Assembly (NCBI GenBank): GCA_903862935.1
Contig: CAIOZY010000019.1
Span: 1 to 64,000 of the forward strand
Length of the DNA stretch: 64,000 bases
Direction of reading: 5' to 3'
From: an uncultured Opitutaceae bacterium
Lineage (GTDB): Bacteria; Verrucomicrobiota; Verrucomicrobiia; Opitutales; Opitutaceae
Shown: piece after piece, positions 1 to 64,000 of the stretch
Numbering within the stretch: position 1 is the first letter of the stretch
Layout of the letters: every line of letters starts with the position of its first letter
Made by a program: the position numbers and the translations under genes
The notes under the pieces: model-generated
Databases searched by the model: none
Told to the model about the DNA's origin: nothing
Seen by the model: only the letters and a program-made list of their open reading frames with translations

Positions 1-79
1 CTCGACATGAACCCGCATCAAAGAGTTGCTCTCCCACCGGAGGATGCGGTATCCGGGAAGAGTCAGGTGTAAGTGCATA

Positions 80-115
80 GGGGACATGGTGGCGCTTCCA
101 ACGCCCCATGTCCCC
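80..115. repeat. Long hairpin near the left edge
   Basis: Two 10-base arms (80-89 and 106-115) are perfectly complementary, and inner arms 91-94 and 102-105 extend the stem around a 7-base loop with a single bulged T. No T-run of terminator type follows. It lies between a short open frame that ends near position 72 and the large secreted-protein gene. It could be a transcription terminator for a gene to the left or the remnant of a mobile-element end. The sequence alone does not decide. Confidence 0.5.
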
Positions 116-250
116 AATCTTTGATCAAGAGCCAAAAAATCTGGTACCACACCGACTCTCGTGCCTGGTGGCGCCTCTGATCGCCATCTCAGGGGCACTC
201 GCGCGCACAGATTTCCCAACTCCAATGGCCATCGTATCCCGCACTCTCTC

Positions 251-3200
251 ATGACTACACAATCTCGCATTTCTGTCCGTTCCATGCGCGGCTCTGAATC
301 CGACCGGATGTGTCGTGTTTCGGCCTCTCTCACTCCACGATTCAAGTGCGTAGATAGACTCGGCCGGCGCCGCCTGGCAGTCTTGCTTGTTGGGGCCCTC
401 CTGACCGCAGCCCCCGCGGTGCTCGCCGACCCGGTTATTGTCTTGGCCGGCGCCGGGCATACTGCCGCCTATTCCGAGGCCGGGAGCCCGGCGACCATCG
501 AGGGCGGCGTGACCGTCAGCGACTCGGCCAGTACCACCCTCAGCGGCGCGACGGCAACCGTGTCAGCCGGTTTCTTTGCCGGCGATCTGCTCGCCGCGAC
601 AACCTTGGGGTCAATCACCGCCAGCTACGACACCTCCACCGGCGTCCTCACCCTCTCGGGAACCGACACACTTGCCAATTACCAGACCGTCCTGAACACC
701 GTGGCCTTCAGTTCCTCCAGCCAGAATCCCACGAATTTCGGCGCTGACACGAACCGAACGATCAGCTGGGTGCTGAACGACGGGACGCATACCGGCGCAG
801 AGGCGTTTGCGCCCTTCTCGGACAATTTTGCCGATCTGAGCAACTGGACGACGACCTCCGGCAGGGTGTCGGTCACGGGGTCAACACTCTACCTGAGCAG
901 CGGTGACGTGACGAGCAAAGTGACCACAACCGGGACCTTCATCGGAAGCCTGAGGATCACCATGAAGCTCAACGTGCCTGGTACCGGCGACCGTTTTGTG
1001 GTCACCCACGGGACAGACACCCTGGTAACGCTAACCGGGGGCGGGAACATCACCCGGGGCGTAGCGCACTATGTGGAAATCGACCTCGATAGTTCCGGCA
1101 CGGCAAAGACCTATATCGAAGGGACGCTGACGGCAACCCAGTCGGGCCTGGGGACGGGATCCGGCGCAATAGGACTATCCGACTATGGCGCGGGCGCCTC
1201 TCAGACGACCAACTTTTTGGTCACCGACCTCGCCTGGACCAGCACGGTGAGCGTGACCGGCGTCGACAATGCTCCGGCGCTTGCGGGCGCAGGCGGCCCA
1301 ATCAGTTACACGGTCCAGGGCACGGCCAGCGTGATCGCCGCGGCCATCACCGCCAGCGACGTGGACAACGCGAACCTGTCGGGCGGCACGGTGTCGATCT
1401 CGTCGGGTTTCTTCACCGGGGACAGGCTGAACTTCACCAATCAGAACGGCATCAGCGGCAGCTACAACAGCACAACTGGCGTCCTGACGCTTTCCGGCTC
1501 CTCCACGATCGCCCATTATCAGACGGCCCTGCAGTCGGTCACGTTCGACTCGACAAGTGCGAACCCGACCAACGCCGGCACGGACACGAGCCGCACGGTC
1601 GCCTTCGTTGTCAGCGACGGTACCCTCAGCAGCGCCTCCGCCAGCGTGAGTGTCACCATTAACAGGGCGACCCCGGCGATCACAACGGCCCCGAGCGCCA
1701 CCCCGATCAGCTACGGGCAGACGCTGGCCTCCTCGACCCTGAGCGGCGGTGTGGCAAGCACCGCAGGTACATTCGCATTCACGACACCGGGCACGGCGCC
1801 GGGCATCGGTACGGCCGCGCAGGGCGTGACCTTCACGCCAACAGACGTGTCCAACTACACGACAGCGACGACGACGGCCAGCGTCACCGTGGGTAAGGCG
1901 ACACCGACGATCACGACGGCCCCGAGTGCGACAGCGATCACCTATGGACAGACGCTCGCCTCCTCGACGCTAAGTGGCGGCGTGGCGAGCACCGCGGGAA
2001 CGTTTGCGTTCACGAACCCCGCCACCGCCCCAGGAGGGGGTACGGCATCCCAGGGCGTGACCTTCACCCCGACCGACGGCACGAACTACACGACAGCGAC
2101 GACCACGGCCAGGGTCACCGTGAGCAAGGTCTCGCCAACGATCACCTGGACCACCCCCCTGGCAATCCTCTACGGAACTCCGCTTTCAGCGGCGCAGCTG
2201 AACGCGACGGCGAGCGTCCCCGGGACGTTCACCTACTCCCCTGCAAGCGGGACCATTCTGGACGCGGCTGCGCAGACCCTGGCGGTGAGCTTCGTGCCTT
2301 CGGACCTGGCCGACTACAACACAGCGACCGCCTCGGTCTCGCTGGCCGTTGCAAAGGCCCCCGCGACCCTGACCGTGGGCAATCTCACGCAGACTTACGA
2401 TGGCTCGGCCAAGCCCGTGTCGGTTCAGACGACGCCCGCGGGACTGAGCATGAGTGTGATCTATGTCGGAGTCACAGGGACCCCTGTCAACCCCGGCCAG
2501 TACATCGTGAGGGTGAGCGTCCTCGATTCAAATTATTGGGCGGCGGCAACGGCAACGATGACCATCAACCCGGCAAGCCAGACGATCTCGTTCCCTGCCG
2601 TGGGGGCGCTAGTCGGTGTTCCGGTAAGCCTTGTCGCGACGGCAAGTTCCGGGCTGCCGGTCACCCTCACCCTGGTGAGCGGCAACGCGACCCTGACGGG
2701 GAGCACGCTGACGATCAAAGACAGCAACCCGGTCGTGGTCCAGGCGAGCCAGGCCGGCAATGGCAACTACGCCGCAGCGCCAAGCGTGACGCAGACGATC
2801 GGGGCCCAGCTGGCCAAGCAATCGCAGACAATCACGTTCGTTCAGCCCGCCGATCAGAAATCGAACGCCCCCTCTTTTAGCCTCCAGGCGACGGCAAGCT
2901 CCGGCCTGCCGGTGGCCTTCACGGTCCTGAGCGGTCCGGCGTTGCTCGCCGGCTCCACTGTCACGCTGTCCGGGGCGGTGGGCACCGTGTCGGTCCAGGC
3001 GAGCCAGCCGGGCAACAGCCTATACAACGCGGCGCCGAGCGTCACCGTGACGTTCAAGGTGCTCTCTGCCGCCACGCAGATCTACTTCGGAACGGTGAGT
3101 GGAGGGGTGAACGCAGGCGCCAGCCGCGAGGGCCTGCGCGCGGAAGCAACGGGCCAGGCGACGAGCCTCGCCGGCTACGTGTCGCCGGACGGCAGCTCCG

Positions 3201-4558
3201 GCACCCTCATCGGATACCTTTCCGGTCCCGGTGAGGGCTTCGTCGTGAGCTTCAGCCCGGACAGCTCGGGCAACTTCACGACCACAACAACGGCCCTGCC
3301 CAGCACGGGAGGGGCCGGGCCGACGCTCACATTCGTCGGCCGGGTGTCAGCGAGCGCGATCACCGGCACGATCGTCGAGTTGGGAGCCTCATTCTCGGCC
3401 GCGCTCGATCCGGTTTCGGGGCCGAGCGCCGGCATCGCCGGCTATTATCGAGGGGCGTCCTTGAAATCGGCGAGCGGGACCACGTACTCGGTCGTCGGAA
3501 CCCAGGGGGAAGTCTATGTCCTGGCGATCACTCCGACGATGGTCGTCTCGGGCACAGGGACCGTCGGGTCCAACAACAGTTTCTCGATCAGCGCGACCCA
3601 GTCGGCGACGGTGACGGGCGCGATCGACCCGGCCACCACCACGGTGACGGGATCGATCACGTCGGGCGCAGGAGCAATAACGAGCTACTCCGGCCTTGCA
3701 ACGACCACGACCCGGACCGACCGGCTGGTAAACCTGTCGGCCCTGGCGCTGGTGGGGACAGGGCAAAGGGTGCTGATGGCTGGGCTCGTGATCGCTGGGC
3801 CTGATCCGAAGCCGGTGCTCCTGCGGGGGGTCGGCCCCACCCTGGCCGGGGTGGGAGTAAGCGGGGTATTGGCAAATCCGGTGCTGGTTCTCCTCGACAG
3901 CAGCGGCAACATCCTGGCAACCAACAGCGGCTGGAACAATGATCCGACCCTGGCAGCTGCCTTCGCAAGGCTGGGGGCCTTCGCCTTCACCCCTGGCAGC
4001 GCGGACGCCGCGCTTCTGGTGACGCTCGCCCCGGGCACCTACATGCTGGAGGTCAGCGGGGCCAACGGCACATCGGGAATGGCCATGGCGGAGCTCTACG
4101 ACGCGAGTATCAACCCGCAGTCCCAATACCAGCGCCTGGTGAACATCTCGGCGCGCGGGCAGGTCGGGCCGTCGGTGCTGACAGACGGATTCATTGTCAG
4201 CGGCAACTCGCCCAAGAAGGTGCTGATCCGCGGAGTGGGCCCGACGCTGCAGAACTATCTCAGCTTCACCGGCGCCCTAACCGATCCGATCCTGAACGTC
4301 TACGACAGCTCCGGGACCTTGATCGCTCAGAACGACAACTGGGGCACTCCGATAACCGTCTCGGCCAGCCAGGTGGCAGCGAGCGCGGCTGATCTGGCGG
4401 CAACAGCGGCATCCGCGGGAGCGTTCCCGCTGGCCGCGTCCAGCAAGGATTCCGCGCTGATCGTGACCCTGGCCCCAGGGGCCTATACCGCGCAGGTCTC
4501 CGGCGTGGGCGGCGCAACCGGCGTCGCCCTGGTGGAGATCTACGAAATCGTCCCGTGA
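251..4558 (+). CDS. Giant secreted modular protein with MBG-like and cadherin-like repeats
   Basis: About 1,435 residues, almost entirely Ser/Thr/Gly/Ala-rich beta-type sequence. The N-terminus has basic residues followed by a hydrophobic run ending ALA-DP, a signal peptide. In order: a cadherin/VCBS-like module (nt about 450-790), a jelly-roll-like stretch (about 800-1240), a second cadherin-like module (about 1265-1665), two near-identical 77-residue repeats (1667-2128), a related diverged copy, an MBG-type module with the TYDGSAKP motif (about 2360-2570), two 'Q.I.F' Ig-like modules (about 2575-3060), a Gly/Ser-rich middle, and two related C-terminal modules (about 3715-4110 and 4125-4550) built on LV.IS / VLIRGVGPTL / VTLAPG.Y motifs. 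I associate the C-terminal pair with Opitutales extracellular proteins. Start is uncertain: GTG 161, ATG 251, 284 and 308 are in frame, none has a clear Shine-Dalgarno, and 308 gives the shortest n-region. Adhesion or surface display is inference. Confidence 0.8.
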   Translation: MTTQSRISVRSMRGSESDRMCRVSASLTPRFKCVDRLGRRRLAVLLVGALLTAAPAVLADPVIVLAGAGHTAAYSEAGSPATIEGGVTVSDSASTTLSGATATVSAGFFAGDLLAATTLGSITASYDTSTGVLTLSGTDTLANYQTVLNTVAFSSSSQNPTNFGADTNRTISWVLNDGTHTGAEAFAPFSDNFADLSNWTTTSGRVSVTGSTLYLSSGDVTSKVTTTGTFIGSLRITMKLNVPGTGDRFVVTHGTDTLVTLTGGGNITRGVAHYVEIDLDSSGTAKTYIEGTLTATQSGLGTGSGAIGLSDYGAGASQTTNFLVTDLAWTSTVSVTGVDNAPALAGAGGPISYTVQGTASVIAAAITASDVDNANLSGGTVSISSGFFTGDRLNFTNQNGISGSYNSTTGVLTLSGSSTIAHYQTALQSVTFDSTSANPTNAGTDTSRTVAFVVSDGTLSSASASVSVTINRATPAITTAPSATPISYGQTLASSTLSGGVASTAGTFAFTTPGTAPGIGTAAQGVTFTPTDVSNYTTATTTASVTVGKATPTITTAPSATAITYGQTLASSTLSGGVASTAGTFAFTNPATAPGGGTASQGVTFTPTDGTNYTTATTTARVTVSKVSPTITWTTPLAILYGTPLSAAQLNATASVPGTFTYSPASGTILDAAAQTLAVSFVPSDLADYNTATASVSLAVAKAPATLTVGNLTQTYDGSAKPVSVQTTPAGLSMSVIYVGVTGTPVNPGQYIVRVSVLDSNYWAAATATMTINPASQTISFPAVGALVGVPVSLVATASSGLPVTLTLVSGNATLTGSTLTIKDSNPVVVQASQAGNGNYAAAPSVTQTIGAQLAKQSQTITFVQPADQKSNAPSFSLQATASSGLPVAFTVLSGPALLAGSTVTLSGAVGTVSVQASQPGNSLYNAAPSVTVTFKVLSAATQIYFGTVSGGVNAGASREGLRAEATGQATSLAGYVSPDGSSGTLIGYLSGPGEGFVVSFSPDSSGNFTTTTTALPSTGGAGPTLTFVGRVSASAITGTIVELGASFSAALDPVSGPSAGIAGYYRGASLKSASGTTYSVVGTQGEVYVLAITPTMVVSGTGTVGSNNSFSISATQSATVTGAIDPATTTVTGSITSGAGAITSYSGLATTTTRTDRLVNLSALALVGTGQRVLMAGLVIAGPDPKPVLLRGVGPTLAGVGVSGVLANPVLVLLDSSGNILATNSGWNNDPTLAAAFARLGAFAFTPGSADAALLVTLAPGTYMLEVSGANGTSGMAMAELYDASINPQSQYQRLVNISARGQVGPSVLTDGFIVSGNSPKKVLIRGVGPTLQNYLSFTGALTDPILNVYDSSGTLIAQNDNWGTPITVSASQVAASAADLAATAASAGAFPLAASSKDSALIVTLAPGAYTAQVSGVGGATGVALVEIYEIVP
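1667..2128 (+). repeat. Two tandem 231-bp coding repeats
   Basis: Copies at 1667-1897 and 1898-2128 encode 77-residue units that share ITTAPSAT, YGQTLASSTLSGGVASTAGT and QGVTFTPTD blocks with only a few differences between them. A third, more diverged unit follows to about 2350. The close identity suggests recent duplication within the gene, so copy-number variation between strains would be expected. Confidence 0.85.
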
Positions 4559-4807
4559 ACGCCGGACGGCGCCCCGATTCCCTGCCACAGGAGCCCAGCC
4601 CTGACGCCTAAGAAACCTCCCCGGGCGCTTCCTCCCATGAGATCCCGGGGGCTCTGCTTGGACGGGCCACGGCATCGCCCGGGGCCCGGGTTGGATCCCT
4701 CAGGGCGCTCCTCAGGCAGGGACGCCGAGGATCTCACCTTTGCGGACGAGGGGGCCTTTTCGGTAGCCGAGATTTTCCTCAACGCCGGTGGCAGGCATCC
4801 CGAACGG

Positions 4808-5026
4808 CTACAGCCGAGCCAGCTCTTCCTGGGTCAGCAGTTCGTAGCTGATCTTCCCTTCGGCGATCTCACGCAGGGCCGTGTCCTCGGCGGAGAGCTT
4901 CTCCAGGGATACCACCAGCGGGCGGTTGCCCCGCTTGAGCTGCTTGACCCGGCACGAGACTACGTTGACCAGGATGTTTGGGTCGTCGATTACTTTGGAT
5001 GCGTTCTGCAGGTACTCGTCGTTCAT
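4808..5026 (-). CDS. rpoZ: RNA polymerase omega subunit
   Basis: A 72-residue protein starting MNDEYLQNAS with the omega-family pattern: a short N-terminal helix, 'NVVSCRVKQL..GNRPLV', then a 'D.AL.EI..GKISY' segment. Omega binds the beta-prime C-terminal region and helps RNA polymerase assembly. The ATG at 5026 is chosen because the family normally starts at this point. An in-frame TTG at 5053 would add nine basic residues (LEDRKRFTK) and cannot be excluded. The gene stands alone and converges with the large secreted-protein gene. Confidence 0.85.
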   Translation of the reverse strand: MNDEYLQNASKVIDDPNILVNVVSCRVKQLKRGNRPLVVSLEKLSAEDTALREIAEGKISYELLTQEELARL

Positions 5027-5426
5027 TTTTGTAAAGCGTTTGCGGTCTTCCAAGCTAGTGCTCTTCCCCGCGTTTTCTGCGGCGGAGCGATCCTAGGAGC
5101 GATCCAGCGCAAGCACAACGTATATAGACCCCTCCGGCGACCCGATGGGCTACTCGTTGCCCAGCCATCCTGTTGGAACGATTTTCCTCGGACTGCCATG
5201 CGCGGAGCCGACGGTTCGACGCATTGGACCGTCCCCGGGCAGCGCCGGGTGTGGAAGGGGCTGCGGGCCGCATCGGCCCAACGGCGGCCTCCCGGCGGCC
5301 GCCGGATCTTGCGCAGGCCCAGGGTCCCGGCTGCTTGCGATCCCCGCCCCCCGGCCAACGCCCCACCCCGCTGTCGGTCAATCTGGTTGCAGCCCTAGCG
5401 CCTGGCCCAGAGAGTAGGGCTAACCC
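5027..5426. other. Intergenic region between divergent rpoZ and methyltransferase genes
   Basis: About 400 bp without a convincing gene. It must contain the promoters for rpoZ (leftward) and the FkbM gene (rightward). A TATATA hexamer at about 5121-5126 is the only AT-rich core-promoter-like element seen, and it could serve as a leftward -10 box. The right half is very GC-rich with several short inverted repeats (for example GGCGGCC/GGCCGCC types near 5290). Overlapping frames here have skewed composition and no recognisable motifs. Confidence 0.4.
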
Positions 5427-6173
5427 ATGGATGGCATTCTCAAGACGCTCCTGAGCGGTTTCCTCAAGGCGAGCCGGTTGGAGCTGCTCCCGGTCCGGGT
5501 GCGAGGTGGAGTAGCCCGCGGCGCCTTGTGGACGCTCTACCCCTGGAGCTCGTACTGGAAGGGGACCCATGAGCCCGCGGTCCAGCGATTCCTCCTCGCG
5601 GTGGGAGGCAATGATATCCGCGGCTGGTCGTGCTGGGACCTGGGAGCTCATTACGGCATTTACAGCGTCGGACTCGCCATGCGGGTCGGCGGGGCCGGTC
5701 AAGTCGCGGCCTTCGAGCCGAACCCGCTCAGCTTCGCCCGGCTCGCCCGGCACAGGCGCCTGAACCACCTCGAGCAGCTGAAGATCTTCCCAGTGGCTGT
5801 GTCCGATTCGAAGAGAGAAGACGACCTGTTTACCTACGGCAGCCGGGAGAGCACGACCACGCACCTCAGGTACGCGGGGGAGCAGGGCGTCGGCGGGAAG
5901 CCCATCCGGGTCGCGACGGTTCGGCTCGACGACCTTGTGCGCAGCGGCGACATCCGCAGACCCAACTTCATCAAGATCGATGTCGAGGGTCACGCACACC
6001 GGGCTTTGGCCGGCGCGCGGGAGACCCTCGCAGCGGCGCAGCCCATCATCCTGGTCGCCCTCCACAACGCCACCGAGAGGGACGGCGTTACCGAAATCCT
6101 CGGCCCGCTTGGCTATTCGATGGGGCCGCTCGACGGGGCGGAGGAGTTCGTCTTCCGGCCGAAGGGCCCATAA
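5427..6173 (+). CDS. FkbM-family SAM-dependent methyltransferase
   Basis: A 248-residue protein with the Methyltransf_21/FkbM fold. SAM motif I appears as DLGAHYGIYS (residues about 71-80), an acidic residue ends the second strand in AFEPNP, and KIDVEGHA supplies the family's diagnostic motif near residue 180. FkbM proteins O-methylate sugars, lipids or secondary metabolites, and the substrate cannot be told here. No clear signal peptide is seen. It is a monocistronic-looking gene ahead of the GH31 gene, separated by 156 bp. Confidence 0.85.
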   Translation: MDGILKTLLSGFLKASRLELLPVRVRGGVARGALWTLYPWSSYWKGTHEPAVQRFLLAVGGNDIRGWSCWDLGAHYGIYSVGLAMRVGGAGQVAAFEPNPLSFARLARHRRLNHLEQLKIFPVAVSDSKREDDLFTYGSRESTTTHLRYAGEQGVGGKPIRVATVRLDDLVRSGDIRRPNFIKIDVEGHAHRALAGARETLAAAQPIILVALHNATERDGVTEILGPLGYSMGPLDGAEEFVFRPKGP

Positions 6174-6329
6174 GGGGTGCTCTCAACGCTCGGGGAGAGC
6201 CGGGGCAGCGGCGCAAGAACCGGCTGACCCGTAGAGGACCCGGTACGGGGGGCGGTCCCGGGCGCAGCACAATAGGCTTGTCTGCAATCGGCGGCGTCCT
6301 GTCTTGGAGTCGATCCCCGCCCCACTCCG

Positions 6330-8600
6330 ATGAACCTCCTCCGTCTCCCCCGGGCCGTCGCGTCCCTTGCCTGTACAGCGCTGATCGCCTTCCTGCCCTG
6401 CGGCGCAGCAACCCCCGTCGGACTTCCATCTCCCATGCCTTCCCCTCTCGTGCCCGCCCCGGGCCGCTACGAGATTGGAAAATTCCTGGTGACGGTAACC
6501 CCGCGGGGGGACGGGCAGCCGGCCATTGAGGTTTTCCACTCGGCCGAACCGGCCCGGACGGTCTGGGAAAGCGCCTCGGGCGCCCCCTTCCTCGCCGCTG
6601 CGCAGGGGGAGCAGACCGTACGGGCGCTCGGCCGACCGGAGGGCTTTTATGACATCAAAGACCGGGTGCTCCGGCAGTCTGACCACCAAACGCTCGACTC
6701 GGTCATCATCGAGGACGGTGCCCTCATCCTTCGCGGCGTCCTGTCGGGGCCAGGCCTGAGCGCCGGCTATCGGCTCACTCTGAGGCCGGCCTCCGACAAC
6801 CAGCTCCGATTCGTGGTGACCCTCGAGGGCCCGGGAGCCGCCGGCCTTAACCGGATCTTCCTGCGATGCGCCTCCCCCGAGGACGAGCGTGTCTACGGCC
6901 TCGGCCAGCAGCTGACCTTCTTCGACCAGAAAGGCCATGTCGTTCCCATTCTGGTCCAGGAGCACGGAGTCGGACGGGGCATGCCCCTGTTGACGGAGGT
7001 CATCAACGCCACCCGCAACGGCGGAGGAGGCAGCGCGGTCGCGACCGAGGCGCCCGCCCCCCACTACATCACGACCCGCCTGCGCTCCCTCTTCCTAGAA
7101 AATTACGAGTACAGCGAGTTTGACCTGAGGCGTCCGGACTGCATCGAGATCAAGCTCTTTGCCGGGACCCTCACCGGCCGCATCCTCTTCGGGCGAACGC
7201 CGCTCGACCTGATCGAGGAGTACACCGCGTATGCTGGCCGCATGCGCCCGCTGCCCGACTGGGTGCACGCAGGGGCGATCGTCGGCCTTCAGGGGGGCAC
7301 CCAGGCTGTGCGGCAGAAGATCGCCGCCCTGGACCGGGCTGCCGTGCCGCTGGCCGCCGTCTGGATCCAGGACTGGTGCGGCCGCCGGGTGACCGCAGAC
7401 GCCTACCGCCTGTGGTGGAACTGGCAGCTCGATCCCGCCTACTACCCGGGATGGGCCGACCTTGTCGCGGAACTGGCCCGCAGAAACATCCGCGTGATGA
7501 CTTACATCAACCCGTACTTTGTTAACGATCCAGGACACGACGTGCTTTTCAAGCAGGCCCAGAAGGCCGGCTATCTCGTGACGCGCGCCGACGGCAGGCT
7601 CTTCCTGAACCGCAACCGCGGATTCGAGGCCGGGATGGTCGATCTCTCCAACCCCAGGGCACGCGAGTGGATCAAGTCGGTCATAAAACATGAGCTCATC
7701 TCCAGCGGGTCGTCGGGGTGGATGGCCGACTTCGGCGAGGCCCTCCCCTTCGACGCCGCGCTCTTCGGCGGCGCCGATCCCTCGGCCTGGCACAACCGCT
7801 ACGCCGAGGCCTGGGCCGCAGTCAACCGGGAGGCCATCGAGGAGACGGGCCGCAAGGACATCGTCTTTTTCAGCCGTTCGGGCTTCACGCGCAGCCCGGC
7901 GAGTTCGACTCTGTTCTGGCTCGGAGACCAGGCCCAGAGCTGGGACGAGTTCGACGGGCTGAAGACCGCGGTGACCGGCCTTCTCTCGGGCGGCGTGTCG
8001 GGCTTTAGCCTGCTCCACAGCGACGTCGGGGGCTACAACGCCTTCCTCCTGAAGCTGGGTGACGAAACGATCCCCGCCCTGGGGCGCACCAAGGAGCTGC
8101 TCATGCGCTGGGAGGAGCTCAACGCGTTCAGCTGCGTGCTGCGAACCCACGAGGGTAACAATCCGTTCGTCAGCGCCCAGTTCGACCACGACGCCGATAC
8201 GCTCGCCCACTTCGCGCGGATGGCCAAGGTCTACCGGGCCCTGGCGTTCTACCGGAAGGCGCTCGTCGATGAGGCGGCGCGCACCGGCCACCCGCTGGCT
8301 CGGCATCCGTTCCTCGAGTTTCCCGGAGACCCCAACACGTACGACCTGAAGTACCAGTTCCTGTTCGGCTCGGAACTGATGGTCGCCCCGGTCCTAGATC
8401 CCGGGATGACAAGCGTCGTCGCCTACCTGCCGAAGGGCGACTGGGTGGGCCTGTGGTCGGGGAAAATCTTAAAGTTTCCCGCCGGACAATGGGTCAGGTG
8501 CCCGGCGCCGCTGGGCAAGCCGGCGGTCTTTTACCGCAGCGGTTCCAGGGTTGGGGAGCAGCTCGTGGCCGCCCTCAGGGCGGAGGGAGTCCACGACTGA
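6330..8600 (+). CDS. Secreted GH31 glycosidase, probable sulfoquinovosidase (YihQ-like)
   Basis: A 756-residue protein with an N-terminal hydrophobic signal segment (residues about 8-28). The catalytic nucleophile is Asp467 in GWMADFGE and the acid/base Asp533 is in LGDQ. Compared from memory with E. coli YihQ, the full length aligns: GLGQQ..FFD near residue 190, GLQGGTQ (the Gln that helps hold the sugar), QDW.GRR, and R360-L-W-W363-N-W, which corresponds to the Arg/Trp pair that grips the sulfonate. HSDVGGY (Tyr569) corresponds to the third sulfonate contact. The predicted reaction is release of sulfoquinovose from sulfoquinovosyl glycerol or the plant/cyanobacterial sulfolipid. It is unusual in carrying an export signal, since YihQ itself is cytoplasmic. 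No sulfoquinovose kinase, isomerase or aldolase is adjacent, so the pathway would need other loci. An ordinary alpha-glucosidase is the alternative. Confidence 0.75.
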   Translation: MNLLRLPRAVASLACTALIAFLPCGAATPVGLPSPMPSPLVPAPGRYEIGKFLVTVTPRGDGQPAIEVFHSAEPARTVWESASGAPFLAAAQGEQTVRALGRPEGFYDIKDRVLRQSDHQTLDSVIIEDGALILRGVLSGPGLSAGYRLTLRPASDNQLRFVVTLEGPGAAGLNRIFLRCASPEDERVYGLGQQLTFFDQKGHVVPILVQEHGVGRGMPLLTEVINATRNGGGGSAVATEAPAPHYITTRLRSLFLENYEYSEFDLRRPDCIEIKLFAGTLTGRILFGRTPLDLIEEYTAYAGRMRPLPDWVHAGAIVGLQGGTQAVRQKIAALDRAAVPLAAVWIQDWCGRRVTADAYRLWWNWQLDPAYYPGWADLVAELARRNIRVMTYINPYFVNDPGHDVLFKQAQKAGYLVTRADGRLFLNRNRGFEAGMVDLSNPRAREWIKSVIKHELISSGSSGWMADFGEALPFDAALFGGADPSAWHNRYAEAWAAVNREAIEETGRKDIVFFSRSGFTRSPASSTLFWLGDQAQSWDEFDGLKTAVTGLLSGGVSGFSLLHSDVGGYNAFLLKLGDETIPALGRTKELLMRWEELNAFSCVLRTHEGNNPFVSAQFDHDADTLAHFARMAKVYRALAFYRKALVDEAARTGHPLARHPFLEFPGDPNTYDLKYQFLFGSELMVAPVLDPGMTSVVAYLPKGDWVGLWSGKILKFPAGQWVRCPAPLGKPAVFYRSGSRVGEQLVAALRAEGVHD

Positions 8601-8686
8601 CCAATCCCAACCACCGCCTCCGGCCGGCTCCCCGAGCTAACACAGGTCTGGCCTTTCTGCAGGCGATATCCAATCGTTGAAGCGCC

Positions 8687-9268
8687 ATGTCCAAGGTCTA
8701 CTTCTACTATTCGGCCATGAACGCCGGGAAGAGCACGATGCTCCTGCAGTCGAGCTACAACTACCACGAGCGGGGCATGCGGACGCTGCTCTTCATGCCC
8801 AAGATCGACACCCGGGCCGGCGTCGGCCGGATCCAGTCCCGGATCGGACTCGCCGCCGACGCGATCGCCCTCACCGACGACACGGACCTGTTCGAGCGGG
8901 TCAAGGCGGACCACGCGGTGAAGCCCGTCGCCTGCGTCCTCATCGACGAGGCCCAGTTCCTGACCCGCCCCCAAGTCAGGCAGGCCACCGACATCGCCGA
9001 CATCCTGAGGATCCCGGTCCTGTGCTACGGGCTGCGCACCGACTTCCAGGGTCAGCTGTTCCCCGGAAGCGCCGAGCTGCTGGCCCTGGCTGACAACCTG
9101 ATCGAGCTCAAGACGATCTGCCACTGCGGGCGCAAGGCGACCATGAACCTTCGCGTCGGGCCGGATGGCCGCGCCGTGAAGGTCGGAGCCCAGGTTGAGA
9201 TCGGCGGCAACGACCGCTACGTCGCAATGTGCCGACGGCACTTCAAGGAAGCCCTCAATTCGGCGTGA
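8687..9268 (+). CDS. tdk: Thymidine kinase
   Basis: A 193-residue type-II thymidine kinase that phosphorylates thymidine for nucleotide salvage. The N-terminal P-loop is SAMNAGKST (residues about 9-17). The Walker-B/catalytic segment is VLIDEAQFL with the DEAQ motif near residue 90, followed by CYGLRTDF. A lasso/zinc region near the C-terminus has a CHCGRKA motif plus a late Cys in MCRRHF. The length is typical. The stop overlaps the next gene's ATG (TGATG at 9266-9270), so translation of the two is probably coupled. Confidence 0.92.
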
Positions 9269-10629
9269 TGCGCCGCCCCTTCATGAAATCCGCTCCCTCC
9301 CCCGCACCCTCCAGCGCCGTGTTGTACGCCGGGGCGGCCTCCGCCGACCTCACGCCCCCGGGAAGCGTCTTCCTGCACGGCTACCCCCATGTGCCCCGCT
9401 ACAGCACCGGGGTTCACGATCCCCTGCAGTGCACCGCGCTCTACCTGCGCAGCGCGGGGCAAAGCGCGATCATCCTTGCCAACGACCTGGCCGTCGTGGC
9501 CAAGGCCTTCAGTTCCGACGTGCGCCGGCGGATCTCGGAGAGAACCGGCACCCCTCCCGAGGCCATCGTCGTATCCTGCACCCACACGCATTCCGGACCG
9601 GTCATGGCCGACTATGTCGGCGCCGCCCGGGATTCCGTCGTGCCGAAGGCCGACCCCGCCTACCTGCGCCTTGCGGGCGACCGGATGGTGGAGGCGGCGG
9701 TCGCCGCTGCGAACGGGGCTACCCCGGCCGAAGCCGGCCTTGCCCGCGCCAAGCCCGAGGGCGTCGGCACCAACCGGCACGACCCGGCCGGGCCCGCCGA
9801 CCCTGACGTCCCCGTCCTTGTCCTGCGGTCCCTGCGCGACCACACGCCGATTGCGTGCCTGATCGTCTACTCCATGCATCCGACAGTGCTCCACGAGGAC
9901 TCGACCCTCATCACGGGCGACTTCCCGGAGTTCACCCGCCGCTACCTCCGCGGCCGGGCCCTGCCCCCTTCATGCCCGATACTCTATCACATGGGGACCG
10001 CCGGCGACCAGAGCCCCAGGCACGTGACCCGGGCGAACACCTTCGCAGAGGCCCAGCGGCTGGGTGAAAACCTGGGCCGGGCGATCGAGGCGGTGATCCC
10101 GCAAATCGCCTACCGCAGCGACGCAGCCCTGCGCTGCCGCCACGCGGTCCTCGATCTGGCCTTAAGGAAATTCCCGACGGTCGAGCAGGCCCTCGCGGCC
10201 CAGGCCCGCGTCCGGGCCCGTTTCGACCACCTGAGCGCGACGGGCGCACCCCGCCAGGAGGTGCGAACGGCCGAGTGCGACTGGTTCGGCTCCGAGGCGA
10301 CGACCGAGCTCGCCCGGGCCGCTGCGGACGGCCGCATCGCACGGGCCCTCGCCGGGGTTATGCCCGCCGAGATCCAGGTGATCGAGGTGGGCCCGTGGAA
10401 GTTCGCCGGCTGGCCCGGAGAGTACTTCGTCGAATACGGTCTCGCCCTAAAGGCGCGCTCGCCGGACACCTTCGTCATCGCGATGGTCAACAACACGCTC
10501 CAGGGCTACATCGTCACCGAGGAGGCCGTCGCCGGAAACTTCTACGAGGCGAACGCTGCCCTCTTCGATCACGCGAACGGCCCCCGGATCGTCGAGGCGA
10601 CCCTGGCGCTGATCCGAAGCGGGACCTGA
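9268..10629 (+). CDS. Neutral/alkaline non-lysosomal ceramidase-like protein
   Basis: A 453-residue protein with the N-terminal neutral-ceramidase signature: AGAA..DLTPPG at the start, a glycine/His-rich first strand, and SCTHTHSGP (residues about 105-113), which carries the zinc-binding His cluster. A later GTAGDQSPR segment matches the region of the family's catalytic serine. True ceramidases are longer (about 650-750 residues) and have a C-terminal Ig-like domain that is absent here, so hydrolysis of sphingolipid amides is not certain. No signal peptide is evident. The ATG at 9268 overlaps the tdk stop, and an alternative ATG lies at 9283. Proteins of this shorter type are often annotated as hypothetical in Verrucomicrobiota and Planctomycetota. 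Confidence 0.7.
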   Translation: MRRPFMKSAPSPAPSSAVLYAGAASADLTPPGSVFLHGYPHVPRYSTGVHDPLQCTALYLRSAGQSAIILANDLAVVAKAFSSDVRRRISERTGTPPEAIVVSCTHTHSGPVMADYVGAARDSVVPKADPAYLRLAGDRMVEAAVAAANGATPAEAGLARAKPEGVGTNRHDPAGPADPDVPVLVLRSLRDHTPIACLIVYSMHPTVLHEDSTLITGDFPEFTRRYLRGRALPPSCPILYHMGTAGDQSPRHVTRANTFAEAQRLGENLGRAIEAVIPQIAYRSDAALRCRHAVLDLALRKFPTVEQALAAQARVRARFDHLSATGAPRQEVRTAECDWFGSEATTELARAAADGRIARALAGVMPAEIQVIEVGPWKFAGWPGEYFVEYGLALKARSPDTFVIAMVNNTLQGYIVTEEAVAGNFYEANAALFDHANGPRIVEATLALIRSGT

Positions 10630-10640
10630 GGGCGCGCGGC

Positions 10641-11420
10641 CTACCAGACCGTCCAGCCGCCGTCGACAACCAGGCTCTGCCCGGTGACGTACGAGGCTCC
10701 GTCGCCCAGCAGGAACAGCACCGGCCCGACCATCTCGCTGCTGCGGCCCACGCGGCCCATCGGTACCTTGGCCGACAGGGTGCGCATGAAATCCGTGTCG
10801 TACTTGTTGCCGGGAACGTTGGGAAACGGGCCCGGTGTCACGGCGTTGAACCGGACCCCCGAGGGGCCGTAGTGCACCGCGAAATACCGGGTCATCTGCA
10901 AGACGCCCGCCTTGGCGACCCCGTAGTCGATCGGGTTGGGGACATTCGGGTCGACGTAGATCCGAGGGTCCGGGGAGACGACTCCGTACATGCTGCTGAA
11001 CAAAACGACGCTCCCCCGGCCCCGGGCCTTCATGCGCTCTCCCAGGGTTCGGCACAGGATGTAGGCGCTGGTCAGGGACTGGTCGATGCTCCCCCGGAAG
11101 TCCTCGGCCGAGATCGCGTTCAACCGCTTGCCCCGGGTCGAGGCGAAGGCCATGTGGACCAGGCCGTCCGGCACCCCGTGGGCTGCGATCATCTCGTCGA
11201 TGAAGCCCGGGAGTTTGTCCAAGTTGGAGACGTTCAGTGAGACCGGGATTGTCCGCGCGAGCTTGTGGTCGCGGACGAGGGCCTCGGCCCTGCCCTCGAG
11301 GTCGATGCAGACCAGCTTGCCGCAGAGCCCATCCAGGGCCTCCGAAATTGGGGTTCCAAGGTAACCGGCGCCGCCGGTCACCCAGATCGTCTTCTCCTCG
11401 AGCGAATACCAGGGATTCAT
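10641..11420 (-). CDS. SDR-family NAD(P)-dependent oxidoreductase
   Basis: A 259-residue classical short-chain dehydrogenase. The cofactor motif TGGAGYLG is at residues about 15-22, the catalytic Ser is in FSSMYG, and the YxxxK motif (YGVAK) lies near residue 183. The C-terminus ends in the usual GQSLVVDGGWT segment. The substrate cannot be inferred; relatives are often sugar or sugar-acid dehydrogenases. It converges with the ceramidase-like gene, with 11 bp between the stops. Confidence 0.85.
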   Translation of the reverse strand: MNPWYSLEEKTIWVTGGAGYLGTPISEALDGLCGKLVCIDLEGRAEALVRDHKLARTIPVSLNVSNLDKLPGFIDEMIAAHGVPDGLVHMAFASTRGKRLNAISAEDFRGSIDQSLTSAYILCRTLGERMKARGRGSVVLFSSMYGVVSPDPRIYVDPNVPNPIDYGVAKAGVLQMTRYFAVHYGPSGVRFNAVTPGPFPNVPGNKYDTDFMRTLSAKVPMGRVGRSSEMVGPVLFLLGDGASYVTGQSLVVDGGWTVW

Positions 11421-11499
11421 GGGTTAAGGATGTAGGATCTGGGGCAGGGCCCGTCCGCCCGCAAGCCCGATCGGAGGGGCAGGCGCCCGCGCTGCGGAA

Positions 11500-12528
11500 T
11501 CAGCGGCCCACGGCGAGAATCGCGAACGATCCGGGCACCATCTGGAGCCGGGGCCTGCCCGGGCCTTGCTGGCCCGGGGGCGCCGGGGCATACTCGGCCG
11601 TCACCAGGAAGACCCGGCCCGTTCTGGAGTCCAGGGTGCAGGTCCGTGCCCCTGGCCGGGTGGCCACGGTCTGCTCGACGACAAAATCGGTGGGGCTGTT
11701 CTCACGGATCACCGTGAGGGTCCCGTCATAGTTCGAACTGAAGGCCTCCTGCGTCGCCGGGTTGAAGAGCGCCCCGTCGGTCCCTGCGCCGAGGGGAAGG
11801 GCGGTCACGATCCGGCCGTCATCGGCGTCGAGGATCACGCAGACCTGGGGCTTGCGGCAGCAGACAAACAGGACATGGTGGGCCGCGTCGATCGCCAGTC
11901 CGGCCGGAACCCCGCCCCGGCCGCCCAGTCCGTATCGGGAGACGACCTTGAGGGTCTTCGCATCGACCACGGCCACCTGGTCCTTGTCCTCCAAGTCGAT
12001 GTACACACGGCCTCGCCCGTCGCAGACGCCCTGCTCCGGGGCGGCGTCCAAGTCGATTGTCCCCGCGACCGAGCCGTCCGCTCCGTTCAGCACGGTGACG
12101 CTCGGCGCCTGGTGGCTGAGGACGAAGACCCGCCCGCTCGCCGCATCCCAGAAGATACCGTCCGGCCGCCCGGAAACGTCGATCGACTTCATCGGCGCGA
12201 GGGTTCTCGCGTCCCAGGCGAGGACCGGCTTGCTGCTGGAATAGGCCCGGCCTGAGGCGAGATCCACGGCGACGCCGTGGACCGACTTCGCTCCCGGGAC
12301 GCACCCCGCGGGGGTCAGGGTGTCCAGGTCAAAGACATCCACGCGATCCCCCCTCGGGATGTAGAGGCGGCGGTTGGCCGCGTCGGCGGTGACATAGTCA
12401 AATCCCCCCGCGCCGCCGACCCGGGCCGAGGTGAGGACCCGGTAGGGACCCGGCGTGGATGGCCCCGCCGCGCAGAGCAGCGGGTGGGCGGCGACTAGGG
12501 CCAGTGCGAGGACAGCGAGAGACTTCAT
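11500..12528 (-). CDS. Secreted YncE/YVTN-like beta-propeller protein
   Basis: A 342-residue protein whose ATG at 12528 gives a clean signal peptide (MKSLAVLALALVAAHPLLCAAG). The mature part consists of repeated blades with short motifs such as NRRLYIPR, GRAYSSS, GRVFVLSH and VLFVCCRK at about 40-residue spacing, typical of seven-bladed YVTN/YncE propellers. These proteins are periplasmic and are usually binding or scaffold proteins without an assigned enzyme activity. A longer start at 12600 would place 24 residues ahead of the signal peptide and is rejected. Confidence 0.75.
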   Translation of the reverse strand: MKSLAVLALALVAAHPLLCAAGPSTPGPYRVLTSARVGGAGGFDYVTADAANRRLYIPRGDRVDVFDLDTLTPAGCVPGAKSVHGVAVDLASGRAYSSSKPVLAWDARTLAPMKSIDVSGRPDGIFWDAASGRVFVLSHQAPSVTVLNGADGSVAGTIDLDAAPEQGVCDGRGRVYIDLEDKDQVAVVDAKTLKVVSRYGLGGRGGVPAGLAIDAAHHVLFVCCRKPQVCVILDADDGRIVTALPLGAGTDGALFNPATQEAFSSNYDGTLTVIRENSPTDFVVEQTVATRPGARTCTLDSRTGRVFLVTAEYAPAPPGQQGPGRPRLQMVPGSFAILAVGR

Positions 12529-12748
12529 GGGGTGTGGCCGGGGCCTGGCCCCGGTGAGGCGAGGATCGCAAAATCGACCCTCCCGGCAAGCTCTACCCAA
12601 AGCATGGGCTTACCGGCCCTGGACCCTGCCGCCGGGTTACAGGATCCGCAGAGCCCAGCAGATCACCGCCGATCCCCGTCGGACCTGGGTTATCAATTAC
12701 CAAAAAATGCGCAGACACCCCAGGAGCCGAAGCGTAGGATACCCTATC

Positions 12749-13477
12749 ATGCATCCCTCGCGCGTTGTCGCCGGCGCCTTCGCTGTGGCGCTGCTCTCGG
12801 GTTGCGGGCCGAAGCTTGGCCCCAAGACTCACCAATATCTGGCCGACGCCTGCGGCGCCATTAGGCAGCTCGACGCCGATCTGGCCCGGGAGCCCGCTCC
12901 CAAGGCGCCCGCCCCTCCCGACCTGGGCGCGCTGAAGACCCGCGAGGCCCAGGCCGCGGCCCTGCAGGACTTCAGCGACAAGCTGACCAAGTTCTACGCC
13001 GAAACCCAGCAGGGCACGGGTCGGGTCATGGCCCTGTGCGACCAGGCCCTCGAGAAGTACGGCAAGCTCGACGGCGAGGACACCGATCCCCAGGCGCCCG
13101 ATCTGGTGGCCCGCTACAAGGTCCTGATCAACGGCCGGCAGCAGATGGCCGTGAACATCGAGGCCCTGATCTCCCAGCAGCGCAGCGCTCTGCGCAAAGG
13201 CTTCGTCCCCCGGTACGCCCTGCGGCTGCTGGGCGCCGCGGTGGATGCCATGTATTCGCCGAGCGAGCGCCTGCCCGACGGGGTGAGCCCGGCCGCAGAC
13301 GAGCTCAAGCCCGAGCCCTCCGAGAAATCCGAGGCCACGGGCCAGAACCTCGGCACCCAGCGGGCGATCGCCTCCTGGCGGCAGAATGTCGCCGACGCCG
13401 CGGCGGCGAGGGCCGATCTGCTGACCGCCCTCAAGGCGAAGTACGGCGACACCGACTGGTCGATCCTGCAACCTTAG
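12749..13477 (+). CDS. Putative lipoprotein of unknown function
   Basis: A 242-residue protein. The ATG at 12749 precedes a type-II signal peptide ending in the lipobox LLSGC, so Cys20 would be lipidated. The rest is charged and helical with many Ala/Glu/Lys/Gln residues, consistent with coiled-coil or helical-bundle structure, and has no motif I recognise. It is a single gene, convergent with the M42 peptidase gene. Its role is unknown; attachment to the outer or inner membrane facing the periplasm is inferred from the lipobox. Confidence 0.65.
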   Translation: MHPSRVVAGAFAVALLSGCGPKLGPKTHQYLADACGAIRQLDADLAREPAPKAPAPPDLGALKTREAQAAALQDFSDKLTKFYAETQQGTGRVMALCDQALEKYGKLDGEDTDPQAPDLVARYKVLINGRQQMAVNIEALISQQRSALRKGFVPRYALRLLGAAVDAMYSPSERLPDGVSPAADELKPEPSEKSEATGQNLGTQRAIASWRQNVADAAAARADLLTALKAKYGDTDWSILQP

Positions 13478-13492
13478 GCCGCCGGCCGCCCG

Positions 13493-14563
13493 TCACCAGT
13501 GGGCGTAGTCGCCGGGCTCGAGGCCGCGGGCGAACTCGACCAGGAGCTTCACGCAGCGCTCCACGTCCTCGAGGTCCACGACCTCGCTCGGGGTGTGCAT
13601 GTAGCGCAGGGGAATGCTGACCAGCCCGGTGGCGACCCCGCCCCGCCCCATCTGGATCGCACGCGCGTCGGTCCCCGTCGGCCGGGGCTCGCCCTCGAGC
13701 TGGTAGGGGATGCGCAGCTTCTTGGCCGCGCGCACAAGCCGCTCGTAGACCCTGGGGTTGATGTTCGGGCCGCGGCAGAGGATGGGGCCCCCGCCCAAGA
13801 CCGTCTCGCCGTACTTTCGCTTGTCGCAGTCGGGATGGTCCGTGGCGTGGCCGACATCGACCGCCACGGCGATGTGGGGGTTCACGGCGTAGGCCGAGGT
13901 CGTCGCGCCCCGGACGCCGATCTCCTCTTGCGCCGTCGCGACAGCGACGACCCGCGCGGCGGGCCGCTTGGGGGCCGCCGCGAGCCGGATCAGGGTCTCC
14001 CCGACGACGTAGGCTCCCACCTTGTTGTCGAAGGCCCGCGCCGCCCCGATGCTGCCCTGGAAGAGCTCAAACTCGTGGTCGTAGGTCGCGACGTCCCCGA
14101 TGTCGACGCGCTTGAGGGCCTGCTCCTTGGAGCGGGCCCCGATGTCGATCCAGATCTCATGGATCTCGGGGACTTTCTTGCGGTCCTCCTCGCTCATCAG
14201 GTGGATGGCCCGCTTCCCGGTGACGCCCTTGACGGGCCCGCGGGCCGTCTGGATCACGACCCGGCGGCCGGAGATGATGGACCGGTCGTGCCCCCCGATC
14301 GGGCTGAAGTAGAGGAATCCCTCCTTGGTGACATAGGTGATCATCAGCCCCAGCTCGTCCATGTGGCCCGCGAGCATCAGCACGGGGTCCCCGTCGGGGT
14401 TGAGGGTGGCAATCCGGTTTCCCAGGGCGTCGTCCGCATAGGCGTCGCTGGCCGGCTTCACGAACCGGTCGAAGACCGCCTGGGCCTGTGACTCGTAGCC
14501 CGAGGGGGAACGGGCGCGGAGAAGTTCGGTGAGAAACGCGGGGGCGCTATAGGGCTTGGGCAT
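13493..14563 (-). CDS. M42-family metallopeptidase
   Basis: A 356-residue protein starting MPKPYSAPAF at ATG 14563. Features of the M42 (FrvX/YsdC/PepA-like) cobalt/zinc aminopeptidases are the AGHMDELG segment with the first metal ligands (residues about 69-76), AQEEIG with the catalytic Glu pair (about 214-219), AVDVGHATD with a metal-binding Asp, and a late MHTPSEVVDLEDV with the last His ligand. These are cytoplasmic, tetrahedral aminopeptidases that trim peptides. A start 80 codons further upstream would run through Arg/Pro-rich, non-homologous sequence and is not used. Confidence 0.88.
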   Translation of the reverse strand: MPKPYSAPAFLTELLRARSPSGYESQAQAVFDRFVKPASDAYADDALGNRIATLNPDGDPVLMLAGHMDELGLMITYVTKEGFLYFSPIGGHDRSIISGRRVVIQTARGPVKGVTGKRAIHLMSEEDRKKVPEIHEIWIDIGARSKEQALKRVDIGDVATYDHEFELFQGSIGAARAFDNKVGAYVVGETLIRLAAAPKRPAARVVAVATAQEEIGVRGATTSAYAVNPHIAVAVDVGHATDHPDCDKRKYGETVLGGGPILCRGPNINPRVYERLVRAAKKLRIPYQLEGEPRPTGTDARAIQMGRGGVATGLVSIPLRYMHTPSEVVDLEDVERCVKLLVEFARGLEPGDYAHW

Positions 14564-14642
14564 GGAGGGGTGGCCCCGCTTGTCCGTCGGGGTGGCCGCC
14601 AGTCTTGCCTCGGGCCCCGGGCCCGTCAATCCCAACGCCCCC

Positions 14643-15647
14643 TCAGGCGCAGGCCGTGGCGTCGGCGCTCCACCGGTTGAAGACCGGGTTGTCTTCGGCG
14701 AGCCTCTCGCGCACCTCGAGCCACCGGGCGGCCCAGACGGCCGGATCGCGAAGCACGCTCTCCGGTCGCGCCGCGCTCCGGGCGACAAACCCCGCGGGCG
14801 CAAAGGCGGGCCGGCCGGAGGGCTGGCCGACGGGCTGGTAGCGCAGGTCCATGCTGATCCGGATCTCGTCGTCGGTCAGGTTGTCGAGAGAACTGTGCAT
14901 CGTGCGCTGGTCCATGAGCAAAGCGCTTCCGGGCCGCATCGGCACGGCCACCGCCCGGTCGAGCGGGACGAGCCGGTCCGGAATCATGAGCCCGACGCTC
15001 GTCGGGCAGTGGTCGGTGATTCCCTGGCGGTGGCTGCGGGGGACGACCTGCAGGCATCCGTTCCTGACCGTGGCCGGGTTCAGGGGGAGCCAGACGGTGA
15101 GGATCGTCGCCTCGTCGGCCTCGGGCATCACCACTCCGTTGTCCTGGTGCCAGGGGATCCGACTGACCAGGCCGCTCGGGGAGCTCTTGTCGATGGCCCG
15201 CTCGGGCAGCTTGAAGCGGATGTGCTGGACGGGGTTTGAGAAGATCTCCGGACCGATCAGGTCCTCGACCAGGTCGAGCAGGCGGGCGTTGGCGAGGGTG
15301 TGGAAGACGGCCGGCCCGAGGTGGATCGGCGTGTCGTGCCGGATGTCCTTCTGGGGAAGGCTGAAGTCGAAATGCTGCGGGAAGTTTCTCCCGCTCTCCG
15401 AACACACCGCGATCAGGCGCTCGACGAGCGGCAGACCGGCGTGGGTCGAGCGGAGCAAGCCCTTGCGGTGAAGATCCGCGGCGATCCCGTCGAGAATCTC
15501 GGCGTACTCATCGAGGACCGGCTGCAGGTCCCGGACCGGATCGAGAAGGTCCTCGACGAGGAGGTAGCCCTCCTCGTGGAATTGGTCTTTCTGGGCGGGA
15601 GTGAGAACCTTGAACCGCCGTTCAGGGGGGGATACTCGGGAGGCCAT
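14643..15647 (-). CDS. Phytanoyl-CoA dioxygenase (PhyH)-family protein
   Basis: A 334-residue Fe(II)/2-oxoglutarate oxygenase. The metal ligands are visible as His167-x-Asp169 (WHQDN) and His251 (MHSSLDN). The 2-oxoglutarate-binding Arg is probably Arg264 or Arg269 in RISMDLRYQP. NGCLQVVPRSH is typical of the family. Members hydroxylate lipids, amino acids or natural products, and the substrate here is unknown. It lies 79 bp upstream of the M42 gene on the same strand with no obvious functional link. Confidence 0.85.
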   Translation of the reverse strand: MASRVSPPERRFKVLTPAQKDQFHEEGYLLVEDLLDPVRDLQPVLDEYAEILDGIAADLHRKGLLRSTHAGLPLVERLIAVCSESGRNFPQHFDFSLPQKDIRHDTPIHLGPAVFHTLANARLLDLVEDLIGPEIFSNPVQHIRFKLPERAIDKSSPSGLVSRIPWHQDNGVVMPEADEATILTVWLPLNPATVRNGCLQVVPRSHRQGITDHCPTSVGLMIPDRLVPLDRAVAVPMRPGSALLMDQRTMHSSLDNLTDDEIRISMDLRYQPVGQPSGRPAFAPAGFVARSAARPESVLRDPAVWAARWLEVRERLAEDNPVFNRWSADATACA

Positions 15648-15745
15648 GGGAGGTGGAGGAGAGCACCTAAACGGAAACCCCCGGGCCTCCGCAATAAGAA
15701 ACTATGCGGACTTAAAAAGCTCCGCTTATAACCGTCTCGACCCCC

Positions 15746-16387
15746 TCAGGGGAACAGGGCCTGTTCCTTCCAGCCTTCGCCATCGCGGGTGCAGACCACG
15801 CGGTGGTGCAGCCGGAACTGCCCCTGCTCCCAAAACTCGATCTGGTCGGGCACTACCCGGAAACCCGACCAGTTTGGCGGGCGCGGGACCTTCCCGATGC
15901 CGAAGCGCAGGGCGCAGGCGGCGACCGCCCGCTCGAGTTCGCCGTAGGAGCCCAGGGGCTTGGACTGGCGCGAAGCCCACGCCCCGAGCTGGCTCAGCCG
16001 CGGGCGGGTCGCAAAGTAGGCGTCCGCCTCCTCGGGGGCGACCGGCACCACCTGGCCGCGGACGCGGACCTGGTGCCTTGGCGCCCAGAAAAAGCACAGC
16101 TCGGCCCGGGGGTTCGCCCGGAGCGCACCCGACTTGGGGCTGTCGAGGTTCGTGTAGAATACGAACCCCCTGCGATCCACGGCCTTCAGGAGCACCATGC
16201 GCACGCTGGGGGCCCCGCTCGCATCCGCGGTGGCCAGCGCCATGGCGGTCGGCTCCTCTGCGTCGCTTTTCTTCGCATCCTCGAGCCAGGTGTTGAATCT
16301 CTCCAGCGGATCTTTCATATGCTTCGCCCCGGAGTCTACGGCGAGGGGGGCCCGGCTGCTGCGCATGGGTTGCCAAATTGTGCTCAT
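15746..16387 (-). CDS. pdxH: Pyridoxamine 5'-phosphate oxidase
   Basis: A 213-residue FMN enzyme that oxidises pyridoxine/pyridoxamine phosphate to pyridoxal phosphate. Family motifs are present in order: 'DPLERF..W', 'AMALATAD..G.PSVRMVLLK' (FMN binding), 'FVFYTNLDSPKS', 'LCFFWAPRHQVRVRG', 'Q...LGSYGEL', and 'P..WSGFRVVPD.IEFW..G..RLHHR' near the end. The ATG at 16387 gives the normal family length. Alternatives at 16366 and 16318 would still keep the DPLERF motif. None has a strong ribosome-binding site. Confidence 0.92.
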   Translation of the reverse strand: MSTIWQPMRSSRAPLAVDSGAKHMKDPLERFNTWLEDAKKSDAEEPTAMALATADASGAPSVRMVLLKAVDRRGFVFYTNLDSPKSGALRANPRAELCFFWAPRHQVRVRGQVVPVAPEEADAYFATRPRLSQLGAWASRQSKPLGSYGELERAVAACALRFGIGKVPRPPNWSGFRVVPDQIEFWEQGQFRLHHRVVCTRDGEGWKEQALFP

Positions 16388-16469
16388 CGATTATTCGCTT
16401 TTGAGGCTCCTGCTTGACCCGTCTGCCCTTGCGCAGCTCCAATCGGCTTTAGCGCCTCCCTTTTCCCCT

Positions 16470-17855
16470 ATGACCTCCCGCCCCATCCCGCTGCTCCTCG
16501 CCGCCCTCGCCCTGGCCCTCCGGCCCAGTCCGGTGGCCGCCGCCTCCCAGGTGCTCGAGGGCGAACAGGTCGCCGATCAACCGGTGTACCCGCTCGCCCG
16601 CGAAACCGCCGTGGACCGGCTCGTCCCGGTCGCCCAGGACCCCCGGCTCAGGCTCGTGATGCACCCGCCGGTGGTGATCATGGCGGGCGACGGCCGCCAG
16701 CCCTTCCTGTTGTGCACCTCGCGGGGAACACTTTTTTGCCAGGCCCAGCTCGCCGCCAAGCCGTTCGGCACCAAGGGCAAGATGGTCTACCCCACCCTGA
16801 TCGGATCCGCGATCTCCCGGGACGGCGGCCTCACCTGGAAGCGGTGGACATACCGGGAGGGCTGTGACGACGTGAACATCGAGGGAGGGGCCCTCGAGTG
16901 CGCCGACGGAACGATCCTGCTCCTGGACACCTACGCGGTACCCTCGCCCCGGACCGACCACGGCATCGGGGAATTGTGGCGGTCCCGGGACGATCTGCGC
17001 ACGTTCGACGGGCCTGCGCCGGTCGACGTCTACCTGCCGGGGATCAACTGGAGCGGGTCGACCGACGACGTGGGCCGTAGCCACTCCGCGGCGCGGCTGC
17101 ACCGCTCGTTAATCGAGATGCCGGGCGGAGACCTGGTGACGACCGTCTACACCTGGTTTGAGGGCGACACCGCCCCGTCGGCCTACCTGCCCTCGATGAA
17201 GAAGACCCGCTGCGCCCTGCTGCGCTCGCACGACCGGGGGCAGACCTGGGCCTACCAGTCGACAATCGCCGTCGACGGGGCGGTCGGTACGGAGGGATTC
17301 GGGGAGCCGGTCTTGGTGCGGGTCTCGCGCGGTACCCACGCCGGCCGCCTGATCTGCCTGATGCGGACGGGACGCGACCTGTACCGGGCCCGCTCCGACG
17401 ACGGCGGCGGCAGCTGGAGCCGCCCCGAGCCCGAGCGCTTTCCCGGAATCGACATCTATGACACGGCCAAGTGGGAGGGCCTGTTCTCCGGCGCAGGGGC
17501 CCCCGGCGCGGTCCCGACCGACCAGATGTTCGGATCGGTCGTCGACCCGGACTTAGTCGAGATGCGCGACGGGACGCTCGTGTGCACGGTCGGGGTCCGC
17601 ATCCCCGCACGGCGCTTCACCTCAAACTGGCACGCCCCCATGAACGGGAACTACCTGGCCTTCAGCCTGGACGGCGGGGACACCTGGAGCCACGTCGTCC
17701 AGTTCCGCTCCGGCGCCCCGACAACGCAGTACATGAGCGTCCGCGAGGTGGAGCCGGGCGTCCTGTACGTCGCCTACGACGACAGCGTCTGGGGGATGCC
17801 CGGCCGGGCCATGGGATTCCGGCTGGAGGTCGGCCGGGCCGCGGTCCCGAACTAG
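16470..17855 (+). CDS. Secreted sialidase/BNR-repeat family protein
   Basis: A 461-residue protein whose ATG at 16470 starts a clear signal peptide (hydrophobic run ending AAAS). Four Asp-box (S-x-D-x-G-x-x-W) repeats are visible: SRDGGLTW, SHDRGQTW, SDDGGGSW and SLDGGDTW, spaced as in a six-bladed propeller. It is therefore a sialidase-superfamily glycosidase or glycan-binding protein. I do not see the full catalytic set of true sialidases (Arg triad plus Tyr/Glu), so sialic acid is not asserted as substrate. Its 3' end overlaps ndk by four bases, converging. Confidence 0.75.
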   Translation: MTSRPIPLLLAALALALRPSPVAAASQVLEGEQVADQPVYPLARETAVDRLVPVAQDPRLRLVMHPPVVIMAGDGRQPFLLCTSRGTLFCQAQLAAKPFGTKGKMVYPTLIGSAISRDGGLTWKRWTYREGCDDVNIEGGALECADGTILLLDTYAVPSPRTDHGIGELWRSRDDLRTFDGPAPVDVYLPGINWSGSTDDVGRSHSAARLHRSLIEMPGGDLVTTVYTWFEGDTAPSAYLPSMKKTRCALLRSHDRGQTWAYQSTIAVDGAVGTEGFGEPVLVRVSRGTHAGRLICLMRTGRDLYRARSDDGGGSWSRPEPERFPGIDIYDTAKWEGLFSGAGAPGAVPTDQMFGSVVDPDLVEMRDGTLVCTVGVRIPARRFTSNWHAPMNGNYLAFSLDGGDTWSHVVQFRSGAPTTQYMSVREVEPGVLYVAYDDSVWGMPGRAMGFRLEVGRAAVPN

Positions 17856-18268
17856 GCGAAGATCTCCTCGGCCTTGAAGAAGCGCGCGATCTCGGCCTTG
17901 GCGTTGTCGTCGGAGTCGGAGGCGTGGACGATGTTGACCATCATGTCCGTCCCGAAGTCCCCGCGGATCGTGCCCTTGGCCGCTTTCCGGGAGTCCGTCG
18001 GCCCCAGCAGGTCGCGCACCCGCTGGACGATGCCGTCGCCCTGGAGGGCCATGACGATCACCGGCCGGGAGGCCATGAATTTCTCGATCTCGGGGTAGAA
18101 CGGCTTGTCGGCGACGTGCGCGTAGTGCTCGCGCAGGACCGCCGGCACAAGCCGGGTCATTTTGCATCCGATGACGCTAAAGCCCGCTTTTTCGAAGCGG
18201 GCGAGCACGTCGCCGACATGGCGCTTCTGCATGCAGTCGGGTTTGAAGATGATGAGGGTTCTCTGCAT
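17852..18268 (-). CDS. ndk: Nucleoside diphosphate kinase
   Basis: A 138-residue enzyme that balances NTP and dNTP pools by phosphate transfer through a phospho-histidine. The N-terminal TLIIFKPD motif, the GDFG segment near residue 105 and the active-site NIVHASDS with His115 are all present at the standard spacing, and the length is normal. It lies 77 bp downstream of the photolyase gene on the same strand, so it may be read through from the upstream cluster but need not belong to it. Confidence 0.95.
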   Translation of the reverse strand: MQRTLIIFKPDCMQKRHVGDVLARFEKAGFSVIGCKMTRLVPAVLREHYAHVADKPFYPEIEKFMASRPVIVMALQGDGIVQRVRDLLGPTDSRKAAKGTIRGDFGTDMMVNIVHASDSDDNAKAEIARFFKAEEIFA

Positions 18269-18345
18269 AAAGGGAGCCTACGATGGGACCGCCCCGCCCA
18301 AAGAAAAGCCTGTTTTTGGAACGGGCCGGGGCGCCCACCCCCAGC

Positions 18346-19920
18346 CTAGGCGATCGGGCGGATGTCGGAGGCCCGGGGAGAGCGGCCCCGGTTGAGCCGG
18401 ACTGCGGCGTCGCGGAGCCGGGCGTCGGCCCGCTCCCCGGCCGAATCGGGCTTGGCGCCTTCCTCCGGGACTCCCGCACGCAGGGCCTTGAATGCGGTCA
18501 GGGCGGCAGCCCGGGCCGCCGTGTGCTCCACGACAGGCCTGGGATAGGTGCCGCCCAGGCGCACCCCGGCCCCGGCGAGGACCTCGGGCGGGGCCTCCCA
18601 TGGGCAATGGATCCACTCGGAGGGAAGCCTGGCAAGTTCCGGGACCCAGCGACGAACGTAGGTGCCGTCCGGGTCGAACCTCTCCCCCTGGCGCACCGGG
18701 GAGAAAATCCGGAAGTACGGGGCGGCATCCGCGCCGCACCCGGCGCTCCACTGCCAGTTGAGGGTGTTGCTCGCCAGGTCGGCGTCGACTAGGCAGTCCC
18801 AGAACCAGGCCGCGCCCAGCCCCCAGGGTAGCCTCAGGTCCTTCACGAGGAACGAGGCGGCGATCATGCGAACGCGGTTGTGCATCCAGCCCGTGCGCCA
18901 CAGTTGGCGCATGCCGGCGTCGACGATCGGGTAGCCGGTGGCGCCCTGCTGCCACGCCCGGAGCCCGGCTCCGTCCGGGTCCTCGGCCCACGCGAAGCGC
19001 CTGAACGCCGGTCTCAGCGGCTCGTGCGGGGTCGTCGGAAAGTGGTGCAGCAAGTGGTAGGCGAACTCGCGCCATCCGATCTCGGATAGGAAGACCCCGG
19101 CGCCGCGGCTCGGCGGGAAGACTCCGGTGCCGCCCGCGCTCGCCTTCACGGCGGCCCAGACCTGGCGGGGCCCCAGTTCCCCGAAGTGCAGCCAGGGCGA
19201 CAGCTGGGAGGTTCCGTCGCGGTCGGGACGGTCGCGGCCCTCCCCGTAGGCCCCCATGGGGGCCCGCACAAAGGCCGCCAGGCGGCGGGCGGCCCCGTCC
19301 TCTCCCGGCTGCCAGACTTGCGCAAGCCCCGAGGTCCAGCCCAGGCCCGGCAGGAACCCCAGCTGGGCGAGGTCAAGTGAGCGGGGCCAGGACCGCGGGG
19401 CCGGGATCGCTCCCGCCGGGACCCGGACGGGCGGCTCCACGGGCAGCTCAAGGCAACGGCGCCAGAAGGGGGTGAAAACCTGGAACGGCGTCCCCTGGCG
19501 GTTCAGGAGCCCGGCCGGGTCGAAAAAAAGTGCACTGTTGGAGGTGGCTGTTTCCATGCCAGCTGCGGCGAGCGCGGCCCGGACCTCCCGGTCCCTCCGG
19601 CGGGGCTCCGGCTCGTGGCGCTCGTTCCAGAAGACAGCGCCGGCGCCGGCCTTCCGGGCGATCTCGACAAGGACCGCGGACGACTCACCCCGCGCGAAGA
19701 TCAGCCTTGAACCCCGCTCCCGGAGCGCCGCATCCAGGGAGGCGAGCGCGTGGTGCAGCCACCAGCTCGAGGCCCCCCCCGGCGCCCAGCCGCCCTCGGC
19801 CGAGTCGTCGCGGATAAAAACCGGCACAACCGGCCCGCCGCGGGCGAGCGCCGCCCTGAGGGCCGGGTTGTCCTTAAGCCTCAGGTCCTGACGGAACCAG
19901 ACTAGGCTGGCGCTGCTCAT
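18346..19920 (-). CDS. phrB: Deoxyribodipyrimidine photolyase (class I)
   Basis: A 524-residue cryptochrome/photolyase. The N-terminal antenna domain starts with LVWFRQDLRLKDNPAL. The C-terminal FAD domain includes the GEGRDRPDRDGTSQLSPWLHFGE region, a W/E-rich 'SEIGWREFAYHLL' helix, TGYPIVDAGMRQLWRTGWMHNR (in pieces), and NWQWSAGCGAD..PYFRIFSP. It repairs cyclobutane pyrimidine dimers using light. It begins only 12 bp after the OleB-like gene on the same strand, so it is likely the last gene of that operon. Photolyase genes are also known beside carotenoid genes in other bacteria, which suits a photoprotective theme. Confidence 0.92.
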   Translation of the reverse strand: MSSASLVWFRQDLRLKDNPALRAALARGGPVVPVFIRDDSAEGGWAPGGASSWWLHHALASLDAALRERGSRLIFARGESSAVLVEIARKAGAGAVFWNERHEPEPRRRDREVRAALAAAGMETATSNSALFFDPAGLLNRQGTPFQVFTPFWRRCLELPVEPPVRVPAGAIPAPRSWPRSLDLAQLGFLPGLGWTSGLAQVWQPGEDGAARRLAAFVRAPMGAYGEGRDRPDRDGTSQLSPWLHFGELGPRQVWAAVKASAGGTGVFPPSRGAGVFLSEIGWREFAYHLLHHFPTTPHEPLRPAFRRFAWAEDPDGAGLRAWQQGATGYPIVDAGMRQLWRTGWMHNRVRMIAASFLVKDLRLPWGLGAAWFWDCLVDADLASNTLNWQWSAGCGADAAPYFRIFSPVRQGERFDPDGTYVRRWVPELARLPSEWIHCPWEAPPEVLAGAGVRLGGTYPRPVVEHTAARAAALTAFKALRAGVPEEGAKPDSAGERADARLRDAAVRLNRGRSPRASDIRPIA

Positions 19921-19932
19921 GCGGGAAGATTC

Positions 19933-20826
19933 CTAGGAGGGGTTCAGGAACTCGGCAACGGCGCGCCGCGCCGGCTCGCCCCCATCCTCAAGCACATAGT
20001 GGCCGGCGTCGGCAAGGCGCACTACGTCGGCCTCCGGGTAGATCTTCCGCCAGCGCTCCAAAAAATACGCATCAAAGCAAAAGTCCCGCATCCCCCAGAC
20101 GATCCGCTTCGGGCAGGCCGCGAGGGCCGGCAGACCCCGCTCGACCGCCTCGAGGGTCGCGCGGCTGGGGTGTCCCTTCTCCATGGGAATGTCGCGGACA
20201 AACCGGTGGACGCCGATCCTGTGGGCCCAGGAGTCATAGGGGAAGAGGTACCCGCGGCGCTCCTCGGCCGAGAGCCTGCGCCCGTGCATCGCCATGCGGG
20301 TCGCCGGCCCGGCAAACCCGTTCAGCCCGCGGACAATCACTTCGCCCAGAACCGGGATCCGGCAGGCCGCGATCCGCGGCGGAATCCGGTCGGCGGCGAA
20401 GGCCGCCGTGTTGAGGATGGCGATCCGGCCCACCAGGTCCGGCCGGCGGACGGCCCAGCCCAGGCCGATCGCCCCTCCCCAGTCGTGCACGACCAGGTGG
20501 ACCCGGGTAAGCTTCAGGTGGGCGACCAGGGCCTCGATGTCAGCGATCCTCCCCGCCAGGCTGTAGTCGTAGCCGGCGGGCTTGTCCGAAAGGCCCATCC
20601 CCACGTGGTCGGGCGCGACGCAGCGGATCGCCGGCGAAAGCTCCCTGACCAAATCCCGGTAGAAAAACGACCAGGTGGGGTTTCCATGCAGCATCAGGAC
20701 AGCCTCCCCCCCTCGCGCGCCCTCGTCGAGCACGCTCATCCGGGCCCCGGAGGGGGTCACGAACCCGGCGGGCCGGAACGGATACATCCGGCTGAGCCAG
20801 GCCGGGATCTGGGAGGAGGTCACCAT
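19933..20826 (-). CDS. oleB: Alpha/beta hydrolase, probable OleB-type beta-lactone decarboxylase
   Basis: A 297-residue haloalkane-dehalogenase-fold hydrolase. The HGNPTWSFFYR motif is at residues about 48-58, DHVGMGLSDKP at 73-83, nucleophile Asp115 sits in HDWGG, and His275 in ADAGHYVLED completes the triad. Family knowledge: OleB acts in head-to-head hydrocarbon synthesis, removing CO2 from a beta-lactone to leave an internal cis-alkene, and it shares this fold and motifs with dehalogenases. The adjacent OleA-like gene, whose stop it overlaps by seven bases, is what favours OleB over a dehalogenase. The ATG at 20826 is used; a much longer upstream frame is spurious. Confidence 0.72.
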   Translation of the reverse strand: MVTSSQIPAWLSRMYPFRPAGFVTPSGARMSVLDEGARGGEAVLMLHGNPTWSFFYRDLVRELSPAIRCVAPDHVGMGLSDKPAGYDYSLAGRIADIEALVAHLKLTRVHLVVHDWGGAIGLGWAVRRPDLVGRIAILNTAAFAADRIPPRIAACRIPVLGEVIVRGLNGFAGPATRMAMHGRRLSAEERRGYLFPYDSWAHRIGVHRFVRDIPMEKGHPSRATLEAVERGLPALAACPKRIVWGMRDFCFDAYFLERWRKIYPEADVVRLADAGHYVLEDGGEPARRAVAEFLNPS

Positions 20827-21854
20827 TCCAGGGCGAGCATCATGCAACTCAGTCCGCTCCCGATTCCAAAGAGGGTGACCCGGTCGCCCTCCCGGACCGC
20901 GCCGGCATCCACCGCCGCCGCGAGGGTGGCCGGCAGCGACACCGACCCCATGTTGCCCAGGGTCTCGAAAGTCGAGAAGTCCTTCGCCAGGTCGAGCCCG
21001 AGCCTCTCGTAGACGGCCCGGCGGTGGGCGGCCCCGACCTGGTGCCCGACGAAGCGGTCCACGCTCGCGGCGGTCCAGCCGAGGGAGCTCTGGAACTGCT
21101 CCCAGGTCTCGCGGGCGAGTTCGACCCCGGCGACAAGCAGCGCCTCGGAGTCGGTCTGCATCGCCAGCGACCCCGACCCGGCGGCGTCGCCCTGGCAGAG
21201 GTCCCCGTGGCGGGTCGCGGAGCGGGCCACCCCGCCCAGAAGCCGGTGGGCCCGTCCGGCGACGAGCGAGCGGTGGCAGACCACCGCCGCGACGGCCCCG
21301 GAGCCGATCGTCAGGTTTGCGAAGTACGGCTTGATCTCGTTTCGGCCGAGGTTGCCCGAAAGGAGCGTCTCGAGGGTGTTCTCCACCAGGGGCCGCCCGT
21401 TCTCGCCGGAGGCCACCAGCGCGCACTGGATCTGGCCGGACTCGATCATCGAGCCGGCGATCGCCAGGCCGTTCAGGAACCCGAGGCAGGCGTTGGACAC
21501 GTCGAAGATCTGGGCCTGCGGGGGCAGGCCGATCGCTCGGTGGGCGAACGAGGCCGTGGCCGGTTCGAGCATGTCGCGGGAAACCGCGCAGTGGATGAAC
21601 AGCTCCACCTGCCCGGCCTTGAGCCCCGATTTCTCGAGGGCCGCCCGGCCGGCCGCGGCGCTCGCGGCCGAGGGCCGGGTGCCCCGGGGCCAGACCCGCC
21701 GGGCGCGGATCCCGGTCATCAGCTCCAATCGGCCGAAGGGCAGCTTCAGCCTCTCGTACAGCGGGGCAAGGCGCTCCTCGATCTGGGCCGAGGTCCACAC
21801 CTCCTCGGGCAGGACGGCCGCGATCGACTCGATGCAGGTCGCTTCGAAGCGCAT
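20820..21854 (-). CDS. oleA: OleA-like thiolase (3-oxoacyl-ACP synthase III family)
   Basis: A 344-residue FabH/OleA-fold condensing enzyme with catalytic Cys123 (NACLGF), His271 (GHQ) and Asn301 (LGNMGS). Glu97 in SRDMLEPAT matches, by my recollection of Xanthomonas OleA, the Glu117 that reaches the partner active site and marks OleA rather than FabH. The N-terminal pattern ERL.P.YERL, the GIRARR.W motif and the C-terminal GIGSGLSCMM also fit OleA. OleA performs non-decarboxylative Claisen condensation of two fatty acyl thioesters to a 2-alkyl-3-ketoacyl product. It is the seventh gene of the packed cluster, five bases after the FabI-like gene. No OleC or OleD gene lies in the window. Confidence 0.8.
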   Translation of the reverse strand: MRFEATCIESIAAVLPEEVWTSAQIEERLAPLYERLKLPFGRLELMTGIRARRVWPRGTRPSAASAAAGRAALEKSGLKAGQVELFIHCAVSRDMLEPATASFAHRAIGLPPQAQIFDVSNACLGFLNGLAIAGSMIESGQIQCALVASGENGRPLVENTLETLLSGNLGRNEIKPYFANLTIGSGAVAAVVCHRSLVAGRAHRLLGGVARSATRHGDLCQGDAAGSGSLAMQTDSEALLVAGVELARETWEQFQSSLGWTAASVDRFVGHQVGAAHRRAVYERLGLDLAKDFSTFETLGNMGSVSLPATLAAAVDAGAVREGDRVTLFGIGSGLSCMMLALEW

Positions 21855-21859
21855 GGGCC

Positions 21860-22678
21860 TTACCTCGGGGCCTCGGGCCGCATGGCCAGCCGGATCACCT
21901 CGCGGTCGAAGTAATTGGAGCCCAGGCCGGCGTCCACGACCAGCGTCGCCCCGTTGAACCCGCTGCTCCTCGGGCTCAGCAGGTACAGCGCCGCGTCGGC
22001 GACCTCCTGCGTCTGCAGGGCCCGGCGGCGGTAGGTGAGCTTCTCGGCGTACAGGTAGCTCTCGAGGTAGCCGGGGATCCCGGCCGAGGCGCTCGTCTTC
22101 AGGGGCCCGGCCCCGACGACGTTGAACCGGACCGCGGAGTCGCCGCTGAAGGACTTGGCGAGGAAGCGGGCGGCCGACTCGAGGGCGGCCTTGACGGGAC
22201 CCATGTAGCCGTAGTTGTCGGGGGTCACCCGCAGCGAAGAGATTCCGATCGTGACCACGGAAGCGTCGGGGGCCAGGTGCGCCTTGAAGGCCCGGGCGAT
22301 CTCCACCAGGGAGAAGGCCGAGACCGCGGTCGACTGGAGGAAATCGGAGCGGCGCGTCTCGTGGAAGGGCTTGGGCCCCTCGCTGTAGCTTGCGAAGGCG
22401 ATCGAGTGGACGATCCCGGCCAGGGGCGCGTGCCCCGCCGCGGACACCTCGGCGGCGAGTATTTCGGCGGCGCCCTCCCCCTCGACGTCGCAGACAAAGA
22501 CGGGGCGCCCCCCCAGGAGCGCCTCCAAGGACTTGCGCCGCGCCTCGGAGCGGACGCTGTAGACCACCCGGGCCCCCTGCTCCTCGAGGGAGCGGCCGAT
22601 GAACCAGGCGACGCTTTTTTTGTTGGCAACGCCCAGGACGAGGAAGGTCTTCCCGCTGATCTGGAGGAAGTCGGGCAT
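21860..22678 (-). CDS. FabI-like enoyl-ACP reductase (SDR)
   Basis: A 272-residue SDR with the divergent FabI features: the cofactor loop GVANKKSVAW (residues 16-25) in place of TGxxxGxG, and Y156-x6-K163 (YGYMGPVK), the FabI Y-x6-K pattern. The C-terminus DAALYLLSPRSSGFNGATLVVDAG (in pieces) is also SDR-like. FabI reduces trans-2-enoyl-ACP. Inside this cluster it would saturate chosen double bonds of a growing chain, or reduce the OleA product, which is a guess. The ATG at 22678 is four bases after the FabZ-like stop. It may be a second, cluster-dedicated copy if the genome has a housekeeping fabI. Confidence 0.8.
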   Translation of the reverse strand: MPDFLQISGKTFLVLGVANKKSVAWFIGRSLEEQGARVVYSVRSEARRKSLEALLGGRPVFVCDVEGEGAAEILAAEVSAAGHAPLAGIVHSIAFASYSEGPKPFHETRRSDFLQSTAVSAFSLVEIARAFKAHLAPDASVVTIGISSLRVTPDNYGYMGPVKAALESAARFLAKSFSGDSAVRFNVVGAGPLKTSASAGIPGYLESYLYAEKLTYRRRALQTQEVADAALYLLSPRSSGFNGATLVVDAGLGSNYFDREVIRLAMRPEAPR

Positions 22679-22682
22679 GGTC

Positions 22683-23117
22683 CTACACCTTGCCCTCGGG
22701 GAGCTTCCAGGCGACGGAAAAATCAACCGACAAAACACGCTTCTCCCCGCAGCGCACCGAGCCCGACATCATGATGAACCCCCCGAAGGCCTCCTTCTGC
22801 CTCACCTCGATCGTAACCGTGTCGCCCGGGTAGACCGGGTTGCGGAAGCGCACGTTTTCGACCTTCGCCAGAATCGGGACCCCGGGGTGGTCCGATCCCT
22901 GCTTTCGGGCAAAGTGGAGCGCCCCGGTCTGGAACACCGCCTCGCACAGGAGCACCCCGGGGGTGATCGGGGAACCCGGGTAGTGCCCCCGGTAGAAGTC
23001 CTCCTCCGGCCTGAAGGTCCGGCGGGCGACCAGGCTGTCCGGGCCCTCCGAGACGATCTCGTCGACGAACAGAAACGGGGGGCGGTGGGGGATCAGGTCC
23101 GTTACGGCAGGGAACAT
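22683..23117 (-). CDS. FabZ-like 3-hydroxyacyl-ACP dehydratase
   Basis: A 144-residue hot-dog-fold protein. It opens with LIPHRPPFLFVDEI and has the catalytic His45 in RGHYPGSPITPGVLLCEA, with Glu59 fourteen residues on, as in FabZ. It would dehydrate 3-hydroxyacyl-ACP to the enoyl form. It sits between the second flavoprotein gene and the FabI-like gene with spacings of 12 and 4 bases, so it is almost certainly in the same transcript. A dedicated dehydratase without a matching strong reduction step is how polyenes are made, which suits the cluster interpretation. Confidence 0.85.
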   Translation of the reverse strand: MFPAVTDLIPHRPPFLFVDEIVSEGPDSLVARRTFRPEEDFYRGHYPGSPITPGVLLCEAVFQTGALHFARKQGSDHPGVPILAKVENVRFRNPVYPGDTVTIEVRQKEAFGGFIMMSGSVRCGEKRVLSVDFSVAWKLPEGKV

Positions 23118-23129
23118 GGCAAAGAGGTC

Positions 23130-24572
23130 CTAGGGCCGGGGGGCTTCGGGGGCGAACAGATACCGGTCGATCTTGTTGGCCACGATGACCCCGTAGTTGA
23201 TGGCGCCGAGCCAGCCCGACATGATGATTCCGACCGAGCCGGCGTGGTACATTCCGGGAAGTTTGTCGGGCAGGTCCATGGAGACTTGAAGCCCCTCGAA
23301 CTTGGTCCCGAACGAGGCCCCGGCCCAGTGGGTCGTGTAGCGCTCGATCGTCCGGGGGGTCGCCGCCTCGGTCCAGTCGATCTTCCCGCGCACATCCGGG
23401 ATGAAGCGCTCGAGGGCGGCGATCGACTCGGCGATCAGGCGCGATTTTTCGCACTCGTACTGCTCGGGGGTGAGCGCCTCCCAGTCGGCGTGGCGGCCGT
23501 TGAGCGAGGCGACGACCGTGAAGCGCCCCGAGCCCGGCCGGGTCTCCGGATAATACAGGGAGAAGGTGCGGCTGGTGGTGCGCAGGTCCGTCAGCTCCTC
23601 GCTGCTGAAGCGGGGGCTTTCCGAGGAGAAGATCAGGTCGCCGATCCGGGGGATCTGCTCCCCGCCACGGATCCCGAGATAGACCTGGCAGGAGCTCGAG
23701 TTCATCCGCACCGCCCGGGCGGCCTCCGCGTAGTCGGCCGGCAGGTGCTCCTCGCCGATTAGCCGAAGCACGGTGTTCTTGAGCCCGGCATTCGACAGGA
23801 CCGCCCGGGCCCGGATGATACGGCCCCCCTTGGCGACGATCCCGCAGGCCACCTTCCGCCCTGCCCGCTCCTCCACGAGTACCCGTTCGACGAGCACCTT
23901 CTTGCGCAGCTCCACCCCGCGCGAGCGCAGCTCCTCGGTCATCTTCCCGATCAGCAGGTCCGAGCCTCCGCGGAAGGTGTAGACCCCCGACCCCATGAAG
24001 TTCGTGAAGACAATCCCGTAGGTGATCGCCGGGTCGTCGAGGGTGGACCCGTTGGCGTAGGCGATCGGCTCCATCAGGAGCCGGTGGACGTCGCCCCTGC
24101 CCGGGAAGAACCGCTCGAAGAGTTCTCCGGTGGTCTCGGTGTTGCGGTCGTAGAAGTTCATCCCGGCCAGATGCTCGTAGAAGCCGCGCACCCGCTCCTC
24201 CGGCACCCCGAACTGCGCGGTGAGCAGGCGCGTGTAGTCCTCCCTCGTGAAGGTGGTCCGCACGTCCATCTGGGGGTTGACAAAGCGGATCTCGCTCAGC
24301 GGCACGATCGAGTCGGCGATCTCCCGGGTCCAGTATTTGCGGCAGGACTTGATCATGCCCGCGGGGAAGCCGTGGAGCGAGATGTCGAAGATGTGCCCTC
24401 CTTTGCGGGTGAACCAGGTCGCAAGGCCCCCGAACTGGTAGTGGTGCTCGAGGAGCAGCACCCGGTGCCCCGCCCGGGCCAGGCGGTTCGCGCCGGTCAG
24501 GCCCGCCAGCCCGCTGCCGATCACGATCACGTCGTACTCGTCCGAGACGCCCTTGAGCCAGTCGTAGGCCAT
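23130..24572 (-). CDS. CrtI-like FAD-dependent desaturase/isomerase (copy 2)
   Basis: A 480-residue flavoprotein of the phytoene desaturase/carotene isomerase type. The N-terminal dinucleotide-binding motif is [19 protein letters not shown] (residues about 16-34), followed by the acidic strand end LLLEHH and then GGLATWF. A second GG doublet region ('[12 protein letters not shown]') and a C-terminal FAD segment ('YHAGSVGI') complete the family pattern. The ATG at 24572 lies two bases past the stop of the first flavoprotein gene. Such proteins desaturate, saturate or isomerise polyene chains. No phytoene synthase is nearby, so a fatty-acyl polyene rather than a C40 carotenoid substrate is inferred. 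Confidence 0.8.
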
Positions 24573-24574
24573 GG

Positions 24575-26026
24575 TCAGCGACCCTCCGGGGCCCCGGGGC
24601 CCATCAGCACGTGCTGGTTGGCCATCGTGATTCCGCTGAGCATCGAGCCGACGATGCCGAGCAGGCCCTGGTCGGTGCCGCACAGGTGCAGATTTTGAAG
24701 GGTGGTCGCGCCCCGGGGGCTCTTGACGGGCGAGCCGTAGATCGCGCCGTTTCGGTGGCCGGTGAACCGCTCGATGGTGAGGGGGGTGAACATGTCGGTC
24801 GCCACCGTGACCTTTGAAAACTCCGCGTCGGCTACCGGGGGCAGGAAGCGCCGGCCGCACTCCAGGACAGACCCGTACCCGGCCTGCTTGGCTTCCCGGT
24901 AGGCTTCCGGGGACAGGCCCGCCCAGCGCTCCGGGCTCGCCAGGCAGGTGACCCGGACCACGCCCTCGGGCAGTCCGCCGGCCGGCCCGAACTCGAAGTT
25001 GTTCGGGATGCAGATCACCCCGCTTCGGGTGTCGATCAGGGACGGGGGGACGGCATAGGAAAACTTCTCCGAGTCGTTGAAAAAGACGATCGTGTCGGCG
25101 CCCCAGCCGAGTTCCGCGGGCTGGCGGTCGAGGACCGAGATCGTCTCGACGAAGCTCACCCGGCCGGCCGGCGCCTCCGGGCCGGTCCCTCCCGCACTGC
25201 CGCCCTCAAGCAGGGCCGCCGTCTCGACCGCCCCGGCCGAGGAGAGCACCTGGACGGCCGTGACCTCCTCGCCGCTGTCCAGAACAAGCGAGGCGACGCG
25301 CCCCCCTTGGGCCCTGATCCGGGTTACCCCGCAGTTCATCCGGCGCTCCCCTCCAGCGGCGCGGTACTTGTCGACCAGCAGCCGCAAAATCGCGCGGATC
25401 CCCTCACGGGGCCGGGATAGCCCCTCCAGGAGGACCGCCTGGAAGAGCATGGCGAAGCGGTTGAAGTCCATGTCGTTCTCCGCCGCCCCACCGTAGAAGA
25501 GGATCGGGCAAAGGAGCATCTCCTCCAGGAGCGGTTCCCCCAGCAGCTCCCGAAGGGCGCCCCGGGCCGAAACCGGCGAGGGCTCCGCCGACAGCGGGGT
25601 CGCCCGCACCCGCTCGGCGAGGGCCCGAAACCGGTCGATCCGCCCCGGGAAGGCCCGGGCGACCTCGGACTCGAGGACCGAGAAGTCGTTTGTGAAGGCC
25701 AGCTCCGCCGGCGCGCGGGCCCCGAAGGTGATCCTGGAGCGCCTCTGCTCGAACAGTTCGAGCTCGCCCCGGTCGATCCTCAGCTGCCGCAAGACCTTGG
25801 TCAGCGGCGTCCCCCGCCCCCCGCTCCGGGCGAAATTCGTCAGCGCGTGCAGCCCGACGTCGTATCGCCGGCCAGCGATACTGTAGAAGCTGTTCAGGCC
25901 CCCGACCGCGCTGTGGCGCTCGAACAGGCACACCCGCTTTCCGAAGTGGGCCAGCCGGATCCCGGCCGCGAGCCCGGACAGGCCGGCACCGATGACAGCC
26001 GCGTCGTAGTGCCCGCCGGTCTTCAA
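24575..26026 (-). CDS. CrtI-like FAD-dependent oxidoreductase (copy 1)
   Basis: A 483-residue relative of the neighbouring flavoprotein, with [19 protein letters not shown] at its N-terminus, [16 protein letters not shown], and a C-terminal [23 protein letters not shown] segment (written in part). The chosen start is TTG 26026, which overlaps the ACP stop (TTGA at 26026-26023) and has GAAGG just upstream. The first residues [13 protein letters not shown] lead straight into the FAD-binding strand. A TTG at 26074 would add 16 non-homologous residues. Together with copy 2 it would supply paired redox/isomerase steps on a chain held by the adjacent ACP. Confidence 0.78.
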
Positions 26027-26286
26027 CCCTTCGCCGCGGTCGCGTTGAACTTGGGCGTGAGGTACTCCGCGCAACTGTCCAGGGAGGCGAGCTGGGGGTA
26101 GTCGGCCTCGGGAACCTCGATCGAGTGGCGCTTTCGCAGCTCCATCACGATGTCCAGGAAATCCATGCTATCGAGCTGGAGCTGGTCGCGCAGCCGCACG
26201 TCGGCCTTGAGATTCGTGAGGTCCTCGTCGGGAGCGATGTCGGCGATGATCGACAGGACCGCCTTCTTGCATTCGTCTTTGGTCAT
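26023..26286 (-). CDS. Acyl carrier protein
   Basis: An 87-residue acidic helical protein with the phosphopantetheine attachment site at Ser40 in LQLDSMDFLD. The segment VELxxRH-like 'VMELRKRHSIEVPEAD' follows as helix III/IV of the ACP fold. It carries acyl chains as thioesters in the cluster. The ATG at 26286 is used; an upstream frame adding 11 residues is less likely. It sits between the ketosynthase (22 bp away) and the first flavoprotein gene (overlap), as expected for a pathway-specific carrier rather than the housekeeping AcpP, which usually reads DSLD at this site. Confidence 0.88.
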   Translation of the reverse strand: MTKDECKKAVLSIIADIAPDEDLTNLKADVRLRDQLQLDSMDFLDIVMELRKRHSIEVPEADYPQLASLDSCAEYLTPKFNATAAKG

Positions 26287-26308
26287 GGATTGGTGGGCAA
26301 GCGGTTTA

Positions 26309-27547
26309 CTATGCCACAACCCGGCCTACGATCAACGTGGAATTTATCCCGAGCATCCCGAAGGAGTTATTGAGGATCGTGTCCACGCGCGAGACGGCCT
26401 TCGGGTGGTTCAGGACCAGGCCCGGCAGGGCGCACTGGGGGTCGAGGTCGTCCACGTTGATCGTCGGGTGGACCACCCGGTCCTCGAAGGACGGAAGGTT
26501 CCCCGCAAGCTCCAGGGCGCCCGCAGCGCCCATGCAGTGGCCGATGTAGCCTTTCGTGTTGTTGATCCAGGTGTCCGGGCAGCCCTCCCCGAACACCGCC
26601 CGGATCGCCTCGCACTCCTGGATGTCCCCAAGGGGGGTCGCCGTGGCGTGGGTGTTGATGATGTGGATGTCCTTGGGCTGGAGCCCGGCATGGGCGACCG
26701 CGCGGCGGATGCACTCAGCCTGCCGGGTGGGGTTGGGCAGCACGTAGTCGCTCGCATCGCTGTTGACGCAGTAGCCGGCGATCTCCCCGTAGATCTTCGC
26801 CCCGCGCGCCCGGGCGTCCTCCAGGCGCTCTAGGGTGTAGAGGCAGCCGCCCTCGGAGACCACGATTCCGTTGCGCGCGCGGTCGAACGGGCGGGACGCC
26901 TTTTTCGGGTCGGCGTGGGTCGCCAGGGCCCCCTGCGACTTGAACCCGGCGAAGATGCCAAAGGTGTGGATGCTTTCGCTGATCCCCCCGCACAGGGCGA
27001 AGTCGACCTCCCCGAGCCGGAGCATCTGGGCGGCGTGGATGAGGCCGAGGTTCCCCGCGGCGCAGGCTGCCCCGATCGTGTAGGCCGGGCCGGTGATCCC
27101 CAGGTGGAGCGAAACCTCGCCGGCGGGGTTGTTGGCGACCGTCCGGGGGTTGTGGTAGTGCGACCAGAACTTCGTGTCGTAGCCGAACTTGGAGATCGCG
27201 TAGATCTCGTTCTCGGTCTCGACGTTGCCGTGCTCGGTGCAGCCGATGTAGATTCCGACCCGGTCGGTGGGGCGCGCCGAGAAATCCGCCCCGCTGTCGG
27301 CCAGGGCCTCCCGCGCGCAGTAGATGCTGATGCTTCCGGCCCGGGTCCCGACGCGGAGCTCCTTCTTCTTCTGATACTTGAGTGGATCGAAGGTGCAGAC
27401 TCCGGCCGGCAGCCGGCCCATGTACCGCACATCGATCAGGCCCACCCCAGGCACGCCGTTCAGCAGGTTGCGCCGGAACTCCGGCAGGGAGTTACCGTTG
27501 GGGGCCGTCAGGCCCACCCCGGTTATGACAATGCGCGTCGACTTCAT
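26309..27547 (-). CDS. Beta-ketoacyl-ACP synthase II-like ketosynthase
   Basis: A 412-residue FabF-family condensing enzyme starting MKSTRIVITGVG. The catalytic triad is complete: Cys162 in GAACAAGN, His300 in NTHATATPLGD and His337 in TKGYIGHCMG. The Cys context (AACAAG) differs from the housekeeping FabF TACATS/TACASS pattern, which suggests a specialised KS clade such as those of aryl-polyene or ladderane-type clusters. It is the first gene of the minus-strand cluster and is divergent from galE, 63 bp away, so its promoter must lie in that gap. A start 10 codons upstream (27577) is possible. Confidence 0.88.
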   Translation of the reverse strand: MKSTRIVITGVGLTAPNGNSLPEFRRNLLNGVPGVGLIDVRYMGRLPAGVCTFDPLKYQKKKELRVGTRAGSISIYCAREALADSGADFSARPTDRVGIYIGCTEHGNVETENEIYAISKFGYDTKFWSHYHNPRTVANNPAGEVSLHLGITGPAYTIGAACAAGNLGLIHAAQMLRLGEVDFALCGGISESIHTFGIFAGFKSQGALATHADPKKASRPFDRARNGIVVSEGGCLYTLERLEDARARGAKIYGEIAGYCVNSDASDYVLPNPTRQAECIRRAVAHAGLQPKDIHIINTHATATPLGDIQECEAIRAVFGEGCPDTWINNTKGYIGHCMGAAGALELAGNLPSFEDRVVHPTINVDDLDPQCALPGLVLNHPKAVSRVDTILNNSFGMLGINSTLIVGRVVA

Positions 27548-27610
27548 CGGCTTGTGCAAAGGAAAATCGCTAGCCAACCGCGCACCGAACGCAATAACAT
27601 CCCCACCTTA

Positions 27611-28603
27611 ATGAATGTCCTTGTCGTAGGGGGAGCGGGCTACATCGGCAGTCACTGCGTCCGGCAGCTTGCCGCGGCGGGGCACCGCCCGGTGGTCCTG
27701 GACAACCTTGTCTACGGGCATCGCGCGGCCGTGGCCCCGGGCGTCGCCTTCCACGAGGCCCACCTGGGGGACGGAGGCTCCGTCGTGCGGATCCTGCGCG
27801 AGGAGAAGATCGAGCTGGTCATGCACTTCGCCGCGTTCTGCTACGTCGGCGAGTCGGTCACCGATCCCCTCAAGTACTACTTCAACAATGTCGTCGCGAC
27901 CCTGAATCTGCTGCGCGCGATGTCCGAGGCCGGCGTCAGAAAGTTCGTGTTCTCATCGACCTGCGCCACCTACGGAGTCCCCGAGCGGCTCCCGATCCTC
28001 GAGTCGGCCCCCCAGGCGCCCATCAACCCGTACGGCCAGACCAAGCTCGATGTCGAGAATGCGCTCCGCGCGCTTGCGGTGGCCCACGGGCTGAGCTTCG
28101 CCGCCTTCCGGTACTTCAACGCGGCCGGCGCGTCCGAGGACGGGAAGATTGGCGAGGACCACGATCCGGAAACGCACCTGATCCCGCTCGCCTTCTCCGC
28201 GGCCGCCGGGAGGCTGCCCCATCTGCAGCTGTTCGGCACCGACTACCCGACTCCCGACGGGACGTGCCTGCGCGACTACGTGCACGTCGACGACCTGAGC
28301 CGCGCCCACATCGCCGTGTTTCCCAGGCTAGAGGCAAAGGGCTCAGGGCATTTTTACAACCTGGGAACCGGCCGGCCCTCCTCGAACCGCGAGGTGATCC
28401 AGGCGGTGGAGCGGGCGACGGGCCGAACGGTCCCCGTGATCGAGAGCCCCCGCCGGCCGGGCGACCCCCCGGCCCTCTACGCGGACTCGGCCAAGGCCCA
28501 AAGCGAGCTCGGCTGGCGGCCGAAGTTCACAAGCCTGGACTCGATCGTGGCCACGGCCTGGGCGTGGCACCGCTCCCACCCGGACGGCTACGGCGACCGC
28601 TAA
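27611..28603 (+). CDS. galE: UDP-glucose 4-epimerase
   Basis: A 330-residue extended SDR. The NAD-binding motif [10 protein letters not shown] is at residues 7-16, the catalytic Ser is in FSSTCATYG, and the Tyr and Lys are in INPYGQTK. The later motifs AAGAS..GKIGEDH..ETHLIPL and the [10 protein letters not shown] segment are typical of GalE. It interconverts UDP-glucose and UDP-galactose for exopolysaccharide or LPS sugars. Its start is divergent from the ketosynthase, and its 3' end overlaps the NtrC-type regulator gene by four bases in convergent orientation. Confidence 0.92.
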
Positions 28604-29805
28604 GGCTGCGGGGGCGAGGCCAGTTCCGGCGGAAGATCGCGCATGAGGATCGCGTCTCCCTGGGCGATGACGGCGCTGCGGTAGACCACGTTCTCGAGCT
28701 CCCTGACGTTGCCCGGCCAGGCGTGGCGCTTGAGGGCCTCCATCGCCTCCGGCGAGACGCGGCCCGCCCGGGCCTTGCGCTGCTGAACGAGCTTTTGCAG
28801 GTAATAGTCGACCAGCTGGGGGATGTCGTCGGAGCGCTCCCTCAGCGGAGGAATCCGGATCCGCACGACGTTGAGCCGGTAGTAGAGGTCCTCGCGGAAC
28901 GCCCGGGCCTTGACCAGCGCCTCGAGGTCCTTGTTGGTGGCGGCGATAACCCGCACGTCGACCGTGACCGTCGCGGAGGCCCCCACTCGCTGGATCTCCC
29001 CTTGCTGCAGCACGCGCAGGATCTTCGTCTGGGTGGGCAGCGCCATGTCGCCGATCTCGTCGAGGAAGATCGTGCCTTTGTCACACTGCTCGAACTTGCC
29101 GATCCTCTGGCTCACGGCGCCGGTGAAGGCGCCCTTCTCGTGTCCGAACAGCTCGCTCTCGATCAGGTTCTCGGGGATGGCGGCGCAGTTGACGGCGACG
29201 AAGGGCTTCGATGCCCGGTGGCTGTTCTTCCAGATCGAGCGGGCGACCAGTTCCTTGCCGGATCCGCTTTCACCGGTGATCATGACCGTCACGTCGCTGG
29301 CAGTCACCTGCCCGATTGTCTTGAAGACCGCCTGCATGACCGCAGAGCTGCCGATGATCCCGTCGGGGTGGTCCTCCGGGTCCACGCTCGGCTGGTACTC
29401 GCCGACGGCGCTTAGGTCCGCCCGGACCTTGAGCGCGGCCTCCGCCAGCGCGATCACCTTTGGGGGATCGAACGGCTTCATCACGTAGTCGAACGCCCCG
29501 TATTTCATCGCCTCGATCGCCGTCTGCGCGGTGCCGAAGGCCGTCATGAGGATCACGAGCTGCTTGGGGCTAACCGAACGGATGTGCTGGAGGGCCTCGA
29601 TCCCGCCCATGCCGCCCATCCTCACGTCCAGGAAAACCAGGTCCGGCGGCGGCCCTTTCTTCACCAGCTCCACCCCCTCCTCCCCGCTCGCCGCCTCCAC
29701 GACGCGGTACTTGTGCCCGGTCAGCACCCGGCCCAGCGAGTAACGCACCTGGGTGTCGTCGTCGACGACCAGAATCGTGGGCACGTGCGGCTGGGTCTCG
29801 GGCAT
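28600..29805 (-). CDS. NtrC-type sigma-54 response regulator lacking a DNA-binding domain
   Basis: A 401-residue protein. The receiver domain has the acidic pair DDD at 15-17, phospho-acceptor Asp60 and the conserved Lys110 in VMKPFDP. The AAA+ domain has Walker A GESGSGKE (178-185), the sigma-54-contacting loop GAFTGA (225-230), Walker B FLDE (247-250), and the R-finger region [13 protein letters not shown]. The protein ends about 20 residues after that segment, so the Fis-type helix-turn-helix found at the C-terminus of NtrC proteins is missing, with a normal stop and no frameshift evident. Activation of sigma-54 polymerase from solution or via a partner is inferred. No sensor kinase is adjacent. 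Confidence 0.88.
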
Positions 29806-29862
29806 AGAAGGATAGACAAACTAACGCTGGCGGTTTCGCGGGCCAGCGGCTACTTAATTTTC

Positions 29863-30642
29863 ATGCTCGGCTGGTCGATCAATCTTTTCCGCATTCGCGG
29901 CATCCAACTCACCCTGCACTTCAGCTTCCTGCTGCTGCTCGCCTGGTCGGCAGTGCAGGGCTACGACGAGGCCGGCCTGCCCGGGGTTTTCTGGAGCACG
30001 GCGCTGCTGATCGCGTTCTTCACCTGCGTCGTCCTGCACGAGTTGGGGCACTCCTTCACCGCACGGCGCTTCGGCGTGGGGGTGCGCAGGATCCTCCTGA
30101 TGCCCATCGGGGGAATGGCGGAGTTTGACTCGATCCCGCGCCAGCCGAGCCGTGAGTTCCTGATCACGGTGGCAGGGCCGGCGGTCAACTTCGCAATCGC
30201 GGCGCTGCTGTGGGTCTTCGTCGACACTACCCGGGACACGCCCACAGCCGATCTGCCGGCCTCCGTCTACGACTTCGGCTGGATCCTGCTCACCTGGAAC
30301 ATCTACATGGGGCTCTTCAACCTCGTGCCGGTCTTCCCCATGGACGGCGGCCGGATCCTGCGGGCGATGCTCGCCACCCGCCTGACCTACCTCCGGGCGA
30401 CCTTTTGGGCGGCGACGATCGCGAAGGTCCTGGCCGCGATCGGGATGATCGCCGGGTTGTGGGCTGGGCAGTACATGCTCGTCATCTTGTTTGCCTTCAT
30501 CTTTTTTGCCGGGGAGGCCGAATACCGCGCGCTCCTCCGCCGGGAAAGAGAAGACGCCTACTGGCGAGACGTGGTAGCCCAGTTTCAGGCCCTGCACCAG
30601 CCGGCTCCCGGGCAGCGGGAGCCGCCCCTGCTCGAGCCGTGA
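29863..30642 (+). CDS. M50-family site-2-protease-like membrane peptidase
   Basis: A 259-residue integral membrane protein with about five to six hydrophobic segments. The zinc motif HELGH is at residues 59-63, and the third-ligand motif NLVPVFPMDGGR lies near 150-161, both inside membrane helices as in S2P/SpoIVFB-type proteases. No PDZ or CBS domain is present. Such enzymes cleave membrane-anchored regulators within the bilayer; the target is unknown. The ATG at 29863 is chosen because the first residues MLGWSINLFRIRGIQL match the family's usual N-terminus. It is divergent from the response-regulator gene. Confidence 0.85.
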   Translation: MLGWSINLFRIRGIQLTLHFSFLLLLAWSAVQGYDEAGLPGVFWSTALLIAFFTCVVLHELGHSFTARRFGVGVRRILLMPIGGMAEFDSIPRQPSREFLITVAGPAVNFAIAALLWVFVDTTRDTPTADLPASVYDFGWILLTWNIYMGLFNLVPVFPMDGGRILRAMLATRLTYLRATFWAATIAKVLAAIGMIAGLWAGQYMLVILFAFIFFAGEAEYRALLRREREDAYWRDVVAQFQALHQPAPGQREPPLLEP

Positions 30643-30739
30643 GCGGCCCCGGCTACCCGGGAGGGTCGTATTCGGCCCAGCAAAAACTCCTTGCGTTCGA
30701 TCACGAAAGTTTGATCTTTCTTCCCCTCGGAATTGGCAC

Positions 30740-30815
30740 GGGCTCGTAGCTCAGTTGGAAGAGCGCCGCAATGGCATTGCGGAGGTCGTCAGTTCGATCC
30801 TGATCGGGTCCACCA
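30740..30815 (+). tRNA. tRNA-Ala (anticodon GGC)
   Basis: A 76-base cloverleaf. The acceptor arms GGGCTCG and CGGGTCC pair over seven positions with two G-U pairs. The D arm is GCTC/GAGC, the anticodon stem CCGCA/TGCGG holds loop ATGGCAT (anticodon GGC), the variable loop is five bases, and the T arm GTCAG/CTGAT encloses TTCGATC. The CCA end is encoded in the DNA. It reads GCC (and GCU) alanine codons, the commonest alanine codons in a high-GC genome. Confidence 0.95.
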
Positions 30816-30821
30816 ATCCGC

Positions 30822-30839
30822 GGCGGCTAGCCAGCCGCC
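30822..30839 (+). terminator. Possible terminator hairpin after tRNA-Ala
   Basis: Arms GGCGGCT (30822-30828) and AGCCGCC (30833-30839) pair perfectly around a 4-base loop, starting seven bases after the tRNA CCA end. There is only a weak pyrimidine stretch downstream rather than a T-run, so it may stop transcription or protect the 3' end for processing. Confidence 0.4.
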
Positions 30840-30939
30840 CGCTCCCCTGTCTAAGGCCCCAAAGTTCAGCGTGTTGCGCTCGTGCAATGCCGTAGCCTCA
30901 GAGGGAAAACCTTCCGGCCACTGAATTCTTGAGCCCCAT

Positions 30940-31302
30940 CTACTCGGGAAGCGTTGGGAAATAGAAGAACACCGCGGATGCCAACGCAATCGCTGCGCAC
31001 CCGACCGGAACAAAGGCCCAGTGAGGCGGGGGCTTTTTGAAGATCACTCCCCTTAGCACCAGGTAGATCGACGGGACATGGACCAGGAGGACCAGTTCGA
31101 CCAGGTTGCCAAGCCCCTTGGCCGGATAATGGAGATATCCTGGATGGGACTGGTCGAACGCCGTTAGGTAGATGTACGCGCCGGGGGCAAGGAAGGGGGC
31201 GACGTATTCCCACCAACGCCAAAGGATCGATCTTCGGAAGGCAACGTACACCACAAGGGCAGCAGCGATTCCGAAGCAGAGAAGGATCAACATGAAGGCC
31301 AC
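30940..31302 (-). CDS. Small multi-pass membrane protein of unknown function
   Basis: A protein of about 120 residues. Hydrophobic segments at residues about 2-22, 33-50, 62-85 and 94-115 indicate three to four membrane spans, with a short charged C-terminus. No family is recognised. The start is GTG 31302, preceded at about 12 bases by AGGA; an in-frame ATG at 31293 is the alternative. It is isolated between the tRNA gene and a 460-bp gene-free region. Confidence 0.55.
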   Translation of the reverse strand: MAFMLILLCFGIAAALVVYVAFRRSILWRWWEYVAPFLAPGAYIYLTAFDQSHPGYLHYPAKGLGNLVELVLLVHVPSIYLVLRGVIFKKPPPHWAFVPVGCAAIALASAVFFYFPTLPE

Positions 31303-31762
31303 GGGAGCACAGTTCCTGCAGCGGCGAGGGGGTGATCCCTCGCGCTACCTGCAGGCAGCTGATCAGAGCCATGGCCCAGTTTCGATCCCTTTCGCAGCCG
31401 CCCGCGGCTCGTGCGTCACCCCGTGGGATACTGTAACCCATCATCTATCATTAACCTCGAATATCCACGATGCTGATCGCTGTCGCGGCATCTCGCCACC
31501 CCGCCTTTCCGTTCGATCCGCTCAGGCTAGCCCATTCGGGAGACCCCAGGGGGAAGGGTTTCCTCTTGGGCCCGGCCGCCCTAGCCCTGTTTACATTCGC
31601 AAAGCCGTGATACCCATTTCTTTGTCCCACACAGCGACGCCGGCGATGCTCCTCCACGTTCCTGAGGGCGGCTAAGACCAAGCCTTCGATTCCAGGCTGT
31701 TTGAAAATATTGAAAACCTGAATTGCTGTACGCCTCTCCCTAAACCGTCCTCTTCACAAACC
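31303..31762. other. 460-bp gene-free region
   Basis: No frame here has convincing composition or motifs. The right end (31690-31725) is AT-rich for this genome, with TTGAAAATATTGAAAACC near 31701-31718, and probably holds the promoter of the old-yellow-enzyme gene. The left part contains short GC-rich inverted repeats such as CTGCAGG types. Nothing else could be identified. Confidence 0.4.
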
Positions 31763-32848
31763 ATGTCGAACCAGAACGCCAAACTGCTCTCCCCGGTCTC
31801 CCTCGGATCCCTGAGCCTCAAGAACCGGATCCTGATGGCCGCACTCACGCGATGCCGCGCCGACTCCGACCACGTACCGACCGGCATTATGGTCGACTAC
31901 TACGCCCAGCGCGCCAGCGCCGGCCTCATCGCGAGCGAGGCCACCATGGTGATCGAGGGAAATTCCGCATTCGGAGGCCGCGAGCCCGGAATCTACTCCG
32001 AGCGCCAGGTGGCCGCCTGGAAGACCGTCACCGAGGCGGTCCATGCCCGGGGCGGCAAGATCGTCATCCAGCTCTGGCACGGCGGCCGCGCCTGCCACTC
32101 GCTCCTCAACGGCGGGTCCCAGCCCGTCGCCCCGAGCCCCCTGCGGATTGAAAACGACGAGACCCACACCCCGCAGGGCAAGAAGCCCTACGAGGTTCCG
32201 AGGGAGCTCCGAGACGATGAACTTCCGGGTATCGTTGAAGGTTTCCGCCGCGCAGCCCTAAACGCCCAGCGTGCCGGGTTCGACGGGGTCGAGGTCCACG
32301 GGGCCAACGGCTACCTGCTCGACCAGTTTCTGCGGAGCGGCAGCAACCGCCGATCCGGGCCCTACGGGGGCCCGGTCCAAAACCGCGCCCGACTGCTTCT
32401 GGAGGTCGTCGATGCGGTCTGCGCCGTGTGGGGTCCCGGCCGGGTCGGCGTGCGGATCTCCCCGCTAAACAGCTTCAATGACATGAGGGATGACGACCCC
32501 GTGGGGCTGACCGCCTACGTGGCCGGCGAACTGAGCCGGCGCGGGATCGCCTTCCTGCACGTGATGCGGGGCGATTTCTTTGGGGTTCAAAAAGGCGACG
32601 TGATGACCGCGGCCCGCACGGCCTTCAGCGGTTGCCTTGTCGGGAACATGGGCTACACGCCCGCCGAGGCCTCACAGGCCGTCGAGGCGGGCGCCCTCGA
32701 CGCGGTCGCCTTTGGGCACCACTACATCAGCAACCCGGACCTCGTGGAGCGCGCTCATATCGGCGCAGCGCTCTCGGAGCCGGATCCGAGCACCTTCTAC
32801 AGTCCGGGGCCCCGCGGCTACACCGACTACGCTGCATTGGGGGAGTGA
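31763..32848 (+). CDS. Old yellow enzyme-family alkene reductase
   Basis: A 361-residue FMN-dependent ene-reductase of the NemA/OYE type. N-terminal LGSLSLKNRILMAALTRCRA (in pieces) is the FMN-binding strand, QLWHGGRA supplies conserved contacts near residue 100, and EVHGANGYLLDQFL with GPYGG further on are the family signatures. It reduces electrophilic double bonds of enones or nitro compounds with NAD(P)H, usually in detoxification. The length is normal. It appears monocistronic. Confidence 0.92.
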   Translation: MSNQNAKLLSPVSLGSLSLKNRILMAALTRCRADSDHVPTGIMVDYYAQRASAGLIASEATMVIEGNSAFGGREPGIYSERQVAAWKTVTEAVHARGGKIVIQLWHGGRACHSLLNGGSQPVAPSPLRIENDETHTPQGKKPYEVPRELRDDELPGIVEGFRRAALNAQRAGFDGVEVHGANGYLLDQFLRSGSNRRSGPYGGPVQNRARLLLEVVDAVCAVWGPGRVGVRISPLNSFNDMRDDDPVGLTAYVAGELSRRGIAFLHVMRGDFFGVQKGDVMTAARTAFSGCLVGNMGYTPAEASQAVEAGALDAVAFGHHYISNPDLVERAHIGAALSEPDPSTFYSPGPRGYTDYAALGE

Positions 32849-33044
32849 TCCGGCGCTGGGGGCAGGCAGCCACGGCCAACAACTCCTAGATCGATGTTGC
32901 TTAACCGCGATAGCGCGGCTACTTCAGCGTTGTCGACGTGGGCCACTCAGAAATCACCTACCTCCAAGTGCGCATCCTAACTGCTCCGGGGCCAGACCAG
33001 CGGTCTGTCGCTGGGTTCCGCTCAGGAATCCGCAGGATCGGACG

Positions 33045-33329
33045 ATGATGTTTCTCGATGACTTTAAGGATGCCCTTAATGGACATGCCTTCGAGCTGGC
33101 TGGCCTAGCGGGCCTGGCCTTGATCTTCGTCGCGGGCTGGATTAGGTGGCGGATCACCTGGCTCGATGCCGACGTCGAGGAGGCGGTCAAAGACGGCAAG
33201 CTCACCCAGAGCCAAGCGGAGAAGCGAGCCTGGGTGGCCCAGCTCGCCACGCCCGTCCTCATGCTGATCGGCCTGGCGCTGCTGGGCATGGCGGTCGCGG
33301 GCTACACGGCAAAACTAGGCTGGATCTGA
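33045..33329 (+). CDS. Small two-span membrane protein of unknown function
   Basis: A 94-residue protein starting at tandem ATG codons (33045 and 33048). Two hydrophobic helices (residues about 16-34 and 68-88) flank an acidic-then-basic amphipathic linker containing DADVEEAVKDGKLTQSQAEKR (in pieces). No family is recognised. Composition and third-base GC fit a coding gene. It stands alone between the reductase and peptidase genes. Confidence 0.55.
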   Translation: MMFLDDFKDALNGHAFELAGLAGLALIFVAGWIRWRITWLDADVEEAVKDGKLTQSQAEKRAWVAQLATPVLMLIGLALLGMAVAGYTAKLGWI

Positions 33330-33437
33330 GCCTGGGGCGCCCTGCGGGCTAACCCCGACCTGTAGGCTTGTCAGGCCCTGGCCGGTCGGGTTGGCTCTGC
33401 CGAGTTCATCTCGCCTGACCCGGTCCCCCATCATCCC

Positions 33438-35045
33438 ATGCGAATCCTCTCCCTTGCCCCAGCGTTCCTCCTGGCGGCCCTCTGCCTTGAGGCCGCACCT
33501 GCCGCCGACCGACCGTCCGCGCCCCCCCCGCCCGACGCGAACGAACTCGCCCCGGCGCCGGAGGCAAAGGCCGGGGATTTGAAGCGCGAGCGGGCAGATC
33601 CGTCGGAGGTCGCCTCCGCGCCCGTCAAGGAGAGGCGAACGGCCACGAGCCATACCTTGGCCACGGCCGCCGGGGCACTCTGCTACGAGGCGACTGCCGG
33701 GACCCTCACCCTGCGCGATGGGCAGGGAAGGCCGACCGCCAGCATGTTCTACGTCGCCTATGTCGTCGAGCCGGAGGCCGGCCGCGGGCCTCGCCCGGTC
33801 ACCTTCCTTTACAACGGGGGCCCAGGCTCATCGAGCATGTGGCTGCACATGGGCTCGATCGGGCCGCTTCGCGTGCGCACCGACTCTCCCGAGGCGACGC
33901 ACAACCCTCCCTACACCGTCGGCCCCAACGAGCAGTCGCTCCTGGGCCGCACCGACCTGGTCTTCCTTGACGCTATCGGGACGGGATATTCGCGGGTGCT
34001 CGGGAAGAGCAAGCCCGAAGCGTTCTGGGGTGTGGACGCCGACATCGACGCCTTCGCCCAGGGCATCACCCGATACCTGACGGTGAACCGGCGCTGGAAT
34101 TCCCCGAAGTTCCTGTTCGGGGAGTCCTACGGGACCACGCGCTCGGCCGGCCTCGCCTATGCCCTCCACAAGCGGGGCGTGCAGCTCAACGGGGTCATCC
34201 TGCTGTCCTCGATCCTAAACTACGGGGTCCGCAACCCGGGGTACGACCGGACCTTCGTCGGACTCCTGCCAACCTATGCCGCGGCGGCCTGGTATCACCA
34301 CAAGTCCAACCCCCGGCCCGACCAGCTCGAGCCGCTGCTGGCCGAGGTCCGCGCCTATGCCTCAGGCCCGTACCTGCTCGCGCTCGACAAGGGCCAAGAC
34401 ATCACCGCGCAGGAGGAGGACTCGGTCGCCCAAAAGCTGAGCGGCTACACAGGCCTGTCAGTGACCTTTCTCAAGGAGAACCGCCTCCGGGTCGAGCCGG
34501 GCCGCTTCCGCAAGGAACTGCTCAGGGCCGAGCACCGGATCCTCGGCCGCTACGATGCGCGCGTCGTCGGGATCGATCCGGATGACGCCGGGGAGGAGCC
34601 CGAATACGACCCGGCCTCGGCCGGGATCTCCGGGGCCTTTGTCGGCGCCCTTCAGGCCACGCTCGTCGACGAACTCCACTTCCCGTCCGACCTGGCGTAT
34701 CTGCCCTCGGGCGGCGAGGCGATCTTCAAGGCTTGGGACTGGCACCACAGGGCGCCGGGAGACCCCTACCGCGAGGTTGCCCCAGACGTGGCGAGGGACC
34801 TTTCGAGCGCCATGCGGGAGAATCCCCACTTGAAGGTCCTTTCCCTCAACGGCTGGTACGACTTGGCGACGCCCTTCTACGAGACGGAGTACGACTTGAA
34901 GCACATGCATCTGGATCCCTCGCTTCGCCAGAACCTGCGCTTCGCCTACTACCCGTCGGGGCACATGGTCTACCTGAACCCCGAGGCCCTCAAGCAGCTG
35001 ATCTCGGACCTCGAGCGTTTCTACGGCGAGGCGGCCCCCCGGTAG
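33438..35045 (+). CDS. S10-family serine carboxypeptidase, exported
   Basis: A 535-residue protein with a signal peptide (MRILSLAPAFLLAALCLEAAPAA) followed by a Pro/Ala-rich spacer to about residue 45. Family S10 signatures are present in order: YNGGPGSSS (residues 125-133, oxyanion hole), the nucleophile Ser230 in GESYGTTR, the Asp in LNGWYDLATPF (about 476) and the His in PSGHMVYL (about 515). It would release C-terminal residues from peptides in the periplasm. Bacterial S10 enzymes of this length are common in Opitutales and Acidobacteria by my recollection. The 3' end converges with the GAF-domain gene. Confidence 0.88.
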   Translation: MRILSLAPAFLLAALCLEAAPAADRPSAPPPPDANELAPAPEAKAGDLKRERADPSEVASAPVKERRTATSHTLATAAGALCYEATAGTLTLRDGQGRPTASMFYVAYVVEPEAGRGPRPVTFLYNGGPGSSSMWLHMGSIGPLRVRTDSPEATHNPPYTVGPNEQSLLGRTDLVFLDAIGTGYSRVLGKSKPEAFWGVDADIDAFAQGITRYLTVNRRWNSPKFLFGESYGTTRSAGLAYALHKRGVQLNGVILLSSILNYGVRNPGYDRTFVGLLPTYAAAAWYHHKSNPRPDQLEPLLAEVRAYASGPYLLALDKGQDITAQEEDSVAQKLSGYTGLSVTFLKENRLRVEPGRFRKELLRAEHRILGRYDARVVGIDPDDAGEEPEYDPASAGISGAFVGALQATLVDELHFPSDLAYLPSGGEAIFKAWDWHHRAPGDPYREVAPDVARDLSSAMRENPHLKVLSLNGWYDLATPFYETEYDLKHMHLDPSLRQNLRFAYYPSGHMVYLNPEALKQLISDLERFYGEAAPR

Positions 35046-35065
35046 CCAAGCCACGCCCGGCTCGG

Positions 35066-35569
35066 CTAGTCGTGGAGGGCCCCGAGTTCCGAGCGGGACA
35101 GGAACAGCTCCGCAAGCACCTGCAGCCCCTCCGCATCGGCCCGGTCAAAGCGGCCCGGATTCGGGCTGTCCAGGTCCAGGACGCCCACCAGGCGGCCTGA
35201 CTTGACTAGGGGCACCACCACCTCCGAACGCGACGCGTGGTCGCAGGCAATGTGCCCGGGAAACTCCGCGACGTTGGGAACGACCAGCGTCTCGCGCTGG
35301 GAAGCGGCCGTGCCGCAGACCCCCTTGCCGAGCCCAATCCGCACGCAGGCGACCTTTCCCTGAAAGGGCCCCAGGAGGAGCTCCCCACCCCGAAGGAAGT
35401 AAAAGCCGGCCCAATTTAGGTCAGGCAGCCCCTGGTAGATCAGGGCCGCCGTGTTCGCGGCGTTAGCCAGGCCATCTCTTTCCCCGTCCAGCAAGCCGGC
35501 GAGTTGGCAGGCCAGCTCCCGATACAGCTCGGGCTTGGCCGCACCCGGGGTCGTCTTCAGGTTGAACAT
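35066..35569 (-). CDS. msrC: GAF-domain free methionine-(R)-sulfoxide reductase
   Basis: A 167-residue single GAF domain. WAGFYFL..G.L.LGPFQGKVAC near residues 52-75, GKGVCGTAA near 82-90 and GHIACDHASRSEVVVPL near 105-120 place three Cys residues as in fRMsr enzymes, where they form the catalytic/resolving set. The enzyme reduces free Met-R-sulfoxide using thioredoxin. The ATG at 35569 fits the family; a longer frame upstream is Arg/Pro-rich. It is divergent from the aminotransferase gene. Confidence 0.88.
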   Translation of the reverse strand: MFNLKTTPGAAKPELYRELACQLAGLLDGERDGLANAANTAALIYQGLPDLNWAGFYFLRGGELLLGPFQGKVACVRIGLGKGVCGTAASQRETLVVPNVAEFPGHIACDHASRSEVVVPLVKSGRLVGVLDLDSPNPGRFDRADAEGLQVLAELFLSRSELGALHD

Positions 35570-35726
35570 CGATGGGGACACTGTAGCGGGAACGCTCCAG
35601 AAGCCAAGGCTTCGCCGCACCGGAGATCCCCACCGGCTAACATGTACAAAAGTTGGACATTGTGAGTGGGGTTGCCTTGCGCGGCGTGGCGCGGCTAGGT
35701 TCCGCGCGTTCCCCACCCCACCACCC

Positions 35727-36995
35727 ATGACACCCCAGGAGATCTTCAGTCAGCTGCCGCGCAACCGGGTCGGCGAAGCCGACCGCCGCTACATGAACGA
35801 GGTGCTCGACGCGGGCTTCAGCAACACGAAGGACCCGGCCGGAATCGGCGCCCGGTTCGAACGGGCCTTCGCCGAGAAATTTAGGGTGAAATACGCGATC
35901 GCCATGAATTCCGGCTCCGGAACGATGCTCTCGGCGCTGATCGCCGCCGGGATCGGCCCCGGGGACGAGGTGATCGTGCCGACGCTAACCGCCGCGGCCA
36001 CCGCCTTCGTGGTTGTCGAATGCGGTGCGGTGCCTGTCTTCGCCGACATCGACCCGGTCACCTTCTGCATCGCCCCGTCTGACATCGAGCGCAAGATCAC
36101 GCCCTTCACCAAGGGGATCATCCCGGTGAGCATCTACGGGCTGTCGCCCGACTACGACGCCATCATGGCGCTCGCCAAACGCCACAACCTGACGGTGATC
36201 GAGGACAACGCCCAGTGCTTCCTCGGCACCTACAAGGGCCGGCTCGTCGGGACAATCGGGCACTGCGCCAGCTTCAGCTTCCAGGGCTCCAAGCACATGA
36301 CCTCCGGCGGAGACGGCGGCGCGACCGTCACCGACGACGAGGCCTACGCCCGGGAGATCCGCAAGATCAGCCACCAGGGTTTCAAGACCCTCTCGGGCCG
36401 CGCGGGCGAGGGCGTCGTCCCCCGGAACCTCCGGCAGGACTGGGCCTTCGAGCGGCACGACCGGCTCGGCTACAACTTCCGGATCTCCGCCATGCAATCG
36501 GCCCTGGGCCTGGCCCAGCTCGAGCGGCTCGACTACCTGGTCGCCGCCCGCCGCTACATCGCCTCCCGCTACGAGGCGACGATCCGCGAGACCGGCTGCG
36601 ACTGGCTCACCCCGCCGGTCACCCCGGAGGGTCTCACCCACGCCTACTGGACGTACGTGTGCAAGCTGGACGAGAAACGTCTGGGGGCCGACTGGCGGGA
36701 GTTCAGGAAGCGCTACCTGGCGAACGGGGGCGACGGGCTGTATTCGGCATGGCGCCCGGTTCACCTCGAGCCGATCTTTCGCTCGATGGCCTACTTTGGC
36801 GGATCCCGCGAGCGCTCCCCGAACTTCGACCCCCGCTACCGCGGCACGGTGAAGAGCTACCAGGAGGGGGACTGCCCGGTCTTCGAGGGGATGCAGAAGA
36901 CCCTTTGCCAGTTCAAGACGAGCTTCCAGACGCTCGAGAAGACGGAGCGCCAGGCCGAGGCGCTGCGGCTGACCATCCTCTCCTTCAAGCGCTGA
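35727..36995 (+). CDS. DegT/DnrJ/EryC1/StrS-family PLP aminotransferase
   Basis: A 422-residue sugar aminotransferase-type enzyme. The PLP lysine is Lys189 in FQGSKHMTSGGDGG; upstream are NSGSGTMLSA (cofactor phosphate binding), DEVIVPTLT and EDNAQCFLG. These enzymes aminate nucleotide-linked ketosugars, or sometimes other cyclic ketones. A secreted Asp-box protein gene follows 31 bp downstream on the same strand, and sugar-type oxidoreductases lie beyond it, so a carbohydrate role is likely but the substrate is unknown. Confidence 0.87.
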   Translation: MTPQEIFSQLPRNRVGEADRRYMNEVLDAGFSNTKDPAGIGARFERAFAEKFRVKYAIAMNSGSGTMLSALIAAGIGPGDEVIVPTLTAAATAFVVVECGAVPVFADIDPVTFCIAPSDIERKITPFTKGIIPVSIYGLSPDYDAIMALAKRHNLTVIEDNAQCFLGTYKGRLVGTIGHCASFSFQGSKHMTSGGDGGATVTDDEAYAREIRKISHQGFKTLSGRAGEGVVPRNLRQDWAFERHDRLGYNFRISAMQSALGLAQLERLDYLVAARRYIASRYEATIRETGCDWLTPPVTPEGLTHAYWTYVCKLDEKRLGADWREFRKRYLANGGDGLYSAWRPVHLEPIFRSMAYFGGSRERSPNFDPRYRGTVKSYQEGDCPVFEGMQKTLCQFKTSFQTLEKTERQAEALRLTILSFKR

Positions 36996-37026
36996 GGGCC
37001 CCTCAGCCCCGGCCGGACCGACCCCG

Positions 37027-38187
37027 ATGAACAGCGCCCTAGCCCTCCTCGCCTCGGCGGCCTTCGCCGCGGCCGCCCTGGCGGCGGAGCCTCCGGACCG
37101 GATCGTCCTGAACCTGGAGCCCACTGCGGCGAATCCGCGCAACTCGGAGGGGGCCTTCGTCGCGCTCAAGTCCGGCAGGATCGCCTTCTATTTCTCGCAG
37201 TTCTACGGCTCCTACCTGGGCGACTACACGAACGCCCGGATCGCCGAGATCCACTCCGACGACGGGGGCGCCAGCTGGAGCGCTTCGCGCCCGGTGATCG
37301 AGCGGGGCGACAATCAGAATGTGATGAGCGCGTCGGTCCTCCGGCTTGCCAGCGGCAGACTCGCACTCGTCTACGGGGTGAAAAAAAACTGGCTGGACTG
37401 CCATCCCGTCGTCCGGACCTCAGCGGACGAGGGCCAAACCTGGTCGGAGCCGGCGCCCATCGTGGAGGCCCCTGGCTACTTTGTCCTCAACAACGACCGG
37501 GTGATCCAGACCCGTTCCGGCCGAATGATCGCCCCCGTCGCCTTCCATCGCCTCCGGAGCACGGTGAACGAACCGGCGCGGTCCTGGGACCCCCGGGCGA
37601 TCGAACTGTGGTACACCTCGGACGACGAGGGGGCGACCTGGCGTGAGGCGCCTACCTGGTGGGCCCTGCCGGTCGAGACCCAAAGCGGCCTGCAGGAACC
37701 CGGCGTCGTCGAACTTGCCGACGGTTCGCTCCTCGGATGGGCCCGAACGGACCAGGGAACCCAGTTCGTCCAGCGCTCGGCCGACGGGGCCCAGAGCTGG
37801 AGCCCGCCCGAGCCCGGACCGCTCAAGTCCCCCCTGTCGCCTGCGGCGATAAAGCGGGTTCCCGGGTCCGCCGACCTCCTCGCCGTCTACAACGACCACT
37901 CGGGGCGCTTCCCCTACCCCAAGGTCCACCCGTTGTACGGCGGCCGCGCCCCTCTGGCCGTGACCCTTTCCCACGACGGGGGCAGGACTTGGCCCGCAGC
38001 CCGGGTGATCGAGGCCGACCTCCGGGGGCAGTACTCCTATCCGGCGATCCATTTTTCCGGAGACTCGGTGCTCGTCGCCTACCTGCACGGAGACGGCGAT
38101 AACGATGCCATGGGCCCACCGAAGAGCCGGCTTCGGATCCGAAAGATAGACCTAGGCTGGGTCGGATCTGCGGCACCGGGTCGGTGA
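37027..38187 (+). CDS. Secreted sialidase-family (Asp-box) protein
   Basis: A 386-residue protein with a signal peptide ending ALAAEP. Asp-box motifs are HSDDGGASW, TSADEGQTW, TSDDEGATW and SHDGGRTW at blade spacing, the sialidase/neuraminidase propeller. NSEGAFVALKSGR near the N-terminus and a late YNDHSGR are typical of the exo-alpha-sialidase-like group found in large numbers in Verrucomicrobiota and Planctomycetota. Substrate specificity is unknown. It follows the DegT gene closely and may be cotranscribed. It is a second, diverged family member relative to the one at 16.5-17.9 kb. Confidence 0.78.
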   Translation: MNSALALLASAAFAAAALAAEPPDRIVLNLEPTAANPRNSEGAFVALKSGRIAFYFSQFYGSYLGDYTNARIAEIHSDDGGASWSASRPVIERGDNQNVMSASVLRLASGRLALVYGVKKNWLDCHPVVRTSADEGQTWSEPAPIVEAPGYFVLNNDRVIQTRSGRMIAPVAFHRLRSTVNEPARSWDPRAIELWYTSDDEGATWREAPTWWALPVETQSGLQEPGVVELADGSLLGWARTDQGTQFVQRSADGAQSWSPPEPGPLKSPLSPAAIKRVPGSADLLAVYNDHSGRFPYPKVHPLYGGRAPLAVTLSHDGGRTWPAARVIEADLRGQYSYPAIHFSGDSVLVAYLHGDGDNDAMGPPKSRLRIRKIDLGWVGSAAPGR

Positions 38188-38224
38188 CCGGGACAGACGG
38201 CCCCGGAAGCCGACTCCAAACGGC

Positions 38225-39307
38225 TCAGCGGGTAGCCTGTGAACCCCAGGCGGTCTCGTCGTCTTCGACCGGCAGGTCCACCGCCTGTCCTCGCGCCGCC
38301 GACTGGTACATTGCGAGCACAATTTCCAAGGAATGCCTGACCGAGGCCACGGGGATGACGACCTCCCGGCCCTCCCGCACCGAGTCCACGAGGTCCTGCA
38401 CCAATACCTGGTGCCCTTCGTGCCCGAAGTCCGCCGCGCCACCGGCCGCCGTCGGCCCGCCGTCGGCCCCGAGCATCCGGGCCTCGGCATCGCCGGCCAG
38501 CTCCTCCCGGAAACGCCAAGCGGCAACCTTCTCCCCGACCAGGATGGCTGTCCCGTTGGTGCCGTTGATCTCGACCCGGACGTCCGTCCCCGGCCAAAGC
38601 GCGGTCGAGGCCTGCAGCAGTCCCCGCGCCCCGCACTCGAAGTCGAGGAAGGCGACTGCGGTGTCCTCGAGATCTATCGCGGGGTGGGCCAGGTTCGTCA
38701 TGCGCGCTTGCACGCTCCGGACGGGCCCGGCCAGGTGCTGGAGGAGATCGACGTAGTGGAAGGCCTGCTGCACGGTGACCCCAGCCCCCGAGCGCCGGGA
38801 GCTGCGCCAGCCGTCGGAGCGGTAGTACTCCTCAGAACGGTACCACTTCATGAAGACGTCGGCGTGAAGCAGACGGCCAAAGCGGCCGGCTGCAAGCGCG
38901 GCGCGGACAGCCTGGACCGACCGCCGCACCCGGCACTGGACGGTGCAGCCGAAGCGAACCCCTGCCTGCCGGCACGCACCGATCATTTCATCAACCTGCG
39001 CAAGGCTCATCGCGGGGGGCTTCTCGGTCAGCACATGCTTGCCCGCGGCGGCGCTCTGCAGAACCGCATCCCTGTGGAGGTGATTGGGAAGGGCGACGTT
39101 CACCGCGTCGATTTCCGGGTCGGCCAGCATGCGCCCGAGCTCGTAGTAGGCCCTCGCGCCGAACTCGGCGGCGAGCCGGTCGGCCCGCCCGCGGTCGGAG
39201 TCGCAGATCGCCACCAGCCGGGCACCTTTGGCCCCCCGCACCGCCCGGGCGTGGAACGGCGCCACCAGACCCGCGCCGAGGATAGCGAACCCGAGGGGCC
39301 TGGTCAT
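38225..39307 (-). CDS. Gfo/Idh/MocA-family oxidoreductase
   Basis: A 360-residue sugar-type dehydrogenase. The Rossmann motif AILGAGLVAPFH is at residues about 8-19. TEKPPAMSLAQ near residue 95 is the family's EKP motif, and a later HYVDLLQHLAGPV supplies the active-site His region. Members oxidise, reduce or epimerise sugars and inositols with NAD(P). The ATG at 39307 is four bases past the aldo/keto reductase stop, so the two are probably cotranscribed. Confidence 0.88.
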   Translation of the reverse strand: MTRPLGFAILGAGLVAPFHARAVRGAKGARLVAICDSDRGRADRLAAEFGARAYYELGRMLADPEIDAVNVALPNHLHRDAVLQSAAAGKHVLTEKPPAMSLAQVDEMIGACRQAGVRFGCTVQCRVRRSVQAVRAALAAGRFGRLLHADVFMKWYRSEEYYRSDGWRSSRRSGAGVTVQQAFHYVDLLQHLAGPVRSVQARMTNLAHPAIDLEDTAVAFLDFECGARGLLQASTALWPGTDVRVEINGTNGTAILVGEKVAAWRFREELAGDAEARMLGADGGPTAAGGAADFGHEGHQVLVQDLVDSVREGREVVIPVASVRHSLEIVLAMYQSAARGQAVDLPVEDDETAWGSQATR

Positions 39308-39311
39308 GGCT

Positions 39312-40220
39312 TCACCCCGCGGCCTCCACCGCCTGGTCGATCTGGAGGGCGGTCTTGACGCCGATGATCGCCGAGACGACCGCCGGCTGCCGCAGAGCCC
39401 ACCGGACCGCGAACTGGGTGAGGGTGAGCCCCTGGGCCGCGGCATCCGCCTCAAAGCGCTCGATCCGGTCGAAGAGGGGCCCGTCCAGCGCCTGCACCCA
39501 GGCGTCCTTCTCCGCCTTGCGGGAGTTTGCCGGAGGCGGGGCTCCGCGCCGGTATTTGCCTGTGAGGAGCCCGGCCTGCAATACCTGGAACGGGACGGCT
39601 GCGATCCCTTCCCGGGCGCACAGGGGCAGCAGGTCGGCGGCCACCTCGGGTTTGAGCAGGCTCAGCGGCGGCTGGTGGGCGACCGGCCGGGGCAGGCCCA
39701 GGCTGTCGGCCACGCGGAGCAGTTCCGCAACCTGGGCCACCGAATAGTTGCTGATCCCGTAGTAGCGGATCTTGCCGGCCCGGATCGCCCCGTCCAAGGC
39801 CCCGAGGATGTCGGCGAGCGGGGTCACCGGGTCGGGGCGGTGCAGATAATACAGGTCGATCCGGTCTATCCCCAGGCGGGCGAGGCTCAGGTCCAGGTTT
39901 CTGCGGATTGCCTCAGGGCTCGTGTAGTCCTCGGGTCCGGGGCCAATCTTCATCCCGACCTTAGTGGCGACCACGACCCCCTCGCGGCGGCCCCGCAGTG
40001 CCTTGCCGAGGATTGCCTCGGCGACGCCGCCCGGGCTGCCGACGAACCGGGCATAGCCCTCGTAGGCGTTCGCCGTGTCAAAAAAGTTGATCCTGCGGCC
40101 AAGGGCGTGGTGGACAAGCTGGATCGCCTCGGCCTCCGCGACCGGGGTGCCAAACGTCATCGTTCCCAGGCACACCGGGGAGACCGCCAGATCGGTGCGG
40201 GGTATGGGGACCGTTCTCAC
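39312..40220 (-). CDS. Aldo/keto reductase
   Basis: A 302-residue (beta/alpha)8 NADPH-dependent reductase. The catalytic tetrad is visible as Asp in FFDTANAYEGYAR (with Tyr four residues on), Lys in VVATKVG and His in YYLHRPDP. Cofactor contacts are suggested by the late PAVVSAIIGVKTALQ. It probably acts on sugar-derived aldehydes, given the Gfo/Idh gene directly downstream. It lies 57 bp after the TonB-like gene on the same strand. Confidence 0.9.
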   Translation of the reverse strand: MRTVPIPRTDLAVSPVCLGTMTFGTPVAEAEAIQLVHHALGRRINFFDTANAYEGYARFVGSPGGVAEAILGKALRGRREGVVVATKVGMKIGPGPEDYTSPEAIRRNLDLSLARLGIDRIDLYYLHRPDPVTPLADILGALDGAIRAGKIRYYGISNYSVAQVAELLRVADSLGLPRPVAHQPPLSLLKPEVAADLLPLCAREGIAAVPFQVLQAGLLTGKYRRGAPPPANSRKAEKDAWVQALDGPLFDRIERFEADAAAQGLTLTQFAVRWALRQPAVVSAIIGVKTALQIDQAVEAAG

Positions 40221-40277
40221 CGGCCCGCCTCCTCTGGGACCCTGCGGCCGGTCGTGCTCATTCTGGGGCGGCCGGGG

Positions 40278-41147
40278 TCATTCGGCGTCCTCGTCCCGCA
40301 TCCTAAACTCGAGCTCCTTCTCGTCGCTGTGGCCGTCGGGCCGGGGACCCACGCGCGTCTTGCGCACCGCCTCGAGGACGGACCGGTCGAACTCGGCGTT
40401 GCCGGAGGAGCGCACGACCCTCACCCGGGAGACCGATCCGTCGGCCGCCATGAAAAACTCGATCCTGACGGACATTTTGTCGCTCACGTCCGGGGGCGGC
40501 ATGTGGTTTTCCTTGAGCCGCGCCTTGAAGAAAGCGAAGTAGCTGTCGAGCAGGCTTTGCTCCTCCCGGGTGAGAGCCTTACCACCGGCGCCCCCGGTCT
40601 TGTTGGCCGTGGAACCCCCGACGACCCCGCCAGCGATTCCCTCGGCGTCTACCCGGGGATTGCTGTGGCCGGCCTTGCCCGCGTGCTCCTTTTGGAACTG
40701 CTCGTAGGTCTGCCTGCGGCGCTCCTCGGCGGCGAGTTCCTTCTTGTACTTGGCCTCGAGCCGGGCCGCCTTTCGGTTGGCGGTCCTCTGGACGACCTTG
40801 GTGTAGTTGGGAATGTCGGAGGCCTTGGCCGGGGCGGCGGAGGCGGCCACGGGCGCGGGCGTGGGCTTGGCCGGTGCCGGGGGTGCCTGCTCGACCTGAG
40901 CGGGTTGCGGGGGCTCGGGCGCGGCCTGCGGGGGCTCGGGGATCGTCACCTTGATTCCGCCCGGGGTCCCGAGGGCCGGGGCGACCGTCGCCGCGTAGTT
41001 GTCGCCCGCGCCGGCCACCAGTTCAAAAATCTTCGGGCTCTCGGAGCGGCGCTGCTCGGCGGCCAGGCCCAGCAAGAGCACCGCGGCGACCGCGGCCGCG
41101 TGCAGCGCAGAGGAGAGAAAATAGGCCTGGGGGGAGTTGGCGGTCAT
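40278..41147 (-). CDS. TonB/TolA-like energy transducer
   Basis: A 289-residue protein with one N-terminal membrane helix (residues about 9-28), a Pro/Ala-rich periplasmic stretch (about 70-110), an Arg/Lys/Glu/Ala helical segment (about 120-160) and a C-terminal TonB/TolA-like domain. The domain includes 'IEFFMAADGSVSRVRVVRSSGNAEFDRSVLEAVRK' (in pieces), the usual TonB C-terminal pattern. It would carry proton-motive energy from ExbB/ExbD, encoded just upstream (22 bp), to outer-membrane receptors or to the Tol-Pal system. Confidence 0.8.
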   Translation of the reverse strand: MTANSPQAYFLSSALHAAAVAAVLLLGLAAEQRRSESPKIFELVAGAGDNYAATVAPALGTPGGIKVTIPEPPQAAPEPPQPAQVEQAPPAPAKPTPAPVAASAAPAKASDIPNYTKVVQRTANRKAARLEAKYKKELAAEERRRQTYEQFQKEHAGKAGHSNPRVDAEGIAGGVVGGSTANKTGGAGGKALTREEQSLLDSYFAFFKARLKENHMPPPDVSDKMSVRIEFFMAADGSVSRVRVVRSSGNAEFDRSVLEAVRKTRVGPRPDGHSDEKELEFRMRDEDAE

Positions 41148-41169
41148 GGAGCCCTTGGCGGGCGGTCCT

Positions 41170-41604
41170 TCAGTCCGCGGTCTGGGTGTCGAACGTAAAC
41201 TTGAGCAGGTTCGCCTTCTTCAGCTCCTCCATCAGCTGGACGATCTTCTCATAGGGCACCTTGGCGTCCCCGCGGATCCGCACAATCGGTGGCTTGGCCT
41301 GGGCCGCGTAGCCCCGGATCCGGGTCCTGAGCTCGGCCTGGCCGATCGGCACGGGCTTGTTGTCGACGTAGTAGCGGCCCGCCGAGTCGACTGAGATCGA
41401 CACGAAGTGGTCTCCCTGCTCGGGCTTGACCTGCGGGCTACGGGCCTCCGAGGGCAGCCGCACGGGGATCGTCTGCTCCTGGTTGATCAGGGGCGTGGCG
41501 ATCATGAAGATGATCAGAAGCGTGAAGCCCAGGTCGATCAGGTTTGTCACGTTCAGCTCGGCTATCGGCCGGGCCTGGGGCCGCGAATGGAAGGTCCGCG
41601 CCAT
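41170..41604 (-). CDS. ExbD/TolR-family biopolymer transport protein
   Basis: A 144-residue protein with one membrane helix that begins IAELNVTNLIDLGFTLLIIFMI (in pieces). The Asp in NLIDLGF matches the conserved proton-path Asp of ExbD/TolR. The rest is a periplasmic domain ending in a helix. It lies between the ExbB- and TonB-like genes with gaps of 3 and 22 bases. Confidence 0.9.
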   Translation of the reverse strand: MARTFHSRPQARPIAELNVTNLIDLGFTLLIIFMIATPLINQEQTIPVRLPSEARSPQVKPEQGDHFVSISVDSAGRYYVDNKPVPIGQAELRTRIRGYAAQAKPPIVRIRGDAKVPYEKIVQLMEELKKANLLKFTFDTQTAD

Positions 41605-41607
41605 GGG

Positions 41608-42306
41608 TCAGCTTTCGAGTTCCAGCCGGTCGGCGAGCGCGCTGGCGAAGTTCTCCAGGTCGGTCACCATGTTGCGGGTCTTGGCCAGGAGCAGGTTGTA
41701 CCCGAACAGCGAGGGGATGGCCACCAGAAGCCCCGAGATCGTCGTGAGCAGAGCCGCCGAGACGCCCGGCGCCAGGGTCTGGATGCTCGCCGTCTGCTGG
41801 ACGGAGACCGAGTCGAAGGCCGTCATGACGCCCCAGACCGTGCCCAGCAGCCCCATGAAGGGGGCTCCCGAGACCACGCTCGCTAGAAAGATCATGCTCG
41901 ACTCGTACCGGAGGACCTGCCGGGCGAGGGCCCGCTGCAGGGCGTTCTCGGCGTGCTCGAGTCGGAAGCGCGACGAGTCGACGCCCTTCTCCTTGCCGAT
42001 CGCAGCCGCCCTCCAGTAGGCCTCGATCGCCTCGCCGAAGAGGTCCGCGTAGGGGACGGCGCGCTGGCCCTTCACCGACTCTGCCAGGTCCAGGACCCGC
42101 CGCTCGGCCCGGAGCTTCCGGTCGAAGGATCGGTTGAGCTCGTCCAGGTTCGTCAGGTCGTTGCGCTTTCCTATCATGAGCGCCCAGGCGATGATGCTGA
42201 AGACCCCCAGTAGGGCGGTGATCGTCTTGCCGACGTCATCGCAGCGCAGGAAGATCTCGACGGGATTGGCGGTGCCCAGCACCAGTGCAGAATAAAGCTC
42301 GGACAT
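41608..42306 (-). CDS. MotA/TolQ/ExbB-family proton channel
   Basis: A 232-residue protein with three membrane spans: about residues 28-46, 132-155 and 178-200. The signature GAPFMGLLGTVWGVMTAF (in part) with GVSAALLTTISGLLVAIP further on matches TolQ/ExbB. It forms the pentameric proton channel around the ExbD dimer. It is the first gene of the three-gene transducer operon and is divergent from tmk with a 114-bp gap that must hold both promoters. Confidence 0.92.
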   Translation of the reverse strand: MSELYSALVLGTANPVEIFLRCDDVGKTITALLGVFSIIAWALMIGKRNDLTNLDELNRSFDRKLRAERRVLDLAESVKGQRAVPYADLFGEAIEAYWRAAAIGKEKGVDSSRFRLEHAENALQRALARQVLRYESSMIFLASVVSGAPFMGLLGTVWGVMTAFDSVSVQQTASIQTLAPGVSAALLTTISGLLVAIPSLFGYNLLLAKTRNMVTDLENFASALADRLELES

Positions 42307-42420
42307 GGGATGGTGCGCCGATCGTTGAGACTTTGCGTTGGGCGATCAATGACTTTCCTGACCGCCCGCCGGGCGCCAATTGTGTTGATGCGCCCGGCCC
42401 GATTTGATCAGACTTCGGGG

Positions 42421-43068
42421 ATGCCTCTCAAAAGCAAGACCGCGGGAAAGCTGATCTCCTTCGAGGGCTCGGAGGGCAGCGGAAAGTCGACCCAGATCGT
42501 GCGCCTGGCCAGCCACCTCCAGCAGGTCGGCCGAGACGTTGTGTCCGTTCGCGAGCCCGGGGGGACGGAAATCGGGGAGCAGATCCGAAACATCATTGTC
42601 CATAACTCAAAAGGCGACGAGATGTGCGCCGAGACCGAGCTGCTACTCTTTGCCGCGGCCCGCGCCCAGCTTGTCCGCGAGAAGATCGCCCCCGCGCTCT
42701 CCCGCGGCGCTGTGGTCCTAAGCGACCGCTACTTGGACTCATCGACGGTCTACCAGGGTATCGGCCGCAACCTGGCCCCCGACCCCGTTCAGATGATCAA
42801 CCGCTTCGCGGTCGGCAATGTGATGCCAGACCTGACGGTCGTCATCGACGTTCCGACCGAGGTCAGCCTCACCCGAATCCGCCTGCGCGCCTCCGACGTT
42901 CCCAACCGGATGGAGCGCGCGAACATCGACTTCTACAATAAGGTGCGCGAGGGCTATCTGGTCCTCGCCCGGGGCCTGCCCGAGCGCTTCACGGTGATCG
43001 ACGGAACAAAGTCCGAGGATGAGATCGCCAAGAGGATCTGGGCCGAGGTCAAGGCGCGCCTAGGCTGA
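42421..43068 (+). CDS. tmk: Thymidylate kinase
   Basis: A 215-residue enzyme that phosphorylates dTMP to dTDP. The P-loop is FEGSEGSGKST (residues about 14-24), VREPGGTEIGEQIR is the DRX/REPGGT region, SDRYLDSSTVYQG is the DRY-type substrate motif, and VIDVPTEVSLTRI is the third core strand. The ATG at 42421 fits the family start. The gene precedes holB by 13 bp, a pairing seen in many bacteria. Confidence 0.94.
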   Translation: MPLKSKTAGKLISFEGSEGSGKSTQIVRLASHLQQVGRDVVSVREPGGTEIGEQIRNIIVHNSKGDEMCAETELLLFAAARAQLVREKIAPALSRGAVVLSDRYLDSSTVYQGIGRNLAPDPVQMINRFAVGNVMPDLTVVIDVPTEVSLTRIRLRASDVPNRMERANIDFYNKVREGYLVLARGLPERFTVIDGTKSEDEIAKRIWAEVKARLG

Positions 43069-43081
43069 TCCTATCGAGACC

Positions 43082-44062
43082 TTGCCCGCCGCCGCCCCAT
43101 CCTCCGCCTGGCCGCCGGCTCTGGCCGGAACGCCGGCCGCCGTCGTTATCGACCGGGCGATCGACCGCCAGAGGCTGGGCCACAGCCTGCTCCTGCACGG
43201 GGACGACCTGGACACCCTGGTCGCCGTCGCCCACACGATCGCCGACCGGCTGCTCAACCCCCACGACGCACCGGCCTCCCGCCGCAGGGATGTCGCCGGC
43301 GGGGCCCATCCGGACTGCTTTTCCCTCCGGCCTGCGGGAAAATCCCGGCAGATCCTGGCCGATCCGACCCGGGAACTGATCAGCCGTATCCAGGTGTCCC
43401 CGAGCGTCGGCCGGCGCAAGGTGGCGATCATCTACGAGGCCGACCGGATGAACGCCACCGCGGCGAACATCTTCCTGAAGACCCTCGAGGAGCCGCCGGC
43501 CAGTACGACGCTTCTGCTGCTGACGACCCACCCGTACGCCCTGCTGACGACGATCCGGAGCCGGTGCCTGCACTTCAAGTTCGCCCCCTCCGGCCTCGCG
43601 GAGGCCGCCGCCTCACCCTGGGCGGCCTGGCTCGAGGATTACCGGTCTTGGCTCGGGCGCCTGCCCTCCTCCCCGACCGACAAGGGCACCGTCGCCGGGC
43701 ACATCTTCACCGTCTACGGGCTTCTCGCGCGGTTCGGCCTGACGATCGAAAAGACTGTGGCCGAGACCTGGGCCCGGCAGAAGGAGACCCTGCCGCCCGA
43801 GATCGACGAGCCCCAGCAGGTCGCGATCGAGGCGGGGCTTGCGATCGGCCTGCGCCAGCGCCTCTTTGCCGAGATCGAGGAGGCCACCAGCCGGTTTGCC
43901 CGGGAGCGGCTCAATGAGGGCGACGAGTCCGCCCGCCGCTCGTTCGCCGCGGCTGTCGAGCGGCTCGAGCGCGGGGCCAGGCTTCTGCGTGTCAATCTGA
44001 ACGATTCGGCGGCTCTGGAGGAGTTTCTCCTCGCATCCCTCAGGCTCTGGGCCCGGCGCTGA
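43082..44062 (+). CDS. holB: DNA polymerase III delta-prime subunit
   Basis: A 326-residue clamp-loader subunit. The RFC-type core is recognisable from the SRIQVSPSVGRRKVAIIYEADRMNATAANIFLKTLEEPP region (cited in parts) and TTHPYALLTTIRSRC, both characteristic of delta-prime. The N-terminal segment lacks a functional Walker A motif, as in E. coli HolB. The start is a TTG at 43082 with no better ATG near it, since the next Met is far inside the protein. It would load the beta clamp with tau and delta. Confidence 0.85.
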   Translation: MPAAAPSSAWPPALAGTPAAVVIDRAIDRQRLGHSLLLHGDDLDTLVAVAHTIADRLLNPHDAPASRRRDVAGGAHPDCFSLRPAGKSRQILADPTRELISRIQVSPSVGRRKVAIIYEADRMNATAANIFLKTLEEPPASTTLLLLTTHPYALLTTIRSRCLHFKFAPSGLAEAAASPWAAWLEDYRSWLGRLPSSPTDKGTVAGHIFTVYGLLARFGLTIEKTVAETWARQKETLPPEIDEPQQVAIEAGLAIGLRQRLFAEIEEATSRFARERLNEGDESARRSFAAAVERLERGARLLRVNLNDSAALEEFLLASLRLWARR

Positions 44063-44073
44063 GCTCCGGCCTC

Positions 44074-44406
44074 CTATCCCTCCAGGACACAGCGCACGAA
44101 TTCCTCCCGGGCCTCGACATGCGGGTTGTGCCCGGAGGAGGCCAGGGTCTCGATCCGCGCCGCCGGAAAGTGCCTCCGGATCGCGTCCCCGTCGCCAGGC
44201 TCGACGTAGTCGGACTTGCCTCCGGCAAGAAACAACGTGGGGCCTGTGAAGCGCTCATCGGGGCCCAGCGGATTAGCCTCCAGCAAGGGCACCGCCTGCG
44301 TCAGACCGGGCAGATCGACACCCCACCTCCACGGTCTGCCCTCCTCGCGGACCAGGTTCGTCAGGAGGAAGTGGCGCATGGCGGCGGAGCGAATCCGCGG
44401 GGCTAG
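44074..44406 (-). pseudogene. 3' part of an alpha/beta hydrolase gene cut by an IS
   Basis: The C-terminal half of a YbfF-like alpha/beta hydrolase, beginning in the duplicated CTAG and continuing PRIRSAAMRHFLLTNLVREEG to the catalytic His in SSGHNPHVEAREEF and the stop at 44074. It lacks its own start. With the 5' half (46382-46826) and only one CTAG, the restored gene is 774 bp, 257 residues, in frame with no other lesion, so the disruption is recent. Confidence 0.9.
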
Positions 44407-44423
44407 CCTGACTTTCGCACGGC
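44407..44423 (+). repeat. IS left terminal inverted repeat
   Basis: CCTGACTTTCGCACGGC, reading inward, identical to the complement of the right end. It is preceded by the 4-bp target duplication CTAG at 44403-44406. Confidence 0.93.
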
Positions 44424-44449
44424 TAAACGCGTAATCAACGAGATACGAT

Positions 44450-46216
44450 TTATCCCCCCGGTTGTTGTCCACACACGCCGAGGTCCTTGGGATAGATTTT
44501 GGGCGGTGGCTGCTCGGGCAGTTGCCAACCGAGAGCGTCGATGATGGCCTGCTGAGGGGGTTCGGGCTGGGTGATGCGTTCCAGGCAGAGCTGGCGTCCG
44601 TCTCGAAGGTTGAACCAGACCTCGACGAGCTGCATGCGTCCGAGTTGATCGAAGACGGCGGCGGGCATGAGACCTGGAGCGGCCGGGCGAAGTTGATTGC
44701 GCAGACAGGCCCAGAGGGCGTAGCCGAGAAACGCCACAAGGACGTGTGCTTCGACGCGGGGTTGGGTATAGTGCCAGATGGGACGTACCCCGAGTTCGCT
44801 CTTAAAGACTCGAAACGCCGCTTCGACCTCCGAGAGCTGCACATAGCGGCGCCAGAGGTCGGTGGGATCGGTGGACGTCAGATTGGTGCGCAGCAGATAG
44901 GCGCCGTCGCGCCAGGCGGCCTTGCGCAGGCGCTCGCGGTCCCAGCGCCAGGACAGTTTTTTGCCGTCGAACTCGACGTGGACGTAATGCCAGGCGCGTC
45001 CGTGGCGTTCCTCCAGGCGGCCCAGTCGGCGCCACACCCGGTCGGGCCGCACGCGGCCCCTCCACCAGGATCTGCGCAGCCGGATGAGATCGCGCATAAG
45101 GCCGCGCACAATCCGGGTGCGCATCGCCTGTTCCTTGGCCGCGCGGGGGCGGCTGCGGGCGAGGACGTAGGTCTCAGCGTCTTCCGGCAGGAGCTTCACC
45201 TCCACCTCGGGCGAAATGGCCTGCCAGTCCTGGGTCAGCAGATGCGCCTCGCGGGGGCCCAAAGCAGAGCGCGGGGCTCCGACCAGGTAGTGGCCGCCGC
45301 GGGCGCGCAGCTCATCCAGGTTGTCCTCAGAAACGATCCCGCGGTCAAAAACCCAGACCCGGCCCATCTTCCCATGGCGCGCTTCCACGTGGTCGATCAT
45401 CGGCAGCAGCGTCGTCACATCGACCCGGTTGCCGTCGAAAAGCTCATAGGCGACAGGTAGACCCTCAGGGGTGACGATCAGCGCGAGGACCACCTGCTCG
45501 CAGTCAGGCCGGTGATCCCGCGAATAGCCTCGGGCGGCTTGCTCCACCTCGGCGGCCTCGCCCTCAAAATACGAGCTCGTCAGATCATACAGCAGGAGAT
45601 CACACGTGACCCCGAAAAGGTCCTTCCAGCGCCGGGCCAGGTGTTGCTCCAAATCGGCCTTGTGCGGCAGGAGCCGGTCGAGCGCCCGGTAGAGTCGGTC
45701 CTTCTCCGCCACCGCCGCGTCCGTGTCCAGCAGCCATCCAATCGCGCTCTGTGGATAAAACTGCTTATGCACCGATAACTCGGAGCCGGGGGAGCACAGC
45801 CGGCTGACCACCAACAGCTCGATCACCTTCGCCCAAGGCACCATCCCGGGCTCGTCTTCGAGCCGCGCGGCAAAGAACCCATCCAGGTCGAGCTGCCCCC
45901 ACAGCTTCGTCGCCGCCCAGCAGTCGCCAAACCTCCGTGGCCGCCGCACGCTCAGGCTGGAAAGCACCACCTCCACACAATCCGCTTGCGCCGGCGCCGG
46001 GCGCCCCGCCCACAACTGCATCTGGCGCTCCTCGCCACTCTCCGTCAACACCGCGATCGTGCGCTCCCACTGCTCAACTTGGGATCCCTGCAACTCTCCC
46101 AGATGCAGCACCTGCCGTTGCACCACTCGCCGCCGCGACACCCGCACGCTCTCGCAGAGCGAATAGTAAACGTGCTCTTTGCCGTGCCGCTTCACACGGT
46201 GCGTCTTCAAGTGCAT
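44450..46216 (-). CDS. IS1634-family (IS4 superfamily) transposase
   Basis: A 588-residue DDE transposase. The first catalytic Asp is Asp211 in LLYDLTSSYF, the second Asp291 in WVFDRGIVSE. The Glu is Glu463 or Glu465 in QLSEVEAAFRVFKSELGVRPI (cited in parts), followed by H...R...H and a hydrophobic C-terminal helix, which is the IS1634 arrangement. The N-terminal segment is basic, as expected for end binding. The gene is intact from ATG 46216 and ends 43 bp inside the left end of the element. Confidence 0.93.
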   Translation of the reverse strand: MHLKTHRVKRHGKEHVYYSLCESVRVSRRRVVQRQVLHLGELQGSQVEQWERTIAVLTESGEERQMQLWAGRPAPAQADCVEVVLSSLSVRRPRRFGDCWAATKLWGQLDLDGFFAARLEDEPGMVPWAKVIELLVVSRLCSPGSELSVHKQFYPQSAIGWLLDTDAAVAEKDRLYRALDRLLPHKADLEQHLARRWKDLFGVTCDLLLYDLTSSYFEGEAAEVEQAARGYSRDHRPDCEQVVLALIVTPEGLPVAYELFDGNRVDVTTLLPMIDHVEARHGKMGRVWVFDRGIVSEDNLDELRARGGHYLVGAPRSALGPREAHLLTQDWQAISPEVEVKLLPEDAETYVLARSRPRAAKEQAMRTRIVRGLMRDLIRLRRSWWRGRVRPDRVWRRLGRLEERHGRAWHYVHVEFDGKKLSWRWDRERLRKAAWRDGAYLLRTNLTSTDPTDLWRRYVQLSEVEAAFRVFKSELGVRPIWHYTQPRVEAHVLVAFLGYALWACLRNQLRPAAPGLMPAAVFDQLGRMQLVEVWFNLRDGRQLCLERITQPEPPQQAIIDALGWQLPEQPPPKIYPKDLGVCGQQPGG

Positions 46217-46364
46217 CGCACTCCCAGTATCGCACGATCCAGGCCCCGTCGTCTACGGGGTAGGTTGTCCCACACGCTTCTTGCGCGCTCGCCTCCTATG
46301 TAAGTACCTGTCCTATCGAATCAGGCTCGGCGCCTTCACCCCGAAAAAAGTTAAAAACCGCCCC

Positions 46365-46381
46365 GCCGTGCGAAAGTCAGG
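46365..46381 (-). repeat. IS right terminal inverted repeat
   Basis: The complement of this 17-bp stretch is identical to the left end. It is followed by CTAG at 46382-46385, the matching target duplication. Confidence 0.93.
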
Positions 46382-46826
46382 CTAGGGCCCGCTCGGCCTC
46401 CGCGCGCGACCCCAGGGATGTCAGGTCCAGTTCGTTCATTGCGGCGAACGCCTCCCGATTCGAGGCCCACCGGTAGCCCTTGGGCGCAACGTCAACCACA
46501 AACAGGCGCTCGACACGGTCCGGGTTCCTGCAGGCGAGCAGCATGGCGACCTTTCCCCCCATGCTGTGCCCGAGCAGGCTCACCCGGCCCAACTCCCGCG
46601 CATCGAGCCAGGCCATGACATCCCCGGCCATCGCCTCGTAGGTCACCGGGCGCGCGTGCGGGGACTGCCCGTGGCCGCGCAGGTCGAGCGCCAGGACGTG
46701 GTAACGCTCTGCCAGGGCCCGGCCGGCCGCCTGCCAGTTCCGGGAGGAGCCCAGGAGTCCATGCAGGATGACGAGCGGGGGGCGTCCTGTGCCCCCGAGA
46801 TCGCGGTAGTTGAGGGTGACCGGCAT
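46382..46826 (-). pseudogene. 5' part of an alpha/beta hydrolase gene cut by an IS
   Basis: From ATG 46826, it encodes the first 148 residues of a YbfF-like alpha/beta hydrolase: the oxyanion motif ILHGLLGSS, LDLRGHGQSPH, and nucleophile Ser in LLGHSMGGK are present. Translation runs into the IS and stops a few bases inside it (TGA at about 46379-46381). Without the acid and His residues of the triad, which lie in the separated 3' part, the product cannot be active. It is divergent from mutS. Confidence 0.9.
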
Positions 46827-46918
46827 GGGGCCAAAATGAGCGGCGCGCCGCCCCCGGCGCAAGGCAGCGCTTAAGCGTTGCCAACCGAGCCGGGCCGCCG
46901 TGAGTCTTTGAGACGCCC

Positions 46919-49477
46919 ATGCCGGAGAGCGAGAAGACAACCCCGATGATGCAGCAGTACCTGGAGGTGAAGCGCGGGCTGCCGCGCGGCACGATGCTGC
47001 TGTTCCGACTGGGCGACTTCTTTGAGATGTTCTTCGAGGACGCCGTTGATGCCTCCAGACTGCTCGGGCTCACCCTCACCAAGCGCCAGGACCACCCCAT
47101 GGCCGGGATCCCGTACCATGCGGTGGACAGCTATGCGACGAAGCTGCTGGGCGCGGGCCGGAAGGTCGCGATCTGCGACCAGCAGGAGGCTGCACGCCCG
47201 GGCAAGCTCGTGCGCCGCCAGCTGACTCGCATCCTGAGCCCGGGGACCACGATCGCGGCAGGCCAGCTCGAGGCCGTCCGAAACCACTATCTGGCCGCGG
47301 TGGCGATCGACCCGAGGGGACTCCACGCCGCCTGGCTCGACCTGTCGACCGGGGAGTTCAAGGTGGCGACCGATCCGAAGGTCGAAAACCTCCTGCCCGT
47401 CCTGGCAGCCCTTGCGCCGGACGAACTGCTGGTCGCCGAGGGCGAGCCCGCGCGCTGGCAGGCCGCCCCGCACGGGGAGACTGCGGTGCACGGCCTGCAC
47501 GCCTTCGCCGCGGGGAGGATGTGCTCGGAACTTCCCGGGTACCACTTCGATCCGAACTCAGGCGCCCGGGACGTCATGGCCGCCCTGGGCGTCCTGAACC
47601 TGAACGGCTACGGAATCGACGCGGCGCACCCCGCCCTCGGGCCCGCCGGGGCGCTCGTTCGGTACGCGACCGAGAACCTCTGCGCCAAGCCCCAGAACCT
47701 GCGCGGGCTCCAGGAGTACCGCAGCGCCCGGACGCTCCTGCTCGATCCGGCGACCCTGCGCAACCTGGAGATCTTCGCCTCGAGCCGGGGCGTGCGCGAC
47801 GACTCCCTCATGGCGGCGGTAGACCGGACGTCGAGCTCGGCGGGAACGCGCCTGCTGGAGCGCTGGCTTGCGGCCCCCACCCTCGACCTGCCTGAGATCC
47901 GGCGGCGGCAGGCCCTGGTCGGTGAATTGTCCGCACAGCCGGCGCGGCTCGCCGGGCTGCGCGAGCGCCTGGCCCGGGTCCGGGACATTCCGAGGATCCT
48001 CGGCCGGCTTCAGAACCGCCTCCGGACCCCCCGGGAGCTGGGAGGAATACGGGACACGCTTCGAGAGCTGCCGGAGATCAAGGCGGCCGTCGCCTCCGTC
48101 GGCCCGGCCCGAGAGGTTGCCGAGCTCGGGTCGAGGCTCGCCGACCTTCCGCATTTGGATGCGAAACTCTCGTCGGCCCTCAGCGACGAGCTGCCCGCGG
48201 CCCTCGAGGACGGAAACTTCATCCGGCCCGGCTACGACGCCGAATTGGACCGGCTCCGGGAGCTGACGAGCGGCAACCGCACCTGGCTTTCCGACCTGGA
48301 GAAGTCTGAGCAGGAGCGGACCGGGATCAGGAGCCTGAAGGTCCGCTTCACAAACAACTTTGGCTACTACATCGAGGTCACCAAGGCCAACCTCCACCTG
48401 GTGCCGGCCGACTACGTACGCCGCCAGACGACCGTCGGGGGCGAGCGCTACGTGACGGAGGACCTTAGGCGCAAGGAAAAGGAGATCTTCCACGCCGAGG
48501 AGAACGCGCTGAACCGGGAGAGGGAATTGTTCCAGGGGCTGCTTGAGGCCGTGCTCGGAGAGTCCCAGGCCCTGACCCGGACGGCCGACGCCCTGGCCGA
48601 GCTGGACGTCATCGCGGGCTGGGCCGTCCTCGCCCGCGAGTGGGACTACTGCCGGCCCGAGGTCGACGAGAGCGGGGTTCTCGAGGTCGTCGAGGGCCGC
48701 CACCCGGTCGTCGAGCAGATGCTGCGCAGCCCCGGCGCGCGGCCGGCCGGGGCCGGCCCGGAGTTCGTGCCAAACGACGCGACCCTCTCCTGCGAGGAAA
48801 CGCAGATCGCGCTGATCACCGGTCCCAACATGGCCGGCAAGTCCACCTACATCCGGCAGGTGGCCCTGATCGCGCTTCTGGCCCACATCGGCTGCTGGGT
48901 GCCCGCCCGCTCCTGCCGCATGGGGCTTGTGGACCGGATCTTCTCGCGGGTCGGGGCGAGCGACGACCTGGCCCGCGGCAACTCGACCTTCATGGTCGAG
49001 ATGAACGAGACGGCGAACATCCTCAACAATGCGACCGAACGCTCGCTGATCATCCTCGATGAGATCGGCCGGGGCACATCGACCTACGACGGGCTGAGCA
49101 TCGCCTGGGCCGTGGTCGAGCACCTGCACCGCGACCCCGAGCGGGGCCCGCGGACCCTGTTCGCCACCCACTACCAGGAGCTGACCCAGCTGGAGGGGCA
49201 CCTGCCCCGGCTTCGCAACTTCTCGGTCGCGGTCAAGGAGTGGAACGAGGACATCGTGTTCGTGCGGCGCGTGGTCCCCGGGGCCACGGACCGCAGCTAC
49301 GGCATCCAGGTCGCCCGCCTTGCGGGCCTGCCCATTTCGGTGATCGACCGGGCAAAGGCGATCCTGGGGCGGCTCGAAAGCGACGAGGCGAGCGTCACGG
49401 TGTCCGCGCCCCAGGCCCGCCCGAAGAAGAAGATCACGGTCGCCCCGCCGGAGGACAGCCAGATGAAGCTGCTCTAG
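46919..49477 (+). CDS. mutS: DNA mismatch repair protein MutS
   Basis: An 852-residue full-length MutS. Mismatch-reading motif F34-F-E36 in LGDFFEMFFEDA lies in domain I, followed by connector, core and clamp domains. The ATPase domain has Walker A GPNMAGKS (635-642), the STFMVEMNETANIL segment, Walker B LIILDEIGRGTST, and TLFATHYQEL. The C-terminus has a short basic segment KKKITV. No mutL is in the window. The 3' end overlaps the DAHP synthase stop by four bases, converging. Confidence 0.96.
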   Translation: MPESEKTTPMMQQYLEVKRGLPRGTMLLFRLGDFFEMFFEDAVDASRLLGLTLTKRQDHPMAGIPYHAVDSYATKLLGAGRKVAICDQQEAARPGKLVRRQLTRILSPGTTIAAGQLEAVRNHYLAAVAIDPRGLHAAWLDLSTGEFKVATDPKVENLLPVLAALAPDELLVAEGEPARWQAAPHGETAVHGLHAFAAGRMCSELPGYHFDPNSGARDVMAALGVLNLNGYGIDAAHPALGPAGALVRYATENLCAKPQNLRGLQEYRSARTLLLDPATLRNLEIFASSRGVRDDSLMAAVDRTSSSAGTRLLERWLAAPTLDLPEIRRRQALVGELSAQPARLAGLRERLARVRDIPRILGRLQNRLRTPRELGGIRDTLRELPEIKAAVASVGPAREVAELGSRLADLPHLDAKLSSALSDELPAALEDGNFIRPGYDAELDRLRELTSGNRTWLSDLEKSEQERTGIRSLKVRFTNNFGYYIEVTKANLHLVPADYVRRQTTVGGERYVTEDLRRKEKEIFHAEENALNRERELFQGLLEAVLGESQALTRTADALAELDVIAGWAVLAREWDYCRPEVDESGVLEVVEGRHPVVEQMLRSPGARPAGAGPEFVPNDATLSCEETQIALITGPNMAGKSTYIRQVALIALLAHIGCWVPARSCRMGLVDRIFSRVGASDDLARGNSTFMVEMNETANILNNATERSLIILDEIGRGTSTYDGLSIAWAVVEHLHRDPERGPRTLFATHYQELTQLEGHLPRLRNFSVAVKEWNEDIVFVRRVVPGATDRSYGIQVARLAGLPISVIDRAKAILGRLESDEASVTVSAPQARPKKKITVAPPEDSQMKLL

Positions 49478-50517
49478 CCGCGCGATGAGCGCCGCAGTTC
49501 CCAGACCTTGCGGGCCTCCGCGACCGTGCGGGCCAGGGCATCGGGGGTAAGCGCCTGCTTGGGGTCGTCGCCGATCCCGTGGCTCGGGCTCACGTGGGTC
49601 TCGATCGACAGCCCGTCGGCCCCGTAGGCCACGGCGGCCAGGGCGCAGGCGGGGACGTAGGAGGCCTTGCCGACCGCATGGGACGGGTCCACGACCACGG
49701 AGGCCCACGTCTTCTCCTTGAGCAGCGGGATGATGCTCTCGTCGGGATAGTTTCGGTAGCCGTCGAGCGCGGGCGCGGTCCCCCGCGGACAGAGGATCAC
49801 GTTGGGGTTGCCGAAGGAGGCGATGTACTCGGCGGCGAGGATGAACTCGTTCAAAGTCCCCATGTGCAGGCCCCTCTTGAGCAGGACCGCCACCTTGTTC
49901 TTGCCCGCGATCGTTTTTCCTATCGCGCGCAGCAGCGAGTAGTTCAGGGCGTTGCGCGCGCCCACCTGAAGCAGCGTCACTCCGGCCGCCAGGGCGAGTT
50001 TAACGTGCCCCTCGTCCATGACCTCCGTGACGACCGGAAGCCCGGTCCTCCGTGAGGCCTCCATCAGGATGTCGAGCGACTTCGAGTCGCCCTGGAACGT
50101 GTAGGGATTGGTGCGCGGCTTCCAGACTCCGCCTCGCAGGACGTGGGCGCCGGCCGCCTTCACGGCCTCGGCCGTCTCCAGCAGATAGCCCGGGTTCTTC
50201 GGGTCCACGGTGCACGGGCCCGCGATCACCAGCAGCTCCGTGCCGAGGGTCACCCCGCCCACTTCGAGCCTTCCGTTGGCCAGGTCAGAGCGGCGGTCCA
50301 TGAGCTTGAACGGCGACTGGATCCGGTCGATCCGGTCGATGTAGGCCAGCCCCTCGAGCCGGTTGATCATGAGCTCGTCGCGCTCGTCGCCGACGATGGC
50401 GTAGATCGTGCGCACGGCGCCCTCGATCGGCTGGATCTTGCAGCCGAATTCCGCGACGATCGCGGTCACCTCGTTGAGCTGCTCGGGGCTGAGATGGTTG
50501 GACTTGGGTAGGATCAT
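49474..50517 (-). CDS. aroF: 3-deoxy-7-phosphoheptulonate (DAHP) synthase, type I-beta with regulatory domain
   Basis: A 347-residue enzyme that condenses phosphoenolpyruvate and erythrose 4-phosphate, the first shikimate step. Residues about 1-75 form the ferredoxin-like regulatory domain of the I-beta group (SNHLSPEQLNEV...). The catalytic barrel has AGPCTVD, LRGGVWKPRTNPYTFQG (in part), VTEVMDEG, LLQVGARN, VLLKRG, LCPRG and VVDPSHAVGKA, including the metal and PEP ligands. The N-terminal domain usually mediates feedback by an aromatic amino acid. Upstream lie a leader reading frame and terminator-like hairpin, indicating attenuation as a second control. Confidence 0.94.
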   Translation of the reverse strand: MILPKSNHLSPEQLNEVTAIVAEFGCKIQPIEGAVRTIYAIVGDERDELMINRLEGLAYIDRIDRIQSPFKLMDRRSDLANGRLEVGGVTLGTELLVIAGPCTVDPKNPGYLLETAEAVKAAGAHVLRGGVWKPRTNPYTFQGDSKSLDILMEASRRTGLPVVTEVMDEGHVKLALAAGVTLLQVGARNALNYSLLRAIGKTIAGKNKVAVLLKRGLHMGTLNEFILAAEYIASFGNPNVILCPRGTAPALDGYRNYPDESIIPLLKEKTWASVVVDPSHAVGKASYVPACALAAVAYGADGLSIETHVSPSHGIGDDPKQALTPDALARTVAEARKVWELRRSSRG

Positions 50518-50548
50518 GGCTTGGGGACCGCAGGGCTCCTAAAACGCA

Positions 50549-50575
50549 AGAGCCGCCTTCCGGTGAGGCGGCTCT
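50549..50575 (-). terminator. Putative attenuator/terminator upstream of DAHP synthase
   Basis: A 10-bp perfect stem (50549-50558 with 50566-50575) encloses a 7-base loop. On the minus strand it is followed by TTGCGTTTT, a weak T-rich tail, about 31 bases before the aroF start. It lies about 28 bases past the stop of the leader reading frame. It can act as the terminator arm of an attenuator, or simply end transcription coming from the upstream rluA-type gene. Confidence 0.6.
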
Positions 50576-50603
50576 CGGCGAAGGGCCTGCGGTCGGTGCA
50601 GGT

Positions 50604-50678
50604 TCAGGCTTCGCGGCGGCCGCCGGATAGAGCCGGGGCAAAAAAGTGAGTAAAGTAGCCTTGGGGCGCGCCGCTCAT
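50604..50678 (-). CDS. Aromatic amino-acid leader peptide (24 residues)
   Basis: The frame from ATG 50678 to TGA 50604-50606 encodes MSGAPQGYFTHFF followed by 11 further residues, ending GGRREA. A cluster of Tyr-Phe-Thr-His-Phe-Phe, four aromatic biosynthetic residues in six codons, sits directly upstream of a terminator-like hairpin and a DAHP synthase gene, the arrangement of phe-type leader peptides. No strong Shine-Dalgarno is seen before the ATG. Between stop and hairpin there is a 5-bp hairpin (50586-50602), and the leader codons GGCGGCCGCC (50615-50624) could pair with the terminator's GCCGCC arm as an antiterminator. Regulation by Phe or Tyr level is inferred. Confidence 0.6.
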   Translation of the reverse strand: MSGAPQGYFTHFFAPALSGGRREA

Positions 50679-50715
50679 GTCAGGATGGTGGATGTGGATA
50701 CCCCGGCCCGGCTTG

Positions 50716-51486
50716 TCAACGCGTTTGTCCGCCGGGTCCGACAGCAGCCTCAAACTCAGCCGGCAGAGCAGAGCGCGCCGAGAACGCATAGGTCCGGCCC
50801 CGGAAGGCGTAGTCAAGCGAGCTCTCCAGCGAATGCAGGAACAGCCGCTTGGTCCCGGCCTGCTTGGCGAAGGCGCGGTTGGCCCTGAAGTCCCCGTAGG
50901 TCTGGTCCCCGACGATGGGGAGCCCCCGCTTCGCGCACTGGACCCGAAGCTGGTGGCTCCTGCCGGTCCCCGGCTCGAGCCTCAGCAGAGAAATCCTCGG
51001 CAGCCCATTGCCCCGGCGGACGAGCTTCATCAGGCACTCTGCGGCGACGGCTCCGCCCGGGGCCGACCGCACGATGCCGCCCCGCTTGACGATTTCCAGC
51101 CGGTCCCTCCATGCCTCCTCGGGCCGCACCGGGGCGCCAAAGACCGCAGCCGCGTAGGCCTTGCTCATCTGCCTCTTCCGGAACTGCTCCTTGACCTCGC
51201 GCGCAAGCTCCGGGCCCGAGGCCACGAGGATCACCCCCGAGGTGGCCGAGTCGAGCCGGTTCAAAAGCCACAGGCGCAGTGGCCCCTCGGGGCCCTCCCA
51301 CTCGTAAACCTCCCCGTCAAGCCGGTATGGGGCGACGAGGAGGGAGCGCGGTTCCTCCCCGGCCCGGTTGGGATGGGACAGGACCCCGGCGGGCTTGTCC
51401 AGGGCGGCCAGTCCGTTCTCGTCGCGGGCGAGCAGCCGGACCCCGGGCCCGAGCGGCAGGCCCGCCCAGAAATCCTGCGTCTTCAC
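50716..51486 (-). CDS. RluA-family pseudouridine synthase
   Basis: A 256-residue RNA pseudouridine synthase. The catalytic Asp79 is in NRLDSATSGV, the RluA-type NRLD/HRLD motif. LDKPAGVLSHP precedes it, and LEPGTGRSHQLRVQ further on carries the conserved Arg. No S4 RNA-binding domain is present. The RNA target is unknown. Its start overlaps the TonB-like stop by four bases (ATGA), so the genes are coupled. Confidence 0.87.
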   Translation of the reverse strand: MKTQDFWAGLPLGPGVRLLARDENGLAALDKPAGVLSHPNRAGEEPRSLLVAPYRLDGEVYEWEGPEGPLRLWLLNRLDSATSGVILVASGPELAREVKEQFRKRQMSKAYAAAVFGAPVRPEEAWRDRLEIVKRGGIVRSAPGGAVAAECLMKLVRRGNGLPRISLLRLEPGTGRSHQLRVQCAKRGLPIVGDQTYGDFRANRAFAKQAGTKRLFLHSLESSLDYAFRGRTYAFSARSALPAEFEAAVGPGGQTR

Positions 51487-52610
51487 AGGTACAGGAAGTT
51501 AATCTGCAGCTCCTGCTCTTCGCCGAGGACAGCCTTCATGTCCTCGGACCACTCGCCGTAGGGGGCTCCGATCGTGATCGCCCGGGCGCAGGCGCGGGTG
51601 CCCTGCTCCGAGGTTCCCGAGGTCGGCACGATGTCGATAATCGCGGAGACGTCCCCCTTCGAGTTGAGCTTGAAGCGGACGGCGACCTGGCTGCCGGAGG
51701 CCGGGGAAATCCGGCTCTGGTCGAGGATCGCGTACCAGTTCAGCTGAACGGCCTCGAGCAGCCGGTGCAGGTACACCCCGTAGTTGCTGAAGCGCGAGTC
51801 CAGGGCCGTGATGCCCACGTTCTGGGTCCCGAACTGGTTGTCCTTGAAGATGGCCGGGCGCACGTGCGCCTCGAGGCTCCTGCGGGGCTGCGGGTGCCGG
51901 GGGTCGATCCGGGGGGCGCCGGCGGCGACGTTCTCGATCAGCGGGGCGTCGCGCTCGCCCTCGACCCGGTCGGGAACAGGCTGGGCGTTGGGGCTGGGTT
52001 TCGCGAGGTTGGAGCCGAACCCGTCGAGGGAATCGCCCTCCTTCTTTTCAAAACCCGGGAGCGGATCCTGCTGCCGGCGCGGCGTCACGACCGAGGCGAC
52101 CTGGGGCGACGGCGGCATCGGGGGGGGCGTCGGCAGGTCCTGCTGCGGCGGGCTCAACTGCCCGGTGACGATCTGGTTGGACTCGATGTCCTTTCGGCCC
52201 GTGAGGGCGGGCATGTCGCTTTTGCCGTTCGGGGTGGGCTTCTCCTGGGCGACCTGCTGGTTTCGGTCGCTGAAATTGTGGGTCTTGTCGGGGATGTTCT
52301 CCGGGGCGTTGGGGTTGGCCTCCACGAACCGGTCCGGGACTTTCGGCGCCTTCGGGGCCTTCGGCATGAACATCGACGGGTCCATCTCGATGTCCAGCTG
52401 GTGGGGGCTTAGGTGGGGCCGCGGCACCGAGCGCACGGGCTCAACCTTGAGCAGGTGCGGGACCACCAATAGAAGCAGCAGGTGGATCAGCAGCGTTCCG
52501 GCCACCCCGATCTGGATCGAGCGGACCTCGGGCTTCTCCGACAGCCACGGGAAGCCCCGGCGGCGTTGCCGGGGCTTGGCGGACGGTTGAGGTGCGGAAA
52601 TTTCGCTCAT
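51483..52610 (-). CDS. Single-span, proline-rich TonB-like periplasmic protein
   Basis: A 375-residue protein. A basic N-terminus (KPRQRRRGF) leads to one membrane helix (residues about 33-52), then a long Pro/Gln/Asp-rich periplasmic region (about 60-240). The C-terminal domain resembles TonB C-terminal folds (SRFSNYGVYLHRLLEAVQLNW, then VAVRFKLNSKGDVSAIIDIV, cited in part). It is not next to ExbB/ExbD genes, so its energy source would have to be the set at 40-42 kb or another. No closer identification is possible. Confidence 0.6.
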   Translation of the reverse strand: MSEISAPQPSAKPRQRRRGFPWLSEKPEVRSIQIGVAGTLLIHLLLLLVVPHLLKVEPVRSVPRPHLSPHQLDIEMDPSMFMPKAPKAPKVPDRFVEANPNAPENIPDKTHNFSDRNQQVAQEKPTPNGKSDMPALTGRKDIESNQIVTGQLSPPQQDLPTPPPMPPSPQVASVVTPRRQQDPLPGFEKKEGDSLDGFGSNLAKPSPNAQPVPDRVEGERDAPLIENVAAGAPRIDPRHPQPRRSLEAHVRPAIFKDNQFGTQNVGITALDSRFSNYGVYLHRLLEAVQLNWYAILDQSRISPASGSQVAVRFKLNSKGDVSAIIDIVPTSGTSEQGTRACARAITIGAPYGEWSEDMKAVLGEEQELQINFLYL

Positions 52611-52635
52611 CGTGACCCCGGCAAGACGCAGGAGG

Positions 52636-53217
52636 CTAGAGGGACAGACCGCAATCGGTCAAAATTTGTTTCGTCGCTTCAAGCGGCAGCCCCATAATGT
52701 TGGTGAAGGACCCGCGGTAGCCGGCGATGATCAGGTCGGTCTGGTCCTGGACTGAGTATCCGCCCGCTTTGTCCAGGGTCTCGACCTTGGACAAATAATT
52801 CTCTATCCCAGCCTGGTCCAATGACTTGAATGTCACCTCACTCGATTCTCCCCCGTCGCGCCGCAAGCCCGTGTCGGCCCGGCGAACGGAGAGGCCGGTG
52901 AACACGGTGTGGGTGCGGCCCGACAGACGCATCAGCATCCCATGCGCCTCGGCGAGGTCCCTGGGCTTGTTGAGCACAAGGTTGTCGATGAAAACCGTCG
53001 TGTCCGCCCCCAGGACCAAGGCGTCGGGGTGGCGGGCGGACACCCACTCGGCCTTCAGGGCTGCGTTGTGGGCCACCATGTGCCTGGGGTCCGCGTCGGA
53101 ATCCTCGAACTCGGTCACCCCGGCCACAACCACCTCGAAGGGGTAACCCAGGCGGGCGAGCAGCTCCCGGCGCCGGGGCGAGGCCGAGGCGAGGATCAGG
53201 CGGGGGTCGGCGGGCAT
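52636..53217 (-). CDS. maf: Maf-family nucleotide pyrophosphatase
   Basis: A 193-residue protein. ILASASPRRRELL (residues about 8-20), GADTTV and GYSVQDQ are the conserved Maf motifs, forming the nucleotide-binding and catalytic sites. Maf proteins hydrolyse dTTP/UTP or modified nucleotides. The ATG at 53217 gives the family length; an upstream frame of 29 more codons is Cys/Arg-rich and rejected. It is the first gene of the maf - TonB-like - rluA run. Confidence 0.9.
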   Translation of the reverse strand: MPADPRLILASASPRRRELLARLGYPFEVVVAGVTEFEDSDADPRHMVAHNAALKAEWVSARHPDALVLGADTTVFIDNLVLNKPRDLAEAHGMLMRLSGRTHTVFTGLSVRRADTGLRRDGGESSEVTFKSLDQAGIENYLSKVETLDKAGGYSVQDQTDLIIAGYRGSFTNIMGLPLEATKQILTDCGLSL

Positions 53218-53326
53218 CGGGGTCAAATAACCCCACTTCCGGCCGGCGTTGCAAGCCCGGCAAGGCCGCCACTTGCGGTTTGTCACCGGGCAAAAACCGC
53301 GCACAGTTCACCCTTTGCCCTCCGCT

Positions 53327-54997
53327 ATGCGCCTTGGCCTTGCCCAGATCAACTCAACCGTCGGCGACCTGCCCGGCAACCGCCGCAGGATCCTCGAGGC
53401 GTACGCAACGCTCGTCCAGCGGGGGGCCCAGCTGGTTATCTTCCCCGAGTTGATCGTCTGCGGCTACCCTCCCCGCGACCTGCTCTTCAAGCGACGGTTT
53501 GTCCCGGACGTCGAGGCCTCCCTAGGCGAGATCGCCGGCTCGATCGGAGAGGTTCCCGCGATCGTCGGCACGGTCGAAACCAACGCGAGCGGCAGCGGGA
53601 GGCCCTTCCACAACGCCGCGGCCTTCTGCCACCGGGGCCGGGTGTCGGTCGTCGCCCGAAAGAGCCTGCTGCCAACCTATGACGTCTTCGACGAGGACCG
53701 GTACTTCGAGCCGGCCGCCCAGGCCACGGTGATCCCGTTTGCGGGCCGCCGCATCGGGGTGACGATCTGCGAGGACATCTGGAACCACCCGATGGTGAGC
53801 ACCCGCAAGCTCTACCACGGGCCGGGCCCGCTCAAGCAATTGGCCGCCCAGAAGTGCGACCTGATGGTGAACCTGTCGGCGAGCCCCTGGCACAACGACA
53901 AGGCGGGGCTGCGCCAGGCGCTGGTGACCGACGCTGCCCTGGGGCTGCGCTGCCCGGTCGCCTACGTGAACGCGGTCGGAGGCAACGACGAGCTGATCTT
54001 CGACGGCCGCTCGCTCGTGAGCGACCCGGCCGGCCGCGTCATCGCCGGGTGCGAGGCCTTCGCCGAGGAGCTGCGGGTCGTGGACCTTTCCTCGCCGGCG
54101 GCCCCGGGCCCCGCCCTGGCCCCGTCCTTCGAGCAGGCCGACATGGCCGACATCTTCGCCGCCCTCACCCTGGGCCTTCGCGACTACGCCCACAAAAGCG
54201 GGTTCACCCGCGGGCTCGTCGCCCTGTCCGGGGGCATCGACTCGGCGGTCGTCGGGGTGATCGCGGCCCAGGCGCTGGGCCCGGAGAATATCGTCGCCGT
54301 GTCCCTACCTTCCGCGATCTCGTCCCCCCACTCCAAGGCGGACGCCCTGGCGCTGGCGAACAGCCTGGGGGTGCGCTTCGAGACGATCGGGATCGCCGAG
54401 GCGGTCGCCGCATGCGAGGCGGCCCTGGCCCCGGTCTTTGCGGGCCGGCCCCGGGACGTCACCGAGGAGAACATCCAGGCCCGGGTCCGCGGGGTCGTCA
54501 TGATGGCGCTGTCGAACAAGTTCGGGGCTCTGCTGCTGACGACTGGCAACAAGAGCGAGATGGCGGTCGGCTACTGCACCCTCTATGGCGACATGTGCGG
54601 CGGGCTCGGGGTGATTTCCGACGTCTTCAAGACACAGGTCTACGCCCTGGCGAACTGGATCAACGCCGACGCGCGCCGGGCCGGACGGGTTCCACCGATC
54701 CCGCAATCGAGCATCGACAAGCCTCCGAGCGCTGAATTGCGGCCCAACCAGACCGACCAGGACAGCCTGCCGCCCTACGACGTGCTGGACGCGATCCTCA
54801 AAGGCTACGTCGAGGAGGGCCTGTCCACCCGCGACCTTGTGGGCCAGGGCTTTGCCGAGGCGACCGTGCGGGACGTCGTGCTCAAAGTCGACCGCAACGA
54901 GTACAAGCGCAAGCAGGCGGCCCCCGGCCTGAAGATCACCCCGCTGGCCTTCGGGGTCGGCCGCAGGATCCCGATCGTGCAGCGCTACACCAGCTGA
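53327..54997 (+). CDS. nadE: Glutamine-dependent NAD+ synthetase
   Basis: A 556-residue two-domain enzyme. The N-terminal nitrilase-type glutaminase has Glu41 ([16 protein letters not shown]), a Lys near residue 112 and Cys near 148 ([11 protein letters not shown]), the E-K-C triad. The C-terminal synthetase has the PP-loop [11 protein letters not shown] near residue 305, then [20 protein letters not shown] (in part). It converts NaAD plus glutamine and ATP to NAD+. The stop overlaps the hemL ATG (TGATG), so translation is coupled. Confidence 0.94.
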
Positions 54998-56274
54998 TGA
55001 ACCCCTCTGAAAACCTCTTCGCCCGGGCCCTCAAGCTGATGCCCGGCGGCGTCAATTCCCCGGTGAGGGCGTTCCGCTCCGTGGGAGGGACGCCGTTTTT
55101 CGTCGTCTCCGCCCACGGCGCCATGCTCGTGACCGCGGAGGGGCGGGAGCTGATCGACTTTGTCTGCACCTGGGGCCCGGCGATCCACGGCCACAACCAC
55201 CCGCGGATCCGCGAGGCGATAGGCAAGGCGCTGGAGAACGGGACAAGCTTCGGAACGCCCAACCCCTACGAGGTAGAGATGGCCGAGCTGATCACGCAGT
55301 TTTTCCCCTCGATTGAGAAGGTGCGCCTGTGCAACAGCGGGACCGAGGCCACGATGTCGGCCGTCCGGCTGGCCCGGGGCTTCACCGGACGCCCGAAAAT
55401 CATCAAGTGCGCCGGCTGCTACCACGGGCACTCGGACTCGCTGCTGATCAAGGCGGGGTCGGGGGCCCTCACCCACGGGCACCCCGACAGCGCGGGCATC
55501 CCGGAGAGTTTCGCCCGGGAAACGGTCGTCGTGCCGTTTAACGACACCGCGGCGATGGAGGCGGCCTTCGCCGCGAACCCCGGGCAGGTCGCCGGCTTGA
55601 TCGTCGAGCCCTACATCGGCAACACCGGCTTCATCCCGGCCCTGCCCGGCTACCTCAAGAGCCTGCGGGAGCTGTGCACCCGGAACGGCGCGGTCCTGAT
55701 CTTCGACGAGGTCATGACGGGATTCCGCCTGGCCCGGGGCGGGGTCCAGGAATTGGAGGGAATTCGGCCGGACCTGACGACCCTGGGCAAGATCATCGGC
55801 GGGGGCCTCCCCGTTGGCGCGTTCGGCGGCCGGGCCGGGATCATGGACAAGGTGGCACCCCTGGGTCCGGTGTACCAGGCGGGCACCCTGAGCGGGAACC
55901 CCCTGGCGATGGCGGCGGGGATCGCCTCCCTGAGGCTCCTCGAGGAATTGAACCCCTACGCCCGGCTCGACCAGCTGGGGGCCCGGATCCGGGACGCGGT
56001 GCGGGCGGCGGCGGCGGCCAAGGGCCTGCCCGTGCAGGTGCCCCAGGTCGGATCCATGTTCTCGGTATTCTTCTCCGGCAAGCCGGTGCGCGACCTGGAC
56101 TCCGCTATGGCCTCCGACGCGAAACTCTACGGCCGGTTCTTCCACTCCTGCCTGGATCGGGGTGTCTACCTGGCGCCCAGCGCCTACGAGACCGCCTTCC
56201 TGAGCACCGCCCACGAGGGACCGGCGATCGACCGGGCGTGCGAGGTGTTCACACAGGCGATCGCGGGCCTGTGA
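54997..56274 (+). CDS. hemL: Glutamate-1-semialdehyde 2,1-aminomutase
   Basis: A 425-residue PLP enzyme of the C5 haem pathway that forms 5-aminolevulinate. The N-terminal [20 protein letters not shown] (in part) is diagnostic. The PLP lysine is Lys265 in [16 protein letters not shown], with the preceding FDEVMTGFR. The length is normal. Its start overlaps the nadE stop. Haem synthesis from glutamyl-tRNA is implied for this organism. Confidence 0.95.
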
Positions 56275-56290
56275 CCGCCGGAGCTTTGCC

Positions 56291-56983
56291 TCAGGCCACC
56301 TCGGCGGCTCCCTCGACCGAATCGGGGACGATTCCCAGCTGCACGGCATAGCGGGCGAGCCTGGCCGCCCCCGCAACGCCGGACTTTCTTGAGATCCGGG
56401 CCCGGCACCCGGCGACCGTGTGCCGGCTGATCCCCAGTTCCAGGGCGATCTCCTTGGCGCCCCGGCCGAGCGCGATCCCGCGCAGGACCGACTTTTCGCG
56501 CGGGGTGAGCCGGATCACCCCCCGGCGGCCGCCCGAACGCCCCCCGACCATCCGGCGGATGGCCTCGCTCGCAAAGTGGCTGAGATAGACCTGCCCCCTC
56601 GCCGCCGCACCGAGGGCCTGGTGGAGTTCCCCCAGCTCGGCGGTCTTCTCCACCAGCCCGTAGGCCCCGGCCAGAAGCGCCGAGCGGACCGCCCCGGGCC
56701 TCAGGTTCGCTGAGAAGACGACCACCCGCGAGCGCGGGGCAAGCGACGGCAACTCCGCAAGGAGCGAGAGCCCCGGGCCGGACGGCAGGCCCAGATCGAG
56801 GACGACCAGGGCAGGCTGCTTCGCTCGGCACAGTTCGCGCGCGTCGGCGACGTCCCCGGCCTGGCCCACTACGCGGTAGCCGGGAAAGGCCTCGATCGAG
56901 GCCTTAAGCAGGTCGCGGATCGCAGTGTGGTCTTCGATCAGGACGACGCTGCGGCGGGTGGGGGCCGGGGTCATAGGGGGCAC
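56291..56983 (-). CDS. LuxR/NarL-type response regulator
   Basis: A 230-residue protein. Receiver domain: acidic IEDH at 16-19, phospho-acceptor Asp63 in VVLDLGLPSGP, and the Lys in VEKTAELGE. The C-terminal LuxR helix-turn-helix (about 155-215) includes LTPREKSVLRGIALGRGAKEIALELGISRHTV (in pieces). An Arg/Gly-rich linker joins the two. No kinase is adjacent, so the input signal is unknown. It converges with hemL. Confidence 0.9.
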   Translation of the reverse strand: MPPMTPAPTRRSVVLIEDHTAIRDLLKASIEAFPGYRVVGQAGDVADARELCRAKQPALVVLDLGLPSGPGLSLLAELPSLAPRSRVVVFSANLRPGAVRSALLAGAYGLVEKTAELGELHQALGAAARGQVYLSHFASEAIRRMVGGRSGGRRGVIRLTPREKSVLRGIALGRGAKEIALELGISRHTVAGCRARISRKSGVAGAARLARYAVQLGIVPDSVEGAAEVA

Positions 56984-57064
56984 TTACAAAGCTCCGCGCC
57001 GCCGGCGCGGCAAGCCGCAAACGCCTCTCCGGGGTTAACACCCCAGGCTAAAAGGCACCCCTTT

Positions 57065-58009
57065 TCAGGCCCTCGGGTGCGCCCGGTCGTAGACCGACTT
57101 CAGGCGCGCCGCGCTCACGTGGGTGTAGACCTGGGTCGTGGCGAGCTGGGCGTGTCCGAGCAGTTCCTGGACGATCCGCAAATCGGCGCCCGCGTTGAGC
57201 AGGTGGGTCGCGTAGGCGTGCCTGAGCTTGTGGGGCGAGAACTCCTCGGGGAGCTGGGCCAGGCGCAGATACCGTTTCACGAGAAGCTGCACGGCCCTGA
57301 CGGTCAGTCTCCGCCCAGATGCCGAGACAAGCACGGGGTCGGAGGGACCGGCCGCCTTCGCAAAACCCTCCCGGAAGCGTTCGAGGACCTCGAGGGCTAC
57401 CCGGCCGAGCGGGCACAGCCGCTCCTTGTTTCCCTTTCCCCTGACACGCGCCACTCCGCTCGCCCGGTCGATCGCCCCGTAGTTGAGCCCCACGAGCTCG
57501 CTGACCCGGAGCCCCCCGCCGTACAGCAGCTCCAGGGCGAGGCGGTCTCGCCAGGCCGTGAAGGCATCCGAGTTGCCCTCGGCATGAAGCCTCTGGGGCC
57601 CGGACAAGAGCTGGCGGACCTGCTCCTCCGTCAGAAACTGCGGCAGGCGCCGCTCGAGCTTGGGCAGCAGGAGGCCGGAGAGGGGGTTGCGCGGGACCCG
57701 GCCCGTGCGCTCCCAGTACCGGTAGAAGGTCCTCAGGCCCGAGACCCGGTTGTGGAGGGTCCTGCGGTCGTAGCGGCGCTGGGCCTCGATCGCGAAGTCG
57801 CGCAGGTCGCGGGTTTCCAGGCGGGCCAGGTTCCCCGGGCCGCCCGGGTTGCCCGCCATCCACCGCCACAGGTCGGAGAAGGCCTGCCGGTAGTTGCGAA
57901 CGGTGTACGGAGAGCACCGCCTCTCCAGAGCCAGGTGCCTCTCAAACGGGGTCCACCACTGCGCCAGAACCGCGGGCGGGACGGCTTCAGCTGGGTTTTG
58001 CGCCGGCAT
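57065..58009 (-). CDS. xerC: Tyrosine recombinase XerC/XerD-like
   Basis: A 314-residue recombinase with a SAM-like N-terminal DNA-binding domain and a full catalytic set: Arg168, His260, Arg263, His286 and Tyr295 in VYTHVSAARL. The length and the HxLRHxxATHLL motif fit XerC/XerD, which resolve chromosome dimers at dif. Its first 23 bases overlap the end of mazG, so it belongs to a housekeeping operon rather than to a mobile element. No dif-like site was searched for rigorously. Confidence 0.88.
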   Translation of the reverse strand: MPAQNPAEAVPPAVLAQWWTPFERHLALERRCSPYTVRNYRQAFSDLWRWMAGNPGGPGNLARLETRDLRDFAIEAQRRYDRRTLHNRVSGLRTFYRYWERTGRVPRNPLSGLLLPKLERRLPQFLTEEQVRQLLSGPQRLHAEGNSDAFTAWRDRLALELLYGGGLRVSELVGLNYGAIDRASGVARVRGKGNKERLCPLGRVALEVLERFREGFAKAAGPSDPVLVSASGRRLTVRAVQLLVKRYLRLAQLPEEFSPHKLRHAYATHLLNAGADLRIVQELLGHAQLATTQVYTHVSAARLKSVYDRAHPRA

Positions 58010-58661
58010 GGCTCTCCGCGGCCCCCATTACCCGGTCGCACTCGCGCCGCAGCGCCTGCTCGGGGTCCAGGCCCTTGGCCCGGGCGGCTGCGGCGAGTTC
58101 GAACAGGGCCTTTCCGAGCCCGGGCTCGGTCAGCCCCTCGGCGATCGAGGCGACCCTCCGCCGGTCCACGGCCTCTCCGGTCGGCAGGCCTCCCTTGTCG
58201 ACTTGCTTCCAGACCGCTTCGGCAAACAGGAGGGCCGGAAGCCGGGGCGGAAGGGCCTTGAAGAGGCGCGCGCCGGGCGCCGCCGGACCCCGCTTCTTCT
58301 CGGTCGCCTTGATCTGGTCCCACTGCATCACGACCTGCTCGGAGGTCTCGAGCCTACCGCTCCCAAAGACGTGCGGGTGGCGGCGGATCAGCTTCTCGTT
58401 GATCTCGCGGGCGACGTCGTCGAAGTCGAAGGCGCCGGCCTCCTCCGCCAGGCGCGCGTGGAAGACGATCTGGATCAGGACGTCGCCCAGCTCCTCGCGC
58501 ATGTGCGGCAGGTCCCCGCGGTCTATCGTCTCCAGCAGCTCGCTGCACTCGTCGACCAGGCACCGGGCCAGGCTTTGGTGGGTCTGCTCTTGGTCCCAGG
58601 GGCAGCCGTCCTCGCCGCGGAGCCGGGCCATCGTTTGCCGGAGTTCGTCGATCGCGCTCAT
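57987..58661 (-). CDS. mazG: MazG-family nucleoside triphosphate pyrophosphohydrolase
   Basis: A 224-residue protein. The catalytic metal-binding motif is in VDECSELLETID followed by EELGDVLIQIVFHA, and an 'RRHPHVFG' signature follows near residue 93. It hydrolyses NTPs/dNTPs to monophosphates. The family is often about 260 residues with two MazG domains; here the second part (LPALLFAEAVWKQVDKGG onward) is also present in shortened form. The ATG at 58661 is standard. It is divergent from trpC. Confidence 0.9.
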   Translation of the reverse strand: MSAIDELRQTMARLRGEDGCPWDQEQTHQSLARCLVDECSELLETIDRGDLPHMREELGDVLIQIVFHARLAEEAGAFDFDDVAREINEKLIRRHPHVFGSGRLETSEQVVMQWDQIKATEKKRGPAAPGARLFKALPPRLPALLFAEAVWKQVDKGGLPTGEAVDRRRVASIAEGLTEPGLGKALFELAAAARAKGLDPEQALRRECDRVMGAAESHAGAKPS

Positions 58662-58754
58662 CGGCCCACTATGGGGCCTCCTGCGGGGAACTCGCAACCC
58701 AAGACCGGATTGATCCTTGCCCCGGGGCGCGCTTTTTGCGGCGATGGCGGGAGT

Positions 58755-59543
58755 ATGCCCGACAAGCTCTCCGAGATCATGGCCTGGAAGCGCTCCCAGC
58801 TGGCGCCCCGGGTGCGCCCGGTTTCCGAGTCCGAGCTGTCGCGGGCCGACTCCGCCCTTCCCCGGCCGCCCCCCTTCGAGCGGTCCCTGCGCCGCGCGGA
58901 CGGGCTCCTGGCGGTGATCGCCGAGATAAAGCGCCGCTCCCCGTCGGCGGGCGACATCCGCCCCGGGGCCAGCGCGCCCGCCCAGGCCGCGGCCTACGGG
59001 AAGGCCGGCGCGGACGCCCTGTCGGTCCTCACCGACGAGAGGTACTTCGGGGGGAGCCTAGATGACCTGCGAGCGGTGGCGGCCGGCTCGCCCCTGCCGC
59101 GGCTGCGCAAGGACTTCTTCGTCCACCCGCTCCAGGTCCTCGAGGCACGCCAGGCCGGCGCAAGCGCGGTCCTGATCATCGTCCGGGCCCTGAGCGACCC
59201 CGAGATCGAGCTTGTGCACGGGGCGGTGAGGGCCGCGGGGCTCGAGGCTTTGTTCGAGGTGCACGACGAGCCCGAGGTCGAGCGGGCGGTCCGCCACGGG
59301 GCGCGGATGATCGGGGTCAACAACCGCGACCTGGCGCTGTTCCGCACCGACCTTGGGATCTCCGAGCGGCTGATCCCGCGGTTTCCGAAGGAGGCGCTCG
59401 CCGTGAGTGAAAGCGGGATCGCCTCCGGGGCTGACGCCCGCCGCGTGCGCGACGCCGGGGCCCGGGCGGTCCTGGTCGGGGAGGCGCTCATGAGGTCGGA
59501 CGACCCGGCCGCCCTGATCACCGCGTTTCGGGCCCCGCTTTGA
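58755..59543 (+). CDS. trpC: Indole-3-glycerol phosphate synthase
   Basis: A 262-residue TIM barrel of tryptophan synthesis. IAEIKRRSPSAG (catalytic Lys), SVLTDERYFGGS, LRKDFFVHPLQVLEAR (catalytic Lys and Glu in part), IGVNNRDL and VSESGI are in order. No other trp genes are adjacent, so the pathway is dispersed. The ATG at 58755 is used. Its stop lies two bases before the ksgA start. Confidence 0.95.
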   Translation: MPDKLSEIMAWKRSQLAPRVRPVSESELSRADSALPRPPPFERSLRRADGLLAVIAEIKRRSPSAGDIRPGASAPAQAAAYGKAGADALSVLTDERYFGGSLDDLRAVAAGSPLPRLRKDFFVHPLQVLEARQAGASAVLIIVRALSDPEIELVHGAVRAAGLEALFEVHDEPEVERAVRHGARMIGVNNRDLALFRTDLGISERLIPRFPKEALAVSESGIASGADARRVRDAGARAVLVGEALMRSDDPAALITAFRAPL

Positions 59544-59545
59544 GG

Positions 59546-60364
59546 ATGCCCCTTTCCCCGACACAGACCCGGCAGCTGCTCTCCGAACTGGGGATTTCCC
59601 CGAGGCGGAGCCTGGGCCAGAACTTCCTCGTGGACGGAAACATAGTCCGCAAGTCGGTCGACTTGGCCCAGATCCGGCCCGGCGAGGCCGTGGTCGAGGT
59701 GGGACCCGGACTGGGGACTTTGACCGAAGCGCTGCTCGAGTCCGGGGCGCGGGTTTGGGCAATCGAGCAGGACCCTGCGCTGCACGCCCACCTCGCCCGG
59801 TCGCTCGAGCCGCGCTCGGGCGGCAGGCTCAGGCTCGTCCTGGGGGACGCCGTCGACACCCCGCTTGCGGGCTTCCCCGGTGGGGAGCCCTTTAAGATCG
59901 TGGCCAACCTCCCCTACGCGATCGCCACTCCCTGGCTCGACGCGGTCCTGTCCGGCCCTCTCCCCGACCGGATGGTGCTCATGCTCCAGCGGGAGGCCGC
60001 CCAGCGCTACACCGCCCCCCCGGGCGGGAAGTCATTCGGCGCGATATCGGTCTTCCTCCAGGCGGCCTACGAGGCGGGCCGGGGGCACCGGGTGGCCGCC
60101 GAGTGCTTCCAGCCGCGCCCCGACGTGGAGTCCCACCTGCTGGAGCTTGTCCTCAGGCCCTCCCCGGCCGTGTTCCCCGCCGAGGCCAAGGCGGCGATCC
60201 GGGCCTTCTTCCAGCAGAGGCGCAAGCAGATCGGCCCGATGGCCAGGGCCCGGCTGCCCGGGGGGGGCGCGGACTGGCTGGAACAACTGCGGGCCGCGGG
60301 ACTCTCACCGATGGTGAGACCCGAAGCGATTCCGGTGGCCCTGTGGATGCGCCTTGTGCCCTGA
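59546..60364 (+). CDS. ksgA: 16S rRNA dimethyladenosine transferase
   Basis: A 272-residue SAM-dependent enzyme. LGQNFLVD (residues about 24-31), VVEVGPGLGTLTEALL (SAM motif I), the acidic AIEQDPAL, and VANLPYAIATPW with the NLPY motif are all present. It dimethylates two adenines near the 3' end of 16S rRNA during 30S maturation. The ATG at 59546 is preferred over a TTG two codons earlier. It follows trpC closely. Confidence 0.94.
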   Translation: MPLSPTQTRQLLSELGISPRRSLGQNFLVDGNIVRKSVDLAQIRPGEAVVEVGPGLGTLTEALLESGARVWAIEQDPALHAHLARSLEPRSGGRLRLVLGDAVDTPLAGFPGGEPFKIVANLPYAIATPWLDAVLSGPLPDRMVLMLQREAAQRYTAPPGGKSFGAISVFLQAAYEAGRGHRVAAECFQPRPDVESHLLELVLRPSPAVFPAEAKAAIRAFFQQRRKQIGPMARARLPGGGADWLEQLRAAGLSPMVRPEAIPVALWMRLVP

Positions 60365-60428
60365 CACGGCGCTTGCAAGGGGCGGCCGGGATCGCTTGGC
60401 TTGACCGGGTCGTTTCGTTTTTCAACCC

Positions 60429-61094
60429 ATGTTCCGATACGCCTCCCTGTTCCTCTGCTTATCCCTTCTCGCAGCGCGGGCCGGGGCCCAGCCCGCGCTC
60501 CTGGGCCATCTTGATGGGACCTCCTACGTGTCCCCCACGGGCGCCTTCAAGGTCGAGGTCCCGGTCACGCCCGAACTGGGCGGCGCCATCTCGGACACCG
60601 CCAACGTCGTCACCTTCCGGGACAACTTCAGCACCTATGTGACGATCGGGGCGTTCCGCCAGGACGCCACCCAGCGGTGGCTGCTGGAAACCTCCGGGAT
60701 CCGCGACTACCTCAAGGGATTTTTCGAGCAGTACGTGCTCCGGGACTTCGCCCAGGCCTACAAGGACGTGCAGCTGGAGACCAACGCCCGGTTCCTGCCG
60801 ACGGTGTGCGACGGGGCTTTCGTCGCCTACGTGATGATCCCCGGCGGCTCGATGTTCGCGGACCGGATCCCCGTGGTGGCGGAGAACCAGGCGCCCCCGG
60901 TGGCCAAGCGCGGCAACATGCTCTTCGTCAAAAACGGGTTCATCTTCGTCATCAGCATAGAGCTGGTGGAGCGGGTCACCGAGGGAAGCGCTTACCACAA
61001 GACGGCCGACGAGGAGGACATTCTGCTCCGGCAGCGCCTGGTGGACCTGGCGGCCAAGATGGATTTCACGAAGCCGCCCGCGGCGGTGAAGTAG
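60429..61094 (+). CDS. Exported protein of unknown function
   Basis: A 221-residue protein with a signal peptide (MFRYASLFLCLSLLAARAGAQP). The mature part has a YVSPTGAFKVEVPV segment, several aromatic-rich beta strands and a C-terminal amphipathic helix. Similar small secreted proteins with an 'FKVEVP' start occur widely but I cannot name a family. It lies 64 bp after ksgA on the same strand and converges with xylB. Confidence 0.6.
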   Translation: MFRYASLFLCLSLLAARAGAQPALLGHLDGTSYVSPTGAFKVEVPVTPELGGAISDTANVVTFRDNFSTYVTIGAFRQDATQRWLLETSGIRDYLKGFFEQYVLRDFAQAYKDVQLETNARFLPTVCDGAFVAYVMIPGGSMFADRIPVVAENQAPPVAKRGNMLFVKNGFIFVISIELVERVTEGSAYHKTADEEDILLRQRLVDLAAKMDFTKPPAAVK

Positions 61095-61097
61095 CGC

Positions 61098-62642
61098 TCA
61101 GGACCCCCGGCGGCGGCCGGTCCAGCCGGCTAAGAGCCGGCGACGGGTAGAAAAAAGACCCCGAAGTTCGGCGCTCAACCGGTCCTGGAGGGCCTGGAGA
61201 TCCCGGTACCGCCCGGCGTGGGCCCGGTTGGGCCTGCACCGCGTGCGCTCGTCGATCGAGACCAGGCGCCGCGTGAGGTCCGCCAAGTCAGCCCTGGGTT
61301 CCCCTCCCGAGCGGGCTGCGCACCAGCAGGCCTGGATCGCTGCGCCGAGAGCCGCCCCCTCCTCCTCCCGCATCCCGACCACCGGCACCCCGAAAACGTC
61401 GGCTGAGATCTGACGCCAGACCGGCGAGCGGGAGCCGCCCCCGGTCATCCGGATCTCGCGGGCCCTGACGCCAAGCTGCGCGAGCCGGCGGAGCCCGTAG
61501 TTCATCCCGAGGGTCACACCCTCCATCGCCGCGCGGGCCAGCGCCTCCTTGCACAGCGAGCGCTCGTCCAGGCCGAACAGGACGCCGCAGCCGTCGGGCA
61601 CGTCGGGGGTGCGCTCGCCCGCAAAGTACGGCACAAGCAGCAGGCCAGCGGAGCCGGGCTGAGCCGACCGGGCCGCCGCGTCCAGCCCCCCGTGGTCGAG
61701 CCCGAAGAGCGTCCGCACCCTCTCCGTGACTGCCGTCACGTTCATCGTGCACAGCAGCGGCAGCCAGCCCCCTGTCGACGAGCAGAACGGGGCGATCTCG
61801 CCCCTCGGATCGACCACCGGCCGGGCGCTGTACGCGTAAATCGTCCCGCTCGTCCCGAAGCTCGCCGTGACGATCCCGGGCTCCACGTTGCCCGTCCCGA
61901 TGGCCCCCATCATGTTGTCGCCTCCCCCCGCGCTTACGAGGACCCCGGCCGGGAAGCCGTACCGTTTCGCCAGGGATGCCCGCAGGATGCCCGCGGGCCT
62001 GTCCGAGGCGGACAGGGGCGGAAGCCACCCCCTCAGGTCCGGGTCGATCGCATCGATCGCCGGGCCCGACCACACCCGTTTGCGGACATCCATCAGCGCC
62101 GTGCCCGAGGCGTCCCCGAACTCCATCGAGGCCTCGCCCGTCAGGTGGACGTTGAGGTAATCGTGCGGCAGGAGGACCTTCCTCATCCTGCGGAAATTCC
62201 CCGGCTCGTGCCGCTTCATCCACAGAATCTTCGGGGCCGTGTAGCCGGTCAGAAACGGCAGGCCGAGCTTGCTGATGACGGCCGCCCGGCCCCCGAGGGC
62301 GCCCGTGAGGATCGAGCATTCCGGCGCCGTGCTCGTGTCGCACCACAGTTTCGCAGGTCGGATCACTCCGCCCTTCCCGTCCAAGGCGACAAGCCCGTGC
62401 TGCTGGCCCGACACGCCGATTGCCCGGACGCGGGCCCGGTCGATCCCGGCTGCAACCGCCTTGAGGACCGAGTCGAGGGCGGCGATCCATTCGCGGGGGT
62501 GCTGCTCGGCATGGCCCGGCGGCAGGCCCGCGATCATCCGGTGCGGGGCTCGGGCGCGGAAGAGCACACGACCCCTGCCGGGGTCGATGACGACCGCCTT
62601 CGTTCCCTGGGTTCCGGAGTCGATTCCGATGAAGAGCGCCAT
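61098..62642 (-). CDS. xylB: Xylulokinase
   Basis: A 514-residue FGGY-family sugar kinase. LFIGIDSGTQGTKAVVID (in part) is the N-terminal ATP-binding strand, GVSGQQHG the sugar-site motif, VSAGGGDNMMGAIGTG the second domain and SFGTSGTIYAY the adenine-site segment. RMTGGGSRSPVWRQISADVFGVPV (in part) is the C-terminal FGGY signature. It phosphorylates D-xylulose, although related kinases take other ketoses. It lies 18 bp after folK on the same strand and no xylose isomerase is present in the window. Confidence 0.88.
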   Translation of the reverse strand: MALFIGIDSGTQGTKAVVIDPGRGRVLFRARAPHRMIAGLPPGHAEQHPREWIAALDSVLKAVAAGIDRARVRAIGVSGQQHGLVALDGKGGVIRPAKLWCDTSTAPECSILTGALGGRAAVISKLGLPFLTGYTAPKILWMKRHEPGNFRRMRKVLLPHDYLNVHLTGEASMEFGDASGTALMDVRKRVWSGPAIDAIDPDLRGWLPPLSASDRPAGILRASLAKRYGFPAGVLVSAGGGDNMMGAIGTGNVEPGIVTASFGTSGTIYAYSARPVVDPRGEIAPFCSSTGGWLPLLCTMNVTAVTERVRTLFGLDHGGLDAAARSAQPGSAGLLLVPYFAGERTPDVPDGCGVLFGLDERSLCKEALARAAMEGVTLGMNYGLRRLAQLGVRAREIRMTGGGSRSPVWRQISADVFGVPVVGMREEEGAALGAAIQACWCAARSGGEPRADLADLTRRLVSIDERTRCRPNRAHAGRYRDLQALQDRLSAELRGLFSTRRRLLAGWTGRRRGS

Positions 62643-62660
62643 GGTGAAGATCTTCCCTGC

Positions 62661-63200
62661 TCAGCCGGCTGCCGGGGGGCACCACCAGCCGGGCCCCTCG
62701 ACGCGCCGGACTCCCGGGGCTGTCGCCCGGCCCGCCCACGCCGCCAGGGTCTGCCCGTCGAGGATCCAGTCCGGCGCGACCTCGGCCGCCGGGATCAGGA
62801 CGAAGGGCCTCTCGCGCAGGCGCGGATGCGGCAGGACGAGCCGCCCCTCGGACAGGCGCAGGTCGCCATAGAGGGCGATATCCAGGTCGACCGTGCGCGA
62901 CTCCCAGTGGCCGGATCGCACGCGCCCCAGCTCCGCTTCGACCCGCAGGCATAGGTCCAGGAGGGCAAGCGGATCCAGCCCGGTCCGAATCCGGGCCGCC
63001 GCGTTCAGGAACGCGGGGGAGCCGGCCGGCAAGCCCACGGGCTCTGTCTCGTACAGGCAGGAGACCGCCTCAACGCGCGTGTCGGGGTCCTCGTCCAGGC
63101 GGTCGAGGGCGCGCGAAAGCAGCTCGGCCCGGTCGCCCAGGTTACTTCCGAGGGCGAGCAGAGCGGGCCGAACGGTCCCGGCTGGTTTCGACGGCGACAT
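62661..63200 (-). CDS. folK: 2-amino-4-hydroxy-6-hydroxymethyldihydropteridine pyrophosphokinase
   Basis: A 179-residue folate enzyme. ALLALGSNLGDR near the start, YETEPVG, PAFLNAAARIRTGLDPLALL (in part), RDW-like SRTVDLDIALYGD and LPHPRLRERPFVLIPAAEV (in part) match HPPK. The start is ATG 63200, inside the folB coding end: the two genes overlap by 59 bases, which is long and unusual but both frames are convincing. Folate genes run folP-folB-folK. Confidence 0.92.
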   Translation of the reverse strand: MSPSKPAGTVRPALLALGSNLGDRAELLSRALDRLDEDPDTRVEAVSCLYETEPVGLPAGSPAFLNAAARIRTGLDPLALLDLCLRVEAELGRVRSGHWESRTVDLDIALYGDLRLSEGRLVLPHPRLRERPFVLIPAAEVAPDWILDGQTLAAWAGRATAPGVRRVEGPGWWCPPAAG

Positions 63201-63531
63201 AATCGAGAACACCGGGGATCGGCGCCGAGGGCTTCCGAACGGTGAGTTCAACCCGGCGGACGCGGCGGAACTCCCGCAGGACAGACGTCATGATCCGGTC
63301 GCACAACGTCTCCAGCAGGCACACCCGGTCGTTCTCCACGATCCGGCGGCAGGTCTCATAGACAGCCGCGTAGTCGACCGTGTCCGACAACCGGTCGCTG
63401 CCGGCGGCCTTCGAAAGGTCCACGGTGAGGGCCAGGTCGACGAGAAACCGCTGCCCGTGCTCGCATTCGCCAGGGTGATGCCCGTGGTAGCCGTAGAACG
63501 CCATGCTCCTGAGGTGGATTCGGCCGGTCAT
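63142..63531 (-). CDS. folB: Dihydroneopterin aldolase
   Basis: A 129-residue FolB. 'FYGYHGHHPGECEHGQRF' (in part) is the N-terminal signature with the conserved Tyr/His, VDYAAVYETC follows, and a late LLETLCDRI includes the catalytic Glu. It cleaves dihydroneopterin in folate synthesis. Its last 59 bases overlap folK in another frame. The ATG at 63531 lies 43 bp after folP. Confidence 0.92.
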   Translation of the reverse strand: MTGRIHLRSMAFYGYHGHHPGECEHGQRFLVDLALTVDLSKAAGSDRLSDTVDYAAVYETCRRIVENDRVCLLETLCDRIMTSVLREFRRVRRVELTVRKPSAPIPGVLDYVAVETSRDRSARSARPRK

Positions 63532-63574
63532 GCGGCCTCCACCCAACACACCCAGGGCACCCATGGCAAAGCCT

Positions 63575-64000
63575 TTAAAGCCCGAGGACGGCCTCGGCCA
63601 TCTTGAGGGCCCGCGCGTTGGCGAGGACGTCGTGGACCCGTACAAGCTCCACCCCCTGGACCGCCGCGAGGACCGTCGTCGCAAGGGTCCCCTCGAGGCG
63701 CTCGGCGGGGCCCCCGCCCAGGACGTAACCGATAACCGACTTGCGGGACACCCCGACGAGCAGCGGCCGGCCGAGAGACTTGAGTTCCCCCATCCTCCGC
63801 AGGATCTCGAGGTTTTCCTGGGGCGTCTTGAAAAACCCGATCCCCGGGTCGAGGACCACCCGGCCCTCGTCGATCCCGCTCTGCCGGGCGATCTCCAGGG
63901 ACCTCTCCAGGAAGCGCTTGACCCGGCCCACCGGGTCGCCCTTTCCCTGGGGGAACCCGCGGTCCCAGTGCATGAGGATCGCCGGGCACCCGAACTCGGC
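63575..64000 (-). CDS. folP: Dihydropteroate synthase, C-terminal part (runs off the right edge)
   Basis: The C-terminal 141 residues of DHPS; the start is beyond the window. ILMHWDRG (His/Trp), VVLDPGIGFFKT, the FKKT-like 'PLLVGVSRKSVIGYVLGG' with the conserved Ser-Arg-Lys, and VRVHDVLANARAL at the end are family signatures. It joins p-aminobenzoate to the pterin diphosphate and is the sulfonamide target. It is the first gene of the folP-folB-folK-xylB run. Confidence 0.94.
   Translation of the reverse strand, partial: AEFGCPAILMHWDRGFPQGKGDPVGRVKRFLERSLEIARQSGIDEGRVVLDPGIGFFKTPQENLEILRRMGELKSLGRPLLVGVSRKSVIGYVLGGGPAERLEGTLATTVLAAVQGVELVRVHDVLANARALKMAEAVLGL

Follow-up and report, generated by a model that had tools for sequence, protein, structure and literature searches.

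In the pheA, pheST, and trp leaders of Escherichia coli, a terminating ribosome masks the antiterminator strand, and the leader RNA has the classical 1:2 helix. Leader control has also been reported for DAHP synthase genes, by aroR in Corynebacterium glutamicum (PMC11802643, PMC4046766), and has been proposed for uORFC-13-1, which precedes aroF in Acholeplasma (PMC8632094). The cited accounts of C. glutamicum ilvBNC (PMC11857589) and Sinorhizobium trpL (PMC7298713) describe leaderless leader peptides, in which the transcript begins at the start codon or 1 nt from it. According to a 2010 survey (PMC2965389), leader-peptide attenuators were known from Proteobacteria and Actinobacteria, to which it added one for histidine in Firmicutes; Actinobacteria are also covered in PMC1262725. 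The ilvB-OMG motif, which perhaps contains a uORF, is described as having 41 representatives in various phyla (PMC10272879), which calls for caution about novelty in Verrucomicrobiota.

We analyzed a candidate attenuator upstream of aroF in an uncultured member of the Opitutaceae. Like these E. coli leaders, which PMC11802643 covers, it combines control codons with a choice between antiterminator and terminator. Like aroR-aroF of C. glutamicum, it places a leader peptide (Phe-Tyr-Phe in that species) before a DAHP synthase gene, and like uORFC-13-1, which is a predicted uORF with one or more Phe codons, it has a terminator before aroF. By their published descriptions, both precedents also differ from it in some points. 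C. glutamicum belongs to another phylum, and in the Opitutaceae the aromatic runs are longer and the antiterminator strand lies within the leader ORF or at its end; uORFC-13-1 has a ribosome-binding site and another stem, and it occurs in Acholeplasma and environmental sequences. A first-pass annotation of this DNA had pointed to the apparently non-proteobacterial setting of the element. That setting was borne out by the named AroF relatives, which are Opitutaceae/Verrucomicrobiota, but the C. glutamicum and Acholeplasma cases are precedents, outside Proteobacteria, for leaders of DAHP synthase genes. In the open-licence PMC literature we came across no account of such attenuation by a leader peptide in Opitutaceae or Verrucomicrobiota, which is no proof of absence, and the main texts of PMC11109978, PMC6429828, and PMC2965389 mention neither of these taxa nor aroF. 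Attenuation as a kind of control is well known; what appears to be new, as far as our searches go, is the family, the phylum, and the anatomy, with one strand (A) at a fixed distance from the control codons and an independent hairpin (H1).

The element lies in a 198-nt gap between an rluA-like gene and aroF on the minus strand of the window, the whole 64,000-nt stretch of DNA analyzed here (Table 1). The aroF product matched PF00793 (E = 8e-45) and the ferredoxin-like PF18152 (E = 6e-9) in Pfam, the latter in agreement with the earlier call of a DAHP synthase carrying a regulatory domain, and its PDB relatives include 4grs, 1rzm, and 3pg9. No class II DAHP synthase was found in a search of the window genome, whose assembly is about 96% complete, and the only other AroF match there was weak (E = 6.8e-7) and probably represents a KDO8P synthase. 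Elsewhere in the window, a 588-aa frame that looks transposase-like by eye (44450 to 46216, minus strand) lies a short way upstream of mutS.

Table 1. Features of the aroF leader region, in window coordinates
Feature	Position	Strand	Remarks
aroF, controlled gene	49474..50517	minus	DAHP synthase with N-terminal ferredoxin-like regulatory domain; identified by Pfam, NCBIfam, and PDB relatives
Intrinsic terminator hairpin	50541..50577	minus	Stem 50577-50547, 12 pairs (one G-U); interrupted T tract to 50541
Strand B	50567..50582	minus	TTCGC 50582-50578 and GCCGCC 50572-50567; common to antiterminator and terminator
Leader ORF MSGAPQGYFTHFFAPALSGGRREA	50604..50678	minus	ATG at 50678, 24 codons plus stop; coding selection in the family
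Antiterminator strand A	50609..50624	minus	GGCGGC 50624-50619 and extension GCGAAG 50614-50609, at the end of the ORF
Control codons Tyr-Phe-Thr-His-Phe-Phe	50640..50657	minus	Last Phe codon (50642-50640) ends 15 nt before GGCGGC
TTGACA, putative -35 box	50714..50719	minus	41 nt before the leader start codon; contains the rluA-like stop codon (50718-50716)
rluA-like pseudouridine synthase gene	50716..51486	minus	Directly upstream; context, outside the switch; PF00849 E = 5e-22

The 24-codon frame with its run of aromatic codons, first noticed in the initial annotation, is present ahead of aroF. Judged by itself, the window copy would make only a weak to modest case: it has 4 aromatic codons where shuffles average 2.2, and a fraction of 0.106 of the shuffles have as many or more, which is not significant; the fold of the whole leader gave a z score of -2.44, with 3 of 200 shuffles at least as good. 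Comparison settles the matter. From 241 aroF upstream regions, many of them copies of one genome's region, we kept 53 distinct leaders, selected for a terminator and for TTGAC[A/G] 138 to 180 nt before it. Their frames encode 265 Phe, 106 Tyr, and 25 Trp residues, so that 396 of 1,385 residues (29%) are aromatic, versus 6% and 14% in the other frames, and 52 of the 53 reach at least the 95th percentile of their own shuffles for aromatic content. The peptide of a typical relative (L051) is VNRFSAYYFSFAFRGYFTRKNQGGCREN. This composition supports the earlier idea of aromatic sensing, with the correction that the codons are mainly Phe and then Tyr; it fits an attenuator that would sense Phe and, secondarily, Tyr. 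Among 49 leaders that allowed ungapped comparison, the synonymous ratio of single-base codon differences in the aromatic part was 1.96 in frame 0 and 0.86 and 0.74 in the other frames, taken over all pairs, which are not independent. Read in this way, the codon differences show that the leader frame is under coding selection, and in frame 0 only. One locus (L151, genome G099) has a variant leader before aroF, read by eye as MSHPAQVRYAFRFSSWYFFSTGSTALGRLAHLS, with a terminator and without TTGACA in the usual range.

In 47 of the 53 leaders, exactly 15 nt separate the last aromatic codon from strand A. Some aromatic codon occupies the 15-nt position in 51 (the exceptions are L069 and L201), a count that leans that way since strand A was sought there first; the window copy follows the rule (F-A-P-A-L-S-GG). 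The spacing is kept in leaders whose stop codon comes right after GGCGGC (L009, L048, and L076) and in leaders whose stop comes before GCGGC (L168, L194-L196, and L198). What is constrained thus seems to be the distance along the RNA, not the peptide. At the critical codon, the sixth before GGCGGC, Phe is always encoded by TTT (40 of 40), while at codon -10 TTC predominates (31 of 42 Phe codons); this bias perhaps reflects the composition of the H1 loop or slower decoding.

These features bear on a rival idea, nascent-peptide arrest, in which the signal would be free Phe or Tyr, acting through the leader peptide to halt the ribosome, and not a lack of charged tRNA. Such arrest would resemble that of TnaC. 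The residues that follow the aromatic run are partly conserved (T/A, P/R, and K/Q/R at codons -5 to -3), which would suit peptide arrest, but these codons are also the 3' arm of H1, so RNA pairing can explain their conservation. Phe and Tyr interchange at the critical codon (40 F, 9 Y), and the C terminus varies, ending right after GGCGGC in L009, L048, and L076 and before strand A in L195 and others. Stalling by an excess of amino acid would, moreover, have the wrong sign for a biosynthetic gene. We regard peptide arrest as very unlikely.

A terminator-like stem and tail just before aroF had also been proposed, together with a GGCGGC in the leader that could pair with the 5' arm of the stem. 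The stem was confirmed, with 12 pairs and the tail CGTTTT; a strict consensus terminator scan of the window region returned 0 hits, the T tract being interrupted. The GGCGGC is complementary to the GCCGCC of that arm and was also folded with it, and the resulting antiterminator has a predicted energy of -29.0 kcal/mol in the window copy, compared with -22.3 kcal/mol for the terminator. The two predicted helices are mutually exclusive. Across the 53 leaders, the duplex of strand A with its own strand B averaged -21.3 kcal/mol versus -18.9 kcal/mol for permuted partners, and 0 of 5,000 permutations were as good. Outside the shared core, the helix is extended by GCGAA/TTCGC in 21 leaders, TAAACTG/CAGATTTA in 10, GCAAA/TTTGC in 7, and other pairs in 15. 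The three lineage helix types were defined by having both arms, which makes own-pair energies partly circular; the arm permutation tests are cleaner, though related sequences are not independent. In the terminator stem, 97.5% of cells are paired among 27 leaders picked by eye (see below), and two measures exceeded all 500 shuffles, the covariation score and the count of stem cells with changes on both sides, while two of five covariation measures were not above shuffles (pairs changed on both sides, 2, with 41 of 500; further pair types, 299 of 500). Compensatory changes among relatives, to which the first-pass annotation had looked for confirmation, are thus visible as matching changes in the A:B and terminator arms.

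Could the stem simply terminate rluA, with an ordinary promoter serving aroF and the short frame being incidental? The rluA-like gene does end at 50716, and an RluA match occurs in 67 of 101 aroF loci. Coding selection, the fixed 15-nt spacing, and the matched alternative helix all argue against this reading, as do several leaders that, by eye, have no rluA end directly before them, and we find it highly improbable. A riboswitch or T-box in control of aroF could also account for a leader that is structured and carries a terminator ahead of a biosynthetic gene. The leader had no Rfam match at the gathering score and only chance-level matches at a relaxed threshold, and its conservation tracks codons, which leaves the probability of such an element close to negligible. 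No Rfam family at either threshold gave anything usable for the aroF leader. The Phe_leader family (RF01859) had no match in the window, L043, or L009, its only trace being a score of 25.4 bits (gathering score, 55; E = 0.88) on an ilvD leader, L169. The sole match in the window at the gathering score was a tRNA gene (30740 to 30812, plus strand).

We also considered the classical 1:2 protector pairing, here between strand A and the upstream part of the ORF, and found it unsupported (median duplex z, -0.25). Strand A pairs upstream in 50 of the 53 folds, yet it does so in 85% when the upstream sequence is shuffled, so that the 1:2 helix of the E. coli leaders has no counterpart above shuffles in the Opitutaceae aroF leaders. 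In a footprint model, A:B forms in 52 of 53 leaders when the ribosome is stalled on the last aromatic codon; once the ribosome has moved to the stop codon, all 53 form the terminator, and in 45 the whole of strand A is covered. All three hold for the window leader. When the complete RNA is folded to equilibrium, only 5 of the 53 leaders, the window not among them, retain A:B even with a stalled ribosome, which implies that the switch would have to depend on the order of synthesis, with A:B forming first.

We propose that the element is, very probably, a ribosome-mediated transcription attenuator in this family of Opitutaceae leaders, a reading that upholds in kind the attenuation suggested at the outset. 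The transcript would start at or a few nucleotides before the leader start codon and would be translated while being made. When Phe- or Tyr-tRNA is scarce, the ribosome would stall on the Y-F...F-F codons with its front edge just short of the GGCGGC of strand A; strand A could then pair with strand B as it emerges, the terminator would not form in time, and aroF would be transcribed. When Phe and Tyr are plentiful, the ribosome would reach the stop codon and cover strand A, leaving strand B to pair with strand C, and transcription would end before aroF.

The relatives carry an additional hairpin within the ORF, H1, whose arms, counted back from strand A, lie at about codons -10 to -8 and -5 to -3; in 40 of 51 leaders its loop holds the last aromatic codons. 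Against synonymous shuffles, H1 had z < -1 in 44 of 51 leaders (mean, -1.83; two above 0), compared with a mean z of +0.16 for an upstream control region in 26 leaders, and its own arms were better than permuted arms (0 of 5,000). H1 is not in competition with A:B, and its position would suit an RNA polymerase pause. The window copy lacks H1 (z of -0.1, against a mean of -1.8 in the 51 leaders), so this hairpin could not have been seen in the first-pass annotation, which made no mention of the promoter box either.

Among 27 leaders that were picked regardless of the promoter box, TTGACA was found 35 to 41 nt before the start codon in all 27, and at 35 to 38 nt in 25. Given this spacing and the canonical form of the -35 box, transcription would start at the leader start codon or a few nucleotides from it, and the transcript is perhaps leaderless, a start deduced here from TTGACA spacing, whereas the starts of C. 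glutamicum ilvBNC and Sinorhizobium trpL are described as mapped. None of the 53 leaders has a Shine-Dalgarno-like motif, but none of 53 aroF starts has one either, and among long window frames it occurs in 6 of 38; its absence thus says little, and we dropped it as evidence for leaderless translation. The promoter pattern reads TTGACA-N17-CACnnnT, with a conserved CAC 17 nt after the box, where a -10 element is expected. The first position of that expected -10 element is C, not T, in 52 of the 53 aroF leaders, a set biased for promoter counts by its selection for TTGAC[A/G]. By eye, a similar CA stands at about the same distance before several ilvD leaders.

The 27 leaders come from 99 upstream regions with a recognized aroF start and were picked by eye for a short aromatic-rich frame whose start lies 150 to 227 nt before aroF; other aromatic-rich frames (mostly rluA ends) and L050, whose frame is cut by a contig end, were set aside. 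A terminator scan was positive in 26 of the 27, and the terminator of L109 was seen by other inspection. A model built from these leaders, the window included, matched 44 of 200 sampled genomes of the family at E ≤ 1e-14, the window genome among them, under 11 genus labels by hand count. Of these matches, 43 precede a recognized aroF start and one (G175) is cut by a contig end; 27 of the 44 had been in the model. The leader frame is thus kept among relatives, as the initial reading had implied. Across 240 genomes of the phylum, the same threshold gave 8 matches, all in the same family; the best match outside it was partial (E = 4.4e-6), followed by a leuA leader, L181 (E = 4.9e-6). A second model, built from the 26 relatives without the window, found 50646-50541 (model positions 45 to 145 of 146) at E = 2.2e-10 and no second match in the 64 kb up to E = 10. 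It also recovered 13 of 13 other held-out leader loci (E = 7e-22 to 6.5e-5); of 19 loci that have no leader, it matched none at E ≤ 1. Named relatives place the family in the Opitutaceae, Verrucomicrobiota. Of their 80 loci, 19 carry the leader, including one that a contig end truncates; a cultured bearer is Cephaloticoccus primus CAG34 (L261, 791 to 957).

Among the weaker matches of the aroF-leader model are Ile/Val/Leu-rich leaders before ilvD in part of the Opitutaceae family, for example, MTNSRSLLSINFLATIIIVVVILLTPNTGRLSNT (L169). The ilvD-type leaders (L169-L175, L177, L178, L179, L183, L184, and L187) carry GGGCGGC near the end of the frame and a terminator of the GCCGCCC/GGGCGGC type, and TTGAC[A/C/G] lies 42 to 50 nt before the start in the 11 measured. 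The gene after L169 was assigned to an ilvD subfamily by profile and the others by similarity (81 to 87% in three genera) or by eye. The ilvD of the window genome is of a different type, 48% identical. In another family of Verrucomicrobiota, a leader with a run of Leu codons, MIRSGLLRRLLLLLLLEG (L181, 407 to 535), precedes leuA (PF00682 and PF08502); this leader has TTGACA 34 nt upstream and is followed by a terminator. These leaders tentatively suggest a design shared among aroF, ilvD, and leuA. Six other weak matches (L176, L180, L182, L185, L186, and L188) appear to be chance hits or terminators alone. Before trpE, a rough scan of 30 loci, with orientation guessed from the longest frame, found no terminator-coupled Trp leader; it was not counted.

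We are evenly divided on the broader proposition that the Opitutaceae have an attenuator platform of their own and that it is the first leader-peptide attenuation described for Verrucomicrobiota. Such a platform would consist of a near-leaderless ORF, a pause-type H1 with the last aromatic codons in its loop, and a GGCGGC fixed 15 nt after the last control codon, just clear of the front edge of the stalled ribosome; the layout would be reused with Ile/Val/Leu codons before ilvD, with the Leu-run leader before leuA occurring elsewhere in the phylum. As far as our searches show, this would extend the mechanism to Verrucomicrobiota and would support a repeated origin of ribosome-based sensing. 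The near-invariant 15-nt spacing offers a built-in ruler of the ribosome footprint, and helix arms that differ by lineage lend themselves well to evolutionary tests. The proposal also predicts control of aromatic synthesis in a group that, to our knowledge, has had no such studies.

The distribution of the aroF leader points to a patchy history of gain or loss. On an 86-row AroF tree, the leader label required 7 changes, 6 of them forced by starred branches, compared with a shuffled mean of 18.1. The window AroF fell in a 14-row group of which 13 have the leader (support, 98/88; nearest fork, 80/86), apart from its genus mates, and this placement would fit horizontal gain of aroF with its leader by the window genome. 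The window RluA is no closer to genus mates (57 to 61%) than to its best other relatives (58 to 65%); for pieces of MutS, genus mates are slightly closer (82 to 87% over 154 to 237 aa, versus 75 to 84% over 253 to 381 aa). Among the 10 other same-genus genomes listed, no match went below E = 4.6e-4, and where rluA precedes aroF in genus mates the gap is short and has no leader, which implies that this control would be dispensable.

The absence of the leader from the genus mates examined, together with the shorter aromatic run, the missing H1, and the interrupted T tract, would also be expected if the window copy were a decaying remnant of a once functional attenuator. On the other side, the window copy retains an intact frame and start codon, the 15-nt spacing, the A:B helix together with its GCGAA/TTCGC extension, and the terminator with its 12 pairs. 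We consider decay unlikely, though a good deal less so than the other alternatives raised above, and it overlaps with attenuation in the family instead of excluding it. In six genus mates (L002-L005, L007, and L008), the short gap between rluA and aroF bears by eye another conserved stretch, resembling ATGGACG...TTTGGCA.
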